This document shows positions 1-64,000 of a DNA stretch of 64,000 nt, one piece after another (within the stretch, counting starts at the first letter, position 1; each line of letters opens with the position of its first letter). Below the pieces are notes generated by a model that saw only the letters and a program-made list of their open reading frames with translations, was not told where the DNA came from and did not search any database. The stretch is from Thalassotalea sp. LPB0316 (lineage in GTDB: Bacteria; Pseudomonadota; Gammaproteobacteria; Enterobacterales; Alteromonadaceae), in the NCBI RefSeq assembly GCF_014898095.1, contig NZ_CP062946.1, positions 2,790,001 to 2,854,000 of the forward strand, written 5' to 3'. Made by a program: the position numbers and the translations under genes.

Positions 1-387
1 CCATTTGAACCAGATTCAACCATGGCAGCGAATTTAACGGCATGGGCAAATAACAAAGCCAACCATCAAGCACTTGAGTTGCTTAAGCTCATTCAAAAAT
101 CTCATTTTGAAGATGCCCTTCCGATGTCGAGTAAAGATGAGCTAATGGCTATTTGTCAGCAATTAAAAATGTCACCACCGGCCAAAGTGTTCAAAGATGA
201 CGCATTTTCGAAAGATGCCGAATTTATTATGCAGGATATATTTGATTTACAAGAGGTAATTGGCACGCAGTCAATTCCAGCGTTGTTGTTAGCGTTTGAC
301 GATAATTTGGTATTGTTAAACCACAATTTGTATTTGAAAAAGCCTAGCGCCATTGTCGAAGCCGTAAAACTTGAACTTAACGCGTAG
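1..387 (+). CDS. DsbA-family (thioredoxin-like) protein, C-terminal part
   Basis: The reading frame is open from the first base, so the gene starts outside the window; the internal ATG at 22 is not its start. What remains is about 128 residues: a helical stretch, then a segment reading IGTQSIPALLLAF, then a hydrophobic strand and a final helix. That pattern resembles the cis-proline end of DsbA/FrnE-type thioredoxin folds, which are redox or isomerase-like proteins. The CXXC active site would lie upstream and cannot be checked. The gene ends 27 nt before map and is probably co-transcribed with it. The family call is moderate. Confidence 0.55.
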   Translation, partial: PFEPDSTMAANLTAWANNKANHQALELLKLIQKSHFEDALPMSSKDELMAICQQLKMSPPAKVFKDDAFSKDAEFIMQDIFDLQEVIGTQSIPALLLAFDDNLVLLNHNLYLKKPSAIVEAVKLELNA

Positions 388-414
388 AACGCCAGTAAAA
401 ACACAGAGAATTCA

Positions 415-1203
415 ATGACTATTAACATTAAAACACCTGATGAAATCGAAAAAATGCGCGTAGCTGGCAGATTAGCTGCCGAAGTGTTAGAAATGATCGA
501 GCCACATGTTAAAGCAGGTGTCACCACTGATGAACTCAACACCATTTGTGCTGAGTATACCGAAAAAGTACAAGAAGCGATTTCTGCACCACTTAATTAC
601 CACGGTTTCCCAAAATCCATTTGCACTTCGGTAAATCATGTCGTTTGTCACGGTATTCCAAACGATGAACCACTTAAAGATGGCGATATTATCAATATTG
701 ATATTACCGTCATCAAAGACGGCTATCACGGCGATACTTCAAAGATGTTTTTAATCGGCGATGTTAGTCCTGAAGATCGTCGCTTATGCCGTATCACCCA
801 AGAAGCGCTATACGTTGGCTTGAAAAAAGTAAAACCTGGTGTCGCTTTTGGCGAGATTGGCGCAGCCATTCAAAAATTTATTAAGAAATCTGGTCGCTTT
901 GGTATTGTTAAAGAGTATTGTGGCCACGGCATTGGCGCAGAATTTCACGAAGAACCACAAATTGTTCACTATAAAAACAATGACCGCACCAAGATGGCTG
1001 AAGGTATGTGTTTTACCGTAGAGCCAATGATCAATGCTGGTAAAGCGGGCACCGTGTTAGATAAAGAAGATAATTGGACGGTTTATACCGTTGATGGCAA
1101 AAAATCTGCGCAGTGGGAACACACCATTGTTGTCACCAAAACCGGTTGTGAGATTTTAACCCATCGCAGTGACGATACCATTGCAAAGGTACTAGTTAAC
1201 TAG
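415..1203 (+). CDS. map: Type I methionine aminopeptidase
   Basis: Cytosolic metalloenzyme that removes the initiator methionine from nascent proteins. At 262 residues it has the usual length of bacterial type I enzymes. Expected metal-ligand segments are present in order: [16 protein letters not shown] (two aspartates), GHGIG (histidine), FTVEPM (glutamate) and the final WEHT glutamate region. The ATG at 415 gives the standard N-terminus, with a pitrilysin-like helix ending in [12 protein letters not shown]. It heads a map-glnD-dapD block conserved in many gammaproteobacteria. Its stop codon lies inside a perfect palindrome that probably acts as a terminator. Confidence 0.97.
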
Positions 1204-1213
1204 TACCTTTTTA
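1185..1213 (+). terminator. Palindromic terminator overlapping the map stop codon
   Basis: A perfect 26-bp palindrome (aaaggtactagtt, 1185-1197, against aactagtaccttt, 1198-1210) is followed by a short T run. The map stop codon (1201-1203) is inside the right arm, so the hairpin is partly coding. It probably lowers readthrough into glnD. Confidence 0.6.
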
Positions 1214-1262
1214 CTTTCTTACCATTAACATAAAGCAATCGATAACAAGAATTATTCATCAT

Positions 1263-3881
1263 ATGAGCGCTTATATTCCATCACATTATTTCGATACCTT
1301 TTCGATCACCGCGCCTGTGTTGTCGATTAAAGACATCTGTGAGCAAAACCAAGTGTTCTCACAATGGTTGCTAGCCCAGTTCGATTTGCAAGATACTGAA
1401 AACTTAGTAAAAGCGCGTGCACAATATGTTGATCTCGTCCTGTCTAAGCTTTGGTGCCAACACCAACTCGATGAATATCAAGTCAGCCTAATCGCGGTAG
1501 GTGGTTATGGTCGTGCGGAATTACACCCGCACTCAGACGTCGATATATTATTGTTGACGCAAAAAAAGCTCGATAAAACACTTGAAGACAAAATTGGTCA
1601 GTTTATTACCCAGTTATGGGATGTCAGGCTCGATATCGGCCACAGTGTTCGCGATATCAAAGAGTGTATAAGACAAGCGGTCGACGATGTCACTATTGCC
1701 ACTAATTTGATGGAAATGCGTTTGATTAGTGGTTGTCGCAATTTATATGAGCAATTACAGCCCTTATTACAACAAGACGTATTTTGGCGCTCCGACAAAT
1801 TTTTCATCGCTAAGCGCGAGGAACAAAAGCAACGCCACGAACAATATCACGGCGCCGCTTATACGCTTGAGCCGAATTTAAAAGCCAACCCCGGCGGGCT
1901 AAGAGATATTCAAACCATTGCTTGGGTGGCTAAACGTCACTTCTTAGCTGATTCAATGGAAGAGTTGGTTGAACACGACTATTTAACCCGTAATGAATAC
2001 TACGAGCTATTAGAGTGTCAAGACTATTTGTGGCGGATGCGCTTTGCCCTCCACTATGTAGCAGGTCGCAGTGAAAACCGCTTACTGTTTGATTACCAAG
2101 CTGATGTTGCCAAAATGATGGGCTTTGGCGATCACGGTAAGCAAGCGGTAGAAAAAATGATGAAACGCTTTTTCCGCCTGATTGCTCGTATTGCTGAACT
2201 TAATAAAATGCTGCTGCACCGATTTGAGCGCACGTTATTGGGCGCAGAGCACGCACCTAACATTACGGTTATCGATGACGACTTTATTGTTGAAGATGGC
2301 TTAATGAAGATCACCCGTAGCCGGTTATTTAGTCGCTCGCCTAAAATCATCGAAATGTTTTTGAAAATAGCCCAAACACCTGAGGTTAAGGATTTGCACC
2401 CTGAAACCTTGCGATTACTGCGCAATGCTCGTCGCCGATTGATTTCTCGCCTCAACGACTATCAAGCTTGTCGTACTATGTTTGTCGAGTTAATCAGGCA
2501 CCCAAGAGGATTAGGGCTCGCCTTTAGCTTAATGCATCGTCATTCAATACTTGGCGCCTATTTACCGCAGTGGCGCGACATTGTTGGTCAGATGCAGTTT
2601 GATCTATTCCACGCTTATTCTGTTGATGAGCACAGTTATCGACTGATCAAGAATTTGTACCGTTTCTCTCAACCAGAGCACAATCACGAATTTCCGCTTT
2701 GTAGCAAAATTGTCCAACGTACTCGAAAACCTGAACTGCTTTATTTTGCGGGTATCTTCCATGATATCGCGAAAGGCAGAGGTGGTGATCACGCAAAACT
2801 TGGTGCCGCAGATGCACTCGAATTTGCTCAAGAGCACGGCCTTAACAAACACGATGGCCGGATGATTTCATGGTTAGTCGAACAACACTTATTGATGTCG
2901 GTGACCGCACAACGCAAAGATATTTCAGACGAGACTGTGATCAAAGATTTTGCCGAAATCGTCCGTGATGAAGCGCGATTAGATTTGCTATACTGCTTAA
3001 CCGTCGCCGATATGCGAGCAACGAATGAAAGCTTGTGGAATAGTTGGAAAGCCAACCTGTTAGAAGAGTTATACAACGCTACTAAACGCGCCTTTAGGCT
3101 CGGCTTGGAAAAACCCGTTGATTTACGTGCCAAAATCCGTGAAAACCAAGCACAAGCAATGGAGTTGCTGACAACACAAGAAATAACCGAAGAAGACGTT
3201 AAAAAATGTTGGAAGCATTTTAAATCGGATTACTTCCTGCGTTATACCCCAGATCAAATCAAGTGGCACACTCGCAACATCATCAATAAACAAGATGACG
3301 GGCCAATGGTACTAATCAGCCCTAAGCCATATCGCGGCGGTACTGAAGTATTTGTTTACACCAAAGAGCAACCTCACATATTTGCTCGCACCGTTGCCCT
3401 ACTCGGTAACAAAAAGCTATCAATTCACGATGCCAAAATTATTACCAGTAAGAACGGCTATACACTCAATACCTTTGTCATTTTAGATCAGCGCAATAAA
3501 CCGATCGACGATACCCATCGCGCACAAGAAATCGTCGATTCGATTAAGCGCATTTTGTGTAAAGAGTCGACGGCGCAAATTCCAGTGCAACCAGTACCAC
3601 AAAAGAACAAGCAATTTGTCGTTAACACTGTCGTAAACTACTCAAAAACCAGTAGTAAAAACCGAACGATGTTAGAAATCATCGCAATGGACAGACCGGG
3701 CTTACTGGCAAGTATTGGTCAAGTATTCCAAGACTTAAAAATTCACATTCACTCTGCCAAAATCACGACCTTTGGTGAGCGTGCAGAAGACGTATTTACC
3801 GTATCAAATGAGCATGGCACAACCCTAAACGAAGCTGAGCAAGAGCAGCTGCGTCAAAGACTGTGTAATGATTTGGTATAA
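1263..3881 (+). CDS. glnD: Bifunctional uridylyltransferase/uridylyl-removing enzyme
   Basis: Nitrogen sensor that uridylylates PII proteins when glutamine is low and removes UMP when it is high. The 872 residues match the family's usual length (about 890 in E. coli). Domains in order: nucleotidyltransferase with [15 protein letters not shown] near residues 78-93; an HD hydrolase domain with [12 protein letters not shown] near 497-509; and two C-terminal ACT domains starting near 693 and 802 (the second contains [14 protein letters not shown]), which bind glutamine. It starts 59 nt after map and is followed 29 nt later by dapD. No truncation or missing motif was seen. Confidence 0.97.
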
Positions 3882-3910
3882 ATTCATTCAACCATTAATT
3901 GGACAAATAG

Positions 3911-4741
3911 ATGAGCGAATTACAAACAATTATCGAGGCAGCGTTCGAAGAGCGCATGTCAATTACCCCTAACTCAGTGAGCACAGAAGTTAAAAATGCC
4001 GTATTAGATGCATTAGAGATGCTTAATAATGGCTCAGCACGTGTTGCTGAAAAAATTGCTGGTGAATGGGTTGTACACCAATGGCTGAAAAAAGCCGTAT
4101 TACTGTCGTTCCGGATTTGGGATAACGAAGTGGTTGATGGTGGCGAAAGCAAATACTTCGATAAAGTACCATTAAAATACAACGACTACAGCCAAGCCAT
4201 GTTTGAAGCTGATGGCGTGCGCATCGTACCACCAGCAACCGTTCGCACGGGCTCTTACGTTGGTAAAAATGTTGTCGTTATGCCTAGTTATGTAAATATT
4301 GGCGCATACGTTGATGAAGGCACCATGGTCGATACATGGGCAACTGTGGGTTCATGTGCACAAATAGGTAAAAACGTACACTTATCTGGCGGCGTTGGTA
4401 TTGGTGGTGTATTAGAGCCCTTACAAGCGGGCCCGACTATTATTGAAGATAACTGTTTTATCGGCGCGCGCTCTGAGATTGTTGAAGGTGTTGTCGTTGA
4501 AGAAGGCGCAGTGATCTCAATGGGTGTTTACATTGGCCAAAGCACGCGCATTTTTGATCGCGAAACCGGTGAAGTGCACTATGGCCGTGTTCCAGCTGGC
4601 TCTGTAGTTGTCCCGGGTAATCTTCCATCAAAATGCGGTACCTACAGCCTATATGCAGCAATTATCGTCAAAAAAGTTGATGCAAAAACTCGCGCAAAAG
4701 TAGGAATTAATGCCCTACTTCGTTCAGTTTCAGAAGAGTAA
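3911..4741 (+). CDS. dapD: 2,3,4,5-tetrahydropyridine-2,6-dicarboxylate N-succinyltransferase
   Basis: Fourth-step enzyme of the succinylase branch of diaminopimelate/lysine synthesis; transfers succinyl from succinyl-CoA to tetrahydrodipicolinate. The 276 residues match the family (274 in E. coli). A helical N-terminal domain is followed from about residue 105 by left-handed beta-helix hexapeptide repeats (for example [17 protein letters not shown] and [10 protein letters not shown]). The partner gene dapE lies about 51 kb downstream in this window. The gene sits 29 nt after glnD and is closed by a strong hairpin. Confidence 0.97.
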
Positions 4742-4744
4742 TTG

Positions 4745-4772
4745 ACGAGATACCCGCCTTCGCGGGCATGAC
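4745..4772. repeat. Short palindromic GC-rich intergenic repeat (REP-like)
   Basis: The sequence gagatacccgccttcgcggg with its continuation catgac contains a cccgc/gcggg stem (4753-4757 and 4762-4766) in otherwise AT-rich DNA. It resembles the 'cccgccttcgcggg' REP-like units dispersed in many gammaproteobacterial genomes. Only one copy is present here, so the family assignment is inferred. Confidence 0.45.
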
Positions 4773-4793
4773 GTTATTCTACGTTAAAATTTA

Positions 4794-4832
4794 CGATAAA
4801 AAATGCCACATTTACTGTGGCATTTTTTATCG
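4794..4832 (+). terminator. Rho-independent terminator after dapD
   Basis: A perfect 17-bp inverted repeat (cgataaaaaatgccaca, 4794-4810, against 4816-4832) encloses a 5-nt loop (tttac). The right arm carries a T6 run, which fits an intrinsic terminator for dapD. The mirrored A run could let it work on the opposite strand too. Confidence 0.85.
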
Positions 4833-5024
4833 GTGGTACTGAGCTCGGCTATCACTTTTCACGCCAAGATTCTTTCAACCTTTCTAAAATAGAAATAATT
4901 GGCGCTATGCTATTTGCTGAGTTATTTTTTTGACAGTCATAAAAATAACTTAGCTAAAACAAAAGGATAAAAAGTAAAATCAGACATGGCATAACATCTG
5001 CAGAAGACCAATTATTGGTTTCAA

Positions 5025-5040
5025 TGTGAAGAATTTCACA
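5025..5040 (+). promoter_or_regulatory. Candidate CRP binding site
   Basis: TGTGA (5025-5029), six bases, then TCACA (5036-5040): an exact match to both half-sites of the CRP consensus. Its centre is about 29 nt before the ATG of the lipoprotein gene at 5062. It also covers an in-frame GTG at 5026, which argues against that GTG as the start. The rest of the 4833-5024 gap shows nothing recognisable. Confidence 0.5.
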
Positions 5041-5061
5041 ACGACAAAAAGATGTTTGGTT

Positions 5062-5493
5062 ATGAATACAAGTAAAGTTTTTATCGCAATAATAATGCTA
5101 GTTTTGTTATCGGCTTGTCAGTCAACAAACTACGCAAGCTCAGTAAAAAATGAGCAAAACATCAATTATTCAACGCCCCATCACAATGATGCCAACTCAG
5201 CAATGACAAAACCCATTGTTTTGGCCTCATTCAAGTCAAGAAACAAGCAAAAAACAAAACGCATCCATAACAGCGATAGTCAATTAGCGTATTCATTAGC
5301 TAACCGTCACATCCCAAAAGACCAGCTGATGATGCTAGCATTTGAGCAAAATCGTCAGCAAAGTATCTATGTTCAAACGGGTTTCTTTGTCGATATTCGC
5401 GGTAGCCAAGCGCAAGATCCAGGTAATAATAGTGCTCAATTGGCTTGGCAACACAATGATGCCAACGCCAAAACGATTACTGGGCCAAAGTAA
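5062..5493 (+). CDS. Small predicted lipoprotein of unknown function
   Basis: From the ATG at 5062 the protein is 143 residues, starting MNTSKVFIAIIMLVLLSAC: a classic type II signal peptide whose lipobox cysteine (LSAC) is residue 19. An upstream GTG at 5026 is in frame but would put 12 unusual residues before the signal peptide. The mature part is polar and rich in Asn, Gln and Ser, with no domain I recognise. Its 3' end overlaps the convergent truC gene by 17 nt. A CRP-like site lies just upstream. It could be a lineage-specific envelope protein. Confidence 0.7.
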   Translation: MNTSKVFIAIIMLVLLSACQSTNYASSVKNEQNINYSTPHHNDANSAMTKPIVLASFKSRNKQKTKRIHNSDSQLAYSLANRHIPKDQLMMLAFEQNRQQSIYVQTGFFVDIRGSQAQDPGNNSAQLAWQHNDANAKTITGPK

Positions 5494-6277
5494 TCGACCA
5501 ACCTAATTGCTCAAATACTGTTAGCCACTGACTGTCGAAGTCAGCTTCTATCACCAAGTGTTGGCCTGTTACAGGGTGTGCAAAGCTCAACGTTCTAGCG
5601 TGTAACATCAAGCGCTTAAAGCCAAAAAACTGATGAAAAAACGGATTTTGTTTGTTATCGCCGTGATTAATATCGCCAATGATTGGATAGCGCAAATGCG
5701 ATAAATGTCGGCGAATTTGGTGTTTCCTGCCGGTTTGCGGCATTAACTTAACCAAACTATACCTAACACTCGGATATTTACCTACCGCGATGGGTAGCGT
5801 CGCTGTCGCAATCGATTGATAGTGAGTAACTGCACTTTGCGCCGCCTTATCTTGCCTGGCAAACTTATCGGCGATTTTATCATGTTGCTCTTTAAGCGGA
5901 TAATCAATGATGCCATCACCTAATAGGTGGCCACGCGTTAAGGCGAAATATGTTTTATCAACCTGCCTAGCCGAAAACTTTTCATTCATTTGACGGGCTA
6001 CGCCTTCAGTTAACGCAAACAGTAAAACCCCCGAAGTAGGCCTGTCTAAACGGTGCACTGGGTAAACATATTGTCCAACCATGTCACGTACCAGTTGCAA
6101 GGCAAAGTACTTTTCATGACGATCTAAATAACTACGGTGAACAAACAGCCCAGCAGGTTTATTCACTGCGACTAGATAATCGTCTTGATATAAGATGGTT
6201 AGTTGCGGTTTATCGCCATCAATTGATTCAAGATCACAGGTTGGCTTTCCATTCATGGGGCAGTTAGATTGAACCAT
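5477..6277 (-). CDS. truC: tRNA pseudouridine(65) synthase TruC
   Basis: RluA-type pseudouridine synthase modifying U65 of tRNA. The catalytic motif HRLDRPTSGV lies near residues 75-84, with Asp78 as the predicted nucleophile. ILYQDDYLVAVNKPAGLFVHRS is the typical family opening, and GRKHQIRRHLSHL is the second conserved block. The 266-residue reading has about 27 residues before the family core; an internal ATG at 6256 is an alternative start. It is divergent from the DUF3549-like gene, with 75 nt between the chosen starts, and converges with the lipoprotein gene. Confidence 0.9.
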   Translation of the reverse strand: MVQSNCPMNGKPTCDLESIDGDKPQLTILYQDDYLVAVNKPAGLFVHRSYLDRHEKYFALQLVRDMVGQYVYPVHRLDRPTSGVLLFALTEGVARQMNEKFSARQVDKTYFALTRGHLLGDGIIDYPLKEQHDKIADKFARQDKAAQSAVTHYQSIATATLPIAVGKYPSVRYSLVKLMPQTGRKHQIRRHLSHLRYPIIGDINHGDNKQNPFFHQFFGFKRLMLHARTLSFAHPVTGQHLVIEADFDSQWLTVFEQLGWSITLAQ

Positions 6278-6352
6278 TTACTCGGTTAATGTCATTTAAA
6301 ATTGAGGCGATATTATCTATAATGCCGACAAATTTTGATAGCACTAAATTTC

Positions 6353-7405
6353 ATGAGCACTATAGATACTATTTCTGATCTTCTTAACTTCTCAGGCAGC
6401 CAATTTCGCGTTTTTGATATCGGTCGCCGAATTGATAAGATTTCAAAAACAGACTTTGAAAAAATAGAAACCTGCCAGTTACCGTACCCATTTCCAATAC
6501 AAGGTCACGCTCATATCGCAATCGCCTTTTGGCAAAAATCTTCGAAGACGCCTTATTTGTGGTTTATAAAATTACCGCTTGATGAACGAGGCTTATTAAA
6601 TCAGGGTGCTCGCAACCACTTTATTGCCATTATTGTTGAAGCGCTAGGTAATGACTTAACCGTTGACCCAACCGAGCAGCAAGAAGAGCTATTAAAAAGT
6701 AACCCTTATCACTTTACGCCAGCGCAATACAAACTCGCCTCGTTAAATGCCAAGTTAACCGTTGAATTAAAGCAAAAAGCTAGCAGCTACTACGAGCATG
6801 CACAGCACTACTTTTCAGGTAATTTAGGTTGGGATGATTGGCAGTCACTTGGGGTGCAAGGTATTGCTGACTTTGCGGCGAGATTATCGAATAACGAAAA
6901 CGAACAAGCGTTAATTAACGCACTCGCACATATCCCACTTCAAGTGTTTAGCGTGCTCGCAAGTGCGCTTGAAAACGAGGCTTTATCGGCAAAAATGATT
7001 GAACGCTTGATTAAGCGGTATCACAGCGCTCAAACCCCTGATGAAAAACAACAAGCATTGCGAGCACTTGCCTCAAACTGCCAGCACCCGCATGTTGTTG
7101 CCCTCATTGCTTCATTGCTTAGTGCAGAAAATCGAGCGCAAAGTCAGGTGCTATTACCTGCGGATTTATTGATCATTATCTCGGGAAGATGTTGGCAAGC
7201 ACTAGCACAGGGCGATATGATGATGCTGTATTTAGAGCAACTGGCGAAACTAAATGATACAAACTTGTTCAGTGCAATATTTAAAGATATGGTATCAATA
7301 CCACTATTAAGGCACATTGTGCTTGCTGCAATTCGCTCTGAAAATCGCAGTGAACAATTGGCCAAGGCGATTGGTCAGTTATTTAATCAAGCCGGTAGCC
7401 ATTAG
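6353..7405 (+). CDS. DUF3549-family-like conserved protein
   Basis: The ATG at 6353 gives a 350-residue protein starting MSTIDTISDLLNFSGSQFRVFDIGRR; a TTG at 6335 is a weaker alternative. The N-terminal third is mixed alpha/beta (FDIGRR, then IAFWQKSSKTPYLWFIKLPLDERG). The rest looks like a helical, HEAT-like array rich in Leu and Ala. I recognise the pattern as the gammaproteobacterial DUF3549 family, with no assigned function. It has no signal peptide, so it is probably cytosolic. It is followed 23 nt later by a DUF3301-like gene, likely in one operon. Confidence 0.65.
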   Translation: MSTIDTISDLLNFSGSQFRVFDIGRRIDKISKTDFEKIETCQLPYPFPIQGHAHIAIAFWQKSSKTPYLWFIKLPLDERGLLNQGARNHFIAIIVEALGNDLTVDPTEQQEELLKSNPYHFTPAQYKLASLNAKLTVELKQKASSYYEHAQHYFSGNLGWDDWQSLGVQGIADFAARLSNNENEQALINALAHIPLQVFSVLASALENEALSAKMIERLIKRYHSAQTPDEKQQALRALASNCQHPHVVALIASLLSAENRAQSQVLLPADLLIIISGRCWQALAQGDMMMLYLEQLAKLNDTNLFSAIFKDMVSIPLLRHIVLAAIRSENRSEQLAKAIGQLFNQAGSH

Positions 7406-7428
7406 TTGATGATTAAACGAACATAGTC

Positions 7429-7731
7429 ATGGAAAATATCTATTATTTACTCTTCGCATTTTTAATTTTTTGGTATTTTATTTACCTGAGAAAAATCGCG
7501 GAAGCAGGTAAAAAGCACGTATTGCTTTATTGCCAGCAAAATCAATTACAGTTTATCGATGTCGCTCGTCGCTCTAGCCGACTGAGCTTTAACAAGCGCG
7601 ATGGATTGTTCTGGCAAAGTATTTTTGATTTTCATTTTAGTGGTGACGGTGAAGCCGCCTACCAAGGCGTGATGACGTTAAAAGGCTTGAAAGTTCAAGA
7701 CATTACCACCCCTGCATTTAGAGTACATTAA
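7429..7731 (+). CDS. DUF3301-family-like small membrane-anchored protein
   Basis: A 100-residue protein with one N-terminal membrane helix (residues about 3-20, IYYLLFAFLIFWYFIYLR) and a basic, soluble C-terminal part containing YCQQNQLQFIDVARRSSRLSF, a stretch typical of DUF3301 proteins as I know them. Function unknown; it is presumably anchored in the inner membrane facing the cytoplasm. It follows the DUF3549-like gene closely. I am fairly sure it is a real gene and less sure of the family name. Confidence 0.7.
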   Translation: MENIYYLLFAFLIFWYFIYLRKIAEAGKKHVLLYCQQNQLQFIDVARRSSRLSFNKRDGLFWQSIFDFHFSGDGEAAYQGVMTLKGLKVQDITTPAFRVH

Positions 7732-7761
7732 CCTTAGTTTTACGTAATTTTGGAGAGCACC

Positions 7762-8886
7762 TTGCCGTTAATTCAATCGCTGTTCTGTCTAAAAGGCAAA
7801 GACAATAGAACCCGTTTTTTTATCATACAAGTTAGCATCACCATGCTATTTGTTGTCTTCAATACTGTATTAGCTGAAAACCCATTGGTTATGGTAGTCT
7901 GCGCACTTTTGTTAAGTGTTATTAGCGGTTTAGCTGCTCTTCGTCGCGCCAATGATGCCAATCAAAGCAATAAACTTCTGTTAGCACCTAGCTTATTGTT
8001 TTTTGTCACCTGTTTACTGATTATTTTTACACAAAGCTCTGGCTTCATGTTCGCTCTCATCCTGCCATTTTTGAGTCAGTTATATCTGTTAACCTTTAGC
8101 GGACAAAACGCAGAGCTATCGTACCATCTAGGCTACAGCGGCCCTGTTGATTTAACCGCTAACGCAGCTCATTATCAGCAAGCAAGTATTCGTCGAGTAG
8201 AGCCTACATTGGCTGGCAACCTCTCAGGAACGATCGACAACACAACGATCGACAACACAACGATTGATAACAATCAATTTACCGAGCCTTCACAGCAGCA
8301 AGACGCACATTTTAAAGTGCCAGTTACACATGCTGCACAAGACGATATTGGTGAGCAAATTCGTGAATTTCTCCTTACCCATAAGCAAAAATTAGCCATT
8401 TCGCTTGGTGTTTTGATGTTAGGCGTATTAGTCGTCATAGTGACAGCAAACACTGAGCCAGAACAAACAGTAGTTGTTGAGGAAGTAGAAGCTCCAAACT
8501 TGAATAGTGACATAATCGAGCAAGCTAATATCGTTGAGTTAAGCGACGGTTTTAGTATCGCTTCTAACCCATATCAAGGCATTGTCATATCTTGGCAAGC
8601 GGACGATACCTTGCGCACCGAGCTTTGGAACATTGCAACAGGTAAAGGGGATGAAAGCTGCCAACAGTTAGTTTTCAACAACAATCAAGGGATTAGAACA
8701 GCTCAAGTACAGGTAAAAAATAATTCAACTTACTACGCTGTATTTTCACCGCTAGATAGTCATGAATTAGTCAATCAATTAGCAAAACGCGGCAGTTTTA
8801 AGCTTTGTGGTTATGACTTTTCTCTTAAAGGTAGCCAAGCAGCACTTGGCAAAGTTAACTATTACGGTAACTTGCTCAGTTATTAA
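7762..8886 (+). CDS. Multi-pass membrane protein with C-terminal soluble domain, unknown
   Basis: TTG at 7762 is chosen because a good Shine-Dalgarno (ggagag, 7752-7757) sits five bases upstream; a TTG at 7750 would leave none. The protein has about 374 residues: roughly four hydrophobic segments in residues 15-115 with LRRANDANQ between them (loosely DUF805-like), a polar linker with three copies of TIDNT/TIDNN, another membrane helix near residues 207-227, and a C-terminal soluble domain. I do not recognise a catalytic motif. A shared terminator separates it from the convergent PEP-CTERM gene. Confidence 0.65.
   Translation: MPLIQSLFCLKGKDNRTRFFIIQVSITMLFVVFNTVLAENPLVMVVCALLLSVISGLAALRRANDANQSNKLLLAPSLLFFVTCLLIIFTQSSGFMFALILPFLSQLYLLTFSGQNAELSYHLGYSGPVDLTANAAHYQQASIRRVEPTLAGNLSGTIDNTTIDNTTIDNNQFTEPSQQQDAHFKVPVTHAAQDDIGEQIREFLLTHKQKLAISLGVLMLGVLVVIVTANTEPEQTVVVEEVEAPNLNSDIIEQANIVELSDGFSIASNPYQGIVISWQADDTLRTELWNIATGKGDESCQQLVFNNNQGIRTAQVQVKNNSTYYAVFSPLDSHELVNQLAKRGSFKLCGYDFSLKGSQAALGKVNYYGNLLSY
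8229..8273 (+). repeat. 15-bp in-frame tandem repeat, three units
   Basis: aacgatcgacaacac occurs twice back to back (8229-8243 and 8244-8258), followed by a diverged third unit (8259-8273). Each unit encodes five residues of the TIDNT type in the linker of the membrane protein, so copy-number change would not break the frame. Confidence 0.85.
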
Positions 8887-8898
8887 TTAACGGAAAAA

Positions 8899-8924
8899 AA
8901 AGGCTAGCGTCAAAGCTAGCCTTT
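8899..8924. terminator. Bidirectional terminator between convergent genes
   Basis: A 10-bp stem (aaaggctagc, 8899-8908, and gctagccttt, 8915-8924) encloses a 6-nt loop, with an A run on one side and T-rich sequence on the other. It serves the convergent gene ends at 8886 and 8947. Confidence 0.8.
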
Positions 8925-8946
8925 ATCTCATCAATCATAGAACACG

Positions 8947-10335
8947 TTATTTAGCCTTTCGACGAAAGCCCAATAGCATCAACATCGTACCGAACAGAAC
9001 AACTGTTGAAGGCTCTGGTACAGACACAGAGTCAGTATCGAAAGTAATAGCTGTCATCGAAACATTAGTTGTTTGACCTTGTACGCCACCATAGTTAATA
9101 CCCGTAACAAAAGCCATGTCGTCGGTAGGATCTAACTCGAGGCTCGGATTAATACCGCGAATCTCAAATTCACTGACCATATCCCCTAAGCTCCAGAAAT
9201 AACTATCACCAGCCATTAATGTCGCAATAAACGCACCATCTACCCAAAGTTCATAGCCATCAATATCATTGACCGATGCTAACGAAGGCATAGTAACTTC
9301 GGTGAAGTAGCCGTCTGAGATTGCATATGCGTAACCTACTGAAACAATTGGGTCAATCCAAATGGTTTGTTCAGGTACTGGTGGTAAATCGAAGTTAAAT
9401 GCACCGTTTTCATCAGGTTCACCATTATTGGGTAAAATAGGGATAAATTCACTTTGGCCTTCGCCGCCAAACGCCGCTAAAAAGACAGCTGAATCTACTG
9501 CGCTATCCCCTGTATCAGCGATAATAATATCAAAGACGTTGTTGGTTGAGCCTGGTACAACGGGTATATCAAAACGCAATAATGGATTGCCATTGGGTTG
9601 CAGGAAGCCATTTAGTGGTGCCCCTTCAAGAGGCCCCATATCAGGATGATTAATATTTACCGCTAATGGTGTATCACCTGGCGCCGCCCCCGTTTCTTGG
9701 ACCGCTGCAAAGTTTTGACCATTTAAATACAGACCAAAACCGTCAATGAAACCTGAACCAACAAAATCAGGAAATTCATTTGAGCCAAACGCGCCTAGAA
9801 ACGATAAAGTATCTGTGTTCGCGTCAACGTCAAAGGTAATGGTTAATTGTGCAACATCATTGTGTTGAAACCCAGGACTGTTGCCCGAAGTAATAGGATC
9901 TAAGAGGTTCTCCTGAGCTTCAGTGGCGGCTGAACCCGGCGAAATAACGATATTCTGCCCTGTTGGACCAGCAGAGAGAATTGATACTGCACCAAATTCA
10001 CCAAAACATTCTTCGCCTTCACATTCACCTGGACCATCGCCTGGTCCTTCGCCAGGACCTTCTACAGGATAATTCAAATCTAAGACATTACCCGTACTTA
10101 ATACGATACCAGGGCTTGGTAAACCCGTGACACCTGTATCACCGTCGTAAACACCGGTAGCGATACCTGTCGAACTCAAATCAACATTGGTCACATTAAT
10201 ACCAGTAGTGCCATTGAGTGTAAGAATATTCGACAATGTAATGCCATCACTTTCTGACGTTATTACTTCAGCGTATGTAGGGAGCGCTGCGAACAATCCT
10301 GCAGCAATTAGGGGGAGTGTTTTTTTTGTATTCAT
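8947..10335 (-). CDS. PEP-CTERM protein with choice-of-anchor L-like N-terminal domain
   Basis: Exported surface protein of 462 residues. A signal peptide covers residues 1-22 (ending LPTYA), and a C-terminal PEP-CTERM tail at 439-462 begins VPEPST, with a membrane helix and a basic RRKAK end; this is the sorting signal processed by an exosortase. The first part (SDGITLSNILTLNG...GIVLSTGNVLDL) resembles the choice-of-anchor L domain. Between them is a Gly/Glu/Pro-rich stretch (GPGEGPGDGPGE) near residue 95. No exosortase is in this window. The role is probably extracellular or biofilm-associated; no enzymatic motif is visible. Confidence 0.8.
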   Translation of the reverse strand: MNTKKTLPLIAAGLFAALPTYAEVITSESDGITLSNILTLNGTTGINVTNVDLSSTGIATGVYDGDTGVTGLPSPGIVLSTGNVLDLNYPVEGPGEGPGDGPGECEGEECFGEFGAVSILSAGPTGQNIVISPGSAATEAQENLLDPITSGNSPGFQHNDVAQLTITFDVDANTDTLSFLGAFGSNEFPDFVGSGFIDGFGLYLNGQNFAAVQETGAAPGDTPLAVNINHPDMGPLEGAPLNGFLQPNGNPLLRFDIPVVPGSTNNVFDIIIADTGDSAVDSAVFLAAFGGEGQSEFIPILPNNGEPDENGAFNFDLPPVPEQTIWIDPIVSVGYAYAISDGYFTEVTMPSLASVNDIDGYELWVDGAFIATLMAGDSYFWSLGDMVSEFEIRGINPSLELDPTDDMAFVTGINYGGVQGQTTNVSMTAITFDTDSVSVPEPSTVVLFGTMLMLLGFRRKAK

Positions 10336-10543
10336 GTTAACTCTATTCCTTAAGTAAAACCTGCGAATTCAAAGCAAAAGCTGTTCCATATACCAAAACC
10401 TCCGTTTTATAAGGGTTTTATTATTACCTTGAGTATTATGTGTAAAAAAATCGAACACTAAAACAACTGAATAACTCAAAGCACTTGCACAGATTAAGTT
10501 TTGCCAGATAGACTAGAGTAGTAACATTCAATGGACGATATTT

Positions 10544-11143
10544 ATGCTAAAAAAAATTTTCTTACCCATCAGCCTTAGTCTTATAGCTTTTAGTAGTGCG
10601 ACTTGGTCGGCTGATAATAATGGACAATTTGCGGTCGATGGTGCTGGTGCTCAACAATGCAGTATTTACACCAACGCATGGGAGCAAAACACCCGTGATT
10701 TATATGTTTTTATCGGTTGGCTCGACGGATATATCAGTAGCCAAAACCAATCAACTGAGAACACCTTTGATCTCACGCCGTGGCAAACCAGTGAAACTAT
10801 GGCGAGTTTAGTTTATAAAGCCTGCAAAAATGCACCTGACGATAGCTTTCTAGTAGCCACCATTAAAGTGTTGCGATTTATTGCTCCGACTAAGCAACTT
10901 GCCCAAACGGCGCTAATAAAAGTTGATGTTGGCGAGCAAAGTGTCTACTTATACCAACAAACAATCGATGAAATTCACCTTAAATTGCAGGCCCTTGACT
11001 ACCTAAAGCCGGGAACGCCATCTAGCTTTGGTAGCCATAGTGAGCAAGCATTAAAACAATTTCAAGATAAAAATGACCTTGCGGCGACAGGCTTTCCTGA
11101 CCAAAAAACGCTGCTCATGTTATTGCTTGGTAAAGTAAAGTAA
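10544..11143 (+). CDS. Secreted protein with C-terminal peptidoglycan-binding domain
   Basis: A 199-residue protein with a cleavable signal peptide (residues 1-22, ending TWSA). The middle part has two cysteines (AQQCSIYTNAW and VYKACKNAP), probably a disulfide. The C-terminal 60 residues (LKLQALDYLKPG...SEQALKQFQDKNDLAATGFPDQKTLLMLL) follow the pattern of a PG_binding_1 fold. It probably binds peptidoglycan in the periplasm. It is a single gene with its own terminator, divergent from the PEP-CTERM gene by about 208 bp. Function beyond wall binding is unknown. Confidence 0.75.
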   Translation: MLKKIFLPISLSLIAFSSATWSADNNGQFAVDGAGAQQCSIYTNAWEQNTRDLYVFIGWLDGYISSQNQSTENTFDLTPWQTSETMASLVYKACKNAPDDSFLVATIKVLRFIAPTKQLAQTALIKVDVGEQSVYLYQQTIDEIHLKLQALDYLKPGTPSSFGSHSEQALKQFQDKNDLAATGFPDQKTLLMLLLGKVK

Positions 11144-11153
11144 CCGATAAATT

Positions 11154-11190
11154 AAAGCGCTTACCAAACAAGCGGTAAACGCTTTACTTT
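11154..11190 (+). terminator. Probable terminator after peptidoglycan-binding gene
   Basis: aaagcgcttacc (11154-11165) and ggtaaacgcttt (11174-11185) form a stem with one mismatch and an 8-nt loop, followed by acttt. It has only a weak T tail. Confidence 0.5.
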
Positions 11191-11239
11191 CTAGGCAACG
11201 AAACAGCCAACGAACACATTGTCAGACTTAGCTTAAGTG

Positions 11240-11974
11240 CTACTTAAGTTGCTCAATAATAGCAACATATTCATCAGGCATCGTTCGATGTACATTGTGC
11301 CCTGTTTTAAGCTCGTAATATTGCCAGTTGCGTTGTTTTGCTCGCTGAGCAAACATGAGAAAATCATCATCTGACTGGTTTGGCTCTATCGTTAAAAGGT
11401 AACTTGATGGGATAGATTTGGCTTTATTAGTTAAGCTTATTGTCTGTTCAAAGGTCGCTATGGGGTGTGGAACATCTTTCCCCCAATCAGGCCAAAACGG
11501 TGGTATTGTCCATTCTTGACCTTTGTTATTAGCCGCTAGTTGGCGATATAAAGCGACTTCTTCAACCGAGATCAGACTAAACATAGATTCGCCATCTTCG
11601 GGCAGTATGGCGTCGACATATAGCAGGTGTGATATCCGCTCTGGTAGTTTGTCGGCCACGCCGGTTATTACCATACCGCCATAACTGTGGCCAACTAAGA
11701 TTATATCTTTTAGCCCTTCAACCTTGATCAGATTGATAATATCTAAAATATGGGTATCGAGATTAATACCTGGATGGCTTAAATGCACACGTTCACCTAA
11801 TCCTGTTAGCGTTGGGCGGTAAACTTGATAGCCTTTTTTCGTGAGCCTATCGCCGAGCGCTTGGTAATCCCAACCGCCGCCCCATGCGCCGTGAACAAAA
11901 ACAATGGTACCTTGAGTTTTACTGAACGCGATAGATGAATATATGACGCTTAGTAGCACTAAAACAATTTTCAT
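11240..11974 (-). CDS. Exported alpha/beta hydrolase
   Basis: A 244-residue alpha/beta-hydrolase. A short signal peptide (residues 1-18, VLVLLSVIYSSIAFS) suggests a periplasmic location. VFVHGAWGGGWDY is the oxyanion-hole HG region. VGHSYGGM contains the nucleophile Ser97, and KTGHNVH near 223-229 supplies the catalytic histidine. The pattern is close to EstC/salicylate-esterase-like small-ester hydrolases. The substrate is unknown. It lies 17 nt downstream of the CNNM/CBS gene on the same strand, so co-transcription is possible. Confidence 0.85.
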   Translation of the reverse strand: MKIVLVLLSVIYSSIAFSKTQGTIVFVHGAWGGGWDYQALGDRLTKKGYQVYRPTLTGLGERVHLSHPGINLDTHILDIINLIKVEGLKDIILVGHSYGGMVITGVADKLPERISHLLYVDAILPEDGESMFSLISVEEVALYRQLAANNKGQEWTIPPFWPDWGKDVPHPIATFEQTISLTNKAKSIPSSYLLTIEPNQSDDDFLMFAQRAKQRNWQYYELKTGHNVHRTMPDEYVAIIEQLK

Positions 11975-11991
11975 CTTAGCTCCTTGATTGA

Positions 11992-13047
11992 CTAGTCATC
12001 GTTCTCAAGTTGAACGCCCTTGTGCTCGGCGCGCTTTCGCCATAGTTTTCTTGCGAGTTTTTGCATATCAACGTCGCGATCTTTCTCATCGACTATTTCA
12101 AAACCTAGTAGGGTTTCAATCACATCTTCTAAAGTGATAATACCTTGTACCGTACCGTATTCGCTTACCACTAACATAATATGTGAACGCTCTTCGACTA
12201 ACTTGTCCATCACTTGGTTTAGCGGCAGTTTATCTGGTACTGCACGAATTGACCGCACGTAATTTGCCAACGGTTGTTTACCATTTTCTCGTGCTTGGGC
12301 CATTAATAGATCTGAGCGAAAAACATAGCCAATTATATTGTCGCTATCGCCCCGATATACCGGGATACGCGAAAAGAACACCTTGTCATACTTGTGAAAA
12401 TACTCTTCAACTAAAAGGGTTTCAGATAGGGTAAACATCACGGTACGAGGTGTCATCGCATCTTTTACTTTGAGGGTTCTTACCAGTAACAAGTTTTGTA
12501 ACAGTTGAGACTCTTGCTCTTCTAATTGGCCTTCTTCACTACTGACTTGCACCATCGCCGAAAACTCTTCACGGCTAAAACCTGATAAATTTTCGCCATT
12601 GTTGAAAAAGGATGTCAGGTATTCAGCCATTTTGATCAATGGGTATAGCGCCCAAACCATATACTTAAGAATATACGCCGATGCAGGTGCTAGTTGACGC
12701 CAATAATGTGCACCGATAGTTTTCGGAATAATCTCAGAAAAGACTAATATAAGTAGCGTTAAAATCGCCGAAAAAACACCTAAATAAGCATTGCCAAATA
12801 CCGCTGCAGCTTGTGCACCTGCGCCAGCAGCGCCTATGGTGTGAGCAATGGTATTTAATGTCAGGATAGCTGATAGTGGTTGACTAACATTATCTTTCCA
12901 TTTTTTATAAAGATGCCCTGAGGGACGATCGTCGTTAACTAGTGTGGTGATGTATGCTGTATTAACGCTAAGTAAAACCGCTTCTAATACAGAGCAGAGA
13001 AATGAAACGCCGATAGCTAAAACAATATATAAAATTAATAAACTCAT
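11992..13047 (-). CDS. CNNM/DUF21 membrane protein with CBS pair
   Basis: ATG at 13047 gives 351 residues starting MSLLILYIVLAIGVSFLCSVLEAVLLS, the usual start of this family; a GTG 21 nt upstream is also in frame. Three or four membrane helices form the CNNM (DUF21) domain through about residue 150, with the family motif SEIIPKTIGAHY. A cytoplasmic CBS pair follows (VKDAMTPRTVMF and VVSEYGTVQGIITLEDVIE). The CorC/HlyC C-terminal domain is absent. Relatives are linked to magnesium/cobalt efflux; transport here is inferred. Confidence 0.88.
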   Translation of the reverse strand: MSLLILYIVLAIGVSFLCSVLEAVLLSVNTAYITTLVNDDRPSGHLYKKWKDNVSQPLSAILTLNTIAHTIGAAGAGAQAAAVFGNAYLGVFSAILTLLILVFSEIIPKTIGAHYWRQLAPASAYILKYMVWALYPLIKMAEYLTSFFNNGENLSGFSREEFSAMVQVSSEEGQLEEQESQLLQNLLLVRTLKVKDAMTPRTVMFTLSETLLVEEYFHKYDKVFFSRIPVYRGDSDNIIGYVFRSDLLMAQARENGKQPLANYVRSIRAVPDKLPLNQVMDKLVEERSHIMLVVSEYGTVQGIITLEDVIETLLGFEIVDEKDRDVDMQKLARKLWRKRAEHKGVQLENDD

Positions 13048-13222
13048 CGATAACGCTCGAAAAAACACCTTAAGTCAATTGAACTAGTCAAATAATGGGG
13101 GTGAATAACCATAATTACAACAACCTTTTACCTTTCATTGCTTTACGAGTACAAAATATGAGTGCAGTGATCGCTTGTCAGCAAGCTTACGTAACGACAA
13201 TAAAACATCTTAGTGATTTATT

Positions 13223-13636
13223 ATGTTGATTAAACGTATTCTCGGCTACTTAGGTTTACTGCCCTTTCTAATAAGTTTAGCTGTTATTACCCAACAGCCC
13301 GACTTTTCATTAATAGACGGCGCGGAAAGTTTTATTATTTACTCAATCGTTATCGCCAGCTTTCTAAGTGGGGTGTTGTGGTTGCCTAACCAAAATTGCC
13401 AGCGAATTGACATTACTAGCAACGTCATCACAGTGGCTGCCTTTAGCTGCTTTTTCTTCCCGACATTACTGGCAGCTATAGCCCTAATCATCATTTATAT
13501 CGCGTTATGGCGATATGAGAGACACCTCGTTGCGAGCGAACAAATAACAAGGCGAGAAAGCTACCTGTCGCTTCGAACACAACTCACCTTTTTTGTCGTT
13601 ACTCTGCATTTGGTATACATAGCGTTGCTTTTGTAG
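13223..13636 (+). CDS. DUF3429-like four-helix membrane protein
   Basis: A 137-residue integral membrane protein with about four hydrophobic helices, beginning MLIKRILGYLGLLPFLISL and containing SIVIASFLSGVLW. This matches the DUF3429 family pattern (function unknown). It begins a tight cluster: the DCC thiol-oxidoreductase gene starts 12 nt downstream and the SDR gene overlaps that one. The spacing suggests a single transcript and perhaps a shared membrane or redox role, which the sequence alone does not show. Confidence 0.75.
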   Translation: MLIKRILGYLGLLPFLISLAVITQQPDFSLIDGAESFIIYSIVIASFLSGVLWLPNQNCQRIDITSNVITVAAFSCFFFPTLLAAIALIIIYIALWRYERHLVASEQITRRESYLSLRTQLTFFVVTLHLVYIALLL

Positions 13637-13648
13637 TTGGTGTTAATT

Positions 13649-14080
13649 ATGACTAAATTACTGATCTTTTATGATGGCCACTGTCCTCTTTGCTGTTATG
13701 AAATGACTAAGCTGTGCCAATACGATAACGACAAGCTAATAGCGCTTGTCGATATCCACGCTGATGAATTCAATCAATATGCCAATTTGCTAGATAAAAA
13801 CACAGCACTAGCGCGGATCCATGCAATCTATCAGGGTGATCTAATTCAAGGGATAGACGTAAATTACTATGCTTGGCAAATAGCAGGTAAACCACATTAT
13901 GTTTGGCCGTTGAAAGTGCCAGTACTCAGGCAAATAGCGCAAATAGGTTACTTGCTATTCGCACACTTTCGTCGCCCTATCTCTAAGCTTGCTAATAAAC
14001 TCTTTAAGCTTGAGCAAGCTAATTGCCACCAAGGAGTTTGCTATGACAAACAATCGACAACTGATCATCGGCGCAAATAG
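13649..14080 (+). CDS. DCC-family thiol-disulfide oxidoreductase-like protein (DUF393)
   Basis: ATG at 13649 gives 143 residues starting MTKLLIFYDGHCPLCCYEM. The FYDGHCPLCC motif, a CXXC following YDG, defines the DCC/DUF393 family of thioredoxin-like proteins. A C-terminal FRRPISKLANKLFK segment is also typical. A TTG 12 nt upstream is in frame but poorer. The 3' end overlaps the start of the SDR gene by 38 nt, with the SDR ribosome-binding site inside this coding region, which implies translational coupling. The substrate is unknown. Confidence 0.85.
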   Translation: MTKLLIFYDGHCPLCCYEMTKLCQYDNDKLIALVDIHADEFNQYANLLDKNTALARIHAIYQGDLIQGIDVNYYAWQIAGKPHYVWPLKVPVLRQIAQIGYLLFAHFRRPISKLANKLFKLEQANCHQGVCYDKQSTTDHRRK

Positions 14081-14777
14081 TGAGATTGCAAAAGCAATTG
14101 CTAATGAAATAAAGAGTGAACAAGGCGACAACTTAATTGTTATCAGTCGCGATCTTAGTTATTACCAAGCATCAGCCTTTACCTTGACACAAAAATTAGC
14201 AGTGACATCGTATAATGAGCAAGAGATTGTCAGCGCAGTGGCGCAAATTGCTGATGATGTTTTAGCTAACGTTGATCAGGTGTTTATTTGCCATGGCCTG
14301 CTTCACACTGAGACCTTTAGCCCGGAAAAGCAATTGGCTAGCCTTAACGAGCATCAGTTTTGCCAAAGTATGCTATCCAATGCGCTAACGCCAATGCTCT
14401 GGTTAAAACATTTATCTGGCAAGTTAACACATAAGCCAACCTGCCAACTTGTGGTTTTTAGTGCTCGAATCGGCAGTATTTCGGATAATCAGCTCGGTGG
14501 CTGGTATAGTTATCGCGCGTCAAAAGCTGCGCTAAACATGCTATTAAAATCGGCGAGTGTTGAATTTCAACGCCGCAATAAAAACCTCAAGCTGATTGCC
14601 TTTCATCCGGGTACCACAGATACGCCACTGTCAAAGCCTTTTCAACGCAATGTCGCACCAGAAAAGCTGTTCAGCGCCAACTTTGTTGCTCAGCAACTGT
14701 TGTCATATTTGCCTGATTATCAAGCCGACGGTGAATTGAGTTACATTGACTGGCAAAACCAGTCAATTAGTTACTAG
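14043..14777 (+). CDS. Short-chain dehydrogenase/reductase, CsgA/C-factor-like
   Basis: ATG at 14043 is supported by aaggag at 14031-14036; in-frame TTG codons upstream are not. The 244-residue protein has a modified nucleotide-binding motif (IIGANSEIAKAIANE), a VFICHG segment in place of NNAG, the catalytic YRASK near Tyr157/Lys161, and the late FHPGTTDTPLS block. These mark an NAD(P)-dependent SDR, closest in style to C-factor-type proteins. It overlaps the DCC gene. The substrate is unknown. It converges with the next gene, overlapping it by 4 nt. Confidence 0.88.
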   Translation: MTNNRQLIIGANSEIAKAIANEIKSEQGDNLIVISRDLSYYQASAFTLTQKLAVTSYNEQEIVSAVAQIADDVLANVDQVFICHGLLHTETFSPEKQLASLNEHQFCQSMLSNALTPMLWLKHLSGKLTHKPTCQLVVFSARIGSISDNQLGGWYSYRASKAALNMLLKSASVEFQRRNKNLKLIAFHPGTTDTPLSKPFQRNVAPEKLFSANFVAQQLLSYLPDYQADGELSYIDWQNQSISY

Positions 14778-15028
14778 AGCGATATTTGCTGTTCGATATA
14801 ACCAGCCCCAGCAGGCATGCCGCACATTTCGTCATAAGCGGTTTGCAGCTGAAACGAGGCAACGTGGTAATCATATAATTTTAACAACGACTTAGCTTCG
14901 TTTAATGAGTTACACACAGCAACCTGATCAAGTTGAGGTAAGTGCGTAAAATTACCTTGCTCATCCGTTGAGCCGACTAAGTAATGGGTGGCATCTGCCA
15001 TACCTAAAATTGTTGCTCCTACCGCCAT
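14774..15028 (-). CDS. Small conserved protein, DUF6482-like
   Basis: ATG at 15028 has a good ribosome-binding sequence (gaggg, six bases upstream on the minus strand) and yields 84 residues; a TTG 27 nt further upstream is less likely. The C-terminal part contains YDYHVASFQLQTAYDEMCG, which I recognise from small proteins assigned to DUF6482, possibly acting in stress or metabolic adjustment. No signal peptide or membrane helix. It overlaps the convergent SDR gene by 4 nt. Confidence 0.6.
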   Translation of the reverse strand: MAVGATILGMADATHYLVGSTDEQGNFTHLPQLDQVAVCNSLNEAKSLLKLYDYHVASFQLQTAYDEMCGMPAGAGYIEQQISL

Positions 15029-15064
15029 TTTCTTACCCTCGTGTTGATATAACAAATCGGTGTT

Positions 15065-15120
15065 ATACCAAGCTCTTTAACTCGTTAGCCATTGAGTGAC
15101 AACTTAAAGAAGCTGGTATT
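15065..15120. repeat. 56-bp palindromic intergenic element
   Basis: ataccaagctctttaactc (from 15065) and the inverse of aacttaaagaagctggtatt (15101-15120) form imperfect terminal inverted repeats of about 19 bp around a short core. This looks like a miniature palindromic repeat of the kind dispersed in Alteromonadales. There is no coding potential. Only one copy is in the window. Confidence 0.5.
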
Positions 15121-15270
15121 ATTTATGGTTACGCATGGTTCCAACAAAACGATGACTTTTTAATCAATAATGGTTAAAAATGACTTGAGTCATTTATTAA
15201 ACAAAGGTTTACTTTGATCGCTTAAAGCAGACTATGCGTAAGCTAAATGACTTAATTAAGAGAACTTTAT

Positions 15271-15927
15271 ATGAAGCATTTTTCTCAAACAGAACTACAG
15301 GCATTAGCAAAGCGATATCGCGCACAGCTAATCAATAGTCTATCTGGCTTTAAAAGCGCAAACCTAATAGCGACCAAAGATAACGACGGTCAAACCAACT
15401 TAGCAATTTTTAGCTCAGTGGTTCACTTAGGCGCATCACCAGCCCTTGTCGGATTTATCATGCGGCCAGATAGCGTGGAGCGGCATACCCTAGAAAATAT
15501 CAGGCAAACCGGAAGCTATACGATTAATCATGTCACTGACAAAATACACAAGGCAGCTCATCAAACATCAGCTCGCTACCCAAAACAAGTATGTGAGTTT
15601 AAAGCAACAGGTTTAACGCCCCTATACGAGCGTGACATTTGGCCTCCTTTCGTTGAGGAAAGTCCAATTAGATACAGCGTAAGTTTAAGAGATATTTTAC
15701 CGATAGAGCTTAACAATACCATGATGGTGATTGGAGAAATCACCGATATTTTTGTCTCTGAAAGTGCTATTCAACAAGATGGCTATATCGATATAGAAGG
15801 ACTTAACACGCTTGCACTTAGCGGCTTAGACAGTTATCACAAAAGCGAACGACTCGCTCGATTAAGTTACGCTAAACCCGACATAACACCAATTGAAATA
15901 CCTTTGGCTGGCAACGAGCCAAGATAA
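15271..15927 (+). CDS. Flavin reductase-domain protein
   Basis: A 218-residue FMN-binding split-barrel protein. Conserved features: SANLIATKDNDGQTNLAIFSSVVHLGASPALVGFIMRP (flavin-binding strand region), ERHTLENIRQTGSYTINH, and the central GEITDIFV strand. Relatives are flavin reductases or flavin-dependent oxidoreductases with unknown partners. It is a single gene; the next gene is on the opposite strand, 15 nt past the end. The physiological substrate cannot be told from sequence. Confidence 0.85.
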   Translation: MKHFSQTELQALAKRYRAQLINSLSGFKSANLIATKDNDGQTNLAIFSSVVHLGASPALVGFIMRPDSVERHTLENIRQTGSYTINHVTDKIHKAAHQTSARYPKQVCEFKATGLTPLYERDIWPPFVEESPIRYSVSLRDILPIELNNTMMVIGEITDIFVSESAIQQDGYIDIEGLNTLALSGLDSYHKSERLARLSYAKPDITPIEIPLAGNEPR

Positions 15928-15942
15928 ATCTTTGGCCAGTGC

Positions 15943-16158
15943 TTATTGCCAACCAATTCGCCACATGGTGGCGTCTTTTAAGTTACGCCAATTGATGGCG
16001 TAACTGTTTTTAGTTTTTATCGCTTCAATAATACACGTTTCGACATTTTGCATATCGTCGAACGTCACTTCAGTGATCATAAAGTGCTTTTCCTTATTCA
16101 CCACTTGCTGCTTAGTCCATTTACTATGTAGTAGTTTTTTGGGATGTACCTGATTCAT
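15943..16158 (-). CDS. TIGR02450-family tryptophan-rich small protein
   Basis: A 71-residue protein matching the TIGR02450 Trp-rich pattern closely: NQVHPKKLLHSKWT at the start, NKEKHFMITEVTFD in the middle, and INWRNLKDATMWRIGWQ at the end with its conserved tryptophans. Function unknown; relatives are widespread in marine gammaproteobacteria and cyanobacteria. It overlaps the stop of the upstream CIA30 gene by 4 nt, so the two are translationally coupled. Confidence 0.85.
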   Translation of the reverse strand: MNQVHPKKLLHSKWTKQQVVNKEKHFMITEVTFDDMQNVETCIIEAIKTKNSYAINWRNLKDATMWRIGWQ

Positions 16159-16823
16159 AAAGATATGCCCTCATCTGCTGCCATGGTTCCGCTCGCCTGC
16201 AATAACTTGCTTGAGCTAAAGGTCACAGAAAATATCTGTAAGGCGAACTCACCCGATACTTTTTTGTTGATCAAAAAGCCGACTTCTCGAATACGGCTTG
16301 CGCTGACTTTAGGTGCATTACTAATCACGCGGCCATGATATGTAGCGATAAATTTTTCGAGCGGAAAAGCAAGGTGTTGCCTAACACCCACTTGCGTATC
16401 AAAGGCTTGTTTGTAGTTAATTCGATAACCGTTAATATTGAGTGCTAAGCGCAACTGATAAGGTTGGCCATCACCCATAAAATCGACAAATACCGTATCT
16501 GTGTGCTGACTTAACCGCCCTATTGGTCGGTAAACAGAGGTAAAACCGCCATTATTTTCTGTAGAAACAAAACCGCTAAATACACCGTGATCAGCCTTAA
16601 ACACTATATCCCCAGAGCTTTTGCCTCCCATAACGCCATCGTTGGTTATACGCCAAAAACCCTGCTCACTGAGCTTTAGGTCTAGCTTCATTGTTTTTTC
16701 TATCATCCAGTTTTCACCGTTTGCTTGTTGCGTGAGTGTTTGCTCTGCACTGTTCAAGCTGTAACTAGCAACTAAACCCGACATCACAGCCAAAAACACC
16801 AGTAAAATAATTAAGTATTTCAT
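16155..16823 (-). CDS. CIA30-family protein with N-terminal signal/anchor
   Basis: A 222-residue protein. A hydrophobic N-terminus (residues 4-22) acts as signal or membrane anchor. The body is a CIA30/NDUFAF1-like galactose-binding fold with the diagnostic WRITNDGVMGGKSSGD near residues 57-72 and FSGFVSTENNGGFTSVYR following. In mitochondria this family assists complex I assembly; bacterial members are of unknown role. It sits between the DUF3081-like and TIGR02450 genes, all on the minus strand with short or overlapping junctions, suggesting one operon. Confidence 0.85.
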   Translation of the reverse strand: MKYLIILLVFLAVMSGLVASYSLNSAEQTLTQQANGENWMIEKTMKLDLKLSEQGFWRITNDGVMGGKSSGDIVFKADHGVFSGFVSTENNGGFTSVYRPIGRLSQHTDTVFVDFMGDGQPYQLRLALNINGYRINYKQAFDTQVGVRQHLAFPLEKFIATYHGRVISNAPKVSASRIREVGFLINKKVSGEFALQIFSVTFSSSKLLQASGTMAADEGISL

Positions 16824-16836
16824 TTGCTTACTCTGC

Positions 16837-17100
16837 CTACCGATAAGCTGTCAACATGCGGTTAATTTTTTTATTGAGTAAGTCAAAGCTCTCTTCTTTT
16901 TCAAAATCTAACTTGTATTTACCGTGAAAGAGTATCGTAATAGTCACGTCTTTGTAGCTGAGCCAACAGGTGTAGCCGTCAAAGTCGTGCCACGCTTTAA
17001 TGCCATCAAGTTCATAACCTGTCGCTGACTTCTGCCCCTTGGCAGTCACGATATTGAACGCTTCTAGAAAGTGCCTTTTCTCTTGTATTTTTGTCGCCAT
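16837..17100 (-). CDS. DUF3081-like small protein
   Basis: An 87-residue cytosolic protein with the segment KAWHDFDGYTCWLSYKDVTITILFHGKY, which matches the 'W.DFDGYT..LS...V' signature I associate with DUF3081. Function unknown. It is the first gene of a minus-strand run with CIA30 and TIGR02450, with a 13-nt gap to the next start. No membrane helix. Confidence 0.75.
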   Translation of the reverse strand: MATKIQEKRHFLEAFNIVTAKGQKSATGYELDGIKAWHDFDGYTCWLSYKDVTITILFHGKYKLDFEKEESFDLLNKKINRMLTAYR

Positions 17101-17238
17101 ACTTACTCCGAAATGGCTAGTGTAGTTATGCTTACATTACGCTGACACATGGCGCTGCGATCAATAAACAATTCGAATCTGAACCAAACCGCTTATTTTG
17201 GCGTAAACTAGTGTATTAGCTAACAAAAAGGACAAAGC

Positions 17239-17781
17239 ATGCGCTTTTTAATCACAACATTTTTTACCCTGATTATCGCTGGTTGCAGTACGACATATCC
17301 GAACAAAGATATCACCGGACAAACCTTTCCAACGGTAAACGGACAATCGCTAGAAGAGCAGCCTTATGTTATTCCGGCAGATTTTGATAACGACTTTACC
17401 CTGCTACTCATTGGCTACAAACAAGACTCTCAGTTTGATATCGATCGTTGGTTGATTGCCCTCGATTTTACCGAAACCCAAGTACCTGTGTACGAGCTAC
17501 CGACGATTCAAGGTATGTTCCCACGTATGTTCAGCACGGTGATCGACAACGGGATGCGTAAAGGAATTCCAAAGCCATTATGGAAAGGCGTGATCACAAT
17601 TTATAAAGACGGCGACACGGTGCAGCAGTTTACTGGCAACGAAAACCCTAACAATGCGCGTGTGGTGTTAATCGATAGAGCAGGAAAAATTCTTTATTTT
17701 TACGATCAAGGGTTTGGCGTAGATGCCCTAAAAGAAATCAGGGCAATTGTGATGCCTGATCGTAATAGTAATAGCAATTGA
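17239..17781 (+). CDS. Lipoprotein with thioredoxin-like/ATP10-like pattern
   Basis: A 180-residue protein with a type II signal peptide and lipobox IIAGC (lipidated Cys16). The mature domain reads like a thioredoxin-fold protein lacking the CXXC pair: FDNDFTLLLIGYKQDSQFDIDRWLIAL, then the late VVLIDRAGKILYFYDQGF strand. It resembles uncharacterised Alteromonadales lipoproteins with an ATP10-like fold. It is alone on the plus strand, with a hairpin 36 nt past the stop. Confidence 0.7.
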   Translation: MRFLITTFFTLIIAGCSTTYPNKDITGQTFPTVNGQSLEEQPYVIPADFDNDFTLLLIGYKQDSQFDIDRWLIALDFTETQVPVYELPTIQGMFPRMFSTVIDNGMRKGIPKPLWKGVITIYKDGDTVQQFTGNENPNNARVVLIDRAGKILYFYDQGFGVDALKEIRAIVMPDRNSNSN

Positions 17782-17817
17782 AACAAACAAAGATTAGACA
17801 CAGAGCTGGTTGATAAT

Positions 17818-17844
17818 AGTAAGGCAGATTTATTCTGCCTTACT
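17818..17844. terminator. Hairpin after lipoprotein gene
   Basis: An 11-bp stem (agtaaggcaga, 17818-17828, and tctgccttact, 17834-17844) with a 5-nt loop. No long T tail follows, so it may be a weak or Rho-assisted end. Confidence 0.5.
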
Positions 17845-18128
17845 CGAACGGGTTAAAAGATAAAGTTAAAAGCTAAACAAAAAAAGCCTAACAACATCAA
17901 AAGAGGCGAGTAATTTGATGTCAACGCTTCACTTCGATCAAACGTTAACTTTAATAACTCCGGAGAAAGATAAACGGCGTAAATAATTAGTATAATATGA
18001 ATAAGTCTTAACTCGAACTGTCAGACTCGATTAACAGAACTCAATCAAATCTGACAGTCGCAAATGTGCCAACTGCCGCCGTTCGCTTATTAAACTTCAA
18101 TACATTTTACTTTGCGAAAACAGCCGCT
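17845..18128. other. Non-coding stretch beyond the integron cassettes
   Basis: No gene was found. It contains a 9-bp inverted repeat (actgtcaga at 18017-18025 and tctgacagt at 18050-18058). It represents the chromosomal side of the last attC site; no further cassette with a matching R'' box was found here. Confidence 0.4.
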
Positions 18129-18229
18129 CGGTAACGCCCTGTTAATGGGCGGATTACGCTTGGCTATAATTAGCGAAGAATGAGCGCCAGCCAAGCAGTA
18201 AGACGTCCATTTTAAACAGCTTGTTATAT
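18129..18229 (-). other. attC: Integron attC recombination site (cassette 1)
   Basis: On the minus strand this runs from TATAACAAGC (R'' side) to GGGCGTTA (R' side). Nested complementary arms lie between: AATGGACG against CGCCCATT and GCTTGGCT against AGCCAAGC, around an unpaired centre. This is the single-strand hairpin architecture of Vibrio/Shewanella-type attC sites. The decisive mark is that the R'' flank TTGAAATATAAC is the exact complement of the cassette's own start GTTATATTTCAA, as required if it excised as a circle. Confidence 0.88.
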
Positions 18230-18230
18230 T

Positions 18231-18638
18231 TCAATTGTTTGCCTCAGTCAATTTGACATCATATTTGCGACCTGACTCCGTTTGAATTGTGCAAGTACAA
18301 TCATAGGTTGGCAGTTCAAAAGCTATTTTTCTTGAAACTGAAAAGTCGTATTTAATTTTGAACTGACTTAGCTGAATAGATTCAAAACCATATTTTACGA
18401 TTTGCTGGCAAACAAAATCCTTTAGTGGAACTAACAATTCACCTGTTATCCCTGTATTTAAAATTTCAGGAGTGTACTCAAAAGCCAGCAAATCAATTTC
18501 GACTATATCTATGCCGTTTGCTTTAGCCACCTTTTCCAAATGGTTTATAGCGTAGTCAGTTTTCCAGTAAAACAAAGTACTCGCAAAATGGTGAGGAATA
18601 TTATGAGCCAATGATTTGAGTGGCTTCAACGACGGCAC
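18231..18638 (-). CDS. Integron cassette protein 1, unknown
   Basis: A 135-residue protein starting at a GTG with a strong ribosome-binding sequence (aaggag) a few bases upstream. It is soluble, with no signal peptide. The N-terminal half is helical, with ATLFYWKTDYAINHLEKVAKANGIDIVEIDL; the C-terminal half is beta-rich, with an FELPTYDCTCTIQTESGRKYDVKLTE strand pair containing CTC. I do not recognise a family. It occupies most of a 524-bp gene cassette (boundary bases 18658 to 18135) and reads in cassette orientation, with its attC immediately downstream. Confidence 0.75.
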   Translation of the reverse strand: MPSLKPLKSLAHNIPHHFASTLFYWKTDYAINHLEKVAKANGIDIVEIDLLAFEYTPEILNTGITGELLVPLKDFVCQQIVKYGFESIQLSQFKIKYDFSVSRKIAFELPTYDCTCTIQTESGRKYDVKLTEANN

Positions 18639-18652
18639 TTTCTCTCCTTGAA

Positions 18653-18756
18653 ATATAACGCCCCAATAAGGGGCTGATAAATGCTTGGCTAAACTGTGTA
18701 GCGGAGCGGAACTGAGCCAAGCTTTAGCAGTCCCGTACTTAATTGGCTTGTTAGGT
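18653..18756 (-). other. attC: Integron attC recombination site (cassette 2)
   Basis: On the minus strand the element starts with R'' ACCTAACAAGC and ends with GGGGCGTTATAT. Internal complementary arms are ACGGGACTG against CAGCCCCTT and GCTTGGCT against AGCCAAGC, with an unpaired terminal loop. R'' with its flank (GTAAACCTAAC) is the exact complement of the cassette start GTTAGGTTTAC at 19084-19074. Together with the site at 18129 this shows two consecutive cassettes in the same orientation. Confidence 0.9.
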
Positions 18757-18761
18757 TTACT

Positions 18762-19073
18762 TTACTGAGTAGCAAGCCAATAAACAATATACGCACTTAA
18801 CAACACAGTAGCATAAGGTATTGAAATTAATATTAACTTTAGCCCTTTGCCTGATGTGTGATGAAGTAACCCCAAATAACGCTCAGCGTGATTAGAAGAA
18901 TTTAAATAAGCTTTTGTTAAAAGGTAGTTTGTCCATTCGTTGTTTGAATAAGTGGAACAGATCCCTGAGACTTTACTTAGCAAGTAACCTGAATGTCTCG
19001 CCAACAGTGCTAAAGGCAATCCAATTATTGCGTAAAAGATCAAAATAAACTTTAAAAGTTCTACTATTTCCAT
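18762..19073 (-). CDS. Integron cassette protein 2, small membrane protein
   Basis: A 103-residue protein with two predicted membrane helices (residues about 8-26, ILIFYAIIGLPLALLA, and 78-98, LKLILISIPYATVLLSAYIV) and a hydrophilic segment between them. Function unknown. The ATG lies 10 nt inside the cassette boundary, typical of integron cassettes, which often rely on upstream transcription. The cassette spans 19083-18659 (425 bp). No resistance or toxin motif was recognised. Confidence 0.75.
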   Translation of the reverse strand: MEIVELLKFILIFYAIIGLPLALLARHSGYLLSKVSGICSTYSNNEWTNYLLTKAYLNSSNHAERYLGLLHHTSGKGLKLILISIPYATVLLSAYIVYWLATQ

Positions 19074-19079
19074 GTAAAC

Positions 19080-19150
19080 CTAACAATTTAATAGTGCGCG
19101 ATTTGCGCATTTTTCTGATTTGCAATCGCGCACTTTTCTGAATGAGTTAG
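19080..19150. other. Third attC-like or attI-proximal palindrome
   Basis: A 71-bp imperfect palindrome between ctaac (19080-19084) and gttag (19146-19150), with an 11-bp perfect inner stem (agtgcgcgatt, 19093-19103, and aatcgcgcact, 19124-19134). It directly abuts the cassette 2 boundary, where an attC or attI should be. It lacks the AACAAGC...GGGCGTTA flavour of the other two sites, so its identity is uncertain. Confidence 0.45.
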
Positions 19151-19506
19151 TTTTAACAAAGTTCATAAGCTGTTGCTAGCGTTATTAAAAATATACATTG
19201 TTAATTTTTTAGGAAAGACAAAAGTGCGCAAATTGCTCATTTTCCTGAATATAGGGGGAAGCGACCTGACACTGACTTTATAAACAGTTATTTTTGCCAA
19301 ATTTATTATTTTGTTAAACATCCGTCCGCTTTGTAGAAGTTGAAGAATAATGTCTTATCTTCATCGTCGTCCGTTGTTCGCTCATAACTGTCTGTCAGAT
19401 GAAGTCCAAACCTATTTATCGAAACTGTAAGATCAGATATGAGCTACTACATATAATACCCAACACTTCCATGAACATAAGGTTACTCCTTGTTACCTGA
19501 GAAATT
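19151..19506. other. Non-coding flank between cassettes and AraC gene
   Basis: No gene was found. Near 19222 is agtgcgcaaattgctcat, a diverged copy of agtgcgcgatttgcgcat at 19093, so the palindrome unit is partly repeated about 130 bp away. Otherwise AT-rich with no integrase remnant. Confidence 0.4.
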
Positions 19507-20535
19507 CTACGACGCCTTGTTTCTTAACTGCTCTCTATATTTAGCGGGCGACATCCCATACCAACGTTTAAAGGTTCGAGAGAAATTATTAACGGCACTA
19601 AAGCCAAGTAGATATCCTATTTCCCCCAAACTTAAGTTTTTTTGCACAATATAATAATTGGCTAACTCTTTTTTAGTGTTGTCGAGAACTTCTTTAAAGC
19701 CAGTTTCTTTTTGCTTTAACACCCTTTGCAGACTGCGCACACTCATTGCTAATTCGCGAGCAACACTTTCTTGAGTTACCTCTCCTGTCGTTAAGTCCTT
19801 AATAACAATCTGTTTAATTTGTGACACTATGTCTTCGCGATCAAATCGAGCGAGATACTGATCTGCTATATTGTCATTCATACCGGCAATTTGTGCATTA
19901 CCCGCTGGAAAATCAGCGTAATAGGTCTGTTGATCCATAAATATAGCATCATTTTCTGCCGAGAACTTTAACGGGCAAGCAAAGACATCTTGATATTGCT
20001 TGAGGTTACTAGGTTCAGGTCGCTTAAAAGTTATGAGCTTAGGCGTAAAGTTATTACCTGATAATTGGCGAAACAATTTTAATAACGCGTAAAACAAGCA
20101 ATCTAACCCGATATCTGTTACTAGGCTAACACCTTGAGCATTTGTTTTTCTTGTTAAAATAAAACCATAACCATCGGCTCGTTGCTCGATACTCGCACTA
20201 CCACCATTGTGAAAGATTCGTGAATAACGTACTAAACGCGAAAGCGCATCTGCTAAGTTACAACTGCTCCACAATGCCATACCTAATGCGTGAAAAGTTG
20301 TTGGTAGGACAAAATTAGCGGCAGTTAAACCGACATCTGGTGCATTGGTTTCTGATTCGATGCGATACCAGATCTTATTAAATGGTTCTGCAGGAAAACG
20401 GTAGTCGGGATCGGAAGTATTTTTTAGCTCTAATCCTTGTTCTCGATAAAGCTTTTCAGGGTCTAAGCCATAATGCAAAATAGTATTTTTCTGAACAAGA
20501 GCCCAACCACTGCCTATTGTCGCCTTTTCTTCCAT
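19507..20535 (-). CDS. AraC-family transcriptional regulator with arabinose-binding-like N-terminal domain
   Basis: A 342-residue cytosolic regulator. Residues about 20-205 match the Arabinose_bd domain of OruR/ArgR-like AraC proteins (FNKIWYRIESETNAPDVGLTAA...). The C-terminal AraC DNA-binding domain has two helix-turn-helix units, ending in the signature LGEIGYLLGFSAVNNFSRTFKRW and MSPAKYR. It lies 109 nt beyond the end of a TonB-dependent receptor gene on the same strand, with a terminator between. This suggests, but does not show, control of that receptor. Confidence 0.9.
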   Translation of the reverse strand: MEEKATIGSGWALVQKNTILHYGLDPEKLYREQGLELKNTSDPDYRFPAEPFNKIWYRIESETNAPDVGLTAANFVLPTTFHALGMALWSSCNLADALSRLVRYSRIFHNGGSASIEQRADGYGFILTRKTNAQGVSLVTDIGLDCLFYALLKLFRQLSGNNFTPKLITFKRPEPSNLKQYQDVFACPLKFSAENDAIFMDQQTYYADFPAGNAQIAGMNDNIADQYLARFDREDIVSQIKQIVIKDLTTGEVTQESVARELAMSVRSLQRVLKQKETGFKEVLDNTKKELANYYIVQKNLSLGEIGYLLGFSAVNNFSRTFKRWYGMSPAKYREQLRNKAS

Positions 20536-20598
20536 TGCTATAACTGATTTACCTTGAATAAATCGAATATATCACAGCAATATAAGCAAAAAAATTAA

Positions 20599-20619
20599 AA
20601 AGGGCAGTAACTGCCCTTT
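20599..20619 (-). terminator. Terminator after TonB-dependent receptor gene
   Basis: aaagggcag (20599-20607) pairs with ctgcccttt (20611-20619). On the minus strand it is followed by TTTTTAATTTTTTT, a strong intrinsic terminator between the receptor and the AraC gene. Confidence 0.85.
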
Positions 20620-20644
20620 AGATCAACTTTACTAATTCACTTAA

Positions 20645-22927
20645 TTAAAAGCGATAGGTTCCCTGAACTGTCCACTGCCTAGGCATTTCAAGGTAGCGAC
20701 GATAAGCATAATCAATGAGAGGGTTATCATTACCCGCACTAGAAATGTATTCGTTAGTCAGGTTTTTACCTATAAGGGCAACTTCCCAAAGATAATCACT
20801 AGAGTCAGCAAGAGCGACGTAAAGATTGACTTTAGTAAAGCTGTCCTGGATGAGATTTGGATCTAAGTCTGATTCAGTATTGTATTCGCCAGAATAGTTT
20901 AAGCTAAGGTCTGCACGAAACTCCAATGATGAGCTCACTTCGGTAATGTAGTTTAAGTTTGCACTAGCAGTCAGTTTAGGGGTTAATGCGCCGCGCTCAC
21001 CAGTTAAATCTTGTTGACAGTCACCATCAGATGCCCAAATGGCCTCTTGCGATACCGTGCAAGGTGCATTAGTAAATTCTTTGTATTCAAAATCCAAATA
21101 TGCGGAGTTAATTGATAAAGTAAGTTCATCATTCATCATCCACATATATTCAGCTTCTATGCCTTGAACAACGGCTTTAGCAGCATTACCAATAACAAAG
21201 CCTGCGCCATTATATGTTGACACTTGTAGGTCTTCATATTCTGAGCGGTATAGCGCCCAATTAAACACAGCTTCACCATCTTGTAGTTTAGTTTTACCAC
21301 CAATTTCAATGGCATTTACTTCTTCTTCTTCAAACTCGAAACTGTCGTCAGGCACTGTTCCCATACTACCGTTCAAGCCAGAAGCATCAAATCCACCACC
21401 TTTGAAGCCTTTTGAAAAGCTTGCGTAATACATGGTGTCATCATTTTGTTGCCATTGTATACCAAACATGGGTGAAACATGATTTTCGTTACGAGATTCA
21501 TCTAGGTTATGATCAGCGCCACCTAGTCGGGCCATAACGAAGCTACCCACAGGGTCTGGTGTTAAATCATATAAACCAGTAACCATGTCAGCAGTAGCCT
21601 GTTTGTCTTCGTCAGCCCAACGCAAGCCAAATGTTGCTGTTAAACGATCGGTCAGATGATAATTTAATTGACCAAATAACGCGAGCGTATCACTTGTTTG
21701 CCTAAATTGCTCAAAACCACCAGCGGTGATAGGAGCACCTAATAACGTTGCATCTGCTGAAGTATATACATCTATACCTAGATCATTGGTTTGATAATAA
21801 GCACCAATGATATAGTCGTACTTGTCATGAAGTGGCGAGAGTAAACGTATTTCCTGACTAAACTGTGAAAAGTCTTCATCTCTATCTTGGTACGCTATTG
21901 ATAATTTACTAAAATCAGCATCAATCGCGTTGTCCCATGTATACTCACTAAAGCCTGTAATTGAAACGAGCTGGTAATTACCAAAACCGTGTTCAATGCG
22001 CAAAGCGATATTATCGAGTTTTGTTTTATTTGCTACTGGACCGCCGCCTAGCAAGCCTTCGTTAGCGATAGCGCTACGCTGATCAAACTCACCTTCACCC
22101 ATTAACGGTTCAAGTTTGCTTGCCGCAGCTGGATCATAAGTCACTTGATAGTTTGAGCCGACTGTTTTAAACGTGCCCGTTTCCCACTTCAAATTAACTA
22201 GAGTTTCATCACTTGGCGTCCATAAAAGCGTGCCTCGACCACCCATTTCTTCACGTTGCTCTTCGTTGCGATCTAACTCAGTATTGTACATGTAGCCATC
22301 TAGGTTTCGGCCAAATACCGCTACACGTCCAGCTAAATTTTCAGATAGTGGCCCCGAAAAAATCGCGTGTGCAGTTTGATCGCCGTATTCACCAAACGCC
22401 AGTCTTACTTCACCTTCTGGCTCATCAGTTGGATCTTTAGTAACTATACTTAAGGCACCTGCTGTAGCATTCTTGCCAAATAAAATACCTTGTGGCCCCT
22501 TTAATACTTCTACGCGCTCAACATCAATAAATGGAAATTTAGATTGTTGGCCTCGCCCCATATAAACGCCGTCATTAAAAATCGCGACAGACTGCTCAAA
22601 ACCAGCGTTGCTGTCAGTACCTATGCCTCGAATATAAACCCGCGCGTTTGTACTTGACTTGGCTATGGTCACATTCGGCATGTTGTCAGATAGGTCTTGA
22701 AAGCGAGTCACATTGTTTTGGGCTAATTCACTGCCGTGAATCGCTTGTATTGAGATTGGTACTGTTTGTAAGCTTTGTACACGTTTTTGAGCCGTAACCT
22801 CAATTATCTCAATCTGATTCTTTTTCACTGACTCTGTTTTTTGCTCTTCCCCAAAGCTAAACGGCGCAGCTACCGTCAACGCCAACCCGATAGCAGAATG
22901 TAAAGCTAGCTTTTTAGTTTTTATCAT
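20645..22927 (-). CDS. TonB-dependent outer-membrane receptor
   Basis: A 760-residue outer-membrane active transporter. Signal peptide residues 1-26 (ending PFSFG). A TonB-box/plug start (IEVTAQKRVQSLQTVPISIQAI) is followed by the plug domain, with DVERVEVLKGPQGILFGKNATAGALSI near residues 120-146. A 22-strand beta-barrel follows, ending in phenylalanine (GTYRF) as Bam-dependent barrels do. The IEVTAQKR opening and lack of a CarboxypepD domain fit the small-molecule receptor type common in Alteromonadales and sphingomonads; the ligand is unknown. No Fur box was recognised upstream. Confidence 0.92.
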   Translation of the reverse strand: MIKTKKLALHSAIGLALTVAAPFSFGEEQKTESVKKNQIEIIEVTAQKRVQSLQTVPISIQAIHGSELAQNNVTRFQDLSDNMPNVTIAKSSTNARVYIRGIGTDSNAGFEQSVAIFNDGVYMGRGQQSKFPFIDVERVEVLKGPQGILFGKNATAGALSIVTKDPTDEPEGEVRLAFGEYGDQTAHAIFSGPLSENLAGRVAVFGRNLDGYMYNTELDRNEEQREEMGGRGTLLWTPSDETLVNLKWETGTFKTVGSNYQVTYDPAAASKLEPLMGEGEFDQRSAIANEGLLGGGPVANKTKLDNIALRIEHGFGNYQLVSITGFSEYTWDNAIDADFSKLSIAYQDRDEDFSQFSQEIRLLSPLHDKYDYIIGAYYQTNDLGIDVYTSADATLLGAPITAGGFEQFRQTSDTLALFGQLNYHLTDRLTATFGLRWADEDKQATADMVTGLYDLTPDPVGSFVMARLGGADHNLDESRNENHVSPMFGIQWQQNDDTMYYASFSKGFKGGGFDASGLNGSMGTVPDDSFEFEEEEVNAIEIGGKTKLQDGEAVFNWALYRSEYEDLQVSTYNGAGFVIGNAAKAVVQGIEAEYMWMMNDELTLSINSAYLDFEYKEFTNAPCTVSQEAIWASDGDCQQDLTGERGALTPKLTASANLNYITEVSSSLEFRADLSLNYSGEYNTESDLDPNLIQDSFTKVNLYVALADSSDYLWEVALIGKNLTNEYISSAGNDNPLIDYAYRRYLEMPRQWTVQGTYRF

Positions 22928-23265
22928 GTTGTAACCCGTTTGTTATAGTTTTATTTCCATAACCAATGTAAAGACTGTTTCAATGATATTTAAGCAAAAC
23001 TCATCGCTCAGGCGTCTATTGATATGCAATTGGCGTAAAACGATAGAAAACGATAAAACGAGAGGAAATAAGAGTAGATTTATTCACTTAATATTAACCA
23101 AACTTCAACATAGATACTATGTTAGATAGCATGGTAAAGAAAGGAGTCGAACTGATCCCCAGCAATTTTGCTAGGCAAATTTAAAAAGGCTACTGCAAAA
23201 CGATACAGGCAATTTTAACGATATTGATAAATCACGATTAAAAGGTGATGACATAACATCTGAGC
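22928..23265. other. Intergenic region upstream of the TonB receptor
   Basis: About 340 bp without a gene. It holds the receptor's promoter region; a short direct repeat (cgatagaaaa/cgataaaacg near 23041-23060) is the only structure seen. No operator could be identified with confidence. Confidence 0.35.
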
Positions 23266-23436
23266 TTATCTGCTATCTACACTATATATCAACTTTTGAT
23301 CTTGCTTCGTCATTTTACTCACGACCAACATAAACGAGTTGTCAATCATTCGTTCAATTTCGCCCTGAGGGATTGAGCCATTGAGAATAACGGTATTCCA
23401 CTGCGCATAAAGCATATAAACATTAACGCTATTCAT
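23266..23436 (-). pseudogene. Truncated duplicate of the yjbR-like gene 3' end
   Basis: Bases 23291-23406 match 24829-24944, the 3' end of the intact YjbR-like gene, at 109 of 116 positions (about 94%). In the same frame it encodes QWNTVILNGSIPQGEIERM and the following residues, then diverges from the parent at both ends. The fragment is still open from an ATG at 23436 to a TAA at 23266 (56 codons plus stop), with ten unrelated residues replacing the parent's N-terminus. It lacks most of the fold and is probably non-functional. It forms one arm of a direct repeat around the toxin-antitoxin module. Confidence 0.85.
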
Positions 23437-23463
23437 TTCACATATATTTTTAGCTCAAGCTTC

Positions 23464-23500
23464 TTTACAGTATTAATTAGAGTACTATAATTAACACTCT
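23464..23500 (+). promoter_or_regulatory. Promoter/operator of the toxin-antitoxin module
   Basis: TTTACA (23464-23469), a 16-bp spacer, and TATAAT (23486-23491) form a good sigma-70 promoter. An AGAGT...ACTCT inverted repeat (23479-23483 and 23496-23500) brackets the -10 box, a usual place for antitoxin autorepression. Confidence 0.6.
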
Positions 23501-23523
23501 ATAACTAAAAGAGAGCTATTATC

Positions 23524-23787
23524 ATGATTTCACTCACAGCTAATGAGTTAAAAAAAGGTGGGGTAACTGCCTTAGATAAAGCAATGCAAAATGATACTGA
23601 TCATAAAGTTGTAATAGATGTCAGAGGAAAGCCAAAATATATGGTTCTAGATATTAGCGAATACAATGCTTACCGAGAATATGAGTTAGACAAAGCAATA
23701 GCCGAAGCAAAAGCTGACTACAATGCTGGAAAATATGAAGTTGTCGATAACTTTGATGAACTTGCTAAAGAACTCAATCAACCATAA
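23524..23787 (+). CDS. Type II antitoxin, Phd/YefM-like
   Basis: An 87-residue protein. The N-terminal MISLTANELKKGGVTALDKAM and the following VVIDVRGKPKYMVLDISEYNAYREYE match the Phd/YefM DNA-binding fold ('sv.efk..g' start, 'v..rGkp..v..s.eey'). The acidic C-terminal tail (AKADYNAGKYEVVDNFDELAKEL) is typical of toxin-neutralising ends. It precedes the toxin gene by only a few bases. It probably binds its own promoter, where an inverted repeat overlaps the -10 box. Confidence 0.85.
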   Translation: MISLTANELKKGGVTALDKAMQNDTDHKVVIDVRGKPKYMVLDISEYNAYREYELDKAIAEAKADYNAGKYEVVDNFDELAKELNQP

Positions 23788-23796
23788 GAGTTGCCT

Positions 23797-24066
23797 GTGC
23801 TAAAAATAATCCGCCCTCTTAGCTATAAAAAACGAGAAAAGAAGTTTTTTAAAAAACACCCCGAACTGATAAATCAGTACACTAAAGCACTTCAACTCCT
23901 AAGTTTAGATATAAAACACCCATCACTTAGACTTCATGAGATAAAAAATAAAGGGGGCCACTCAATTTCAATTAATATGCAATACCGCGTATTGCTCACA
24001 TTAGAGTTTTTAGAAAATGGTGACGTGATACTCATTGATGTTGGCGATCACGATATTTATAGGTAA
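23797..24066 (+). CDS. Type II toxin, RelE/ParE superfamily
   Basis: GTG at 23797 is preferred because aagag sits six bases upstream; a TTG at 23791 is the alternative. The 89-residue basic protein has the RelE/ParE pattern: FFKKHPELINQYTKALQLLSLDIKHPSLRLHEIKNK, then SISINMQYRVLLTLEFLENGDVILIDVGDHDIYR, with the late Arg, Asp and His-containing GDHDIYR end typical of mRNA interferase-type members. Paired with the Phd/YefM-like antitoxin, 9 nt upstream. RNA cleavage is inferred from the family. Confidence 0.85.
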   Translation: MLKIIRPLSYKKREKKFFKKHPELINQYTKALQLLSLDIKHPSLRLHEIKNKGGHSISINMQYRVLLTLEFLENGDVILIDVGDHDIYR

Positions 24067-24136
24067 ATCGCTAATAAATTTTTAGTGAAGTCACTCTTTA
24101 ATAATCATTCACGTGATTAATGTAACACTTAGTTAG

Positions 24137-24679
24137 TTATTTGTTCACCTTAGTACTACTGAGCCAGACACTAATCGATACGATTAGCACTACAATGCCT
24201 TTGTACAGCCAATCAAGGGGCTCCCTCGACTCCCATATCATGACCTCACCAAAAACATTGACGACTAAAATGGTAATGATTACTTTGCCAAGTTTAGATT
24301 TTAACTCATCGAGACTGCTAATATGGAAACCACTTGGGTTTTCCAATTTACTTGTATCGACTTTTCGAATGAATAATTCATAGATACCAAATGAAAAAAT
24401 CAATAAAATACAAGAAATTAGAAATACATCTAAAATTTTTACGACACCGACAACGAAACTGTTTAACGTTTGTTTGTCTGTGTAACCCTGTATGTTGTAA
24501 AGGGTAAAGTTAAAGACTTCAGAAACAAGGTAAGCAACACCGTTGACGCCCAAGAGGGTGAATACCGTAGAAGCCACAATTAAACTAAAAACACCAAGCA
24601 CAAGGGCTAAGCGAGCGCCTAATAAAAAGACTTCTAAAAGCTGTTCTATTTTATAGGTGAACCTTTCTCCGTTTTTCAT
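24137..24679 (-). CDS. UPF0114 (YqhA)-family membrane protein
   Basis: A 180-residue inner-membrane protein with about four helices. The segment FGIYELFIRKVDTSKLENP...SLDELKSKLGKVIITILVVNVF corresponds to the conserved YqhA/UPF0114 core. The ATG is preceded by an AAGGGG-type ribosome-binding sequence. Function unknown. It lies between the toxin gene and the intact yjbR-like gene, within the DNA bracketed by the 116-bp direct repeat, so it may have arrived together with the toxin-antitoxin pair. Confidence 0.8.
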   Translation of the reverse strand: MKNGERFTYKIEQLLEVFLLGARLALVLGVFSLIVASTVFTLLGVNGVAYLVSEVFNFTLYNIQGYTDKQTLNSFVVGVVKILDVFLISCILLIFSFGIYELFIRKVDTSKLENPSGFHISSLDELKSKLGKVIITILVVNVFGEVMIWESREPLDWLYKGIVVLIVSISVWLSSTKVNK

Positions 24680-24809
24680 TGCCCCTTCCTTTCATGCTGA
24701 CTTAAACCGTCAGTATTACGTATCCCAGACTAAAACCATCATCCATAACCATAGGAAGTCATCAACCCATTGTTATTAAAAATAAATATAGTACTATTTA
24801 TCGTAAAAG

Positions 24810-25202
24810 CTACAGAAGCGGTAGGATAAACTTTTGATCTTTCTTAGTCATTTTACTCAAGACCAACATAAACGAGTTGTCAATCATTCGTTCAATTTCG
24901 CCCCGAGGGATTGAGCCATCTAAAATAACGGTATTCCACTGCGCCTTATTTAAATGATAACCGGGAATCACTGCATCAAAGATATCACGTAGCATCATGG
25001 CTTCTTCAGGATCACACTTTAGACTAATACAGTAATGCCCAGCCATTTTGCCTTCAGTACCTTTTTCATTACCCTTGCCCAAGGCGAGTATGGCAAACAT
25101 CTTGCCATTGACTTTATAGACTTCTACGCCCTCTCCAAATGGGTAATCTAGAAGCGTTTGTGGTTTAGCTAATAAATATGCTCTACAAGTGCTTTCGTCC
25201 AT
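24810..25202 (-). CDS. MmcQ/YjbR-family protein
   Basis: A 130-residue cytosolic protein with the YjbR double-wing fold pattern: CRAYLLAKPQTLLDYPFGEGVEVYKVNGKMFAIL, then SLKCDPEEAMMLRDIFDAVIPGYHLNKAQWNTV, then the C-terminal helix block. The family is annotated as DNA-binding on structural grounds; the role is unclear. It follows rsuA by 12 nt on the minus strand and is probably co-transcribed with it. Its 3' end is duplicated at 23291-23406, beyond the toxin-antitoxin genes. Confidence 0.9.
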   Translation of the reverse strand: MDESTCRAYLLAKPQTLLDYPFGEGVEVYKVNGKMFAILALGKGNEKGTEGKMAGHYCISLKCDPEEAMMLRDIFDAVIPGYHLNKAQWNTVILDGSIPRGEIERMIDNSFMLVLSKMTKKDQKFILPLL

Positions 25203-25214
25203 ATCAGCCCTTAT

Positions 25215-25907
25215 TTACTTGAACAGTGCTATTTCGTCTTCAGTTAAATAGCGCCACTGACCAAAATCTAAGGTTGTATCTAAACTGATACTACCAATTT
25301 TTTCTCGATGTAATTCAATGACTTTATTGCCAACTGCTGCAAGCATGCGTTTCACCTGATGATATTTCCCTTCGCTGATCGTCAGTAACATTTGGCGACT
25401 ATCAATCACCTCAACCATTGCTGGCTTGGTCATCGCTTTTTCGTTGTGCAGCTCTACACCTTGCTCAAGTGCGCTTACCATGTCATCGGTAATATCGACA
25501 CGCGTGATCACACGATATGTTTTCTGGCAGCCTTTATTTGGCGACGTAATATTATGCGACCACTTTCCGTCATCGGTAATGAGTACAAGCCCGGTGGTAT
25601 CGACATCAAGGCGACCAGCAATGTGTAAATCAAATACCCGTTCAACATCAATTAAATGCAATATCGACGGATAGACTTCATCGGTTGTTGAGCAAATCAT
25701 CTCTTCAGGTTTGTTTAACATAATATAGCGATGACCAATCAGACTAATCACTTCCTCTTCAATCTTAACGACATCCCCTTCACCGAGTTTACAGGCTGCT
25801 GATGTTGTAACTTGGTCATTAACCGTGACTAATTTAGCCTTGAGCAATTTCTTGGCATCATTGCGTGTTAATTCGGTACTTTTGCAAATAAATTTATCTA
25901 ATCGCAT
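25215..25907 (-). CDS. rsuA: 16S rRNA pseudouridine(516) synthase
   Basis: Modifies U516 of 16S rRNA. From ATG at 25907 the protein (230 residues) begins MRLDKFICKSTELTRNDA, the S4-domain start normal for RsuA; an ATG 30 nt further upstream lacks a ribosome-binding sequence. Motifs: S4 domain residues 1-55, then the catalytic AGRLDVDTTGL with Asp101, and the late GKYHQVKRMLAAVGN block. It heads a two-gene unit with the YjbR-like gene. Confidence 0.92.
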   Translation of the reverse strand: MRLDKFICKSTELTRNDAKKLLKAKLVTVNDQVTTSAACKLGEGDVVKIEEEVISLIGHRYIMLNKPEEMICSTTDEVYPSILHLIDVERVFDLHIAGRLDVDTTGLVLITDDGKWSHNITSPNKGCQKTYRVITRVDITDDMVSALEQGVELHNEKAMTKPAMVEVIDSRQMLLTISEGKYHQVKRMLAAVGNKVIELHREKIGSISLDTTLDFGQWRYLTEDEIALFK

Positions 25908-26017
25908 AACTAAAACCTTGATTATCTTGACCGGCATTATCGCATAGCAAACACAATATAGTTAAGTTCAATCCTTACTAAAAACAACACTAAGTAAAAT
26001 ATTTAAGACCCCAAGTA

Positions 26018-26075
26018 AAAAATATTTGACACGATAAAAAAGTCAAACTAAAGTTACACCATGTCAAATATTTTT
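26018..26075 (+). promoter_or_regulatory. Promoter bracketed by a 14-bp perfect inverted repeat
   Basis: aaaaatatttgaca (26018-26031) and tgtcaaatattttt (26062-26075) are exact inverse complements 30 bp apart. The left arm contains a perfect -35 (TTGACA, 26026-26031); 17 bp later is TAAAGT (26049-26054) as -10. The right arm falls near the transcription start. This fits an operator pair for the XRE repressor encoded two genes downstream, an inference. Confidence 0.7.
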
Positions 26076-26097
26076 AACATGAGTTTAGGAAGAAGTT

Positions 26098-26559
26098 ATG
26101 TCGTTTGTTCACAAGAGTGTTTGGGTTCAATTTTTAATTACCCTGTTTATTGGCTACCACTACGCTAGCAGTTTTTATTATTTATTTGATACTAATCAGC
26201 TAACTAATGAGCGTTATACCGAGTTACTATTGTTTACTGCTTTTCAATTGGTAGTGCTAAATATCATAGTTCACACCGTTGTCGCTGTATTGAGTAACAA
26301 AGATGAAGTTGAACAAGAAAAAGATGAACGCGATGTCTTAATCGGTTTAAAAGGTGGCAATGTAGCCTATAACACATTAAGTGCATGGGTAGTTTTTGTC
26401 TTGGTTAGCCTGTGGCTAACATCACTGGAAAATGCGCGATTTTACTTTGATAGTTTAAGTGGTGAATTTAATGTCTTAAACATTTTACTGGTTGGTTTTT
26501 TAGTCGCTGAAATATTGCGTTTTTCAACTCAGCTTTACCATTATCAAAAAGGCATCTAA
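26098..26559 (+). CDS. Four-helix membrane protein paired with XRE regulator
   Basis: A 153-residue inner-membrane protein with about four helices (near residues 10-28, 42-66, 92-110 and 126-143). A charged cytoplasmic loop (NKDEVEQEKDERDVLIGLKGG) contains an EKDERD motif. Small DUF2178-like proteins that pair with XRE-type regulators look like this. The function is unknown; a sensor or antagonist of the adjacent regulator is one possibility. Strong ribosome-binding sequence aggaaga. The regulator gene begins 2 nt after its stop. Confidence 0.7.
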   Translation: MSFVHKSVWVQFLITLFIGYHYASSFYYLFDTNQLTNERYTELLLFTAFQLVVLNIIVHTVVAVLSNKDEVEQEKDERDVLIGLKGGNVAYNTLSAWVVFVLVSLWLTSLENARFYFDSLSGEFNVLNILLVGFLVAEILRFSTQLYHYQKGI

Positions 26560-26561
26560 CA

Positions 26562-26783
26562 ATGGCAAAAATTCTGGTTAATAACATCCGAGTTTTGCGC
26601 TTTAATCAATGTGAAATGACCCAACAAGCATTAGCTCAAGCCGTTGGTGTTTCAAGGCAAACGATTGTTGCTATTGAAAAAGGCAAGTACTCTCCATCAT
26701 TAGAAGTTGCCTTTAAGATTGCCGACGTGTTTAGCGTTCCTATCGAGCAAGTATTTGCTTATCAAGAACAAGCCGAAGACTAG
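26562..26783 (+). CDS. XRE-family helix-turn-helix regulator
   Basis: A 73-residue single-domain Cro/CI-like protein: VLRFNQCEMTQQALAQAVGVSRQTIVAIEKGKYSPSLEVAFKIADVF covers the five-helix HTH, with the recognition helix at VSRQTIVAIE. This is the compact type often encoded with a DUF2178-like membrane partner. It probably binds the inverted repeats around the promoter at 26018-26075. The stop codon is inside a 28-bp palindromic terminator. Confidence 0.9.
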   Translation: MAKILVNNIRVLRFNQCEMTQQALAQAVGVSRQTIVAIEKGKYSPSLEVAFKIADVFSVPIEQVFAYQEQAED

Positions 26784-26795
26784 TCTTCGGCTTGT
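26768..26795. terminator. Palindromic terminator overlapping the XRE stop codon
   Basis: acaagccgaagact (26768-26781) and agtcttcggcttgt (26782-26795) form a perfect 28-bp palindrome that includes the stop codon. It lies between convergent genes and may serve both. Confidence 0.65.
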
Positions 26796-26803
26796 CTTAT
26801 ACC

Positions 26804-27634
26804 TTACTCTTGAGCGCGTTGCCTCAATAGCACTTTTATTTCTTCCAGCTCGTGTTCAAGCTTTTCAATTTGTGCTCTACTGGCTGGCTCACCGCCTTCT
26901 TTGGATTCACCGTGAGACTCTGCTCTAAAGTTATTATGCTCCTCGCTCATCACTTCCAACACCGTACCGACCATCATATTTAAAAAGATAAAGGCGGTTA
27001 AAAAGATAAACGTTAAGTAGAAGATCCAGCTCATCGGGTAAACCGCCATAGTTTCATACATTACGTCAGTCCAGTCTTCAAATGTTGCCACTCGAAACAT
27101 GGTCAGCATAGCTATTGAGACATCGCCCCACAAGAATTCGTTTATCTCGTGAAATACGATTGAGCCAATTGCCGCGTAGATATAAAAAATCACGAACATC
27201 AACAGTGCGATATAGCCCATTCTTGGCAGCGCTTTTAACAACGCATTTATCAATAGTCTCAATTCAGGCACCATGGAGACTAATCGAAGCACTCTAAATA
27301 CGCGCAGTAGCCTTGCAATCAGCACACCTGAACCACCAGCAGGAATCAAGCTACCGATCACTATAATGGTATCAAAAATGTTCCAACCACTTTTGAAGAA
27401 CTGTGACTTTTTCGGCGTTGCCAAAAACCTGATGACAATTTCAAAGACGAAAAACAGCGTAACGGCGACATCTAAAACACCAAGCACCTGAATAACTGAC
27501 GCAGGTAGGTTGTGAGTTTTAGCACCTACGAGTAATGCCGAAAGAATAATAACGGCGATCACTATGCCTTGAAAAATTTTTGAATTATCAACGCGTTTTA
27601 AACGGCGTTGAAACTTAAAAACCATCGACGACAT
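26804..27634 (-). CDS. Bacterial voltage-gated cation channel (NaChBac/BacNaV superfamily)
   Basis: A 276-residue six-helix channel subunit. S4 at residues 104-129 carries spaced arginines (R108, R111, R114, R117 in IARLLRVFRVLRL). The pore has the filter TFEDWTD at 184-190, and S6 is IFLNMMVGTVLEV. A C-terminal coiled coil (RAQIEKLEHELEEIKVLL, 253-270) would assemble the tetramer. Typical sodium channels have TLESWS at the filter; the two extra acidic residues here recall calcium-permeable variants. Its ATG directly follows the stop of the upstream hydrolase gene, implying coupling. Confidence 0.9.
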   Translation of the reverse strand: MSSMVFKFQRRLKRVDNSKIFQGIVIAVIILSALLVGAKTHNLPASVIQVLGVLDVAVTLFFVFEIVIRFLATPKKSQFFKSGWNIFDTIIVIGSLIPAGGSGVLIARLLRVFRVLRLVSMVPELRLLINALLKALPRMGYIALLMFVIFYIYAAIGSIVFHEINEFLWGDVSIAMLTMFRVATFEDWTDVMYETMAVYPMSWIFYLTFIFLTAFIFLNMMVGTVLEVMSEEHNNFRAESHGESKEGGEPASRAQIEKLEHELEEIKVLLRQRAQE

Positions 27635-28279
27635 TTATCGCACTCCATCACCAACAAACGGATTAGAGCGGCGCTCTTCACCAAACGTACTCATCGGCCC
27701 GTGACCCGGAATAAATTTCACATCATCGCCAAGTGGGAATAAATTTTCACGAATCGACTTGATCAAGGTTGGGTGATCGCCACGTGGAAAATCTGTCCGG
27801 CCAATAGAGCCTTTAAATAACACATCGCCCACCTGTGCAAGTTTGGTTTTAGGATCAAAAAACACGACGTGGCCGGGGGTATGGCCTGGGCAAAAGTATA
27901 CTTCTAGTTCAACATTGCCAAATTGAACGGTATCGCCCTGCTCTAACCAACGATCAGTGGTAAAATGTTCCGCATGGGCAAAGCCAAAGCGCTCTTTTTG
28001 CATCGGAATCAAATCAATCCAGAACTGATCTTCTTTATGGGGTCCTTCGATATTGACCTTAAAATAGTCGGCGATATCTTTAGTTGCGCCAGCGTGATCG
28101 ATATGCGCATGGGTGAGCAGAACCTTAGTGACTTTTACCTTATTTTGTTCAACAGCAGCTTTGATTAACTGTGCATCACCACCGGGATCGACAATCGCCC
28201 CTTCTAGCGTTTCATCACACCAAAACAAGGTACAATTTTGTTGAAATGGTGTAACGGGAATAATTTGATAGCGCAACAT
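27635..28279 (-). CDS. gloC: MBL-fold hydrolase, GloC/YcbL-type glyoxalase II
   Basis: ATG at 28279 gives 214 residues starting MLRYQIIPVTPFQQNC, the normal GloC/YcbL N-terminus; a TTG 9 nt upstream is less likely. Metal-binding motif THAHIDH near residues 56-62, then CPGHTPGHVVF, GDVLFKGSIGRTDFPRGD and the final FIPGHGPMSTFGEE. Known members hydrolyse S-lactoylglutathione in methylglyoxal detoxification. The stop codon is immediately followed by the channel ATG. Confidence 0.88.
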   Translation of the reverse strand: MLRYQIIPVTPFQQNCTLFWCDETLEGAIVDPGGDAQLIKAAVEQNKVKVTKVLLTHAHIDHAGATKDIADYFKVNIEGPHKEDQFWIDLIPMQKERFGFAHAEHFTTDRWLEQGDTVQFGNVELEVYFCPGHTPGHVVFFDPKTKLAQVGDVLFKGSIGRTDFPRGDHPTLIKSIRENLFPLGDDVKFIPGHGPMSTFGEERRSNPFVGDGVR

Positions 28280-28591
28280 AGCGAACAACCTTTCTCTTTT
28301 TTTATCGGCTTAAATAGCGGTTAATGGTCGGTATTATAGATTTATTGGGATGACAAGATAAATAGCCAAGCGCTAGTTAGCAAAAATTTTACTGATGAAT
28401 GTAAATATCTATGTCTACTGACACATTTCACAGGCAATTTGACGAGATAACAATCAAGTACTTAGCGATGAGTTGCAGAAATATGCGTTAGGTTTATTTA
28501 CATTCACCCACGCTTTAGAAACACTTTATCGGTTCGAAAGTGCCATGATTACTTTGCCAGTTAGGCATTATCATAAAAACGGAGAGATACC
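28280..28591. other. Intergenic region between gloC and DUF3718-like gene
   Basis: About 310 bp with promoters for two divergent genes. No gene, RNA or clear operator was seen. Confidence 0.35.
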
Positions 28592-28936
28592 ATGGCTAAG
28601 TTAATTAAATCAGTAGCAACACTATCAGCAACTATTGGCGCTTTAATGTTTTCATCAATTAGCGCTGCAGACATGCAGCCCCAACTAGAAAGAGCTCTAG
28701 TAAAAACCTGTGAAGCAGCAATGAGTGATAAACCGATTAAACTAAAAGTTGCAATGGACGATTACGACTTGAACGAACGCGATGTTGCACTCGGTGTAAT
28801 GTGTAATAATGTAGACATTATTACCTTTGCCGAACAACACGGAGCTTATCAAACAGCTCAACGCTTACAAAACAGCATAGGTAATGTAAACATCATTGAT
28901 GTTGCTGCGCTGAGTAAAGTCAACGTTAACTTCTAA
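28592..28936 (+). CDS. Small exported DUF3718-like protein
   Basis: A 114-residue protein with a signal peptide (residues 1-25, ending SISAA). The mature part contains LVKTCEAAMSDKPIKLKVAMDDYDLNERDVALGVMCNNVDI, matching the DUF3718 pattern with two conserved cysteines (probably one disulfide). Periplasmic, function unknown. It stands alone; a good ribosome-binding sequence (ggagag) precedes the ATG. Confidence 0.78.
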   Translation: MAKLIKSVATLSATIGALMFSSISAADMQPQLERALVKTCEAAMSDKPIKLKVAMDDYDLNERDVALGVMCNNVDIITFAEQHGAYQTAQRLQNSIGNVNIIDVAALSKVNVNF

Positions 28937-29099
28937 GAATTCGTGCTCGCTGTACGTATACTCCCCTATAGAGTTTTGTAGTTATAGGGGGTTCATCACT
29001 TAAATTATTGTTCTCATTACAATCTAAAACAATTAATACTTCACTAATGCCTGACAACTGGGTAAGCTTTCCTATAAAAAAACAATAACAAGATTTTCT

Positions 29100-30431
29100 A
29101 TGGCATTACGAGATTCATTTCATTCGCGGATCGGCTTTGTGCTAGCCGCAGCAGGTAGCGCAATTGGTTTAGGTAACATCTGGGGGTTTCCTACCAACGC
29201 GGCCAATAACGGCGGTGGCGCCTTTCTATTCGTCTACCTTATCGTCACTTTTTTACTAGCTTTACCTGCGCTATATGCAGAAATATACATAGGTAATCAG
29301 GCACAAAAAAACCCAGTATCAGCACTTGGTGAAGCCTGCCAGGACAAAATGCCGAAAGTCGGTCGATTTGCCGGTAAAATTGGCCTTGTCGGCGCCATGA
29401 TGATGCTCAGCTTTTATACCATTGTCGCGGGTTGGATGTTATCACACGCCCTCAGTGGTATTTCAGCTTTAGCCGGCATGAATGAGATATCAGCTTGGTT
29501 AGCAAGCGACTCAACCTTGCGCAATATTGTTTTTACGCCCATTTTTATCATTCTAGGTGCTCTAATTATCCATCAGGGCGTTCATAAAGGCATCGAAAAA
29601 TGGTCAAGCCGATTAATGCCTATCCTACTCGTCATGTTGATATGTTTGATAGGCTACATTCTTCAGCAAGACGGTGCTAGTGAAGGCTTAAAGCAGTATT
29701 TAATTCCCGATTTTTCTCGTATTACTGAGCCCAAATTAGTGATTTCCGCTATGGGACAAGCATTTTTCTCGCTAAGTATCGGTGTCGGCGGCATGATGAT
29801 TTACGGCTCATACATGGAGAAAGATAAAGACCTAGGCAAACTGGTACTTTCTATTGGTGCTCTAGATACGCTCATTGCCTTTCTTGCCGGACTATTAATT
29901 ATTCCCGCACTTTATGTCGCTAAACACGCAGGTCAAGAAGTATTTGCTGGCGGTGATTTAATAGGTGAAGGTCAGCTTATTTTTAATATTCTTCCGACTT
30001 TGTTTAACTCCATGGGTGATATCGGCTTAGTGGTTTCTTCAGCGTTTTTTGCACTGTTGTCAATTGCCGCGCTAACGTCGACTATTTCTTCAACAGAAGT
30101 GCCCGTCTCTTATTTAGTAGAAGAAAAGTCCCTCAGTCGCACAAAGGCTACCTGGTTGGTTTCTGCGATTGTGTTGGTTGCAAGTATGACATTAGTGGCA
30201 TTTTTTGATGTTTTATTTGGCCTAGTTATTAGAGGCTTAACCACTATTTTACAACCATTGAGCTGTTTGTTTTATTTCATTGTTGTTGGCTGGATTTGGC
30301 AGCGCGGTAACAAACTTAAAGATCATGCGGTGCTTAACCAGCGTCCTTGGTTAAAATATTGGGGTTACTACTTGCAGTATGTTTGCCCTGTACTTTTGTT
30401 GTTAGTTTTCTATAACGTAGCACTAGCTTAG
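29100..30431 (+). CDS. Sodium-dependent NSS (SNF) family transporter
   Basis: A 443-residue inner-membrane transporter with about 11 helices. The start, RIGFVLAAAGSAIGLGNIWGFPTNAANNGGGAFL, is the conserved helix-1 unwound substrate/sodium site of neurotransmitter:sodium symporters; FSLSIGVGGMMIYGSYM is the helix-6 counterpart. Substrates in this family are amino acids or similar compounds; which one is not visible here. It is followed 53 nt later by a PMP3-family microprotein gene. Confidence 0.92.
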   Translation: MALRDSFHSRIGFVLAAAGSAIGLGNIWGFPTNAANNGGGAFLFVYLIVTFLLALPALYAEIYIGNQAQKNPVSALGEACQDKMPKVGRFAGKIGLVGAMMMLSFYTIVAGWMLSHALSGISALAGMNEISAWLASDSTLRNIVFTPIFIILGALIIHQGVHKGIEKWSSRLMPILLVMLICLIGYILQQDGASEGLKQYLIPDFSRITEPKLVISAMGQAFFSLSIGVGGMMIYGSYMEKDKDLGKLVLSIGALDTLIAFLAGLLIIPALYVAKHAGQEVFAGGDLIGEGQLIFNILPTLFNSMGDIGLVVSSAFFALLSIAALTSTISSTEVPVSYLVEEKSLSRTKATWLVSAIVLVASMTLVAFFDVLFGLVIRGLTTILQPLSCLFYFIVVGWIWQRGNKLKDHAVLNQRPWLKYWGYYLQYVCPVLLLLVFYNVALA

Positions 30432-30484
30432 TTGCGGTTTAACTGAAGCGACACTGCTGTAGAATAATGTTTTCGGAGCAATAT

Positions 30485-30646
30485 ATGAATAAAGTTGTCC
30501 ACATTATCATAGCGATACTACTGCCACCTCTCGCAGTATTTTTAAAAAATGGCGCAGGTAAAGATCTATTAATTAATATTTTATTGTGCTGTTTGTTTTG
30601 GCTACCAGCGATAATACACGCACTGTGGTTAGTCACAAAAGACTGA
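30485..30646 (+). CDS. PMP3/YqaE-family (UPF0057) membrane microprotein
   Basis: A 53-residue protein with two membrane helices. ILLPPLAVFLKNGAGKDLLINILLCCLFWLPAIIHALWLV follows the PMP3 pattern closely (PP-A-F...G, then N-LL-....PG/A-IHA-W). Family members are linked to membrane potential and cold or salt response in bacteria, yeast and plants. A ggag ribosome-binding sequence sits a few bases upstream. It lies between the NSS transporter and a strong terminator and may be transcribed with the transporter. Confidence 0.88.
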   Translation: MNKVVHIIIAILLPPLAVFLKNGAGKDLLINILLCCLFWLPAIIHALWLVTKD

Positions 30647-30668
30647 CGATAAACTTAATATTCAAAGT

Positions 30669-30698
30669 AAAAGACCCAAGCTATTGCTTGGGTCTTTT
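30669..30698 (+). terminator. Rho-independent terminator after PMP3 gene
   Basis: A 13-bp stem (aaaagacccaagc, 30669-30681, and gcttgggtctttt, 30686-30698) with a tatt loop and flanking T run. It lies between convergent genes and is usable by both. Confidence 0.9.
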
Positions 30699-30756
30699 GT
30701 TTCTGCAACCGTTTGATTGTATTTTTACTACTTACCACTATCAGTGGCAAAATCAA

Positions 30757-31956
30757 TTATTTCGTCACGTTGTTACGACCACGTTTTTTAGCTTTATATA
30801 GCAGCTCATCGGCGCTTTTTAATACTTGCTCAAAGCTCTGTCCTGAACTTCGCTGAGCAACGCCGATAGAAATTGTCACGCTAACCATTTTTTCTTGCAT
30901 GGTAGGTTTGTTCTTCGGATCTCTATCTTTTTTAGTTTTGCGCACACCCTGGCGAATAACCATCTGATAATCGGCAATAGACTGTCGTAAATTATCTAAC
31001 TCGTCAAATACTTGCTCTGCATTTTTACGAGGAAATACCACGGTGAATTCCTCACCGCCGTATCGAAACACCTTGCCACCGGCTTTTACTTGCTTAAGTT
31101 TAGCCGCAACCAGTTTTAAGACCTGATCGCCAATATCATGACCGTAGGTGTCATTAAACTTTTTAAAGTGATCAACGTCCATCATCGCGACACTGTATTT
31201 ACGCCCTAAAGACAGCGCTAGTTGATTTAACGCACGTCGAGATGGCAGGCCGGTTAACTCGTCGCGATAAGCGAGAAAATAAGAGCTTGCGATAACACTA
31301 ATTAGGTAATAACAAACCAATAGCGTTAATGATAATTGCCAACTAATCACATTGATATTAGCCTGTGTTAAATACCATAAAACCACGCTAGCAAGGGCTG
31401 CGGGGTAAAATAGATGCGTCGTTTTTAAGCTTTTCACTAGATAGATCAAGATAACGCTCATCAGTGGTAACTCAATTGATAAATAAGGCTTTACCACCTG
31501 AAAATAAGTATTGTCTTTGGCGATTTCCATTAAGGTATCTACCCCGAGAAGCCAAGCTTGAGCAAATAAATAGGCGACAACAAACAAGGCGATTCGGGAG
31601 ACAAGGTGAATGGAAAACAAACTTCGATCTTTTAAAAAAGCCAAACCGCCAAAAAAGAAAATAACCGATAAATTGACGATTTCAGGCGTTATCACCCAGT
31701 GCTCAGTCAAGTTAACAAGTTTCAGCTCAAGTACTAAAACAAGGGCAAAAAGAGCAATAAGCAACGCAAATCGAGAGTGGTTAAACTGGCTTGCAAATAA
31801 AAAGCTGATCAACATCAACAAAGCGAGCTGGTTGACTGAGATATCATTTACCCATTGCGCCACAAACGGAACTTGGCTAACAACAACCAATGACATCAAC
31901 AAAAAACAGATACTGACGAGACTAGTTTTAACACCAATAAACTTTGTCACATACAT
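30757..31956 (-). CDS. Membrane-anchored GGDEF diguanylate cyclase
   Basis: ATG at 31956 gives 399 residues. The N-terminal half has about seven hydrophobic helices (to about residue 220), probably a membrane sensor. The C-terminal GGDEF domain begins near ELTGLPSRRALNQLALSLG, with MMDVDHFKKFNDTYGHDIGD as the metal/GTP site and FRYGGEEF as the active-site GGEEF, so it should be catalytically active in making c-di-GMP. No EAL domain and no RxxD inhibitory site at the usual place. The signal sensed is unknown. Confidence 0.9.
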   Translation of the reverse strand: MYVTKFIGVKTSLVSICFLLMSLVVVSQVPFVAQWVNDISVNQLALLMLISFLFASQFNHSRFALLIALFALVLVLELKLVNLTEHWVITPEIVNLSVIFFFGGLAFLKDRSLFSIHLVSRIALFVVAYLFAQAWLLGVDTLMEIAKDNTYFQVVKPYLSIELPLMSVILIYLVKSLKTTHLFYPAALASVVLWYLTQANINVISWQLSLTLLVCYYLISVIASSYFLAYRDELTGLPSRRALNQLALSLGRKYSVAMMDVDHFKKFNDTYGHDIGDQVLKLVAAKLKQVKAGGKVFRYGGEEFTVVFPRKNAEQVFDELDNLRQSIADYQMVIRQGVRKTKKDRDPKNKPTMQEKMVSVTISIGVAQRSSGQSFEQVLKSADELLYKAKKRGRNNVTK

Positions 31957-32060
31957 CCCCAATTTCGAATTTAACGTGTACTACCAAGTGAATTTCACAC
32001 TGACATGTTATCACATACACAATACAAAGGCGTTGACTAAGCCTCACCTGATAGTGGAAT

Positions 32061-33329
32061 TTAAGGCTTTATTTTCGCAACTTTATCATGCGCTAAACTC
32101 GTATCAACTTGCTCAATTTTTTCAAACCGACTGGCGATTTTATTGGCTGAAGTATTGATTTGTTTAACATCAGTTGCGGCTTGATCAATGTGCTTAGCCA
32201 AGTTATCAAAGCGTGTTCTAAAGCGAGCAAAGTCAACCGATAAATGACTCAAGTGTGCTTGAATAATGTGTACTTGCTCCTTAGTCGCTTCATCTTTGAT
32301 CACCGCTCTTGCTGTCGTCAAAATCGCCATTAGCGTTGTTGGTGAGGCTAGCCATACCCGTTTTTGATTGGCAAGCTCAACTAAATCAGCATGATGAGCA
32401 TGAATTTCGGCAAATACTGCTTCGGCAGGAATAAACATGACTGCGCCCTGGGCGGTCTCGCGCTCGATTAAATATTTACTGGCTATATCGTTGATATGCT
32501 TTTTAATGTCCTGCTTAAATTGACGTTGGGCTTGTTTGCGTTCAATTTCCGGCAAAGAAATATCGGTTAACGTGCGATAGCTCTCTAGCGGAAACTTAGC
32601 ATCGACCACAACATTACCGGTAGGTTCAGGTAAAAACAAAACACAATCTGCCACTTTACCATTGGACAAGGTATGTTGAATGGCAAAGTGCTCCTCTGGA
32701 AGCACGTTGCGGATTAAGCTATTGAGTTGAACCTCGCCGAAGGCACCACGAGAGCGTTTATCCGCTAACACTTCTTGCAAGCTAACCACGTTAGTCGAAA
32801 GCTCAGTAATTTTTTGCTGTGCATCATCAATTAACGCTAAGCGCTTGAGGATGTCATTAAATGTTTTCGTCGTTTTTTCAAAACCATCAGCTAAGCGTTT
32901 TTCTACTTGCTCACTAATACTTTGCAGGCGTTTATCCGTTGAATCTGTCAGCGCGTTAATATTTTTACTCAGCGTATTTGATAACTCTTCTCGGTTTTCC
33001 TTTGCGTGATGAGCAAGCGTTTGATGCAAATTTGCAAATGATTTTATTTGTTGTTCCGAGGTCTGCTGGTGAAATTCAGCTTGTTGGCGCATCAGTTTCA
33101 TGCGCAAATCGACGAGTTGTTGCTCCGTCGACATTTTCATCTCAACGGGTAATTTTTGTAATAGCGGTAGCGTTTGGGAAAGCTGCTCGTTAAGCAATAA
33201 TTGCTGACTCGCTAAATCGCGTATCGCTTTGCGCTGTGAGAGCACAACCATAAGTAAAACGACGCTTATCACAACAACACAAACCGCAGTGATAAGCGTT
33301 ATATTCCAGTGAGCCATTTGTTCGAACAT
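32061..33329 (-). CDS. rmuC: DNA recombination protein RmuC
   Basis: A 422-residue protein with one N-terminal membrane helix (residues about 10-30), a long coiled-coil region (about 35-165), then the RmuC nuclease-like domain with DCVLFLPEPTGNVVVDAKFPLESY and VMFIPAEAVFAEIHAHH. Family members limit DNA inversions between short repeats. It is a single gene, separated from the diguanylate cyclase gene by about 100 bp and from the SLC13 permease gene by about 110 bp. Confidence 0.92.
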   Translation of the reverse strand: MFEQMAHWNITLITAVCVVVISVVLLMVVLSQRKAIRDLASQQLLLNEQLSQTLPLLQKLPVEMKMSTEQQLVDLRMKLMRQQAEFHQQTSEQQIKSFANLHQTLAHHAKENREELSNTLSKNINALTDSTDKRLQSISEQVEKRLADGFEKTTKTFNDILKRLALIDDAQQKITELSTNVVSLQEVLADKRSRGAFGEVQLNSLIRNVLPEEHFAIQHTLSNGKVADCVLFLPEPTGNVVVDAKFPLESYRTLTDISLPEIERKQAQRQFKQDIKKHINDIASKYLIERETAQGAVMFIPAEAVFAEIHAHHADLVELANQKRVWLASPTTLMAILTTARAVIKDEATKEQVHIIQAHLSHLSVDFARFRTRFDNLAKHIDQAATDVKQINTSANKIASRFEKIEQVDTSLAHDKVAKIKP

Positions 33330-33439
33330 AACAACCTTAATCGCGCTTTTTTTTCGCTATAGTAGCGACAATCGCCAATAAGGTAAATTACCTCTTATCT
33401 CTTGTGCTTATTCTCTAGACAAAATCCGAGACAAAGTTT

Positions 33440-35281
33440 CTAAGCAAAATAAATAAGATTAAGCGTAATCGACAAGGTAACCCACATCAAGCCAATAAGC
33501 GGTACGCCAACTTTAACAAAATCAGAAAACTGATAGCCACCGGCGTTCATCACTAATAAATTGGTTTTATAAGCCATCGGGGTTGCGTAACTTAAATTAG
33601 CACCAAATAAGACGGCAAGTACAAAAGGCTCAGCCGGTGCCCCAAGCTGTTGCGCGACAGATATCGCAATTGGCGTACCAATAACCGCAGCGGCATTGTT
33701 TGACACTATATTGGTCAAAATAGCTAAAAGTAACATCAGTGCAGCTAATACACCGCCAACTGGGAGCGATGACGATAAAGCAACAAAAATCTCCGCCAAA
33801 TACTGTGCTGCACCGGTGGAAACCATCGCCGCCCCAAGCGCTAATGACGCCGCTACAATCAAAATAACTTGTGTACTGAGCGCCGACGAAATTTCTTGCC
33901 AATTTAAGCAGCGCGAGGCAAGTAGAATAAAGACACCACAAATTGCACTGATCACTATCGGCAATATACCGAATACCGGCATTAGCACCACACCAAATAA
34001 GACACCTAAAGCTATGGGTGCTTTTTCAGATTGAACCACTTTAGCTGCGCCATCAACCACTAAAATCCCTTGTTGAGATTTGAGCTCTTCAATTTGATCG
34101 GCATCGCCTTGTACTAGCAAAATATCACCAACGCGTAGCGGAATACTCCCGATACTTTGTCTTTCGATATCCATCGGTTTACCTTCGCGATGCAGTGCCA
34201 CAGCACTAATACCGTACTCAGAACTAAAGTTTGCACTTTTTAACGTTTTACCAATTAAACCTGAGCCCAGAATTACAACAATTTCAGCCAACACTTGGTT
34301 ACCAGGATCTAAAGGATGCTCGGCATCTATTTTGTGTTTACCCGAGTGCAATGTTGCTTTGAGAACACTTTCATATTCCCTCAAACGGTCTGGAGTATCT
34401 TTAACATGAATGCGATCGTTTTCCTTGATAAGCGTATCTGGTAATGGCAATAATTTGTGAAAATCTTTACCGCGCTGAATACTTTGAATACGGATCATAC
34501 CATCGGTTAATTTGATCGCTTTAGAGACCTTTTCACCAATTAACGGACAGTTCTCACCAACGTGTAAATACGCACTAAAGAGTCGAGGTGAGGTATCAGG
34601 CATGGTGGCTTCGCGCTGTGGTAATATCTTAGGCGCTACTAACCATAAGTAGAGCATGGCAACAATTGCCCCCGGTAGGACAATCGGTGCAAAGTCAAAC
34701 ATGCCAAAGCGCTCCATACCCATATCGGCAGCAACACTGACGACTAACAAGTTCGTTGAGGTACCAATGGTAGTAAACATACCACCAACAAGTGTCGCAA
34801 GCCCCATCGGTAATAACATGCCACTGACATTAGATTGCGTGCGGATCGCTACACTAATTAAAATAGGTAAAAGTAGAACAACGATTGGCGTATTGTTAAC
34901 GAAAGCACTTAATGTGCCTGCGATAATTAGCGTGGCTAATAGCGAAAAGGATGGGCTGACCTTCCACATTCTTGAAAGCGTTCTACCAATGGGCTCTAAT
35001 GCGCCGGTAAGTACAATCGCTTGACCGATGATCATCAAGGCACAAACAGTGACAAGCGCTTCGTGACCAAACCCGTGGAAAAATGTCACAGGATCGAGTT
35101 CTTCACCACGTACTTCATATGGGAAGATCGCAAAATAGACAGTAAGTACCGCGATAACGGCTAATGACGATGTTTCAAGCGCTATATCATCGCGTTTAAA
35201 TAAATAAAGCGCGCCTAGCGTCAAACACAATACAAACATTGCATGTGTATTGGGGATTGATGGTAACCCAGCAAATAACAT
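33440..35281 (-). CDS. SLC13/DASS-type permease with RCK_C regulatory domains
   Basis: A 613-residue inner-membrane carrier. Two clusters of membrane helices (about residues 5-215 and 420-613) surround a cytoplasmic insert of two RCK_C/TrkA_C domains (about 225-395). Signature pore segments: FVNNTPIVVLLLPILIS and IVSNNAAAVIGTPIAISVA, the repeated 'N-N-T/A' hairpin motifs of the DASS family. Substrates in the family are dicarboxylates, sulfate or similar anions; here undetermined. The fumarate hydratase gene is directly upstream on the same strand, separated by a terminator. Confidence 0.88.
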   Translation of the reverse strand: MLFAGLPSIPNTHAMFVLCLTLGALYLFKRDDIALETSSLAVIAVLTVYFAIFPYEVRGEELDPVTFFHGFGHEALVTVCALMIIGQAIVLTGALEPIGRTLSRMWKVSPSFSLLATLIIAGTLSAFVNNTPIVVLLLPILISVAIRTQSNVSGMLLPMGLATLVGGMFTTIGTSTNLLVVSVAADMGMERFGMFDFAPIVLPGAIVAMLYLWLVAPKILPQREATMPDTSPRLFSAYLHVGENCPLIGEKVSKAIKLTDGMIRIQSIQRGKDFHKLLPLPDTLIKENDRIHVKDTPDRLREYESVLKATLHSGKHKIDAEHPLDPGNQVLAEIVVILGSGLIGKTLKSANFSSEYGISAVALHREGKPMDIERQSIGSIPLRVGDILLVQGDADQIEELKSQQGILVVDGAAKVVQSEKAPIALGVLFGVVLMPVFGILPIVISAICGVFILLASRCLNWQEISSALSTQVILIVAASLALGAAMVSTGAAQYLAEIFVALSSSLPVGGVLAALMLLLAILTNIVSNNAAAVIGTPIAISVAQQLGAPAEPFVLAVLFGANLSYATPMAYKTNLLVMNAGGYQFSDFVKVGVPLIGLMWVTLSITLNLIYFA

Positions 35282-35369
35282 GTAACATCCCTAAAAAAGC
35301 TTGTTATTTTTTCATCACATTAGCACTTTTTCACTGAATTGATAGACTTTTATCTACTTTAAATAACAA

Positions 35370-35394
35370 AAAAGCGCTCATTGAGCGCTTTTGA
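35370..35394 (-). terminator. Terminator between fumarate hydratase and SLC13 genes
   Basis: aaaagcgctc (35370-35379) and gagcgctttt (35383-35392) form a 10-bp stem, with T-rich sequence on the minus strand. It closes the fumarase gene, which ends at 35407. Confidence 0.8.
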
Positions 35395-35406
35395 AATAAC
35401 ACAATA

Positions 35407-36927
35407 TTAACTTAATGCTTTATCGAGCTCTTCAATTTTAGCTTGCCAAATTGCAGGCCCAGTAACATGTGCAGACTCTCCCGTGCTATCAACCGCTACA
35501 GTAACAGGCATATCTTCTACTTCAAATTCATAAATAGCTTCCATACCTAAATCTTCAAACGCCACGACTTTCGCTTTCTTGATAGCTTTTGATACCAGAT
35601 AAGCTGCGCCACCAACGGCCATTAAGTACACTGATTTATTGTTCTTAATCGACTCACATGTCGCCGCGCCACGCTCTGCTTTACCTATAGTACCAAGTAA
35701 ACCTGTTTGCGAGAGCATCATGTCAGTAAATTTGTCCATGCGCGTTGCCGTTGTTGGGCCGGCAGGGCCAACGGCTTCATCACCAATAGCATCCACTGGG
35801 CCAACGTAATAAATAAACTTATCAGTAAAATCAACAGGTAGCGACTCACCTTTGGCAAGCATATCTTGAATGCGTTTATGCGCGGCGTCACGACCGGTTA
35901 AGATTTTGCCCGAAAGCAACACGGTTTCACCGGTTTTCCACTCGCTAACATCGGCTTTTTTCAAATCATCAACATTAACGCGACGCACATTTTCACCAAC
36001 TTCCCATGTAATTTCTGGCCATTCTTCAAGTTTAGGTGGTGTTAGATCAGCAGGACCTGAACCATCAAGATGGAAATGAACATGGCGAGTCGCTGCACAG
36101 TTAGGGATCATCACAACGGGCTTAGAAGCCGCATGGGTTGGAGCTGAATTAATTTTTACATCAACGACCGTTGTTAAACCACCAAGGCCTTGAGCACCAA
36201 TACCTAGTTTGTTGACTCGCTCGTAAATTTCAAGGCGAAGCTCTTCCTCAGCATTTTGCGGTCCGCGCTCAATTAATTCTTGAATATCAACCGGATCCAT
36301 TAAGCTTTCTTTCGCTAATACACCCGCTTTTTCAGCTGTGCCGCCAATGCCAATACCTAACATGCCTGGTGGACACCAACCTGCGCCCATTTTAGGTAGT
36401 GTTTCAACCACCCAATCAGCGATAGAGTCAGACGGGTTAAGCATCACCATTTTGGTTTTATTCTCACTACCGCCACCTTTGGCAGCAATCATCACTTCCA
36501 CGTGATCGCCAGCCACCATATCAAGGTGAACAACCGAAGGGGTATTGTCTTTGGTGTTTTTACGCGCGCCGGCAGGGTCAGCAACAATTGATGCACGCAA
36601 TGGGTTATCTGGATTTAAATAAGCTCGGCGAGTACCTTCATCTACCATCTGTTGGATGGTCATGTTAGTTTTATCCCATTTAACATCCATGCCCACTTTA
36701 ACAAAGCAAGTAACGATACCGGTATCCTGACAAATAGGACGTTTGCCATGAGCCGACATTCTTGAGTTAATCAGAATTTGCGCAATTGCATCTTTTGCTG
36801 CCGTACTCTGCTCTTTATGATATGCCTTCTCTAATGCTTGAACGAAATCAATCGGATGGTAGTACGAGATGTACTGCAATGAGTCAGCAATACTCTCGAT
36901 GAAATCTTCTTGCTTGATAATTGTCAT
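35407..36927 (-). CDS. Fumarate hydratase, class I (Fe-S)
   Basis: ATG at 36927, with agagag a few bases upstream, gives 506 residues starting MTIIKQEDFIESIADSLQ; a TTG 18 nt upstream is not needed. The N-terminal catalytic domain has RPICQDTGIVTCFVKVG (Fe-S cysteine), KGGGSENKTKMVMLNPSD and VGTG-like GIGGTAEKAGVLAKESL. The C-terminal beta domain starts near VLLSGKILTGRDAAHKRI. This is a single-chain class I fumarase of the TCA cycle, in the FumA/FumB family; which paralogue cannot be told. Confidence 0.92.
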   Translation of the reverse strand: MTIIKQEDFIESIADSLQYISYYHPIDFVQALEKAYHKEQSTAAKDAIAQILINSRMSAHGKRPICQDTGIVTCFVKVGMDVKWDKTNMTIQQMVDEGTRRAYLNPDNPLRASIVADPAGARKNTKDNTPSVVHLDMVAGDHVEVMIAAKGGGSENKTKMVMLNPSDSIADWVVETLPKMGAGWCPPGMLGIGIGGTAEKAGVLAKESLMDPVDIQELIERGPQNAEEELRLEIYERVNKLGIGAQGLGGLTTVVDVKINSAPTHAASKPVVMIPNCAATRHVHFHLDGSGPADLTPPKLEEWPEITWEVGENVRRVNVDDLKKADVSEWKTGETVLLSGKILTGRDAAHKRIQDMLAKGESLPVDFTDKFIYYVGPVDAIGDEAVGPAGPTTATRMDKFTDMMLSQTGLLGTIGKAERGAATCESIKNNKSVYLMAVGGAAYLVSKAIKKAKVVAFEDLGMEAIYEFEVEDMPVTVAVDSTGESAHVTGPAIWQAKIEELDKALS

Positions 36928-37053
36928 GAGTCTCTCTTTTTTCAATTCTTCAACTTAAGCCCTAAACTTTAGTTGAAAGTTATAATTTTGCCGATATGAT
37001 ACCTTGCTTAAAAGCCTCTCGCTAGCGGTTTTAGTGAGTAGCCTCAAGACAAT

Positions 37054-38478
37054 TTGTTCAATATCATTGGGTTTACGTTGCAAACAATCAATTCTGTGTA
37101 CGGCTATAGTGCCCTACCCGTTAACAATTATTCACTGGCTCAGGCATATCAAGCTATTTTCCAGCTCGCCAAACAACCTTGGGCTATGTGGTTAGATTCA
37201 TGTGATAGTCAACACGTGGATAATCAATACGATATATTTGTCTGGCAGCCATTAGTTAAAATCACAACCGACAACGACACCACCCAAATAGCTGATCAAC
37301 AGGGTGTCCTCAGCAAGCATCAAGTAGATCCACTGAGCATTGTTGAGCAACAGCTAAGCAAGTTATTACCCAAAGAGGATATTGCACCATCGACCTTGCC
37401 ATTTAGCGGTGGTGCAGTTGGCTACTTTAGTTACGATTTGGGTCGTGCATTTGAACACTTGCCTACGATCGCAGAAAAGGATTTACCTGTACCAGATATG
37501 GCGGTTGGTGTTTACGACCAAGCCTTGATCATCGATAAATTCAATAAACAGACTTATTTGTTTTGTTGTGACAGCAAACGCCAACGCCTAGTTGAGCAGC
37601 TTACGCAACTTGCTAAATCAAGTGAAGATGCCGATTGTTTTTTACTAACAACACCGTGGCAATCAAATATGAGCCAAGCGCAGTATCGCGACAAGTTCGA
37701 TAGCATCCAGCAATATTTGCGCTCTGGTGACTGTTATCAAATCAATTTAACTCAGCGTTTTAGCGCCCAATATCAAGGCGATGAATTTTCTGCCTACCTT
37801 AAGCTAAGAGCGCAAAACAATGCGCCTTTTTCCGCCTATCTCAACTTAGATGAGATCAAAGTGCTGAGCATTTCGCCTGAGCGATTTATCAAAGTAGATA
37901 ATCGACAGGTGCAAACCAAACCGATAAAAGGAACAAGGCCTCGCGGCAATACAACAAAACAAGATCAAGCGAATAAGCAAGCGCTGATCAATGCTACCAA
38001 GGATAAAGCTGAAAATTTGATGATTGTTGACTTACTGCGCAACGACCTGTCTCGTGCATGTCGTCCTGGTAGCGTTAAAGTTCCCAAGCTGTTTGATATC
38101 GAAAGCTTTCCGGCAGTCCACCATTTAGTGAGCACAATTGAAGGTGAATTAGCTGACAACATGTCGGCAATTGATTTACTTCGCGGTGCCTTTCCCGGCG
38201 GCTCTATTACCGGGGCACCTAAAATACGAGCAATGGAAATTATCGAAGAGCTTGAACCACACCGCAGAAATATATATTGTGGCTCTATTGGTTATCTTAG
38301 CGCCTGCGGTAATATGGATACGAGTATCACCATTCGCACCTTAACCTGTGTTAACAACCAAATTGTTTGTAGTGCAGGTGGTGGCATAGTTGCCGATTCT
38401 ATATGTGACGAAGAATATCAAGAGACCTTCGATAAAGTGAACAAAATCCTACCTATACTAGGTGAGATCGAACAATAA
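37054..38478 (+). CDS. pabB: Aminodeoxychorismate synthase component I
   Basis: Makes 4-amino-4-deoxychorismate for folate synthesis, with glutamine amidotransferase PabA (not in this window). 474 residues if the TTG at 37054 is the start; there is no ATG in the opening part, and a TTG at 37078 is an equally sized alternative relative to E. coli PabB. Chorismate-binding motifs are intact: QINLTQRF, LSISPERFI, KPIKGTRPR, AENLMIVDLLRNDLSR and PGGSITGAPKIRAMEII. It is followed 21 nt later by the CoA pyrophosphatase gene. Confidence 0.9.
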   Translation: MFNIIGFTLQTINSVYGYSALPVNNYSLAQAYQAIFQLAKQPWAMWLDSCDSQHVDNQYDIFVWQPLVKITTDNDTTQIADQQGVLSKHQVDPLSIVEQQLSKLLPKEDIAPSTLPFSGGAVGYFSYDLGRAFEHLPTIAEKDLPVPDMAVGVYDQALIIDKFNKQTYLFCCDSKRQRLVEQLTQLAKSSEDADCFLLTTPWQSNMSQAQYRDKFDSIQQYLRSGDCYQINLTQRFSAQYQGDEFSAYLKLRAQNNAPFSAYLNLDEIKVLSISPERFIKVDNRQVQTKPIKGTRPRGNTTKQDQANKQALINATKDKAENLMIVDLLRNDLSRACRPGSVKVPKLFDIESFPAVHHLVSTIEGELADNMSAIDLLRGAFPGGSITGAPKIRAMEIIEELEPHRRNIYCGSIGYLSACGNMDTSITIRTLTCVNNQIVCSAGGGIVADSICDEEYQETFDKVNKILPILGEIEQ

Positions 38479-38499
38479 TAGCGAGTTAATAGGTGGTGA

Positions 38500-39087
38500 A
38501 TGAATAAATCTCAGTTTATGCGCTTATTTCATTTATCGCCGCTGAGCCAATCAAGTCATCAGTTTCGTTATGAACTCGTGTCAAATAAACCGATCCGACA
38601 AGCGGCTGTGCTAATAGCCATTACCCAAAGAAATGACCAGCTAGAGATTTTACTAACAAAACGAGCACGACACTTGAGGCATCACGCAGGCCAAATTGCC
38701 TTTCCCGGCGGTAAGCTTGAAGACGGCGATGACAGCCTAATCATAACCGCAATGCGCGAATTTGAAGAAGAAGTTGGCATTCAAGCAAGCCAGTTAGAGC
38801 TCCTAGGCTGTTTGCATCCCTATCAAACGATTTCAGGTTTTGAAGTGTTACCTGTGGTTGCCTTTTTACCATCGCCTTACCATGTAGAGATAGATCGGAA
38901 TGAGGTTGACGAAGTTTTTTATGTTCCGTTAAGTCATTGTTTGGATCAAACAAATCACCTCCACGTAGCTACTGAACTCAAAGGCCAAGCATACAAAGTC
39001 ACCTTTATCCCCTATCAGCACTACAATATTTGGGGAGCTACTGCGGCTATGCTCAAAGACTTAGCGCACCATTTCAATCGAACGTAA
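38500..39087 (+). CDS. nudL: CoA pyrophosphatase (Nudix)
   Basis: A 195-residue cytosolic Nudix hydrolase. The Nudix box is complete at about residues 70-94 (GGKLEDGDD...REFEEEVGI), and the preceding HAGQIAFPG is the NudL/CoAse hallmark (UPF0035). The reaction splits CoA to 3',5'-ADP and phosphopantetheine. The gene follows pabB closely, probably co-transcribed, an arrangement also seen in E. coli-like genomes. Confidence 0.92.
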   Translation: MNKSQFMRLFHLSPLSQSSHQFRYELVSNKPIRQAAVLIAITQRNDQLEILLTKRARHLRHHAGQIAFPGGKLEDGDDSLIITAMREFEEEVGIQASQLELLGCLHPYQTISGFEVLPVVAFLPSPYHVEIDRNEVDEVFYVPLSHCLDQTNHLHVATELKGQAYKVTFIPYQHYNIWGATAAMLKDLAHHFNRT

Positions 39088-39264
39088 CCACAGTTAATCA
39101 AAAAGAAGCCTAACTAACCTCAGCGCACGAATCTGCAACTAACCGCTATAATAAATGACAAGTAGGAGCAGTTTTTGTTGTTCAACAAGATAACTTTCAG
39201 TTACCATTACCGAAGATAATTCAATATATTTATAATTTTTACAAAATTTATTCAGGTTAAGAGC

Positions 39265-40641
39265 ATGATTAGTGTATTTGATATGTTTTCAATCGGCATT
39301 GGCCCTTCGAGTTCACACACCGTCGGTCCTATGCGTGCAGCCAAACTTTTTGTTGATGAACTGGTTCAAACAAACCAATTAACAAACGTTGATCGTGTGA
39401 AAACTGAGCTTTTTGGTTCACTTGGTCAAACGGGTATCGGCCACGGTACTGGTAAAGCGGTGATTTTAGGTTTAACCGGTGAAACACCAGAAGAGATCCC
39501 AGTAGATAAAATTGACTCAACGCTAGCTACTGTTGAACGTTCACAAACCATTATGCTTAATGGTGAACATGAAGTAGCCTTTCCCAAAGGTGATGCGATT
39601 ATCTATCACCGACGCAAAACCTTGCCAGCACATGCTAATGCGATGACACTATTCGCCTTTGCTAATGATCAGGTAATTTTAGAAAAAACCTTCTACTCTA
39701 TTGGTGGTGGTTTTATTGTTGAAGATAGTGAATTTGAAAAAGAAAAAGACAAAGCTTTATCGCTGCACAGCAATATCGAACGCCCTCACAAGTTCTCAAC
39801 CGCCGACGAGCTTATTCAGCAAGCGACAACTAAAGGTATTAGTATTAGTACCTTGATGATGGACAACGAGAAATGTCTCAACGATGAGCAAACTATTCGC
39901 ACCAATTTAGTTAAAATTTGGCAAGCCATGTATGATTCAGTACAGCGTGGCATTCGCACCGAAGGTATTCTACCGGGTGGCTTAAAAGTAACAAGACGCG
40001 CACCTAAACTGCATAGAACACTATCAGTAGAAAACTCAAATGATCCACTCACGGCAATGGATTGGGTTAACTTATTTGCCTTAGCGGTGAATGAAGAAAA
40101 CGCAGCGGGTAGCCGAGTGGTAACGGCGCCAACCAACGGTGCAGCTGGTATTATTCCTGCGGTACTATGCTACTACAATAAGTTTATTAAACCTGTTGAA
40201 GATGATGATTGCATTCGTTATTTATTAACCGCTGCAGCGATCGGTATTTTATACAAAACCAACGCATCGATATCAGGCGCCGAAGTGGGTTGCCAAGGCG
40301 AAGTTGGCGTTGCGTGCTCAATGGCAGCTGGTGCATTAACCGAAATCATGGGCGGTAGCCCACAGCAAGTTGAAAATGCCGCTGAGATTGGTATGGAGCA
40401 CAACTTAGGATTAACCTGTGATCCTGTTGGAGGTTTAGTACAAGTGCCATGTATCGAAAGAAATGCGATGGGCGCTGTTAAAGCGATCAACGCATCACGC
40501 TTAGCATTACGTGGTAACGGCACGCAAAAAGTATCTTTAGATAAAGTTATTAAAACGATGTGGGATACGGGTAACGATATGAAGACTAAGTACAAAGAGA
40601 CATCTCGTGGTGGTCTAGCGGTAAATATTATTGAGTGTTAG
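39265..40641 (+). CDS. sdaA: L-serine ammonia-lyase (iron-sulfur)
   Basis: Deaminates L-serine to pyruvate and ammonia. 458 residues, the normal length. Start MISVFDMFSIGIGPSSSHTVGPMRAA is the beta-domain signature. The Fe-S cysteines appear in CYYNKFI, GCQGEVGVACSMAAGALTEIMGG and CDPVGGLVQVPCIERNAMGAVKA, all intact. It is a single gene ended by a strong bidirectional terminator before the convergent cysB. Confidence 0.95.
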   Translation: MISVFDMFSIGIGPSSSHTVGPMRAAKLFVDELVQTNQLTNVDRVKTELFGSLGQTGIGHGTGKAVILGLTGETPEEIPVDKIDSTLATVERSQTIMLNGEHEVAFPKGDAIIYHRRKTLPAHANAMTLFAFANDQVILEKTFYSIGGGFIVEDSEFEKEKDKALSLHSNIERPHKFSTADELIQQATTKGISISTLMMDNEKCLNDEQTIRTNLVKIWQAMYDSVQRGIRTEGILPGGLKVTRRAPKLHRTLSVENSNDPLTAMDWVNLFALAVNEENAAGSRVVTAPTNGAAGIIPAVLCYYNKFIKPVEDDDCIRYLLTAAAIGILYKTNASISGAEVGCQGEVGVACSMAAGALTEIMGGSPQQVENAAEIGMEHNLGLTCDPVGGLVQVPCIERNAMGAVKAINASRLALRGNGTQKVSLDKVIKTMWDTGNDMKTKYKETSRGGLAVNIIEC

Positions 40642-40660
40642 CCCATCGTTAAATATCTGA

Positions 40661-40698
40661 AAAGAAAAGGGGCAGTTTTTCAACTGCCCCTTTTCTTT
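40661..40698. terminator. Bidirectional terminator between sdaA and cysB
   Basis: A 17-bp perfect stem (40661-40677 and 40682-40698) around the core aaaaggggcagtt, with a tttc loop, A-rich on one side and T-rich on the other, between convergent genes. Confidence 0.92.
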
Positions 40699-40738
40699 AT
40701 CTGTTACGGTATTCTGTCGCTAGTCACTGACGTTATTT

Positions 40739-41740
<1,002 letters not shown>

Positions 41741-41962
41741 TCAAAAATATATACAAAATCATTCTAATATTCCATATTATTTTTACATGATTGTGAATTT
41801 ATTTTAATCACCTTCTTATTCATCACCCCAAATTGCCCAACAATCACAGCTCTAGCGCTATGTACCTATCAACAATGAAAAAAAAGATATTTAGGCTATG
41901 CTTATAGGAGCATTTTTTGTAGACTGCTAAGAGTCTACACAATAATAATCGAGAAGTGGAAT

Positions 41963-42733
41963 ATGGTCGCTATTATCATTGGCTTAATCTTCATACTGAT
42001 AATAATCGTAGTGGTTGTTAACGCCATTCAGCAACAAAAGCAAAAACAAGAACAAGAAAAGCGCGCTAAACTCGCCAAGCAGAAAGCTATTATCGACGAA
42101 AACGAAGAGCTTATCGTAAATTTATCCAATATTCCGGCGTCGCCAAATCTAGCGCTGATTTTGCACCGTCGTAGCCTAACCGCCGCAAAAGAAATGAAGA
42201 ATTTGTCGCCTGAATCTAAAGCGACATCTGCACGAGTTGATGAGCTTGAAGCTCGATTAAACGCAGCAAAAGATGCTGCGCAATCTGCAGGCTCAAGAGA
42301 CGAACAGTTTCTTTTACCTGACAACGAGAAGCAGATTATTGCATTACTTCAACTGATCAAAAAATTAAGAGTCGTGCTAAAAAGTGAACTCAACAAAGGC
42401 ATGGTTGACCCTCAAATTTTCAGCATGGAAGATAAGCGCTTAGATTCAATGCAGCTTAAAATCAATATAGAAAGTTTAGTTAAGCGTGGTAATCAAGCGT
42501 ATAACAACGAAATGGTTGGCTCTGCTCGTCAGTACTATGAAAAGGCATTACAAACATTAAATGACCACCCTGTTCAATCTGAATATGCGAGCCAAAAGCA
42601 AGCAGAGATCACCGAGAAACTCAGTGAAATTTCTTCTCAATTAAAGTCGGCAAATGCAGAAGATCGCAAAAAGAGAGCGAAAGCCGAAGAAGATGAGCTG
42701 GATATGCTCTTTCAGCCAAAGAAAAAGTGGTAA
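41963..42733 (+). CDS. Membrane-anchored helical protein conserved next to cysB
   Basis: A 256-residue protein. One N-terminal membrane helix (residues about 3-22, IIIGLIFILIIIVVVVNAI) is followed by a highly charged, mostly helical body with KQKQEQEKRAKLAKQKA and a TPR-like stretch (RGNQAYNNEMVGSARQYYEKALQTL) near residues 173-194. I recognise the type, sometimes annotated vaguely as a DNA-repair-related ATPase, but no ATPase motif is present. Function unknown. Closed by a strong terminator. Confidence 0.7.
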   Translation: MVAIIIGLIFILIIIVVVVNAIQQQKQKQEQEKRAKLAKQKAIIDENEELIVNLSNIPASPNLALILHRRSLTAAKEMKNLSPESKATSARVDELEARLNAAKDAAQSAGSRDEQFLLPDNEKQIIALLQLIKKLRVVLKSELNKGMVDPQIFSMEDKRLDSMQLKINIESLVKRGNQAYNNEMVGSARQYYEKALQTLNDHPVQSEYASQKQAEITEKLSEISSQLKSANAEDRKKRAKAEEDELDMLFQPKKKW

Positions 42734-42753
42734 GTATCAATTTGTTAAAATCG

Positions 42754-42780
42754 AAGCCAGCAATTTGCTGGCTTTTTTTT
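42754..42780 (+). terminator. Rho-independent terminator
   Basis: aagccagca (42754-42762) and tgctggctt (42766-42774) form a 9-bp stem with a 3-nt loop, followed by a run of Ts. Confidence 0.9.
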
Positions 42781-42823
42781 TGATGGTATCATGGCGACTA
42801 TATTGAATTAACATAACTTTATT

Positions 42824-43192
42824 GTGGCTACTGAAATATCCATTATTTTACCGTCGTTTTTACGAAAATCGCTCAAAGCTTATGCGCTAAAGGCGTTGAT
42901 AAGGAGCCGCGGTTGTACCCTCAATAGAATTGGCCGTTCACGCAACTGGCAATTATCAGGGACAACCGAACAGTTAGAACTGGTGATTAATGATATTGCT
43001 CATAGTGATGAGCAAAGTTGGCAGTGGCTAATTGGTAAGCTATCGAGCCATGTTGCCTATTCCACCCACGAAAGTTTACTCGCCCTTGCTAAGCGAAACC
43101 CTAATATCACCGTCAATGAATTAATGGCAAAAGCCAACTGTACCCTCGCACAAGCACGTCAAGTTATCGATGAATTAGAGTGGCTTGACTAA
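42824..43192 (+). CDS. RRF_GI-like small protein (ribosome recycling factor family by name)
   Basis: A 122-residue protein starting at GTG 42824; no ATG is available in frame. The pattern LIRSRGCTLNRIGRSRNWQLSGT and the late NPNITVNELMAKANCTLAQARQVIDELEW resemble the gammaproteobacterial family Pfam names 'ribosome recycling factor' (PF12614). This is not the true frr product, and the role is untested as far as I know. The C-terminal part looks like a helix-turn-helix. It lies between a terminator and the sulA-like gene. Confidence 0.6.
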   Translation: MATEISIILPSFLRKSLKAYALKALIRSRGCTLNRIGRSRNWQLSGTTEQLELVINDIAHSDEQSWQWLIGKLSSHVAYSTHESLLALAKRNPNITVNELMAKANCTLAQARQVIDELEWLD

Positions 43193-43343
43193 AAAGCGCC
43201 ATCATTAAACCTAGTTAACCCGAGTTCAGGTTAGTTAATTAACACTTATCACTCAATAAACAAACAACCTGTTCTGTTTGTTCTCGTAATTATTTGCTTA
43301 AAAAAAATTCAATTTTTATCTTGCGATATGGTTAAAATTACAG

Positions 43344-43363
43344 TACTGTTTATCCATACAGTA
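43344..43363 (+). promoter_or_regulatory. LexA (SOS) box
   Basis: TACTGT (43344-43349), eight bases, then ACAGTA (43358-43363): a perfect palindromic match to the gammaproteobacterial LexA consensus, 20 nt before the ATG of the SulA-like gene. A nearby tatacagg repeats a half-site. Confidence 0.9.
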
Positions 43364-43383
43364 TCTATACAGGTGGTTTTTCT

Positions 43384-43752
43384 ATGAACGTACACACAAT
43401 ATATAACCGAGAAAATGTCATACTTAACCAGTACACACAAACACTTGCTAATATCTACAGCGCTCATAAAACACAAAACAAATGGATTATGATGATTGAC
43501 GCAGAAGATAACGCGTTAAAGTCAATCTCAGCTAATAACGATTTAGATGCCAAAAAGATCCTTAAAGTACACAGCAATAAAGTAAAGATTGAAGCTGAGA
43601 GTATTCACAAGGCATTAACCAAGGGCAACTGTAGTGCTGTAGTTCTATGCAAACAACTTTTCACACCCAACCAAATTGCATGGTTAAGAGAGCAAGCCCA
43701 GCGATATAATACCGACTTCATCGTGTTAGAAAGCACGGCAACGGTTCACTAA
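43384..43752 (+). CDS. sulA: SulA-like SOS cell-division inhibitor
   Basis: A 122-residue soluble protein. WIMMIDAEDNALKSISANNDLDAKKILKVHSNKVKIEAESIHKALTKGNCSAVVL parallels the SulA core (strand, then 'K.ESIRKAL..GN.S.V.'). The LexA box directly upstream supports an SOS function. E. coli SulA binds FtsZ and blocks division until damage is repaired. The sequence is divergent from E. coli SulA, so the name rests on pattern plus regulation. Ribosome-binding sequence aggtgg. Confidence 0.75.
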   Translation: MNVHTIYNRENVILNQYTQTLANIYSAHKTQNKWIMMIDAEDNALKSISANNDLDAKKILKVHSNKVKIEAESIHKALTKGNCSAVVLCKQLFTPNQIAWLREQAQRYNTDFIVLESTATVH

Positions 43753-43831
43753 ATATTAACCCGAACAGTGATACCAATAGTAAAGCCTTTGATTTATAGT
43801 ATCGGCTCAACCTATCGAGCCGATATCCACT

Positions 43832-44299
43832 ATGAAATGTCCTTGCCAAAGCGGTTACAGTTACGACAATTGTTGTCAAGCGCTACACCTTGATCAAGTC
43901 ATAGCAAATAGCCCTGAACAATTAATGCGTTCTCGCTACAGCGCCTACGCTCTATCTCTTGGTCAATACCTTTATAATACTTACCACAGCGAAAAACAGA
44001 CAGGTTTGACTGTAGATGAGCTTGAACAGTGGGCAAGGGCTACTACCTGGTTAAAGCTAGAAATTAATCAAACCACCGAGAGTACAGTAACGTTCACCGC
44101 AACTTATACAGAGGCCGGCCAACTATATCAAATTCAAGAACACTCTCGTTTTACACAAGAGCATGGTGCTTGGCGTTATGTCGATGGTGATATTTTAGTC
44201 CATCAGCAATTACCAAAACCAAAACGCAATGAGAAATGCCCCTGTGGTTCACTTAAAAAACTTAAGCAATGCTGTGGAGTGCGATCGAATCTGCTTTAA
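43832..44299 (+). CDS. YchJ/UPF0225-family SEC-C motif protein
   Basis: A 155-residue protein with two zinc-binding SEC-C-like motifs: CPCQSGYSYDNCC at residues 3-15 and CPCGSLKKLKQCC at about 136-148. Between them is the YchJ NTF2-like core with QLMRSRYSAYALSLGQYLYNTYH. Function unknown. It converges with and overlaps the next gene by 38 nt at the 3' ends. Confidence 0.88.
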   Translation: MKCPCQSGYSYDNCCQALHLDQVIANSPEQLMRSRYSAYALSLGQYLYNTYHSEKQTGLTVDELEQWARATTWLKLEINQTTESTVTFTATYTEAGQLYQIQEHSRFTQEHGAWRYVDGDILVHQQLPKPKRNEKCPCGSLKKLKQCCGVRSNLL

Positions 44300-44792
44300 C
44301 CAGTGAAGTTTTTACGTTTTTGAGCCAATTCGCGACATTAGTATTAGGTGCTTGAGCGATTGACTTTGACTGAGGTTGAGACAAACGTTGTTGCTGACAC
44401 AAAGACAAATTCGCTTTAATTTGCGAAGGAATAAATGCTTTATCATCTCGAAACGCCAAAGGTTTAGGCGCTAAACACTGCTTTAACCGGATGTCGTCAA
44501 AGTGCTGTTCAACAACTTCACCTGCTTGATTAAAGTGTGCAATATCTTCCAGTGACTCCAGCGCTAATGGCTGTGATTTAGGTAAATCAAATAAGCGGCG
44601 AAGCTGTACTTCAGGATCAATGATTTGTTCATGAGGGTTATTTTCAGCGCGGTGAAACTCACTAAAATCCCTGACATCTTCACTTAGCATCGCTAACATC
44701 AACGAAAAATCGCTGCGACGCTTTTCAACGACACAATGATTTAACTGCGATCCTAACTGGGACTCATTGACTAAAAGAGAATCTATCTGCAA
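44262..44792 (-). CDS. VC2046/SO_2500-family-like conserved protein
   Basis: A 176-residue cytosolic protein of mixed helices. NESQLGSQLNHCVVEKRRSDFSLMLAMLSEDVRDFSEF recalls the Vibrio/Shewanella VC2046/SO_2500 family, with no assigned function. The second half is Gln/Leu/Ser-rich and low in conserved motif. It overlaps the YchJ-like gene end to end. Confidence is good that it is a gene and moderate on the family. Confidence 0.6.
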   Translation of the reverse strand: MQIDSLLVNESQLGSQLNHCVVEKRRSDFSLMLAMLSEDVRDFSEFHRAENNPHEQIIDPEVQLRRLFDLPKSQPLALESLEDIAHFNQAGEVVEQHFDDIRLKQCLAPKPLAFRDDKAFIPSQIKANLSLCQQQRLSQPQSKSIAQAPNTNVANWLKNVKTSLVKADSIALHSIA

Positions 44793-45152
44793 AGCAAGAT
44801 AACCGATAACTGCAACAACTTCCTTTTGTATCGGACATTAATTAAAAAGCTTTAACGATTTTATCAATTGAAATAAATATTATGTTGTTAAACCTCGCCG
44901 ACTGGCGAGTAGTATTGGCACTACACAGGATAACAATCGCCTATGGGCCAATTGCGGTAGTAAACTTCCCTTAATGAACTGCTTATTGAAAGGTTTTACT
45001 TCATTCAGAGTGATAACAAGCCGTCATTCTCGCGAATTTAAATAGCCAATTTAAAGTAAATAAAGTATAGAGCCCCCCTGTGAAAGCATGATCGCCACGG
45101 ATACTTAGACGAATGGCGGCACTTAGGTAGTGCTATGCGCAGCTATATACTA
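44793..45152. other. Gene-free region upstream of the palindromic repeat
   Basis: About 360 bp without a supported coding region or RNA. Small inverted sequences such as cgccgactggcg near 44897 are present, but nothing is identifiable. Confidence 0.35.
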
Positions 45153-45186
45153 TTCGGGTTCAGCGTTAACGAACGCTGAACCCGAA
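45153..45186. repeat. Perfect palindromic repeat, copy A
   Basis: ttcgggttcagcgtt (45153-45167) and its exact inverse complement (45172-45186) form a 15-bp hairpin with a 4-nt loop. There is no T tail in either direction. A diverged relative occurs at 58051-58079, so it looks like a dispersed element rather than a terminator. Confidence 0.7.
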
Positions 45187-45241
45187 ATAAAATAAGCCTT
45201 TTAATACTCGCTTAGAGCATAAAAACTTGATTCGCTGGCTA

Positions 45242-46525
45242 TTACTGAACTATTGGAAACTTTAAACGGAATTTTGCGCCGCCGAGTTCACTATCATCAA
45301 CGGCGACCTGCCCTTGATGCCATTGCATAATCCGCTCAACTATCGCTAAGCCTAAGCCAAAGCCACCTTTGTCTTTATTGCGACTTTTATCAGCACGGGT
45401 AAAGGCTTCAAAAACAGTCGGCTTAATTTCATCATCAACACCTTTACCGTTGTCTTCAACGTCTATGATAACCTCTTCGCCCTCTTGTGAAAGGTTAATA
45501 ACGATCTGATCATCACCGTATTTTATCGCATTGTTGATATAGTTTGCCAAGGCTCTATCAATAAAGTGTTTATCGCACTCAACATGTAAATTGCCGACGT
45601 GATTATTGACTTCAATACTGCCGTGATACTGTTCATATTTTTCCAGATGGCTGTTTACCACATCTATCAATTTATAGTCAGTAAACTTTAGCTGCGGACG
45701 ATCTGACTCTAGTGTTGAATAAATCAACAACTCATTGATCAGCTCATCGAGCTCCTTGTTATCACTGTCTATTTGATGAATGTACTTACTGCGTTTTTCT
45801 TCGTCTGAGGCACTTTCTAGCATTTGCAACGCAAAACGACTTCTCGCTAACGGCGTTCTAAGTTCATGAGCAACGGCGCTAGTGAGTTCTTTGTGTGCAT
45901 TAATAAGGTTTTTCAAACGAACCGCCATCATATTGAAGGTTTTCGTTAAAGGCTCGATTGCACTGGTCATCGCTTTTGGCGCTTGAACATCAAAGTTGCT
46001 ATTGGCGATTTCTCGAGCCGCTTTGTCTAAAGCGTCTAAATCGCGTGACATTGGCCACAGCCAGAAGAAAATCAATAGGCCAAACATTACCAAAATTAAT
46101 ATTCTACCCAAGGTAGCAAGTTCTGGTCGGGTAGGTATTTTCATCGGTCCTAAGATAAGTACTTGCTCGGTTTGGCTAACCAGGTGATGGATCATGACAT
46201 CGTCACCATTTAAATAAATATAAGTTTTGCCCTTTGCCAAGTTGTCCTGATCATCTTTTGTTAATTTCTTAATCGTTGGCATTAAGCGCATACTTAAATT
46301 AACTTGAAATTTTTCATTTAATCGAGCGATTTCGTCAGGCCATTGTTCTTCGGGCAGTTCAAGTAAGCGCTCTTCAACCACTGACAGAGCCACTTTATGG
46401 CCGGTATAAGAATCTAAGTCTTGTTCTAAATAGATATGCCAAGCTTGATCTAAGAACCAAATAATGGTGAGAAGTGAAAAAACAATGAGAAGAAATAAGC
46501 TAAAAAATGTGCGACCAAGTTTCAT
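45242..46525 (-). CDS. Sensor histidine kinase, RstB-like
   Basis: A 427-residue membrane kinase: helix 1 (residues about 8-25), a periplasmic sensor of about 110 residues, helix 2 (about 138-158), a HAMP linker, a phosphoacceptor helix VAHELRTPLARSRF with His220, and an ATP-binding domain with DNGKGV and GGFGLGLAIVERIM. The layout fits RstB. It follows the response regulator gene by 71 nt on the same strand, with an intrinsic terminator between them. The stimulus is unknown. Confidence 0.88.
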   Translation of the reverse strand: MKLGRTFFSLFLLIVFSLLTIIWFLDQAWHIYLEQDLDSYTGHKVALSVVEERLLELPEEQWPDEIARLNEKFQVNLSMRLMPTIKKLTKDDQDNLAKGKTYIYLNGDDVMIHHLVSQTEQVLILGPMKIPTRPELATLGRILILVMFGLLIFFWLWPMSRDLDALDKAAREIANSNFDVQAPKAMTSAIEPLTKTFNMMAVRLKNLINAHKELTSAVAHELRTPLARSRFALQMLESASDEEKRSKYIHQIDSDNKELDELINELLIYSTLESDRPQLKFTDYKLIDVVNSHLEKYEQYHGSIEVNNHVGNLHVECDKHFIDRALANYINNAIKYGDDQIVINLSQEGEEVIIDVEDNGKGVDDEIKPTVFEAFTRADKSRNKDKGGFGLGLAIVERIMQWHQGQVAVDDSELGGAKFRLKFPIVQ

Positions 46526-46547
46526 AGTAATTAATCACTGTGACAAA

Positions 46548-46574
46548 TAAAAAAATAGGGGGATAGCCCCCCTA
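46548..46574 (-). terminator. Terminator/attenuator between response regulator and kinase genes
   Basis: On the minus strand a taggggg/ccccc-ta hairpin (46556-46574) is followed by TTTTTTTATTTG. It lies after the regulator stop (46597) and before the kinase start (46525), so kinase expression would depend on readthrough or its own promoter. Confidence 0.75.
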
Positions 46575-46596
46575 CCTCAGAAAAATATGTGAGTTG

Positions 46597-47310
46597 TTAT
46601 GACCATGCATCAGGAACAAATAGATAGCCTTGTCCCCAGATAGTCTTGATTCTAAACGGTGTTTCATTACTGTCGTGTAATTTTTTACGCAGTCTAGATA
46701 CGCGAACATCAACAGAGCGATCCAAACCGTCGTATTCACGGCCAACAACAGCTTTGTAGATATAATCTCGGTTTTGTACTTCACCCGCTCGACTTGCTAA
46801 CAACCACAGAAGATCAAACTCTTGGCTAGTTAGTTCAATATTCTCACCTGCTAAGGTAACCTGGCGAGAGCCTCGAGAAATGAATAACTCGCCAATCGTC
46901 AAATCACTCGCTTCATTACTCGACGATGGTAACTGACCACGGCGAAGTAACGCATTAACTCTAGCGAGCAACACTCGAGGCTCAACCGGCTTAATCACGT
47001 AATCATCAGCGCCAATCTCCAACCCTAAAACCTGATCGAAATCAGTGCCTTTAGCGGTTAGCATTAAAATAGGCCCTTTAAACGAAGGACGAAGGTCACG
47101 GCACACGGCAAAACCATCTTTGCCTGGCAACATGATGTCGAGAACAATTAAATCAGGTGTGAAGGTCTCTACGCGCTTAGCTACGGTATCACCTCTAAAC
47201 TCTTGCTTTACATGCATACCTTCACTTTCTAAAAACTCTGTAATCAAATTCGATAGCTGGCGATCATCTTCAACTAATAGAATTTTTTTCACTGATTTAT
47301 TTTCAGCCAT
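46597..47310 (-). CDS. OmpR-family response regulator, RstA-like
   Basis: A 237-residue regulator. Receiver domain residues 1-120 with VEDD (acidic pocket), phosphorylated Asp58 in VLDIMLPGKDG, and Lys107 in IKPVEP. The winged-helix DNA-binding domain (about 145-237) has FDLLWLLASRAGEVQNRDYI and the end IKTIWGQGYLF. It pairs with the kinase immediately downstream. The target genes are not visible here. Confidence 0.92.
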   Translation of the reverse strand: MAENKSVKKILLVEDDRQLSNLITEFLESEGMHVKQEFRGDTVAKRVETFTPDLIVLDIMLPGKDGFAVCRDLRPSFKGPILMLTAKGTDFDQVLGLEIGADDYVIKPVEPRVLLARVNALLRRGQLPSSSNEASDLTIGELFISRGSRQVTLAGENIELTSQEFDLLWLLASRAGEVQNRDYIYKAVVGREYDGLDRSVDVRVSRLRKKLHDSNETPFRIKTIWGQGYLFVPDAWS

Positions 47311-47607
47311 TTTTTCTTCTCCTACTAATCATGTATTTTCCATTCCTAGGAAGGTCAACATTTTTACACAAGTGTAATTTTTTTTAATCAAGTCTTACAT
47401 TGTTATGTAAACACATTTCAAATTGATGCTGCCAGATTAAACCTTTAACATTGCGATAACAACTCTAACTACAAGATGTTACCCTAAAAAAACAAATAAT
47501 TACATGTTGAGAATAGCAGATAAAACTGGCTCGCGGAAAGAGAACTTTAGCTTTACATTAACAATTGCGAGGATATCATGTAACCAAACCTCGCTATCTT
47601 CGGTAAC

Positions 47608-48837
47608 ATGCAAAAACAACAAGCGGTAAAAGCTTTAATGACCATGATGTTGGTCGTATTGCTAAGTTGTGCAGGTATTGCCCTCCCTTATCCTATTTTA
47701 GCGCCTTTGTTTATTAACGAAGTCTCGCCCTTAACAACTTTTGCTGGTATCCATCCAAAACTGCTGCTGGGCATGCTATTGGCTATTTATCCACTGGGGG
47801 TATTAGTGGGTAGCTCGGTTATCGGTGCAGCCTCCGATATCTATGGCCGTAAAAAAGTGCTGATGATCTCTTTAATTTGTGCCATGTTCGGCTATTTATT
47901 GTCAGCCTTTGCTATTGTGATAGAGAATTACCCACTATTTTTTGTCATGAGGTTTATCACAGGGCTATGCGAAGGCAACGTTAGTATTGCCAAAGCCGTT
48001 GCTTTAGATTTGTCGAAAGTACTCGATAAAACCCGATCATTTAGTTTAATTAATGCAACAACCTATGCCGGTTGGCTAATCGGCCCGCTCGTAGGTGGAT
48101 TTCTTCAGCCATACGGTACAGAGCTAGCCTTTTACGTCGCTGCTGTCTCACTCGCGCTAGCAAGCTTTTTTGTCTTTATCTTTCTAAACCACCAACATGA
48201 AACAAAAGCCCCCGTGTCGTTTAGTTGGTCAAATTTATTGATAAAACAAAACTCCATTGGTCTACTAAAAAACCCTTCAATAAAACGGTTCTTTATGGTT
48301 TATTTGTTGGTAACCCTAGGGCTAAATGCGTTTTACGATTTCTACCCGTTGTGGCTTGCAGAATCGTTTTCATTTACGCCGCCTGACATTGGCTCTATTA
48401 CCGCCTTGCTCACTGCATTCATGGTCACAACTAGCGCCATAGTGGTTACCCCGTTTAAACGGCGTTTTGGCTTGTTGACTGGTATATATATAGGTTTGAG
48501 CTTTTTAGCGCTCATGCTCTTTTTGCACCTTATTTACGATGCGAAAACCGTCTGGTTTGGCTACCCGCTTATTGGTGTTGCTATCGCATTGTTCAATGGC
48601 TTATTGCCCATATATATTTCAGAGCAACACCAAGACGAACAACAAGGGCGATTGATGGGCTTATTGTCGACGGGCTTCTCTCTATCTAATGTTGTAATTT
48701 CAATTTTAGGCAGTTTTATTGCTGTTATCAGCACGTTATGGGCAATTATTTTGGGTGCGATCCTTATCGTATGCTCAGTCATTTTGCTATTTTTCATTAC
48801 TAAAGCGAATCATGAACCTCTCAATGTGTCCCAATAA
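47608..48837 (+). CDS. MFS transporter, drug/metabolite efflux type
   Basis: A 409-residue permease with 12 predicted helices. The MFS motif A appears as GAASDIYGRKKVLM after helix 2, and PIGVLVG-like pieces surround it. The overall plan is closest to the TetA/DHA1 group of proton antiporters. The N-terminus (MQKQQAVKALMTMM) fits an inner-membrane start. Substrate unknown. The next gene is xthA, 344 bp away. Confidence 0.85.
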   Translation: MQKQQAVKALMTMMLVVLLSCAGIALPYPILAPLFINEVSPLTTFAGIHPKLLLGMLLAIYPLGVLVGSSVIGAASDIYGRKKVLMISLICAMFGYLLSAFAIVIENYPLFFVMRFITGLCEGNVSIAKAVALDLSKVLDKTRSFSLINATTYAGWLIGPLVGGFLQPYGTELAFYVAAVSLALASFFVFIFLNHQHETKAPVSFSWSNLLIKQNSIGLLKNPSIKRFFMVYLLVTLGLNAFYDFYPLWLAESFSFTPPDIGSITALLTAFMVTTSAIVVTPFKRRFGLLTGIYIGLSFLALMLFLHLIYDAKTVWFGYPLIGVAIALFNGLLPIYISEQHQDEQQGRLMGLLSTGFSLSNVVISILGSFIAVISTLWAIILGAILIVCSVILLFFITKANHEPLNVSQ

Positions 48838-49181
48838 AGTGGATTCATAGTCCCTAGCAAAGCTCATACTCGCGCTAGTTTGTTGCTAGCTGCCTGATAA
48901 AACCTTTACTAAAACTTAGCGCTAACGTAAGTCATAACCATTGAAAAGCACTCGCAAAAACACTATCTTAGGCGCTATTAATAAATCGATAGCGCTATTA
49001 CTCGATTTTTCCAGTCGATAGTATTGGTCAAGGTAACGGTTATAGCAATCGCGGTTAATACTAGGCATGTGATAAATAAAGACCTGTCGAAAGCAAGTTT
49101 GATCACCCAAAATACTAAAATCCAAGTTTTATCGACCACTCGACTGATTAACGATCCCAATATATCCAAGGTAACATAACG
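48838..49181. other. Intergenic region between MFS gene and xthA
   Basis: About 340 bp with no supported gene. Short open frames on the minus strand lack start signals and composition like a gene. Small repeats of tcgatagcgct/cgatagtatt occur near 48987-49020. Confidence 0.35.
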
Positions 49182-49988
49182 ATGAAAATCATCTCTTTTA
49201 ATATTAATGGCTTACGAGCTCGACTTCACCAACTACAAGCGCTAATTGACAAACACGACCCAGATATTATTGGCTTACAAGAAATCAAAGTACACGATGA
49301 AGCCTTTCCGTTAGCCGATGTTGAAGCCATGGGGTATCACGTTTATTTTCACGGTCAAAAGGCGCATTACGGTGTTGCTATGTTATGTAAAAAACCTGCG
49401 ATGGAAGTGATTAAGGGCTTTCCAACCGACACTGAAGAATCGCAAAAACGCATGATCATGGTAAAAACAACCAATGATGCTGGTGAAGTCGTTACCGTAC
49501 TCAATGGTTATTTCCCACAAGGTGATAACATTGCCCATGAAACAAAATTTCCATACAAGCGCCAATTTTACAAAGACTTAATGCAGTATTTAAATGATCA
49601 TCACGACAATAGTGAAAATATTGTTGTGATGGGCGATATCAATATTTCACCTATCGATTTGGATATTGGCATTGGCGAACCGAATCGCAAGCGTTGGTTA
49701 AAAACCGGTAAATGTAGCTTCCAACCAGAAGAGCGTGAATGGTTAAAAACATTAATGGACTGGGGATTTGAAGATACGTTCCGTAAACTATCACCTGATG
49801 CATGCGACAAATATTCGTGGTTTGACTATCGTTCACGTGGCTTTGACGATAATCGCGGTCTGCGAATTGATGTTGTACTAGCAACGTCTAGTATGGCCCA
49901 AAAGTGTATCGAAGCCGAAATTGATTACGAATTACGCGGTATCGACAAACCTTCTGATCACGCGCCAATTTGGTCTACCTTTAAATAA
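49182..49988 (+). CDS. xthA: Exonuclease III
   Basis: A 268-residue Mg-dependent AP endonuclease/3'-exonuclease for base-excision repair. Catalytic segments: [12 protein letters not shown] (Glu34 region), [13 protein letters not shown] (Asp and Asn), and [10 protein letters not shown] at the end with the catalytic Asp-His pair. E. coli XthA is also 268 residues. Single gene with its own promoter; rlmA follows 40 nt later and may be in the same unit. Confidence 0.95.
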
Positions 49989-50028
49989 ACACTTAACAGT
50001 GGCCAACCAATTGTTGGCCTTTTAAATT

Positions 50029-50835
50029 ATGTCATATCAATATAGTTGTCCGCTTTGCCAATCGCAGTTACACGCGCAGGAAAAGTCCCTCGTATGTGTC
50101 AACAATCACAGTTTTGATCGCGCTAAAGAAGGTTATTACAACCTACTGCCGGTTCAATATAAACATTCTAAAAACCCCGGTGATAACAAAGCTATGGTCA
50201 ATGCTAGAAGAGCGTTTTTAGACAAAGGCTACTACCAACAGCTCGTTGATAAAATGCTCGATATCTACCAAAACTTGGGCAACACTGCCGGTGTCGTCTT
50301 CGATGCGGGTTGCGGCGAAGGTTTTTACACCCACCAACACAAAACGGACCATAATCAGGTATATGGCATCGACATATCAAAAGAGGCGATAAAAAAAGCG
50401 GCCAAACGCTACAAAGCCTGTCACTTTAGTGTAGGCACCTTGTCAAAATTACCATTTTTTGAGCATTCAATTGATTGGATAATTAACGTATACGCCCCCA
50501 TCATCGAAAGCGAGTACACGCGCGTTTTAACGTCTGGGGGATATCTACTTACGGTTACACCTGCGCGTAACCACTTGCATGAACTAAAACAAAAAATCTA
50601 TCGCGAAGCACTTCAGCACGATGATGAAAAACTCCCCATCAAAGCATTGCCTCTCATAGAACAACATCAGCTAACCTATAACATGGATATCGAACAAGGT
50701 GATGATGCCCTACATTTGTTAGAGATGACCCCATTTGCGTTCAAAGCAACACAAGAAGTAAAAGACTCACTAGCGAACTTAGTTAATTTTCAATGTCAGG
50801 CAGACTTTTTAATTAGAGTGTATAAAAAGCCATAG
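50029..50835 (+). CDS. rlmA: 23S rRNA (guanine-N1)-methyltransferase RlmA
   Basis: Methylates N1 of G745/G748 of 23S rRNA. 268 residues. The N-terminal zinc site is C7, C10, C23 and H27 (CPLC...CVNNH), followed by the RlmA signature FDRAKEGYYNLLPVQYKHSKNPGD. The SAM-binding fold contains VFDAGCGEGFYT. It converges with the YfbV gene, 7 nt between ends. Confidence 0.92.
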   Translation: MSYQYSCPLCQSQLHAQEKSLVCVNNHSFDRAKEGYYNLLPVQYKHSKNPGDNKAMVNARRAFLDKGYYQQLVDKMLDIYQNLGNTAGVVFDAGCGEGFYTHQHKTDHNQVYGIDISKEAIKKAAKRYKACHFSVGTLSKLPFFEHSIDWIINVYAPIIESEYTRVLTSGGYLLTVTPARNHLHELKQKIYREALQHDDEKLPIKALPLIEQHQLTYNMDIEQGDDALHLLEMTPFAFKATQEVKDSLANLVNFQCQADFLIRVYKKP

Positions 50836-50842
50836 CTAACAA

Positions 50843-51268
50843 TTACTTAATGCTAGATTGGTAGGTGATGTTGAGTAGTTTTGCCAAATCTATATATTTA
50901 GGGCGCCCTGTTGATAACTCAAGATTACCGCCTTTTTCATTAAAACGAGCTAAGCCTTCTTTGTACCAAGCTGATAGCCCTGGAGGCAAGTCTTTGTCAG
51001 CCTTAACACCTAACACCACCAAGACCTGGACCGGCATAGATAAAGCAAAGATAGTGTAAAAGACAAGTAGCTGTAGATCACTTTGACCCGTTACTAAAGT
51101 AAAGAATAAGACAATAAACAGACTAAAGCCCAAAAAATTTCGCCATACAAACCGCGCCAAGGTAATAGCATAATACTCTTGGAAGTATTGGCTTAATTCA
51201 GCACGTTCCGGCCAAAGCTTCAAATAGCGATGACCTAACTTAATTAGTTCAATAACACTCATATTCAT
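50843..51268 (-). CDS. yfbV: YfbV (UPF0208) membrane protein
   Basis: A 141-residue protein with two membrane helices (residues about 46-66 and 71-92). IKLGHRYLKLWPERAELSQYFQEYYAITLARFV is the family signature. In E. coli, YfbV affects Ter macrodomain insulation. It is divergent from ackA, the same arrangement as in E. coli, which supports the call. Confidence 0.92.
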   Translation of the reverse strand: MNMSVIELIKLGHRYLKLWPERAELSQYFQEYYAITLARFVWRNFLGFSLFIVLFFTLVTGQSDLQLLVFYTIFALSMPVQVLVVLGVKADKDLPPGLSAWYKEGLARFNEKGGNLELSTGRPKYIDLAKLLNITYQSSIK

Positions 51269-51400
51269 ACTCTAACCTTAGCCTATCCTCAGTTGCTTTG
51301 AAAGCCAGCCTTGCGATCAATTACAAATTATTAGATATTTTTTACCTATAAGGCGCTATAGTAACAATCAACGCGCTAACGTCTTAATCTTAATAGTTTT

Positions 51401-52600
51401 ATGGAAAATAAATTCATTCTCGTTATTAATTGTGGTAGCTCTTCAATCAAGTTTTCATTAATTGCACCGCACAATGGCCAAGAGCCGCTATCGGGCATCG
51501 CTCAAAACCTGTTGACCGAACAAGCCAATATTACTTTCAAATTAAATGGCGAAAAAATTAAACAAGACTTACCTTCGCCATTTGTTCATCACACCGCGCT
51601 GAGCCATATTGTTCATTTTCTCCAACAAAATAAATTTTCAGATCAAGTCGTTGCGGTTGGTCACCGTGTTGTTCACGGCGGTGAACGCTATAGCGAGCCA
51701 ACGTTAATCAACGATGACGTTATGGCAACGCTTGAACAACTTTCGCACCTTGCGCCTTTGCATAACCCAGCCAATATCACGGGTATTACTGCGGCTCAAC
51801 AAGCTTTTAGCGCATTACCTCAAGTCGCTGTTTTTGACACCGCCTTTCACCAAACTATGCCAGCAATGGCTTACTTGTATGCCCTGCCCTATGAGCTTTA
51901 CCAAAAACATGGCATTCGTCGCTACGGATTTCACGGCACTAGCCATTATTACGTCAGCAGACAAGCAACTAGATTACTTAATTTGCCAGAAAGTACGGGC
52001 AGCTTTATTAGTGCGCACTTGGGTAATGGCGCAAGTATTTGCGCGATTGAAAACGGTAAAAGTGTCGATACCTCGATGGGCTTAACACCACTATCTGGCG
52101 TAGTTATGGGCACGCGCAGCGGCGATGTAGACCCAGGTATTATTTTTCATTTAATTAACTCACTAGGCTATAGCCACCAGCAAGTTAACGATTTGCTCAA
52201 CAAAGACAGTGGTTTATTAGGTTTGTCTAAATTAAGCAATGATTGCCGCGCTATTGAAGAGGCAATATTAAATGACAATAACCAGCAAGCGAAACTAGCA
52301 TTAGATATTTTTTGCTATCGCATCGCCAAACAAATCGCAGCCTATACTGCTTCGTTAACGTCTCTCGATGGTATTATTTTCACTGGTGGCATTGGCGAGA
52401 ACTCAGATTATGTCAGGCAACAGGTTGTCAGTTTTTTGTCAGTGCTAAACCTTGTTATCGACAATACATTAAACATTCAAACAAGATTTGGTAAAGCGGG
52501 CAATATTGCAACTGCTGATAGTCGCCCAGTTTTAGTAATACCGACTAACGAAGAGTTGGTTATCGCGCAACAAACCGCAGAAGTCACGCAAACGCTATAA
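51401..52600 (+). CDS. ackA: Acetate kinase
   Basis: Converts acetyl phosphate and ADP to acetate and ATP. 399 residues, the normal length. The start ILVINCGSSSIKFSL is the ASKHA phosphate site. Further motifs are VGHRVVHGGERY, FHGTSHYYVS, GNGASICAI, MGLTPLSGVVMGTRSGDVDPG and IIFTGGIGENS, all intact. It forms a two-gene operon with pta, 12 nt downstream. Confidence 0.96.
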   Translation: MENKFILVINCGSSSIKFSLIAPHNGQEPLSGIAQNLLTEQANITFKLNGEKIKQDLPSPFVHHTALSHIVHFLQQNKFSDQVVAVGHRVVHGGERYSEPTLINDDVMATLEQLSHLAPLHNPANITGITAAQQAFSALPQVAVFDTAFHQTMPAMAYLYALPYELYQKHGIRRYGFHGTSHYYVSRQATRLLNLPESTGSFISAHLGNGASICAIENGKSVDTSMGLTPLSGVVMGTRSGDVDPGIIFHLINSLGYSHQQVNDLLNKDSGLLGLSKLSNDCRAIEEAILNDNNQQAKLALDIFCYRIAKQIAAYTASLTSLDGIIFTGGIGENSDYVRQQVVSFLSVLNLVIDNTLNIQTRFGKAGNIATADSRPVLVIPTNEELVIAQQTAEVTQTL

Positions 52601-52612
52601 AAGGGGTTCATC

Positions 52613-54712
52613 ATGTCACATCGTATTATGTTAGTACCAGCCGGCTTTGGCGTTGGCTTGAGTTCGATAGCACTTGGCGCTGTTCACGCCTGCCAGCAAC
52701 GCGGTGTAAAAGTCAGTTATTTCAAACCAATTTCTCAGCCAGCTCGAAATACTCGGACCCCAAAAAAAGAAAGTAAAAACAGTTATTCACTGCCGCTCAG
52801 TTATGTTGAAGAAAAGATGGCCGATGGCGACCAAGAAGTTGTACTCGAGCAAATCATTGAAAACATTTCACAGCTCGAAAAAGAGCACGACGTCATTATA
52901 ATCGAAGGCTTGATCCCTACAACTCGACAACCTTATGCAGGCCGAATTAACCGCGATGTTGCCAAAGCACTATCTGCCGATATTGTTATCGTGGCAAGCC
53001 CAGATCAAGACAGCCTTATCGAATTTGAAGATCGCATTGAAGTAAGCGCAGAAACCTATGGTGGGCTTAAAAATAAACGAGTGATCGGTTGTATTATTAA
53101 TAAAATTAACGCACCAGATAAAGATGAATTTGGTTTACTGCCCAAAGATAGTGTTATCGAATCTCCGTGGGCGCCCGAAGATTTTCAAGAGCTCGCCATT
53201 TTCAATAAAAGTCATTTCTCACTCTTAGGTGTGGTACCGTGGGAACTCGATCTCATTGCCCCTCGGGTAGTCGACATTGCTAATTACCTCGACGCTAAAG
53301 TTATTCACCAAGGGGATTTGCTCCATCGCCGAATTCGCTCAGTTACGTTCTGTGCACGGACCGTCGCGAATCTTGTCAGCCACCTTATGCCTGGTCGACT
53401 CATTGTCACCCCCGGCGATCGCGTCGATATCATCATCGCAACTTGTTTATCTGCGTTAAACGGCACCAAAGTTGGTGCTTTATTGCTCACCAACGGTTTT
53501 GAGCCGAATGAACAAGTGAGCAAATTGTGTCAACAAGCGCTAGAGACCGGGCTACCTATTTTGTCTGTGCCTTGGGATACTTGGCAAACCTCAAGACACA
53601 TCATGAACTTTAACCCTGAGATTCCAGAAGATGATCTTCAACGCCAAGAAAAAGTCAAAGTGTTTGTTGCCGATCACTTAGCTAGCGATTGGCTTGAAAA
53701 ACTATCGAGTGAAGCAACGAGTATAAACACCCTGTCGCCACCTGCCTTCAGACATAAACTGACGGAAATGGCACGCCAAGCCGACAAATTAATCGTGTTA
53801 CCTGAAGGTACTGATGTGCGTACAATCAAAGCGGCAGCCATTTGTGCTGAGCGTAAAATCGCTCGTTGCCAACTGCTCGGTAACAAAGAAGAAATTTTGC
53901 GCATTGCCGAGCAGCAAGGTATTACCTTACCTGCTGGCATTTTGATCACTGAGCCTGAGCACATTATTGAAAACTACGTAAGTCCTATGGTGGAATTGCG
54001 CAAACACAAAGGTTTAACTGATGTTGTCGCTCGTCAGGAACTACAAGACAATGTGGTATTAGGCACTATGATGCTGCAACTTGGCCAAGTTGATGGTCTA
54101 GTGTCAGGCGCAGTTAATACAACAGCAAATACCATTCGACCAGCACTTCAATTAATCAAAACCAAACCCGGCAGCTCTTTAGTGTCGTCAGTGTTTTTTA
54201 TGCTGCTACCTGATCAAGTCTTGGTTTACGGGGATTGTGCGATCAATCCAGATCCAAATGCTGAGCAACTTGCTGATATCGCCATTCAATCGGCTGATTC
54301 CGCCATTCGTTTCGGCATTGATGCAAAAGTTGCCATGATCAGTTACTCAACCGGTAGCTCAGGCAGTGGTGCCGATGTTGAAAAGGTCACGAAAGCCACC
54401 GAAATAGCCAAAGCAAAACGCCCTGACCTATTGATTGATGGCCCACTGCAATACGACGCAGCTATCATGGAAAATGTTGCTCGTAGTAAAGCGCCGAATA
54501 GCCCTGTTGCAGGTAAAGCAACAGTCTTTATCTTTCCTGATTTAAATACGGGTAATACAACCTACAAAGCGGTTCAACGCTCAGCAGATTTGATCAGTAT
54601 TGGGCCAATGCTGCAAGGCATGAATAAACCGGTTAACGATTTATCTCGTGGGGCTTTGGTTGACGACATCGTCTACACCATAGCCCTTACGGCAATTCAA
54701 GCATTAGATTAG
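52613..54712 (+). CDS. pta: Phosphate acetyltransferase (long, P-loop/DRTGG type)
   Basis: Interconverts acetyl-CoA and acetyl phosphate. 699 residues, close to the long E. coli-type enzyme (714). The N-terminal P-loop-like BioD domain (GFGVGLSSIALGAVHACQQRG), a middle DRTGG domain, and the C-terminal PTA_PTB catalytic domain (from about residue 380) with LPEGTDVRTIKAA, GLVSGAVNTTANTIRPALQ and SYSTGSSGSGADVEKV. In the Ack-Pta pathway it handles overflow acetate. Confidence 0.96.
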   Translation: MSHRIMLVPAGFGVGLSSIALGAVHACQQRGVKVSYFKPISQPARNTRTPKKESKNSYSLPLSYVEEKMADGDQEVVLEQIIENISQLEKEHDVIIIEGLIPTTRQPYAGRINRDVAKALSADIVIVASPDQDSLIEFEDRIEVSAETYGGLKNKRVIGCIINKINAPDKDEFGLLPKDSVIESPWAPEDFQELAIFNKSHFSLLGVVPWELDLIAPRVVDIANYLDAKVIHQGDLLHRRIRSVTFCARTVANLVSHLMPGRLIVTPGDRVDIIIATCLSALNGTKVGALLLTNGFEPNEQVSKLCQQALETGLPILSVPWDTWQTSRHIMNFNPEIPEDDLQRQEKVKVFVADHLASDWLEKLSSEATSINTLSPPAFRHKLTEMARQADKLIVLPEGTDVRTIKAAAICAERKIARCQLLGNKEEILRIAEQQGITLPAGILITEPEHIIENYVSPMVELRKHKGLTDVVARQELQDNVVLGTMMLQLGQVDGLVSGAVNTTANTIRPALQLIKTKPGSSLVSSVFFMLLPDQVLVYGDCAINPDPNAEQLADIAIQSADSAIRFGIDAKVAMISYSTGSSGSGADVEKVTKATEIAKAKRPDLLIDGPLQYDAAIMENVARSKAPNSPVAGKATVFIFPDLNTGNTTYKAVQRSADLISIGPMLQGMNKPVNDLSRGALVDDIVYTIALTAIQALD

Positions 54713-54776
54713 CAGTACTTGAATAATTTAATTCAGTTTCTTTCGAGGCTAACCTGCGATATATCGCCTGTTTTTG

Positions 54777-54819
54777 TTAGGTTTATTGCTAAATATCTAT
54801 CACTTAGCAATAAACCTAA
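54777..54819. repeat. 16-bp perfect inverted repeat downstream of pta
   Basis: ttaggtttattgctaa (54777-54792) and ttagcaataaacctaa (54804-54819), with an 11-nt loop. It may terminate pta, though no T run follows. Confidence 0.55.
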
Positions 54820-55190
54820 TAATAAGCTCAATTTTCCGTACTGTTGATAACTTGACCAATTCGCACTTGTAGTACGTTTTTCAACCTAACAATTAAAAAC
54901 AATAAAACCAATCACTTAAAAACATAACCATAAGCTACACACAAAGTTATCCACAACATTTGTGGATATAGCGATAAATCTCCATTAAATTATTTCAACT
55001 AAAGAAAGCAACAAATAGAAGTTTTATTGATCTTTTCATTAAAAAGTAGAGATAAAACGACAATACATCTAATTTTAAGAGGTTTACCAGTAATAGGTAA
55101 GATTTATTCAACAAGGTTACTCAAGCCTTATCTAGCGCTTTAACGCGCAACTCGGTATAGTGTAAACAACACTGAGTAAGTAAAATAAAA
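54820..55190. other. AT-rich intergenic region containing two inverted DnaA-box-like sites
   Basis: No gene here. TTATCCACA (54947-54955) is a perfect DnaA box. Six bases on, TGTGGATAT (54961-54969) is an inverted near-match, giving a tatccacaa/ttgtggata palindrome. The region is otherwise A/T-rich. This may be a DnaA-binding locus or a chance pair. Confidence 0.45.
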
Positions 55191-55571
55191 ATGAGCAAAT
55201 TAACCCTTAGACTGACACCTGACGTAATGGCTATCCATTCACTACCAGCAAATAGTGCGATTCCTGAGCAGGTGTTTAGCGCGCCCTTGTATTTTTTAGC
55301 AAAAACTCACCAAGAGGTATCGATAGTTTTGCCATCGAATATTGAAATTGATAGCGATGATGTAGAAGACGACTGGCGAATGTTTGAAGTTATCGGGCCA
55401 CTGGCTTTTAGTTTGACGGGTATTTTGTCAAATATATCAACGGTATTAGCTAACGAGAAAATTAGTATATTTGCCATTTCAACGTTTGATACCGACCACA
55501 TATTAGTTAAGAGTAATAAAATAGCACAAGCAAAAACGGCATTATTAGCTAACGGCTACGACATTATTTAA
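55191..55571 (+). CDS. ACT domain (CASTOR-like) protein
   Basis: A 126-residue cytosolic protein. MSKLTLRLTPDVMAIHSLPANSAIPEQV and the late FEVIGPLAFSLTGILSNISTVLANEKISIFAISTFDTDHILVK match the tandem ACT_7/CASTOR-type fold that binds amino acids in regulatory proteins. Function unknown; ligand not visible. It precedes the yffB-dapE-M15 run by 8 nt. Confidence 0.85.
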   Translation: MSKLTLRLTPDVMAIHSLPANSAIPEQVFSAPLYFLAKTHQEVSIVLPSNIEIDSDDVEDDWRMFEVIGPLAFSLTGILSNISTVLANEKISIFAISTFDTDHILVKSNKIAQAKTALLANGYDII

Positions 55572-55579
55572 GGAACATC

Positions 55580-55927
55580 ATGAACACAATTTACGGTATT
55601 TCCAACTGCGACACCGTTAAAAAAGCATTAAAATTTCTCGATAAACATCAAATTAATTATAGTTTTCACGACTTTCGCAAAGACGGAATCGATGCCGATC
55701 TCGTTAATAGCTTTCTGGCACAAGTTGATTGGTCTGAATTGATTAATAAACGCAGTACGACATACAGAAACTTAGCTGACGACATTAAAGAAAGTCTATC
55801 AGCGGCAACTATCGTTGAATTATTAATTGAGCAGCCAACGCTTATCAAACGCCCTGTGCTAGTAACGCAAAACGAGATCACTATTGGCTTTAAAGAGCCT
55901 ACTTATAAGCAAGTGTTTGCCTTATGA
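55580..55927 (+). CDS. yffB: ArsC/Spx-family reductase, YffB-like
   Basis: A 115-residue thioredoxin-fold protein, starting [21 protein letters not shown] with Cys10 in the ArsC/YffB position. The end [14 protein letters not shown] is also typical of YffB. There is no true arsenate-reductase context; the E. coli YffB role is unclear (glutathione-dependent thiol reduction has been suggested). The stop overlaps the dapE ATG by 4 nt, the same gene order as in E. coli. Confidence 0.88.
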
Positions 55928-57054
55928 GTCACCCAACGATAGTCCTTGCGCAAGCACTTATCGCCCGAGAATCTGTAACGCCTGAAGACGCTGGCTGCCA
56001 ACGGCTGATGCAAGAGCATCTGACACCTTGCGGGTTTAACCATGAAACCATGGTGTTTGAAGATACCACCAATTTTTGGTCTCGACGTGGTAATAGCGCT
56101 CCCGTATTTTGTTTTGCCGGTCATACCGATGTCGTGCCGGCTGGTGATTTATCACTTTGGCAAACGCCACCTTTTGAACCAGTAATCAAAAACGGGATGT
56201 TATATGGCCGAGGTGCAGCTGACATGAAAGGCAGTTTAGCCGCCATGTTAATTGCTACCGAGCGCTTTGTTAAAGACCACCCTGATCACAAAGGCTCAAT
56301 AGCCTATTTGATTACAAGTGACGAAGAAGGTCCGTTTATCAATGGCACAACCCGTGTTATCGATACGCTCGAAGCACGCAATGAAAAAATTGATATGTGT
56401 ATCGTCGGTGAGCCATCGAGTAGCGAACGCTTAGCGGATATTGTCAAAAATGGTCGCCGCGGTTCAATCTCAGCTAAGCTCACCATTCACGGCAAACAAG
56501 GCCACGTTGCCTACCCTGAGCATGTCATCAACCCGATTCATCACGCCATGCCTGTACTCGCCGAATTGAGTCAGATTCATTGGGATAAAGGGAATGAATA
56601 CTTTCCAGAAACGAGCTTTCAACTCACCAATATTGAAGGTGGTACGGGCGCATTGAATGTTGTTCCGCAAACGGTTACGGCTTGGTTTAATCTAAGGTAT
56701 TCAACACAATTAACCGATCAAGCGATTGTTGAGCGCGTTGAAGGTCTTTTAGCAGAGCATAACATCAGCTACGATATTGAATGGACGTACAACGGTAAAC
56801 CTTTTATTACCGAACCAGGAAGCTTAGTAAACGCAGTACAACAAGCAATTAGCAAGATCACAGGCCGTGAAGCTCAGCTTTCAACCTCGGGTGGTACTTC
56901 AGATGGTCGATTTATCGCGCCTACTGGCGCGCAAGTGATTGAGCTAGGCCCAATTAACAAGACTATTCATCAAGTGAATGAGTGTGTTAGTTGTGACGAT
57001 CTGATTACGCTGACCGACATTTATTATCAAAGCTTAGTTAACGCCTTAACGTAA
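55924..57054 (+). CDS. dapE: Succinyl-diaminopimelate desuccinylase
   Basis: Zinc-dependent M20 hydrolase of the lysine/DAP pathway. 376 residues, as in E. coli (375). Metal-binding motifs are intact: [47 protein letters not shown] and the C-terminal [12 protein letters not shown] histidine. It pairs functionally with dapD at 3.9 kb, though the genes are far apart. It overlaps yffB by 4 nt. Confidence 0.95.
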
Positions 57055-57062
57055 TCAAGAAC

Positions 57063-57788
57063 ATGATGTCGAATGATATAGCACCAACAGCGATTACCGG
57101 ACTTAGTGACCAGCACATTTGTTACGTCAACGATAAATTTAATCAGACGGCAAAGTCAGACGCGAAGTTTGGTATTCATCACACCGTTGTTGAACCACTG
57201 CGTAAATTAGTCGATGCGGCAAAAGATGCCGGATTTAATCTAACGATTGCCAGTGGCTTTCGCAACTTTGACCGACAGCTCTCTATTTTTAATCGCAAAG
57301 CAAATGGTCAACTTCCGGTATTTGATAAAAATAATCAACAGCTCGATATCAGTGCGCTAAGTAATCATGAATTGTTGCATGCAATTATGTATTTTTCGGC
57401 CTTACCCGGCACGAGCCGACATCATTGGGGAACCGATTTTGATTTCTACGATGCTAGTTTACTCCCTCAAGGGCAATCACTAGCGCTTGCACCATGGGAG
57501 TATCAACAAGGCGGTTACTTTTACCACCTTAACCAATGGCTTGACAAGCATGCGCTACAGTACGGGTTTTATCGGCCATACGATAAATATCGCGGTGGGG
57601 TCGCTATTGAGCCGTGGCATTTTTCCTATTTCCCGTTAGCTAAACAATATCAAGCACACCTATCAAGCCAACAACTCGCCGAGATTTATCAACATAGTGA
57701 GATGTTATTAAAGGCAGAAATAGTAGATAATATCGAACATCTATTCCAACAATACGTAACCAATGTAGCGAAGCCACCTCATGTCTGA
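57063..57788 (+). CDS. M15-family D-alanyl-D-alanine carboxypeptidase-like peptidase
   Basis: A 241-residue protein without an obvious signal peptide. Zinc ligands appear in SRHHWGTDFDF and the final GVAIEPWHFSYF, the VanY/M15B pattern. It presumably trims peptidoglycan stem peptides, though the missing signal sequence leaves its location unclear. It starts 8 nt after dapE and overlaps the next small gene by 8 nt, so the four genes form one unit. Confidence 0.88.
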   Translation: MMSNDIAPTAITGLSDQHICYVNDKFNQTAKSDAKFGIHHTVVEPLRKLVDAAKDAGFNLTIASGFRNFDRQLSIFNRKANGQLPVFDKNNQQLDISALSNHELLHAIMYFSALPGTSRHHWGTDFDFYDASLLPQGQSLALAPWEYQQGGYFYHLNQWLDKHALQYGFYRPYDKYRGGVAIEPWHFSYFPLAKQYQAHLSSQQLAEIYQHSEMLLKAEIVDNIEHLFQQYVTNVAKPPHV

Positions 57789-57966
57789 TTACACCATTGC
57801 TTTGATCATTATTGTCGTTGTGATTTTGTTTTTAATCGGCAACTTTTCAACCGTTCAGAAAACAGCAAAAAAGCCATTGCGCAAAAAATCACTAAACGAA
57901 TTAGAAGAAACCTTACCGCGTTCACAAAAGAAAAAGCACGTAATGCCACCTGTTCACAAAAAATAA
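57781..57966 (+). CDS. Small single-helix membrane protein (DUF2897-like)
   Basis: A 61-residue protein. One membrane helix (residues 5-24, IALIIIVVVILFLIGNF), then a lysine-rich cytosolic tail with KPLRKKSLNELEETLPRSQKKK. It resembles the DUF2897 family found next to M15 peptidase genes in this group. Its ATG overlaps the end of the peptidase gene. Function unknown. Confidence 0.65.
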   Translation: MSDYTIALIIIVVVILFLIGNFSTVQKTAKKPLRKKSLNELEETLPRSQKKKHVMPPVHKK

Positions 57967-58050
57967 AGAGGTTAATTGACATAACTAGATAACCCTCTTG
58001 GACTTACCTCAAGAAAGTGCCAATTGCAGACGTTAAATAATTTATACCAA

Positions 58051-58079
58051 TCGGGGTCAGTGTTAGCGAACGCTAGCCA
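58051..58079. repeat. Palindromic repeat, copy B
   Basis: tcggggtcagtgttagcgaa followed by cgctagcc shares about 23 of 28 positions with the palindrome at 45153-45186, again in a gap downstream of genes. It is more degenerate than copy A. Confidence 0.55.
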
Positions 58080-58121
58080 CAAAAAAATCTAAGTTTTCAA
58101 CTTATTTGAAGGCGCTTTTTA

Positions 58122-59030
58122 TTATTCGCCCTTAATTTCTAGACTAACAGTTGAAGTAGGAAATGCTTTATGCCAACGCTCATTGAATCTGGCTTTAAGG
58201 TTTTCTGGATACCCTTCAGACTTAAAGGTCAAATCTCTTAGCTTATGATTTAACTCTCTATTTTGTTGAATGCTAGTTAGAGCTGAATCAATTAACTCTG
58301 AATATTGCTTACCTAATGGTGTTTTCGAGCACAACATTCTTGAGCTCTTCTCATTTAACAAGCTCATTTCATGAATTTCGTATAGATCGATTTTAGGATT
58401 GTTGAATAAGTCTAAGTTTGCGATAGCTCGATAGGAAACGTAACCAAAATCGATACGTTTTCGCTCAAGCATAAGTACCGTATGATCACTTAAATCTTGG
58501 TTTATACCACTGACTTTAACTATATCCTTATTTTCAACTCTGTCTATTATTTTTGTCCAAGCGTTTATAACTTTGTCATAAATCACAGTGGTATAGTCAT
58601 CGTTTAGCAATTTTGTTACTTCTATAGCACCATTTGAGGTATAGTCCGTCAATTCATTTTTTCTGACGGCCACCATGTAAGGCAAGGTAATAGCAGCAGG
58701 CTGGGTAAAAATCCCCCAGCTTTCTCTCTCTTTATGGTAGTCAGCACCCCAAAAGCAATAAACCTTATCAACACTTAATTCCCTTTGAATTAAGTACCAG
58801 CTTCTCTTGACAGGGTAAGCATGGAATTCATGTTCAACGTTATCAATTTGTGAAGCGACAAATTGCATCAAGTCTAGTGCAGCACCACTAGTAATACGAC
58901 TACCTTCCATTGTCAGATCTGATTCAATTGGCTTTAACCAAATAAGCTTTTGAGCAGAGGCTGTGAATGAAAAGCTTAACAAAATTAATGTTAGCCAATT
59001 TATAGTCTTGAGTTGAGTATACTGTTTCAA
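58122..59030 (-). CDS. Periplasmic solute-binding-like protein (TIGR02285-like)
   Basis: A 302-residue exported protein; signal peptide residues about 1-26 (ending TASA). No ATG is available near the signal peptide, so it starts at TTG 59030. The fold pattern is that of bacterial extracellular solute-binding proteins (SBP_bac_3), with the aromatic-rich VKRSWYLIQRELSVDKVYCFWG and ITLPYMVAVRKNEL strands. It resembles proteins annotated TIGR02285. No transporter genes are adjacent, so it may sense or scavenge alone. Confidence 0.75.
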   Translation of the reverse strand: MKQYTQLKTINWLTLILLSFSFTASAQKLIWLKPIESDLTMEGSRITSGAALDLMQFVASQIDNVEHEFHAYPVKRSWYLIQRELSVDKVYCFWGADYHKERESWGIFTQPAAITLPYMVAVRKNELTDYTSNGAIEVTKLLNDDYTTVIYDKVINAWTKIIDRVENKDIVKVSGINQDLSDHTVLMLERKRIDFGYVSYRAIANLDLFNNPKIDLYEIHEMSLLNEKSSRMLCSKTPLGKQYSELIDSALTSIQQNRELNHKLRDLTFKSEGYPENLKARFNERWHKAFPTSTVSLEIKGE

Positions 59031-59234
59031 TTTATCTATTTAAGATTTTCTCACTTGTAAAATACTATAACTTACACAAAGACTTATAGCTATTTACAAA
59101 TGAACGGCAACTGCATTAAAAAGACTTTTTCAGGTTTACTTATTTTGGCGAATAAAATATAACGATAAGTCTTTTATAGGCTTGATTAGTATTCAACTAA
59201 TTGACTTAGTTAAACATTCCTTTGCACTAAAGAA

Positions 59235-59267
59235 AAAGGGCAAAGTCATTAGCAGACTTTGCCCTTT
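59235..59267 (-). terminator. Terminator after bamC
   Basis: aaagggcaaagtc (59235-59247) pairs with gactttgcccttt (59255-59267), a 13-bp perfect stem with a 7-nt loop; on the minus strand the left arm ends in a T run. Confidence 0.88.
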
Positions 59268-59287
59268 GGTTTTGCTATTCGCTATAT

Positions 59288-60367
59288 TTAGAAAATATTT
59301 CTAAATGACAGCCCTGGCTCAACAACTGGGAAGATTTTCTCAAGTACTTCCATCGGCACAGGCTCACCTGCTTCATTGTATATGGTTAATGCCGTTTTTG
59401 TCGGTGTCTCGGTGTTGTACAACCTAAACTGATATTTGGCATTTTCTATTTCAACAATTGGTGTATCACTGCCCCATAAAGTATCCCACAAGCCAATTTC
59501 AGGCTTTTCAAAGGTTACGTAATAAATACGGCGCGTTTCGTTTAAGTCATTTACGGTAAAGCCATAGTCATTGAAGAACAGCGGTAAATTTTGCCACAAT
59601 AAATCTTCTTGAAGTTCAACAAAGAAGCTCGGCTCTTGTTTATCGTTAAATCCAGTCGATAATAGTTTTTGATTAGCGATCATCAAGCGATGTTCGCGCT
59701 GTATTTCACGGTATTTATAATCAACATGACCAATAACCGTATTAACCATTGCAACTTCTGCACGGTGCTTATCAATTGGCGTTAATTTACCTTTCAAAAC
59801 ATTGGCTTTGTAATCCACCAACTCGACTTTCAATAACAAGCTTCGACCATGTGGTTTTACATCAAAGCTATAGCGGTATTTTTCTGACGTTGAGTCAATC
59901 TTAGATCTAAAGAAACCACCCTCTTCTGATTCATTGTTGATCCACGATGATTCATAGACGTGATTGGCCGCATCAACAACCGTTAACTGAGCATTGTTCT
60001 CAATTAACATATCGGCAATCGTTTGTTGGACAAAGTCACTCAGTTTGACATCATCAATTTCTTGGTCAAACCAAACAACAGCATCATTCGAGCCTGGCTC
60101 TAACCGTGTCGATGTAGCGACAGGTAACACCAAAGAAGGTGCTCTGATATCCATATTTTTACCAACAGGACCACTTGTATTAATGTCTGTGGTAATAAAA
60201 TACGTTGTTTCTTGCTTCGGTGTTTGTAATCCTTCCGGCATGGTTAAAGGCTTACCTTCATCGACTTTCATATACTCAAAGCCACCATCAGCCGTTCTTT
60301 TGTCGTTACTTGAACAGGCAACAATAGCCGCACTGAGTAACGATACATAAAGCAATTGACGATTCAT
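59288..60367 (-). CDS. bamC: Outer-membrane assembly lipoprotein BamC
   Basis: A lipoprotein subunit of the beta-barrel assembly machine. ATG at 60367 has ggag six bases upstream; a TTG 12 nt further is not needed. 359 residues: a signal peptide with lipobox AIVAC (Cys18), then two helix-grip domains, including the late GLWDTLWGSDTPIVEIENAKYQFRL block. In E. coli dapA precedes bamC; here the upstream gene is the divergent gcvR and dapA is absent from the region. Confidence 0.88.
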   Translation of the reverse strand: MNRQLLYVSLLSAAIVACSSNDKRTADGGFEYMKVDEGKPLTMPEGLQTPKQETTYFITTDINTSGPVGKNMDIRAPSLVLPVATSTRLEPGSNDAVVWFDQEIDDVKLSDFVQQTIADMLIENNAQLTVVDAANHVYESSWINNESEEGGFFRSKIDSTSEKYRYSFDVKPHGRSLLLKVELVDYKANVLKGKLTPIDKHRAEVAMVNTVIGHVDYKYREIQREHRLMIANQKLLSTGFNDKQEPSFFVELQEDLLWQNLPLFFNDYGFTVNDLNETRRIYYVTFEKPEIGLWDTLWGSDTPIVEIENAKYQFRLYNTETPTKTALTIYNEAGEPVPMEVLEKIFPVVEPGLSFRNIF

Positions 60368-60628
60368 TAACACTCCCAAAGAATAACGTCTTTTGACTAA
60401 GCATCGCGCTTAGTTCTATCAAAGCCTACTGGCTTTATTTTTATTGTTCAACACAGCAACATAAAAGCTGCAAATTTCGTGAGCCTCATGGTACTTGGCT
60501 GATCTAACAAACACAAGTGGCTAGGCGATAAATTAACTGATTTATTTAAATAACAAGATTGAGACTTAAATAATGGTGAAAAGTTGCGTTACAATAGTGT
60601 TTTATTAAAAATAATTAACGGTTAATTG

Positions 60629-61147
60629 ATGTCTCAGTATTTAGTATTAACGGCAATGGGCCCTGACCGCACAGGTATTGTAAGTGAACTAATCAAGCTT
60701 GCTAGTGAATGTGGTTGTAACATACTCGACAGCAAAATGGCGATTTTCGGTGAAGAATTTGCCTTTATCATGATGCTCAAAGGAGACAATGCAAGCATCA
60801 ACCAGCTAGAAGTCAAGTTGCCAGCAAGGGCAATGGAACTTGAACTATTAACCATGATGAAACGTACTTCAGGTTATAAGCCACTTGATCACTCCCAACA
60901 GTATCAAGCGCAATATTCAGGCATTGACCAACCAGGGGTATTAAAGGCGGTTACCGCATTTTTTGCTCACCGCAATATCGATTTATCGTCATTGCGCTCT
61001 GAGATCAACCCAGAAACGGATATCATGAGTGCCACGCTTATGTTTACGATGAACGGTGATTCGTGTATCAATGCACTAGAAAATGAATTTCTTCAACTTT
61101 GCGAACAATTTAACGTTCAAGGTTGTATTAAAAAAACTAACTATTAA
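60629..61147 (+). CDS. gcvR: Glycine cleavage system transcriptional repressor GcvR
   Basis: A 172-residue protein of two ACT domains: MSQYLVLTAMGPDRTGIVSELIKLASECGCNILDSKMAIFG and YSGIDQPGVLKAVTAFFAHRNIDLSSLRSEI. It binds glycine and GcvA in E. coli to repress the gcv operon. ATG at 60629 is chosen over a TTG 3 nt upstream. It forms an operon with bcp, 11 nt downstream, the classic gammaproteobacterial pair. Confidence 0.92.
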   Translation: MSQYLVLTAMGPDRTGIVSELIKLASECGCNILDSKMAIFGEEFAFIMMLKGDNASINQLEVKLPARAMELELLTMMKRTSGYKPLDHSQQYQAQYSGIDQPGVLKAVTAFFAHRNIDLSSLRSEINPETDIMSATLMFTMNGDSCINALENEFLQLCEQFNVQGCIKKTNY

Positions 61148-61158
61148 AAAGGCAGGTT

Positions 61159-61632
61159 ATGAATACCTTAACTGTAGGTGATAAAGCACCACTTTTTTCA
61201 TTACTCGACGAAAACGAAAACACAGTAAACTTAAATGATTTCATTGGTAAAAAACGCGTATTAGTGTACTTCTACCCAAAAGCCATGACACCCGGCTGTA
61301 CTACACAAGCACAAAATCTACGCGATGCCAAAACCGCACTTGACGATCACAACACTGTGGTCTTTGGTATTAGCCCTGATGAGCCGAAGCGTTTAGCTAA
61401 ATTTTGTCAACGCGATGAATTAAACTTTACGTTATTGTCGGATGTCGATCACAAAGTGGCAGACGAGTTTGGCGTATGGGGATTAAAGAAGTTCATGGGT
61501 AGAGAATATGATGGTATTCACCGCATCAGCTTTTTAATTGGCTTAGATGGCAACATTGAACACGTATTTAACAAGTTCAAAACTAAGGACCATCATCAAG
61601 TGGTATTAGACGTTTTAGCCCAATTAGGCTAA
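61159..61632 (+). CDS. bcp: Peroxiredoxin Q/BCP, thiol peroxidase
   Basis: A 157-residue thioredoxin-dependent peroxidase. Peroxidatic Cys47 is in TPGCTTQAQ. The resolving Cys found five residues later in E. coli Bcp is replaced by Gln52; a second Cys is at position 83 (KFCQRDEL). The Cys47/Cys83 arrangement matches the alpha3-type PrxQ described from Xylella, so disulfide formation across a longer distance is expected. Closed by a strong terminator. Confidence 0.9.
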   Translation: MNTLTVGDKAPLFSLLDENENTVNLNDFIGKKRVLVYFYPKAMTPGCTTQAQNLRDAKTALDDHNTVVFGISPDEPKRLAKFCQRDELNFTLLSDVDHKVADEFGVWGLKKFMGREYDGIHRISFLIGLDGNIEHVFNKFKTKDHHQVVLDVLAQLG

Positions 61633-61645
61633 ACACATTATATGT

Positions 61646-61680
61646 AAAAATAAAGGGAGCTATTGCTCCCTTTATTTTTA
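61646..61680. terminator. Bidirectional terminator between bcp and perM
   Basis: A 15-bp stem (aaaaataaagggagc, 61646-61660, and gctccctttattttt, 61665-61679) with a tatt loop lies between convergent genes. Confidence 0.92.
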
Positions 61681-61690
61681 CTCTGGGTTT

Positions 61691-62767
61691 TTATTCGCTT
61701 TGTTGCTGCGGTGCGTCAATCACTTGTGTTGACCAAGCGTTGATAACGGCTTTAACTAGCGTCGCGAGTGGAATTGCGAAAAATACCCCCCAAAATCCCC
61801 ACAAACCACCGAAAAATATTACGGCAACAATAATCGTCACCGGATGTAAATTTACCGCTTCGGAAAACAATAATGGCACTAATAGATTACCATCGAGTGC
61901 TTGAATAATGCCGTATGCGAGCATCACATAACCAAATTCAGGTGAAATACCAAATTGAAATAAGGCGACGAGTAACACGGGAATTGTTACGATAGTTGCG
62001 CCAACATAGGGTACGAGTACCGATAAGCCAACTAATACGCCCAATAGCACGGCATAGCGCAAGTCTAAAAATAAAAATGCCAAGGTTGATGCCGCGCCGA
62101 TAATCAAGATTTCAATAATTTTACCGCGCACGTAATTAAGGATTTGCTGATTCATTTCATCACCGACTTGTGACGCTAAACGGCGCTCTTTCGGCAAAAA
62201 ACGAGTAACTTGTGATATTAACGCCTGCTTGTCTTTTAAAAAGAAAAACACCATTAACGGCACTAAAATGAGGTAAACCAATAAAGCGACAATGTTCGAC
62301 AACGAATTAAGTGACCCTTCTAAGATGAGCTCTCCCCACTGCAGTACCTTCTGCTTAGTTAAGCTAATCAAGGTTTGAAGTTGTTCAACGCTGATCAGCT
62401 CAGGATAACGTTCGGGCAAGGTAAACAAGTACTGCTGAGCAGAAGAAATCATCGCGGGTGCTTCATTGATTAAATTAGCCCCTTGTTGCCAAACTATTGG
62501 CATTAAACCGAGGATGGCTAGCATTGAAATACCAACAAACAAAGTGACGATTACCGTCGTTGAAATGCTCCGGCCAAGGCCTAATCGGCTCAACCGATTT
62601 ACCGGTTTATCGAGTAAAAATGCAATCGCCAGCGCAACAAACACGGGCATCAAGATATTATTGAAAAAATAAAATAAAACAAACAGTGCAAGTAAAATAA
62701 CGATTAATGCAACAGCATTAGGATCGGAGAACTTCTGTTTGTACCAATCGGTAAGCATTCTAACCAT
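61691..62767 (-). CDS. AI-2E/PerM-family membrane protein
   Basis: A 358-residue inner-membrane protein with about eight helices. Family patterns: FNNILMPVFVALAIAFLLDKPVNRL near the N-terminus, and GVLVGLSVLVPYVGATIVTIPVLLVALFQFG and DGNLLVPLLFSEAVNLHPVTIIVAVIFFGGLWGFWG towards the end. E. coli has its PerM-family gene next to bepA, as here. It transports an unknown substrate; autoinducer-2 export is only inferred for some members. It follows tusA by 5 nt. Confidence 0.85.
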   Translation of the reverse strand: MVRMLTDWYKQKFSDPNAVALIVILLALFVLFYFFNNILMPVFVALAIAFLLDKPVNRLSRLGLGRSISTTVIVTLFVGISMLAILGLMPIVWQQGANLINEAPAMISSAQQYLFTLPERYPELISVEQLQTLISLTKQKVLQWGELILEGSLNSLSNIVALLVYLILVPLMVFFFLKDKQALISQVTRFLPKERRLASQVGDEMNQQILNYVRGKIIEILIIGAASTLAFLFLDLRYAVLLGVLVGLSVLVPYVGATIVTIPVLLVALFQFGISPEFGYVMLAYGIIQALDGNLLVPLLFSEAVNLHPVTIIVAVIFFGGLWGFWGVFFAIPLATLVKAVINAWSTQVIDAPQQQSE

Positions 62768-62772
62768 ATAAG

Positions 62773-62994
62773 TTAACCTGTCGTAATATCAATTTGGGTG
62801 GTGGCGGTGCTAATTTGCTTGAGATTAAATTGAAATCCTTGCTCCTTGAGCAATTTAGGAATATCTTTTATCGAACCTTTATCAGATATTTGAATCATAC
62901 AAGTATCACTAGGTTGCATTTTTTTTAAAATTACACGCAATTTCACTAAAGGTAGCGGACATTTTTCTTTAGTGGCATCGTATTCAAAGTGCAT
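62773..62994 (-). CDS. TusA-family sulfurtransferase
   Basis: A 73-residue TusA-like protein with Cys12 in the conserved CPLPLVKLR motif. These proteins carry sulfur as a persulfide, for tRNA thiolation or other uses. The context here is not the 2-thiouridine pathway; it is co-located with the PerM-like gene, 5 nt apart, on the same strand, so its specific role is unknown. Confidence 0.85.
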   Translation of the reverse strand: MHFEYDATKEKCPLPLVKLRVILKKMQPSDTCMIQISDKGSIKDIPKLLKEQGFQFNLKQISTATTQIDITTG

Positions 62995-63106
62995 AAATTT
63001 TTCTTAACAATACCTTTTGTTTGATTATCTATTTTGCGACAATTGATTACAATGACTTGTTGAGATAATTCGCTTATTTTTTGATTTTAGGAGTCTTTTC
63101 CACGTT

Positions 63107-63760
63107 ATGCAAAGTTTACCAGAGCACCCAAACCTCAAAGAAATTAATGCGTACAAACGCAAATTAAACTGGGGCGAGGTGCCGGCGATTTATCACATGG
63201 TAGCGAGCTCTATCGGTGAAGTAGATGGTATTTTAACCCATGGATTTGATAGTGCTTATAAACAAATCCTCAATAAAAACACGTGGAATTTAAAACTGCT
63301 TGGTGGTGAGCGTTTGCCTACAGGTGAAATTGTTGTGCAGAACAAACCACAAATCGCGCTGCGCCACACCTACAACAAAATGGGCTACGAGTTGCACTGC
63401 TTTCCAATCGCGTTAAACGAAAAAGTGAATCGCACCCTAGTAAAAAGTCCTCATTGCCCGTTTAAAGAGTGGCACCCTGAAACCATGCGCATGCTTTTTC
63501 GCGTCAACAGCTTACCCTCGTATCTATTCTTCACCCACGAAAACGGTGACGAAGCAGACGTAGAGCTAGTTAAATACGCGTTTCGCACGGTAAGTCGGTT
63601 AATAAAAATATTAGAAGAAGATTTTGAAATCGTTGAAATTCGAGGCTATAGCATTGCCGAATTCTACAAGGAAGTCGATCACCGTATTCGCAATAACTCA
63701 GGTTACCACGATGTCACCTCAGGGTTAATTGAGAGCCCTGACGATACTACGGATTTTTAA
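63107..63760 (+). CDS. Conserved protein of unknown function translationally coupled to bepA
   Basis: A 217-residue cytosolic protein. An aggag-type ribosome-binding sequence (near 63089) precedes the ATG. The protein opens with a conserved-looking block containing NAYKRKLNWGEVPAIYHMV, with HPETMRMLFRVN in the middle and a C-terminal helix-rich stretch VKYAFRTVSRLIKILEEDF. I do not recognise the family. The stop TAA overlaps the bepA ATG by one base (TAATG). Confidence 0.6.
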   Translation: MQSLPEHPNLKEINAYKRKLNWGEVPAIYHMVASSIGEVDGILTHGFDSAYKQILNKNTWNLKLLGGERLPTGEIVVQNKPQIALRHTYNKMGYELHCFPIALNEKVNRTLVKSPHCPFKEWHPETMRMLFRVNSLPSYLFFTHENGDEADVELVKYAFRTVSRLIKILEEDFEIVEIRGYSIAEFYKEVDHRIRNNSGYHDVTSGLIESPDDTTDF

Positions 63761-64000
63761 TGACTAAATTCAAACATATCCTGTGCTCTGCGTTATTAAC
63801 TTTCGCTGTAGCAGGTACAGGTAATGCCATGGCGAGCAAGCAAAACGACAAAAACGCCCTGCCTGAAATAGGCTCGGCGGGCACCAGCGTTTTATCAATC
63901 GACAAAGAACGTCAAATCGGCCTCGCGTTGATGAGACAGTTGCGCGCGAGCCAACCACTTTTACAAGATCCTGTGTTGATCGAATACATCAATGACTTAG
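63760..64000 (+). CDS. bepA: BepA-like beta-barrel assembly-enhancing protease, N-terminal part
   Basis: The gene runs off the right edge; about 80 residues are visible. A signal peptide (residues 1-25, ending GNAMA) precedes the mature start with IGSAGTSVLSIDKERQIGLALMRQLRASQPLLQDPVLIEYIND, close to E. coli BepA/YfgC. The HExxH protease motif would lie beyond the window. The PerM-like gene next door supports the call. It is translationally coupled to the unknown upstream gene. Confidence 0.88.
   Translation, partial: MTKFKHILCSALLTFAVAGTGNAMASKQNDKNALPEIGSAGTSVLSIDKERQIGLALMRQLRASQPLLQDPVLIEYINDL

Follow-up and report, generated by a model that had tools for sequence, protein, structure and literature searches.

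Cassettes and attC sites at the locus

The window, a stretch of 64,000 nucleotides forming part of the complete 3.55-Mb chromosome of Thalassotalea sp. LPB0316, had been described from its letters as holding, at 18129-19084, two integron gene cassettes without an integrase (CALIN) in a chromosomal locus. That interval does correspond to the cassette pair; the full unit is bigger and, including the target duplications, extends from 17991 to 19458 (Table 1).

Table 1. Features of the locus, in window coordinates; the arrow marks the crossover point
Feature	Position	Strand	Remarks
Left target-site duplication copy, TATAATA	17991..17997	.	
Whole non-autonomous element, 1454 bp, left to right end	17998..19451	+	Ends found paired elsewhere; 7-bp duplication
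Left end, starts TGAATAAGTC, holds palindrome CTGTCAGA...TCTGACAG	17998..18071	+	Model R3, 100.8 bits
attC2, recombination site of cassette 2	18129..18229	-	74.6 bits, E=2e-15
Cassette 2, 524 bp, TT to G	18135..18658	-	
Cassette 2 ORF, 135 aa, GTG start	18231..18638	-	Predicted model with pLDDT 85, no PDB match
attC1, recombination site of cassette 1	18653..18756	-	97.8 bits, E=5e-21; 97% identity to an integron A attC
Cassette 1, 425 bp, TT to G	18659..19083	-	
Cassette 1 ORF, 103 aa, putative membrane protein	18762..19073	-	
attI core CGCACTATTAAATTG↓TTA, docking point of cassette 1	19081..19098	-	Shared with other loci
attI and leader, remnant of lost integron	19080..19293	-	81% identity to pre-intI stretch of L101
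Right end, TCGCTCATA...CTACTACA	19378..19451	+	Model R2, 102.3 bits
Right target-site duplication copy, TATAATA	19452..19458	.	

The 64-kb window was searched with a covariance model built from 14 attC sites of the two integrons found elsewhere in this genome (integrons A and B), the window sites being excluded. The two proposed attC sites are real: both were matched strongly, where a lack of matches had been named as grounds for rejecting them. The sole further match was an antisense echo of attC1 (23.6 bits). When the attC2 region was folded as single-stranded DNA, either strand was better than 200 of 200 shuffles (z -3.6 and -4.0); the folding of attC1 was weaker (z -1.6, with 18 of 200 shuffles as good; other strand z -2.8, 2 of 200). 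The cassette lengths were reproduced exactly. The start of cassette 2 pairs with the complement in its own attC at 12 of 12 bases, and for cassette 1 the 11 bases given previously pair and the 12th does not.

Both ORFs were confirmed, and searches of Pfam and NCBIfam gave no match above cut-off for either product. A resemblance of the 103-aa protein to BcsF was sub-threshold (18.3 bits, cut-off 23) and was not trusted; this protein has one relative apart from itself. The 135-aa protein gave 14 matches, one of them the copy of its own genome, and is 94% identical over 73% of its length to a shorter protein of Thalassotalea euphylliae. Its predicted structure, a usable model, had no PDB match at E<=0.001, and the search of viral contigs found none either. 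A search of the window against Rfam at gathering thresholds gave no match and is uninformative here. Two small adjoining ORFs at 23524-24066 of the window resemble, by eye, a RelB/RelE-type toxin-antitoxin pair.

An attI site without intI

The first cassette is docked at G↓TT in an attI site. Its 18-bp core is identical in the window and in five other loci (L175, L128, L099, L101 and L113), and in L102 it differs by one mismatch. The 214 bp preceding cassette 1 match the stretch directly preceding intI in L101 (genome G077), a locus in which intI itself is broken, containing stops and scoring below the family cut-off. Truncated intI copies are common. Since the similarity of the window to L101 is lost before the intI start codon is reached, and 19378 is already the first position of the right end, no intI codon is left beside attI, and the locus, with its docked cassette, contains no intI gene. 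Cores of attI with no detectable intI were also seen in L099, L102 and L113, outside element ends, so that loss of intI beside a kept attI is not confined to this element.

In the literal sense the CALIN reading stands, as there are two attC sites, the minimum for the class, with no intI beside them, but it is incomplete: the docking of the cassettes in attI points to an integron that lost intI and not to a bare attC cluster. The statement that no integrase is present is correct for the window, where tblastn with both resident IntI proteins found none, but other parts of the genome encode integrases, and the attC sites there match those of the window.

Integrons elsewhere in the genome

The genome-wide search recommended for intI and a larger array identified two genes above the NCBIfam integron-integrase cut-off, at 736.6 kb (integron A) and 2619.2 kb (integron B), the latter, about 188 kb off, being the closest intI to the locus. 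The attC model found 33 sites in the whole genome at E<=1e-4: seven beside integron A and a further, weaker site at 743.5 kb, 18 beside integron B, four at 253-254.7 kb, one at 1164 kb and the two in the window. The four-site cluster (L115 5121-6723, genome 253120-254722) has no intI nearby, and no element ends were found there; the site at 1164034-1164135 (minus strand, L048) is a lone, degenerate attC-like sequence of 56 bits behind a 76-aa ORF. Within integron B (L047), a near-identical 100-aa cassette protein is encoded three times (6424-6726, 7255-7557 and 9963-10265) and a 127-aa cassette protein twice.

The identity of attC1 to one attC of integron A extends over 98 bp, and sites up to 98% identical to attC1 are present in other genomes of the family; the window and the resident integron thus draw on the same cassette type. 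The attI of integron A has its last 13 bases, TATTAAATTGTTA, in common with the window core and mismatches it at four of the first five positions, so that recognition of the window core by IntI-A is not assured.

Ends and target-site duplication of the element

The block formed by attI and the cassettes lies between two asymmetric ends, with TG at the start and CA at the finish, flanked by exact 7-bp copies of TATAATA. From the TG the termini can be read as imperfect inverted repeats, alike at 18 of 32 positions (by eye), and a strong hairpin was predicted in the left end when folded with RNA energies. The two cassette ORFs are the only ORFs of the element, which has no tni genes. The description as a chromosomal locus was incomplete: what lies there is a transposed element, bounded by defined ends and flanked by a duplicated 7-bp target.

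Fixed synteny in relatives, which had been named as the mark of ordinary chromosome, is absent. The lipoprotein gene of the left flank occurs in 12 of 59 genomes searched, including this one and both others of the genus, and in both of the latter the DNA after the gene differs. A search for a precise empty site of the element found none. In other parts of this genome, weak matches were seen to the right end at 2317300 (52 bits) and to the left end at 1842572 and 3126035 (38 and 36 bits), possibly old remnants.

A family of elements with the same ends

A search of 118 genomes of the host family with window positions 17782-19500 returned attC sites and two short co-occurring stretches, the latter in one orientation with varying DNA between and around them. 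Models of these ends matched at least 53 (right) and at least 49 (left) of 196 family genomes, with at least 95 right and at least 119 left matches among those scored; all are lower bounds, as filters were strict and at most 25 candidates per genome were scored. Within 25 kb, 47 pairs had the order left-then-right, against four right-then-left and two neighbours of opposite orientation, one partial left-end match (G112:C2, model positions 17-67) being omitted from the count.

Rescanning of 52 loci gave 48 assembled left-right copies, which range in length from 986 to 18,663 bp with a median of about 1.95 kb; the longest, L183, has weak ends and is doubtful. Five of 57 right-end matches (L102, which has no left end, and four with E 0.0018 to 0.025) and one of 53 left-end matches (L163, E=0.0011) were not used in assembly. 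As L110, L158 and L159 are orthologous, and likewise L150 and L170, the 48 copies represent 45 sites.

An exact 7-bp duplication flanks 18 of the 48 copies, and at least six of seven positions agree in 26; the other 30 have no exact duplication. Shuffling of partners 500 times gave no exact duplication and a mean of 1.07 with at least six matching positions. Exact duplications were also found for 13 of the 39 copies outside the model-building set. All 18 fit the pattern NNTWANN, against five of 96 background 7-mers, and this pattern directly followed 15 of 20 unpaired right ends. In the orthologous pair L150 and L170 only two and five of the seven positions agree. A plausible right terminus beside a duplication was seen in about four (L276, L287, L284 and L275) of the 19 left ends that had no partner, and a convincing left end for only one (L303) of the 20 unpaired right ends. 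In L169 (13156-13391) a right end is followed by the bases GT and then by a 160-bp copy of the left-end region, 100% identical; this tandem right-left junction may reflect the route of transposition.

Cargo of the copies

The interior sequence of the copies is little shared: eight pairs have more than 150 bp in common, mostly at the ends. Fourteen of the 48 contain attC sites, and in 34 the model detected none, so integron cargo is frequent but not general. Inside the copies (155.6 kb) lay 25 of 27 scored attC sites, and two lay outside (189.8 kb); nine of 36 matches (five in L114 and one in L102, both incomplete pairs, and three with E>0.001) were left out of this count. The density is about 160 per Mb inside copies. 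Over ten complete family genomes taken together it is about 8 per Mb, a figure (331 sites in about 41 Mb) obtained with a slightly stricter limit.

Truncated intI remnants were found inside L172 and L176, at the right end. In G147, a degenerate right end (47 bits) has a full-length intI at a distance of about 135 bp, and the contig stops before any left end. Among 25 intI/attC loci tested, two had a right end (in G147 and in the genome of L172) and none a left end, and neither resident intI of the present genome has a right end beside it; most chromosomal integrons of the family are thus not in such elements.

Other cargo includes a retron-type reverse transcriptase beside a SEFIR/TIR protein (L171), an AriA-type ATPase (L174) and AbiU/AIPR (L103) as defence genes, a GIY-YIG protein, an ion channel, a solute-binding protein, a beta-lactamase-family serine hydrolase and a methyltransferase; MerR/MerC, LysR/LysE and a metal-efflux set were named by eye. 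Phage-defence cargo was noted at L171, L174, L103 and L251.

Replacement of cargo in place

In two Thalassotalea genomes a single site is taken by L150 in one and by L170 in the other, with flanks 95% and 88% identical. Their common right end reaches exactly to the attI crossover, and they also share the stretch from the attC crossover (GCG↓TTACC and GCG↓TCACC) to the left end. The cassettes between these points are unrelated, with a short-chain dehydrogenase in L150 and two other genes in L170, and neither locus gives an IntI match. The pair resembles a natural experiment, with a dock that lacks intI apparently refilled at the correct crossover points; an integrase in trans could have produced the pattern, as could an intI that both copies have since lost. 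Similar sequence is kept beside the left end in L175 and L108.

L110, L158 and L159 represent one shared insertion, with flanks 87-97% and ends 93-99% identical and a common imperfect duplication (CATTAAA/CACTAAA). They carry three unrelated cargos, in none of which was attC detected. For this change of cargo, recombination between ends or flanks is as likely an explanation.

Search for a transposase

No cognate transposase for these ends was found in any copy read, paired or unpaired. ORFs were listed for each of the 48 copies; 29 of the proteins, and the plasmid protein sets of one further copy, were searched with Pfam, and the remaining ORFs were judged by eye. Three candidates appeared, none of which recurs with the ends: an IS110-type ORF in L184 and an IS30-type ORF in the doubtful copy L183, both recognised by eye, and an IS30-type transposase of plasmid CP004847 (Pfam HTH_38 and rve). 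For several cargo proteins Pfam gave no match, which makes an enzyme of a new type conceivable, yet the copies share little interior sequence. Since no transposase could be tied to the ends, transposition in trans is what we infer; exchange by IntI in trans is inferred too, from the comparison of copies.

Interpretation of the locus

As in non-autonomous DDE transposons, the ends are paired and the target-site duplication has a fixed length. The attI core, the recurring ends and the duplication together indicate that the locus is probably an integron dock, consisting of attI and two cassettes without intI, carried by a non-autonomous DNA transposon, which we could not match to a known family. 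A DDE-type transposase from outside would join the target, at a 7-bp stagger, to the TG...CA ends. The IntI of integron A or B, encoded in another part of the genome, would exchange cassettes at the attI and attC sites of the element, and the element would then be a mobile cassette dock dependent on two enzymes in trans. The integron would have been captured between the ends before intI was lost. As a broader and only tentative proposal, the two-ended elements of the Alteromonadales may be mobile, refillable docks, with about 74 bp at each end sufficing for movement by an enzyme in trans, attI filled in trans and resident cargo replaced in place.

Two other origins of the locus were weighed. 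The presence in the genome of two IntI genes with matching attC sites, and the insertion at attG reported, according to texts that cite it, by Loot et al. (2024), would agree with off-target insertion, in which a resident IntI put both cassettes into a non-classical site, neither attI nor attC. However, the cassettes begin exactly at an attI core common to six other loci, and the 214 bp beside them have 81% identity to an intI-proximal leader; because attI is present, insertion at attG was rejected, and we give it almost no credence. A sedentary integron could also have decayed in place by loss of intI, the flanking repeats being unrelated to its presence. The loss is real, truncated intI copies are common and attI without detectable intI occurs outside such ends (L099, L102 and L113), but here the attI-cassette block sits between ends that recur as pairs with unrelated cargo and that carry an exact 7-bp duplication, which makes decay in place very improbable.

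For a dock carried by a transposon, the nature of the mover and of the cargo exchange also had to be considered. A tyrosine-type site-specific recombinase with a 7-bp coupling sequence, in place of a DDE transposase, is unlikely: A-T rich targets and the tandem right-left junction of L169, with its 2-bp spacer, would fit circular intermediates, but identical, variable 7-mers flanking 18 copies are the mark of staggered DDE insertion, and we know of no coupling-sequence system that regularly leaves identical flanking 7-mers. Turnover of cargo by homologous recombination of incoming DNA with conserved ends or flanks, and not by IntI, is a possibility to be taken seriously, although we incline against it. 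The single insertion of L110, L158 and L159, with three unrelated cargos and no attC detected, speaks for it; change points at the attI and attC crossovers, as in L150 and L170, are not predicted by it. Both IntI exchange and homologous recombination may operate in the family.

Relation to known systems

No description of such an element was found in the open-licence literature of PubMed Central. The locus resembles the CALIN class of IntegronFinder in that its attC sites, at least two in number, have no intI beside them, but it keeps attI and its cluster is the cargo of a two-ended element. According to the available part of the IntegronFinder 2.0 survey of RefSeq genomes, CALIN (2961) and complete integrons (2760) are about equally frequent. 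The origins listed for CALIN in the available parts of PMC8618304 are off-target insertion, proposed by Cury et al. as cited there, loss of intI and rearrangement; carriage by a transposon is not among them. Here one CALIN is the cargo of a transposable element, other copies of which repeatedly carry attC, attI or intI remnants.

With class 1 integron transposons of the Tn402 type the element shares the order end, (intI), attI, cassettes, end. Tn402-type transposons have their own tni genes and a 5-bp target duplication; the present element has neither tni genes nor intI, has other ends and a 7-bp duplication. It would work like a Tn402-type integron transposon, but it is not a member of that family. 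Class 1 integrons with MITE-like flanks, as far as the available account goes, are similar in having non-autonomous ends around an integron: Gillings et al. are said to have reported in 2009 MITE-like structures, two repeats of which flank a complete class 1 integron. In contrast, the present element has two unlike ends and has lost intI, and its ends are also found around many cargos that are not integrons. That Tn402 captured a chromosomal integron is described in the available parts of PMC8618304.

TIMEs, mobile insertion cassettes and further non-autonomous transposons, in the parts of PMC4133298 covered, are likewise devoid of a transposase, bounded by terminal repeats, loaded with varied genes and moved in trans; the repeats of TIMEs, unlike those of the element, are of the Tn3 type and 38 bp long, their duplications measure 5 or 6 bp, and those parts mention no integron dock for them. 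SEs, in the available parts of their description, are also mobile elements of marine Gammaproteobacteria with defined ends, but carry their own recombinase genes, whereas no recombinase gene was recognised in the elements described here.

Elements with the same ends and other cargo in related marine bacteria suggest docks that would be moved and refilled by outside enzymes. If this is true, they would represent a class of mobile integron that encodes neither recombinase, an additional origin of CALIN, and a vehicle used in common by genes for defence and metal handling and by cassette genes. It would also offer a testable route by which sedentary chromosomal integrons could seed cassette docks across the genome, species and plasmids.

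Occurrence in other genomes, phages and plasmids

Scanning 84,980 species genomes for the pattern yielded 41 stretches, 30 of which have a clear right end (at least 49 bits); these belong to Thalassotalea, Colwellia, Pseudoalteromonas, Gayadomonas, Catenovulum, Psychrosphaera, Arsukibacterium and MAG contigs, one of the latter labelled Thalassovita. The 11 others, from Enterobacterales genera, Saezia and Chryseobacterium and including four stretches from Alteromonadales (L187, L190, L193 and L201), were all treated as chance. In an order-level search of 394 genomes, at least 15 matched at E<=1e-6, including two that belong to other families; in one of these two (L303) a left end lies 2468 bp away and the duplication differs by one base.

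Carriage by phages was not supported: the right end had no match in the phage collection, and among four viral contigs holding the pattern the right-end model scored 23.6-27.2 bits in three and gave no match in the fourth.

Among plasmid records, the right end was found in 24, mostly of Alteromonas and Pseudoalteromonas, and the left end in five. Five of six plasmid regions fetched have both ends in the same orientation (L251-L254 and L256). In L252 an annotated integron integrase lies between the ends, and the attC model found no site in the interior. The right-end matches include three Proteus plasmid records and one of Photobacterium.
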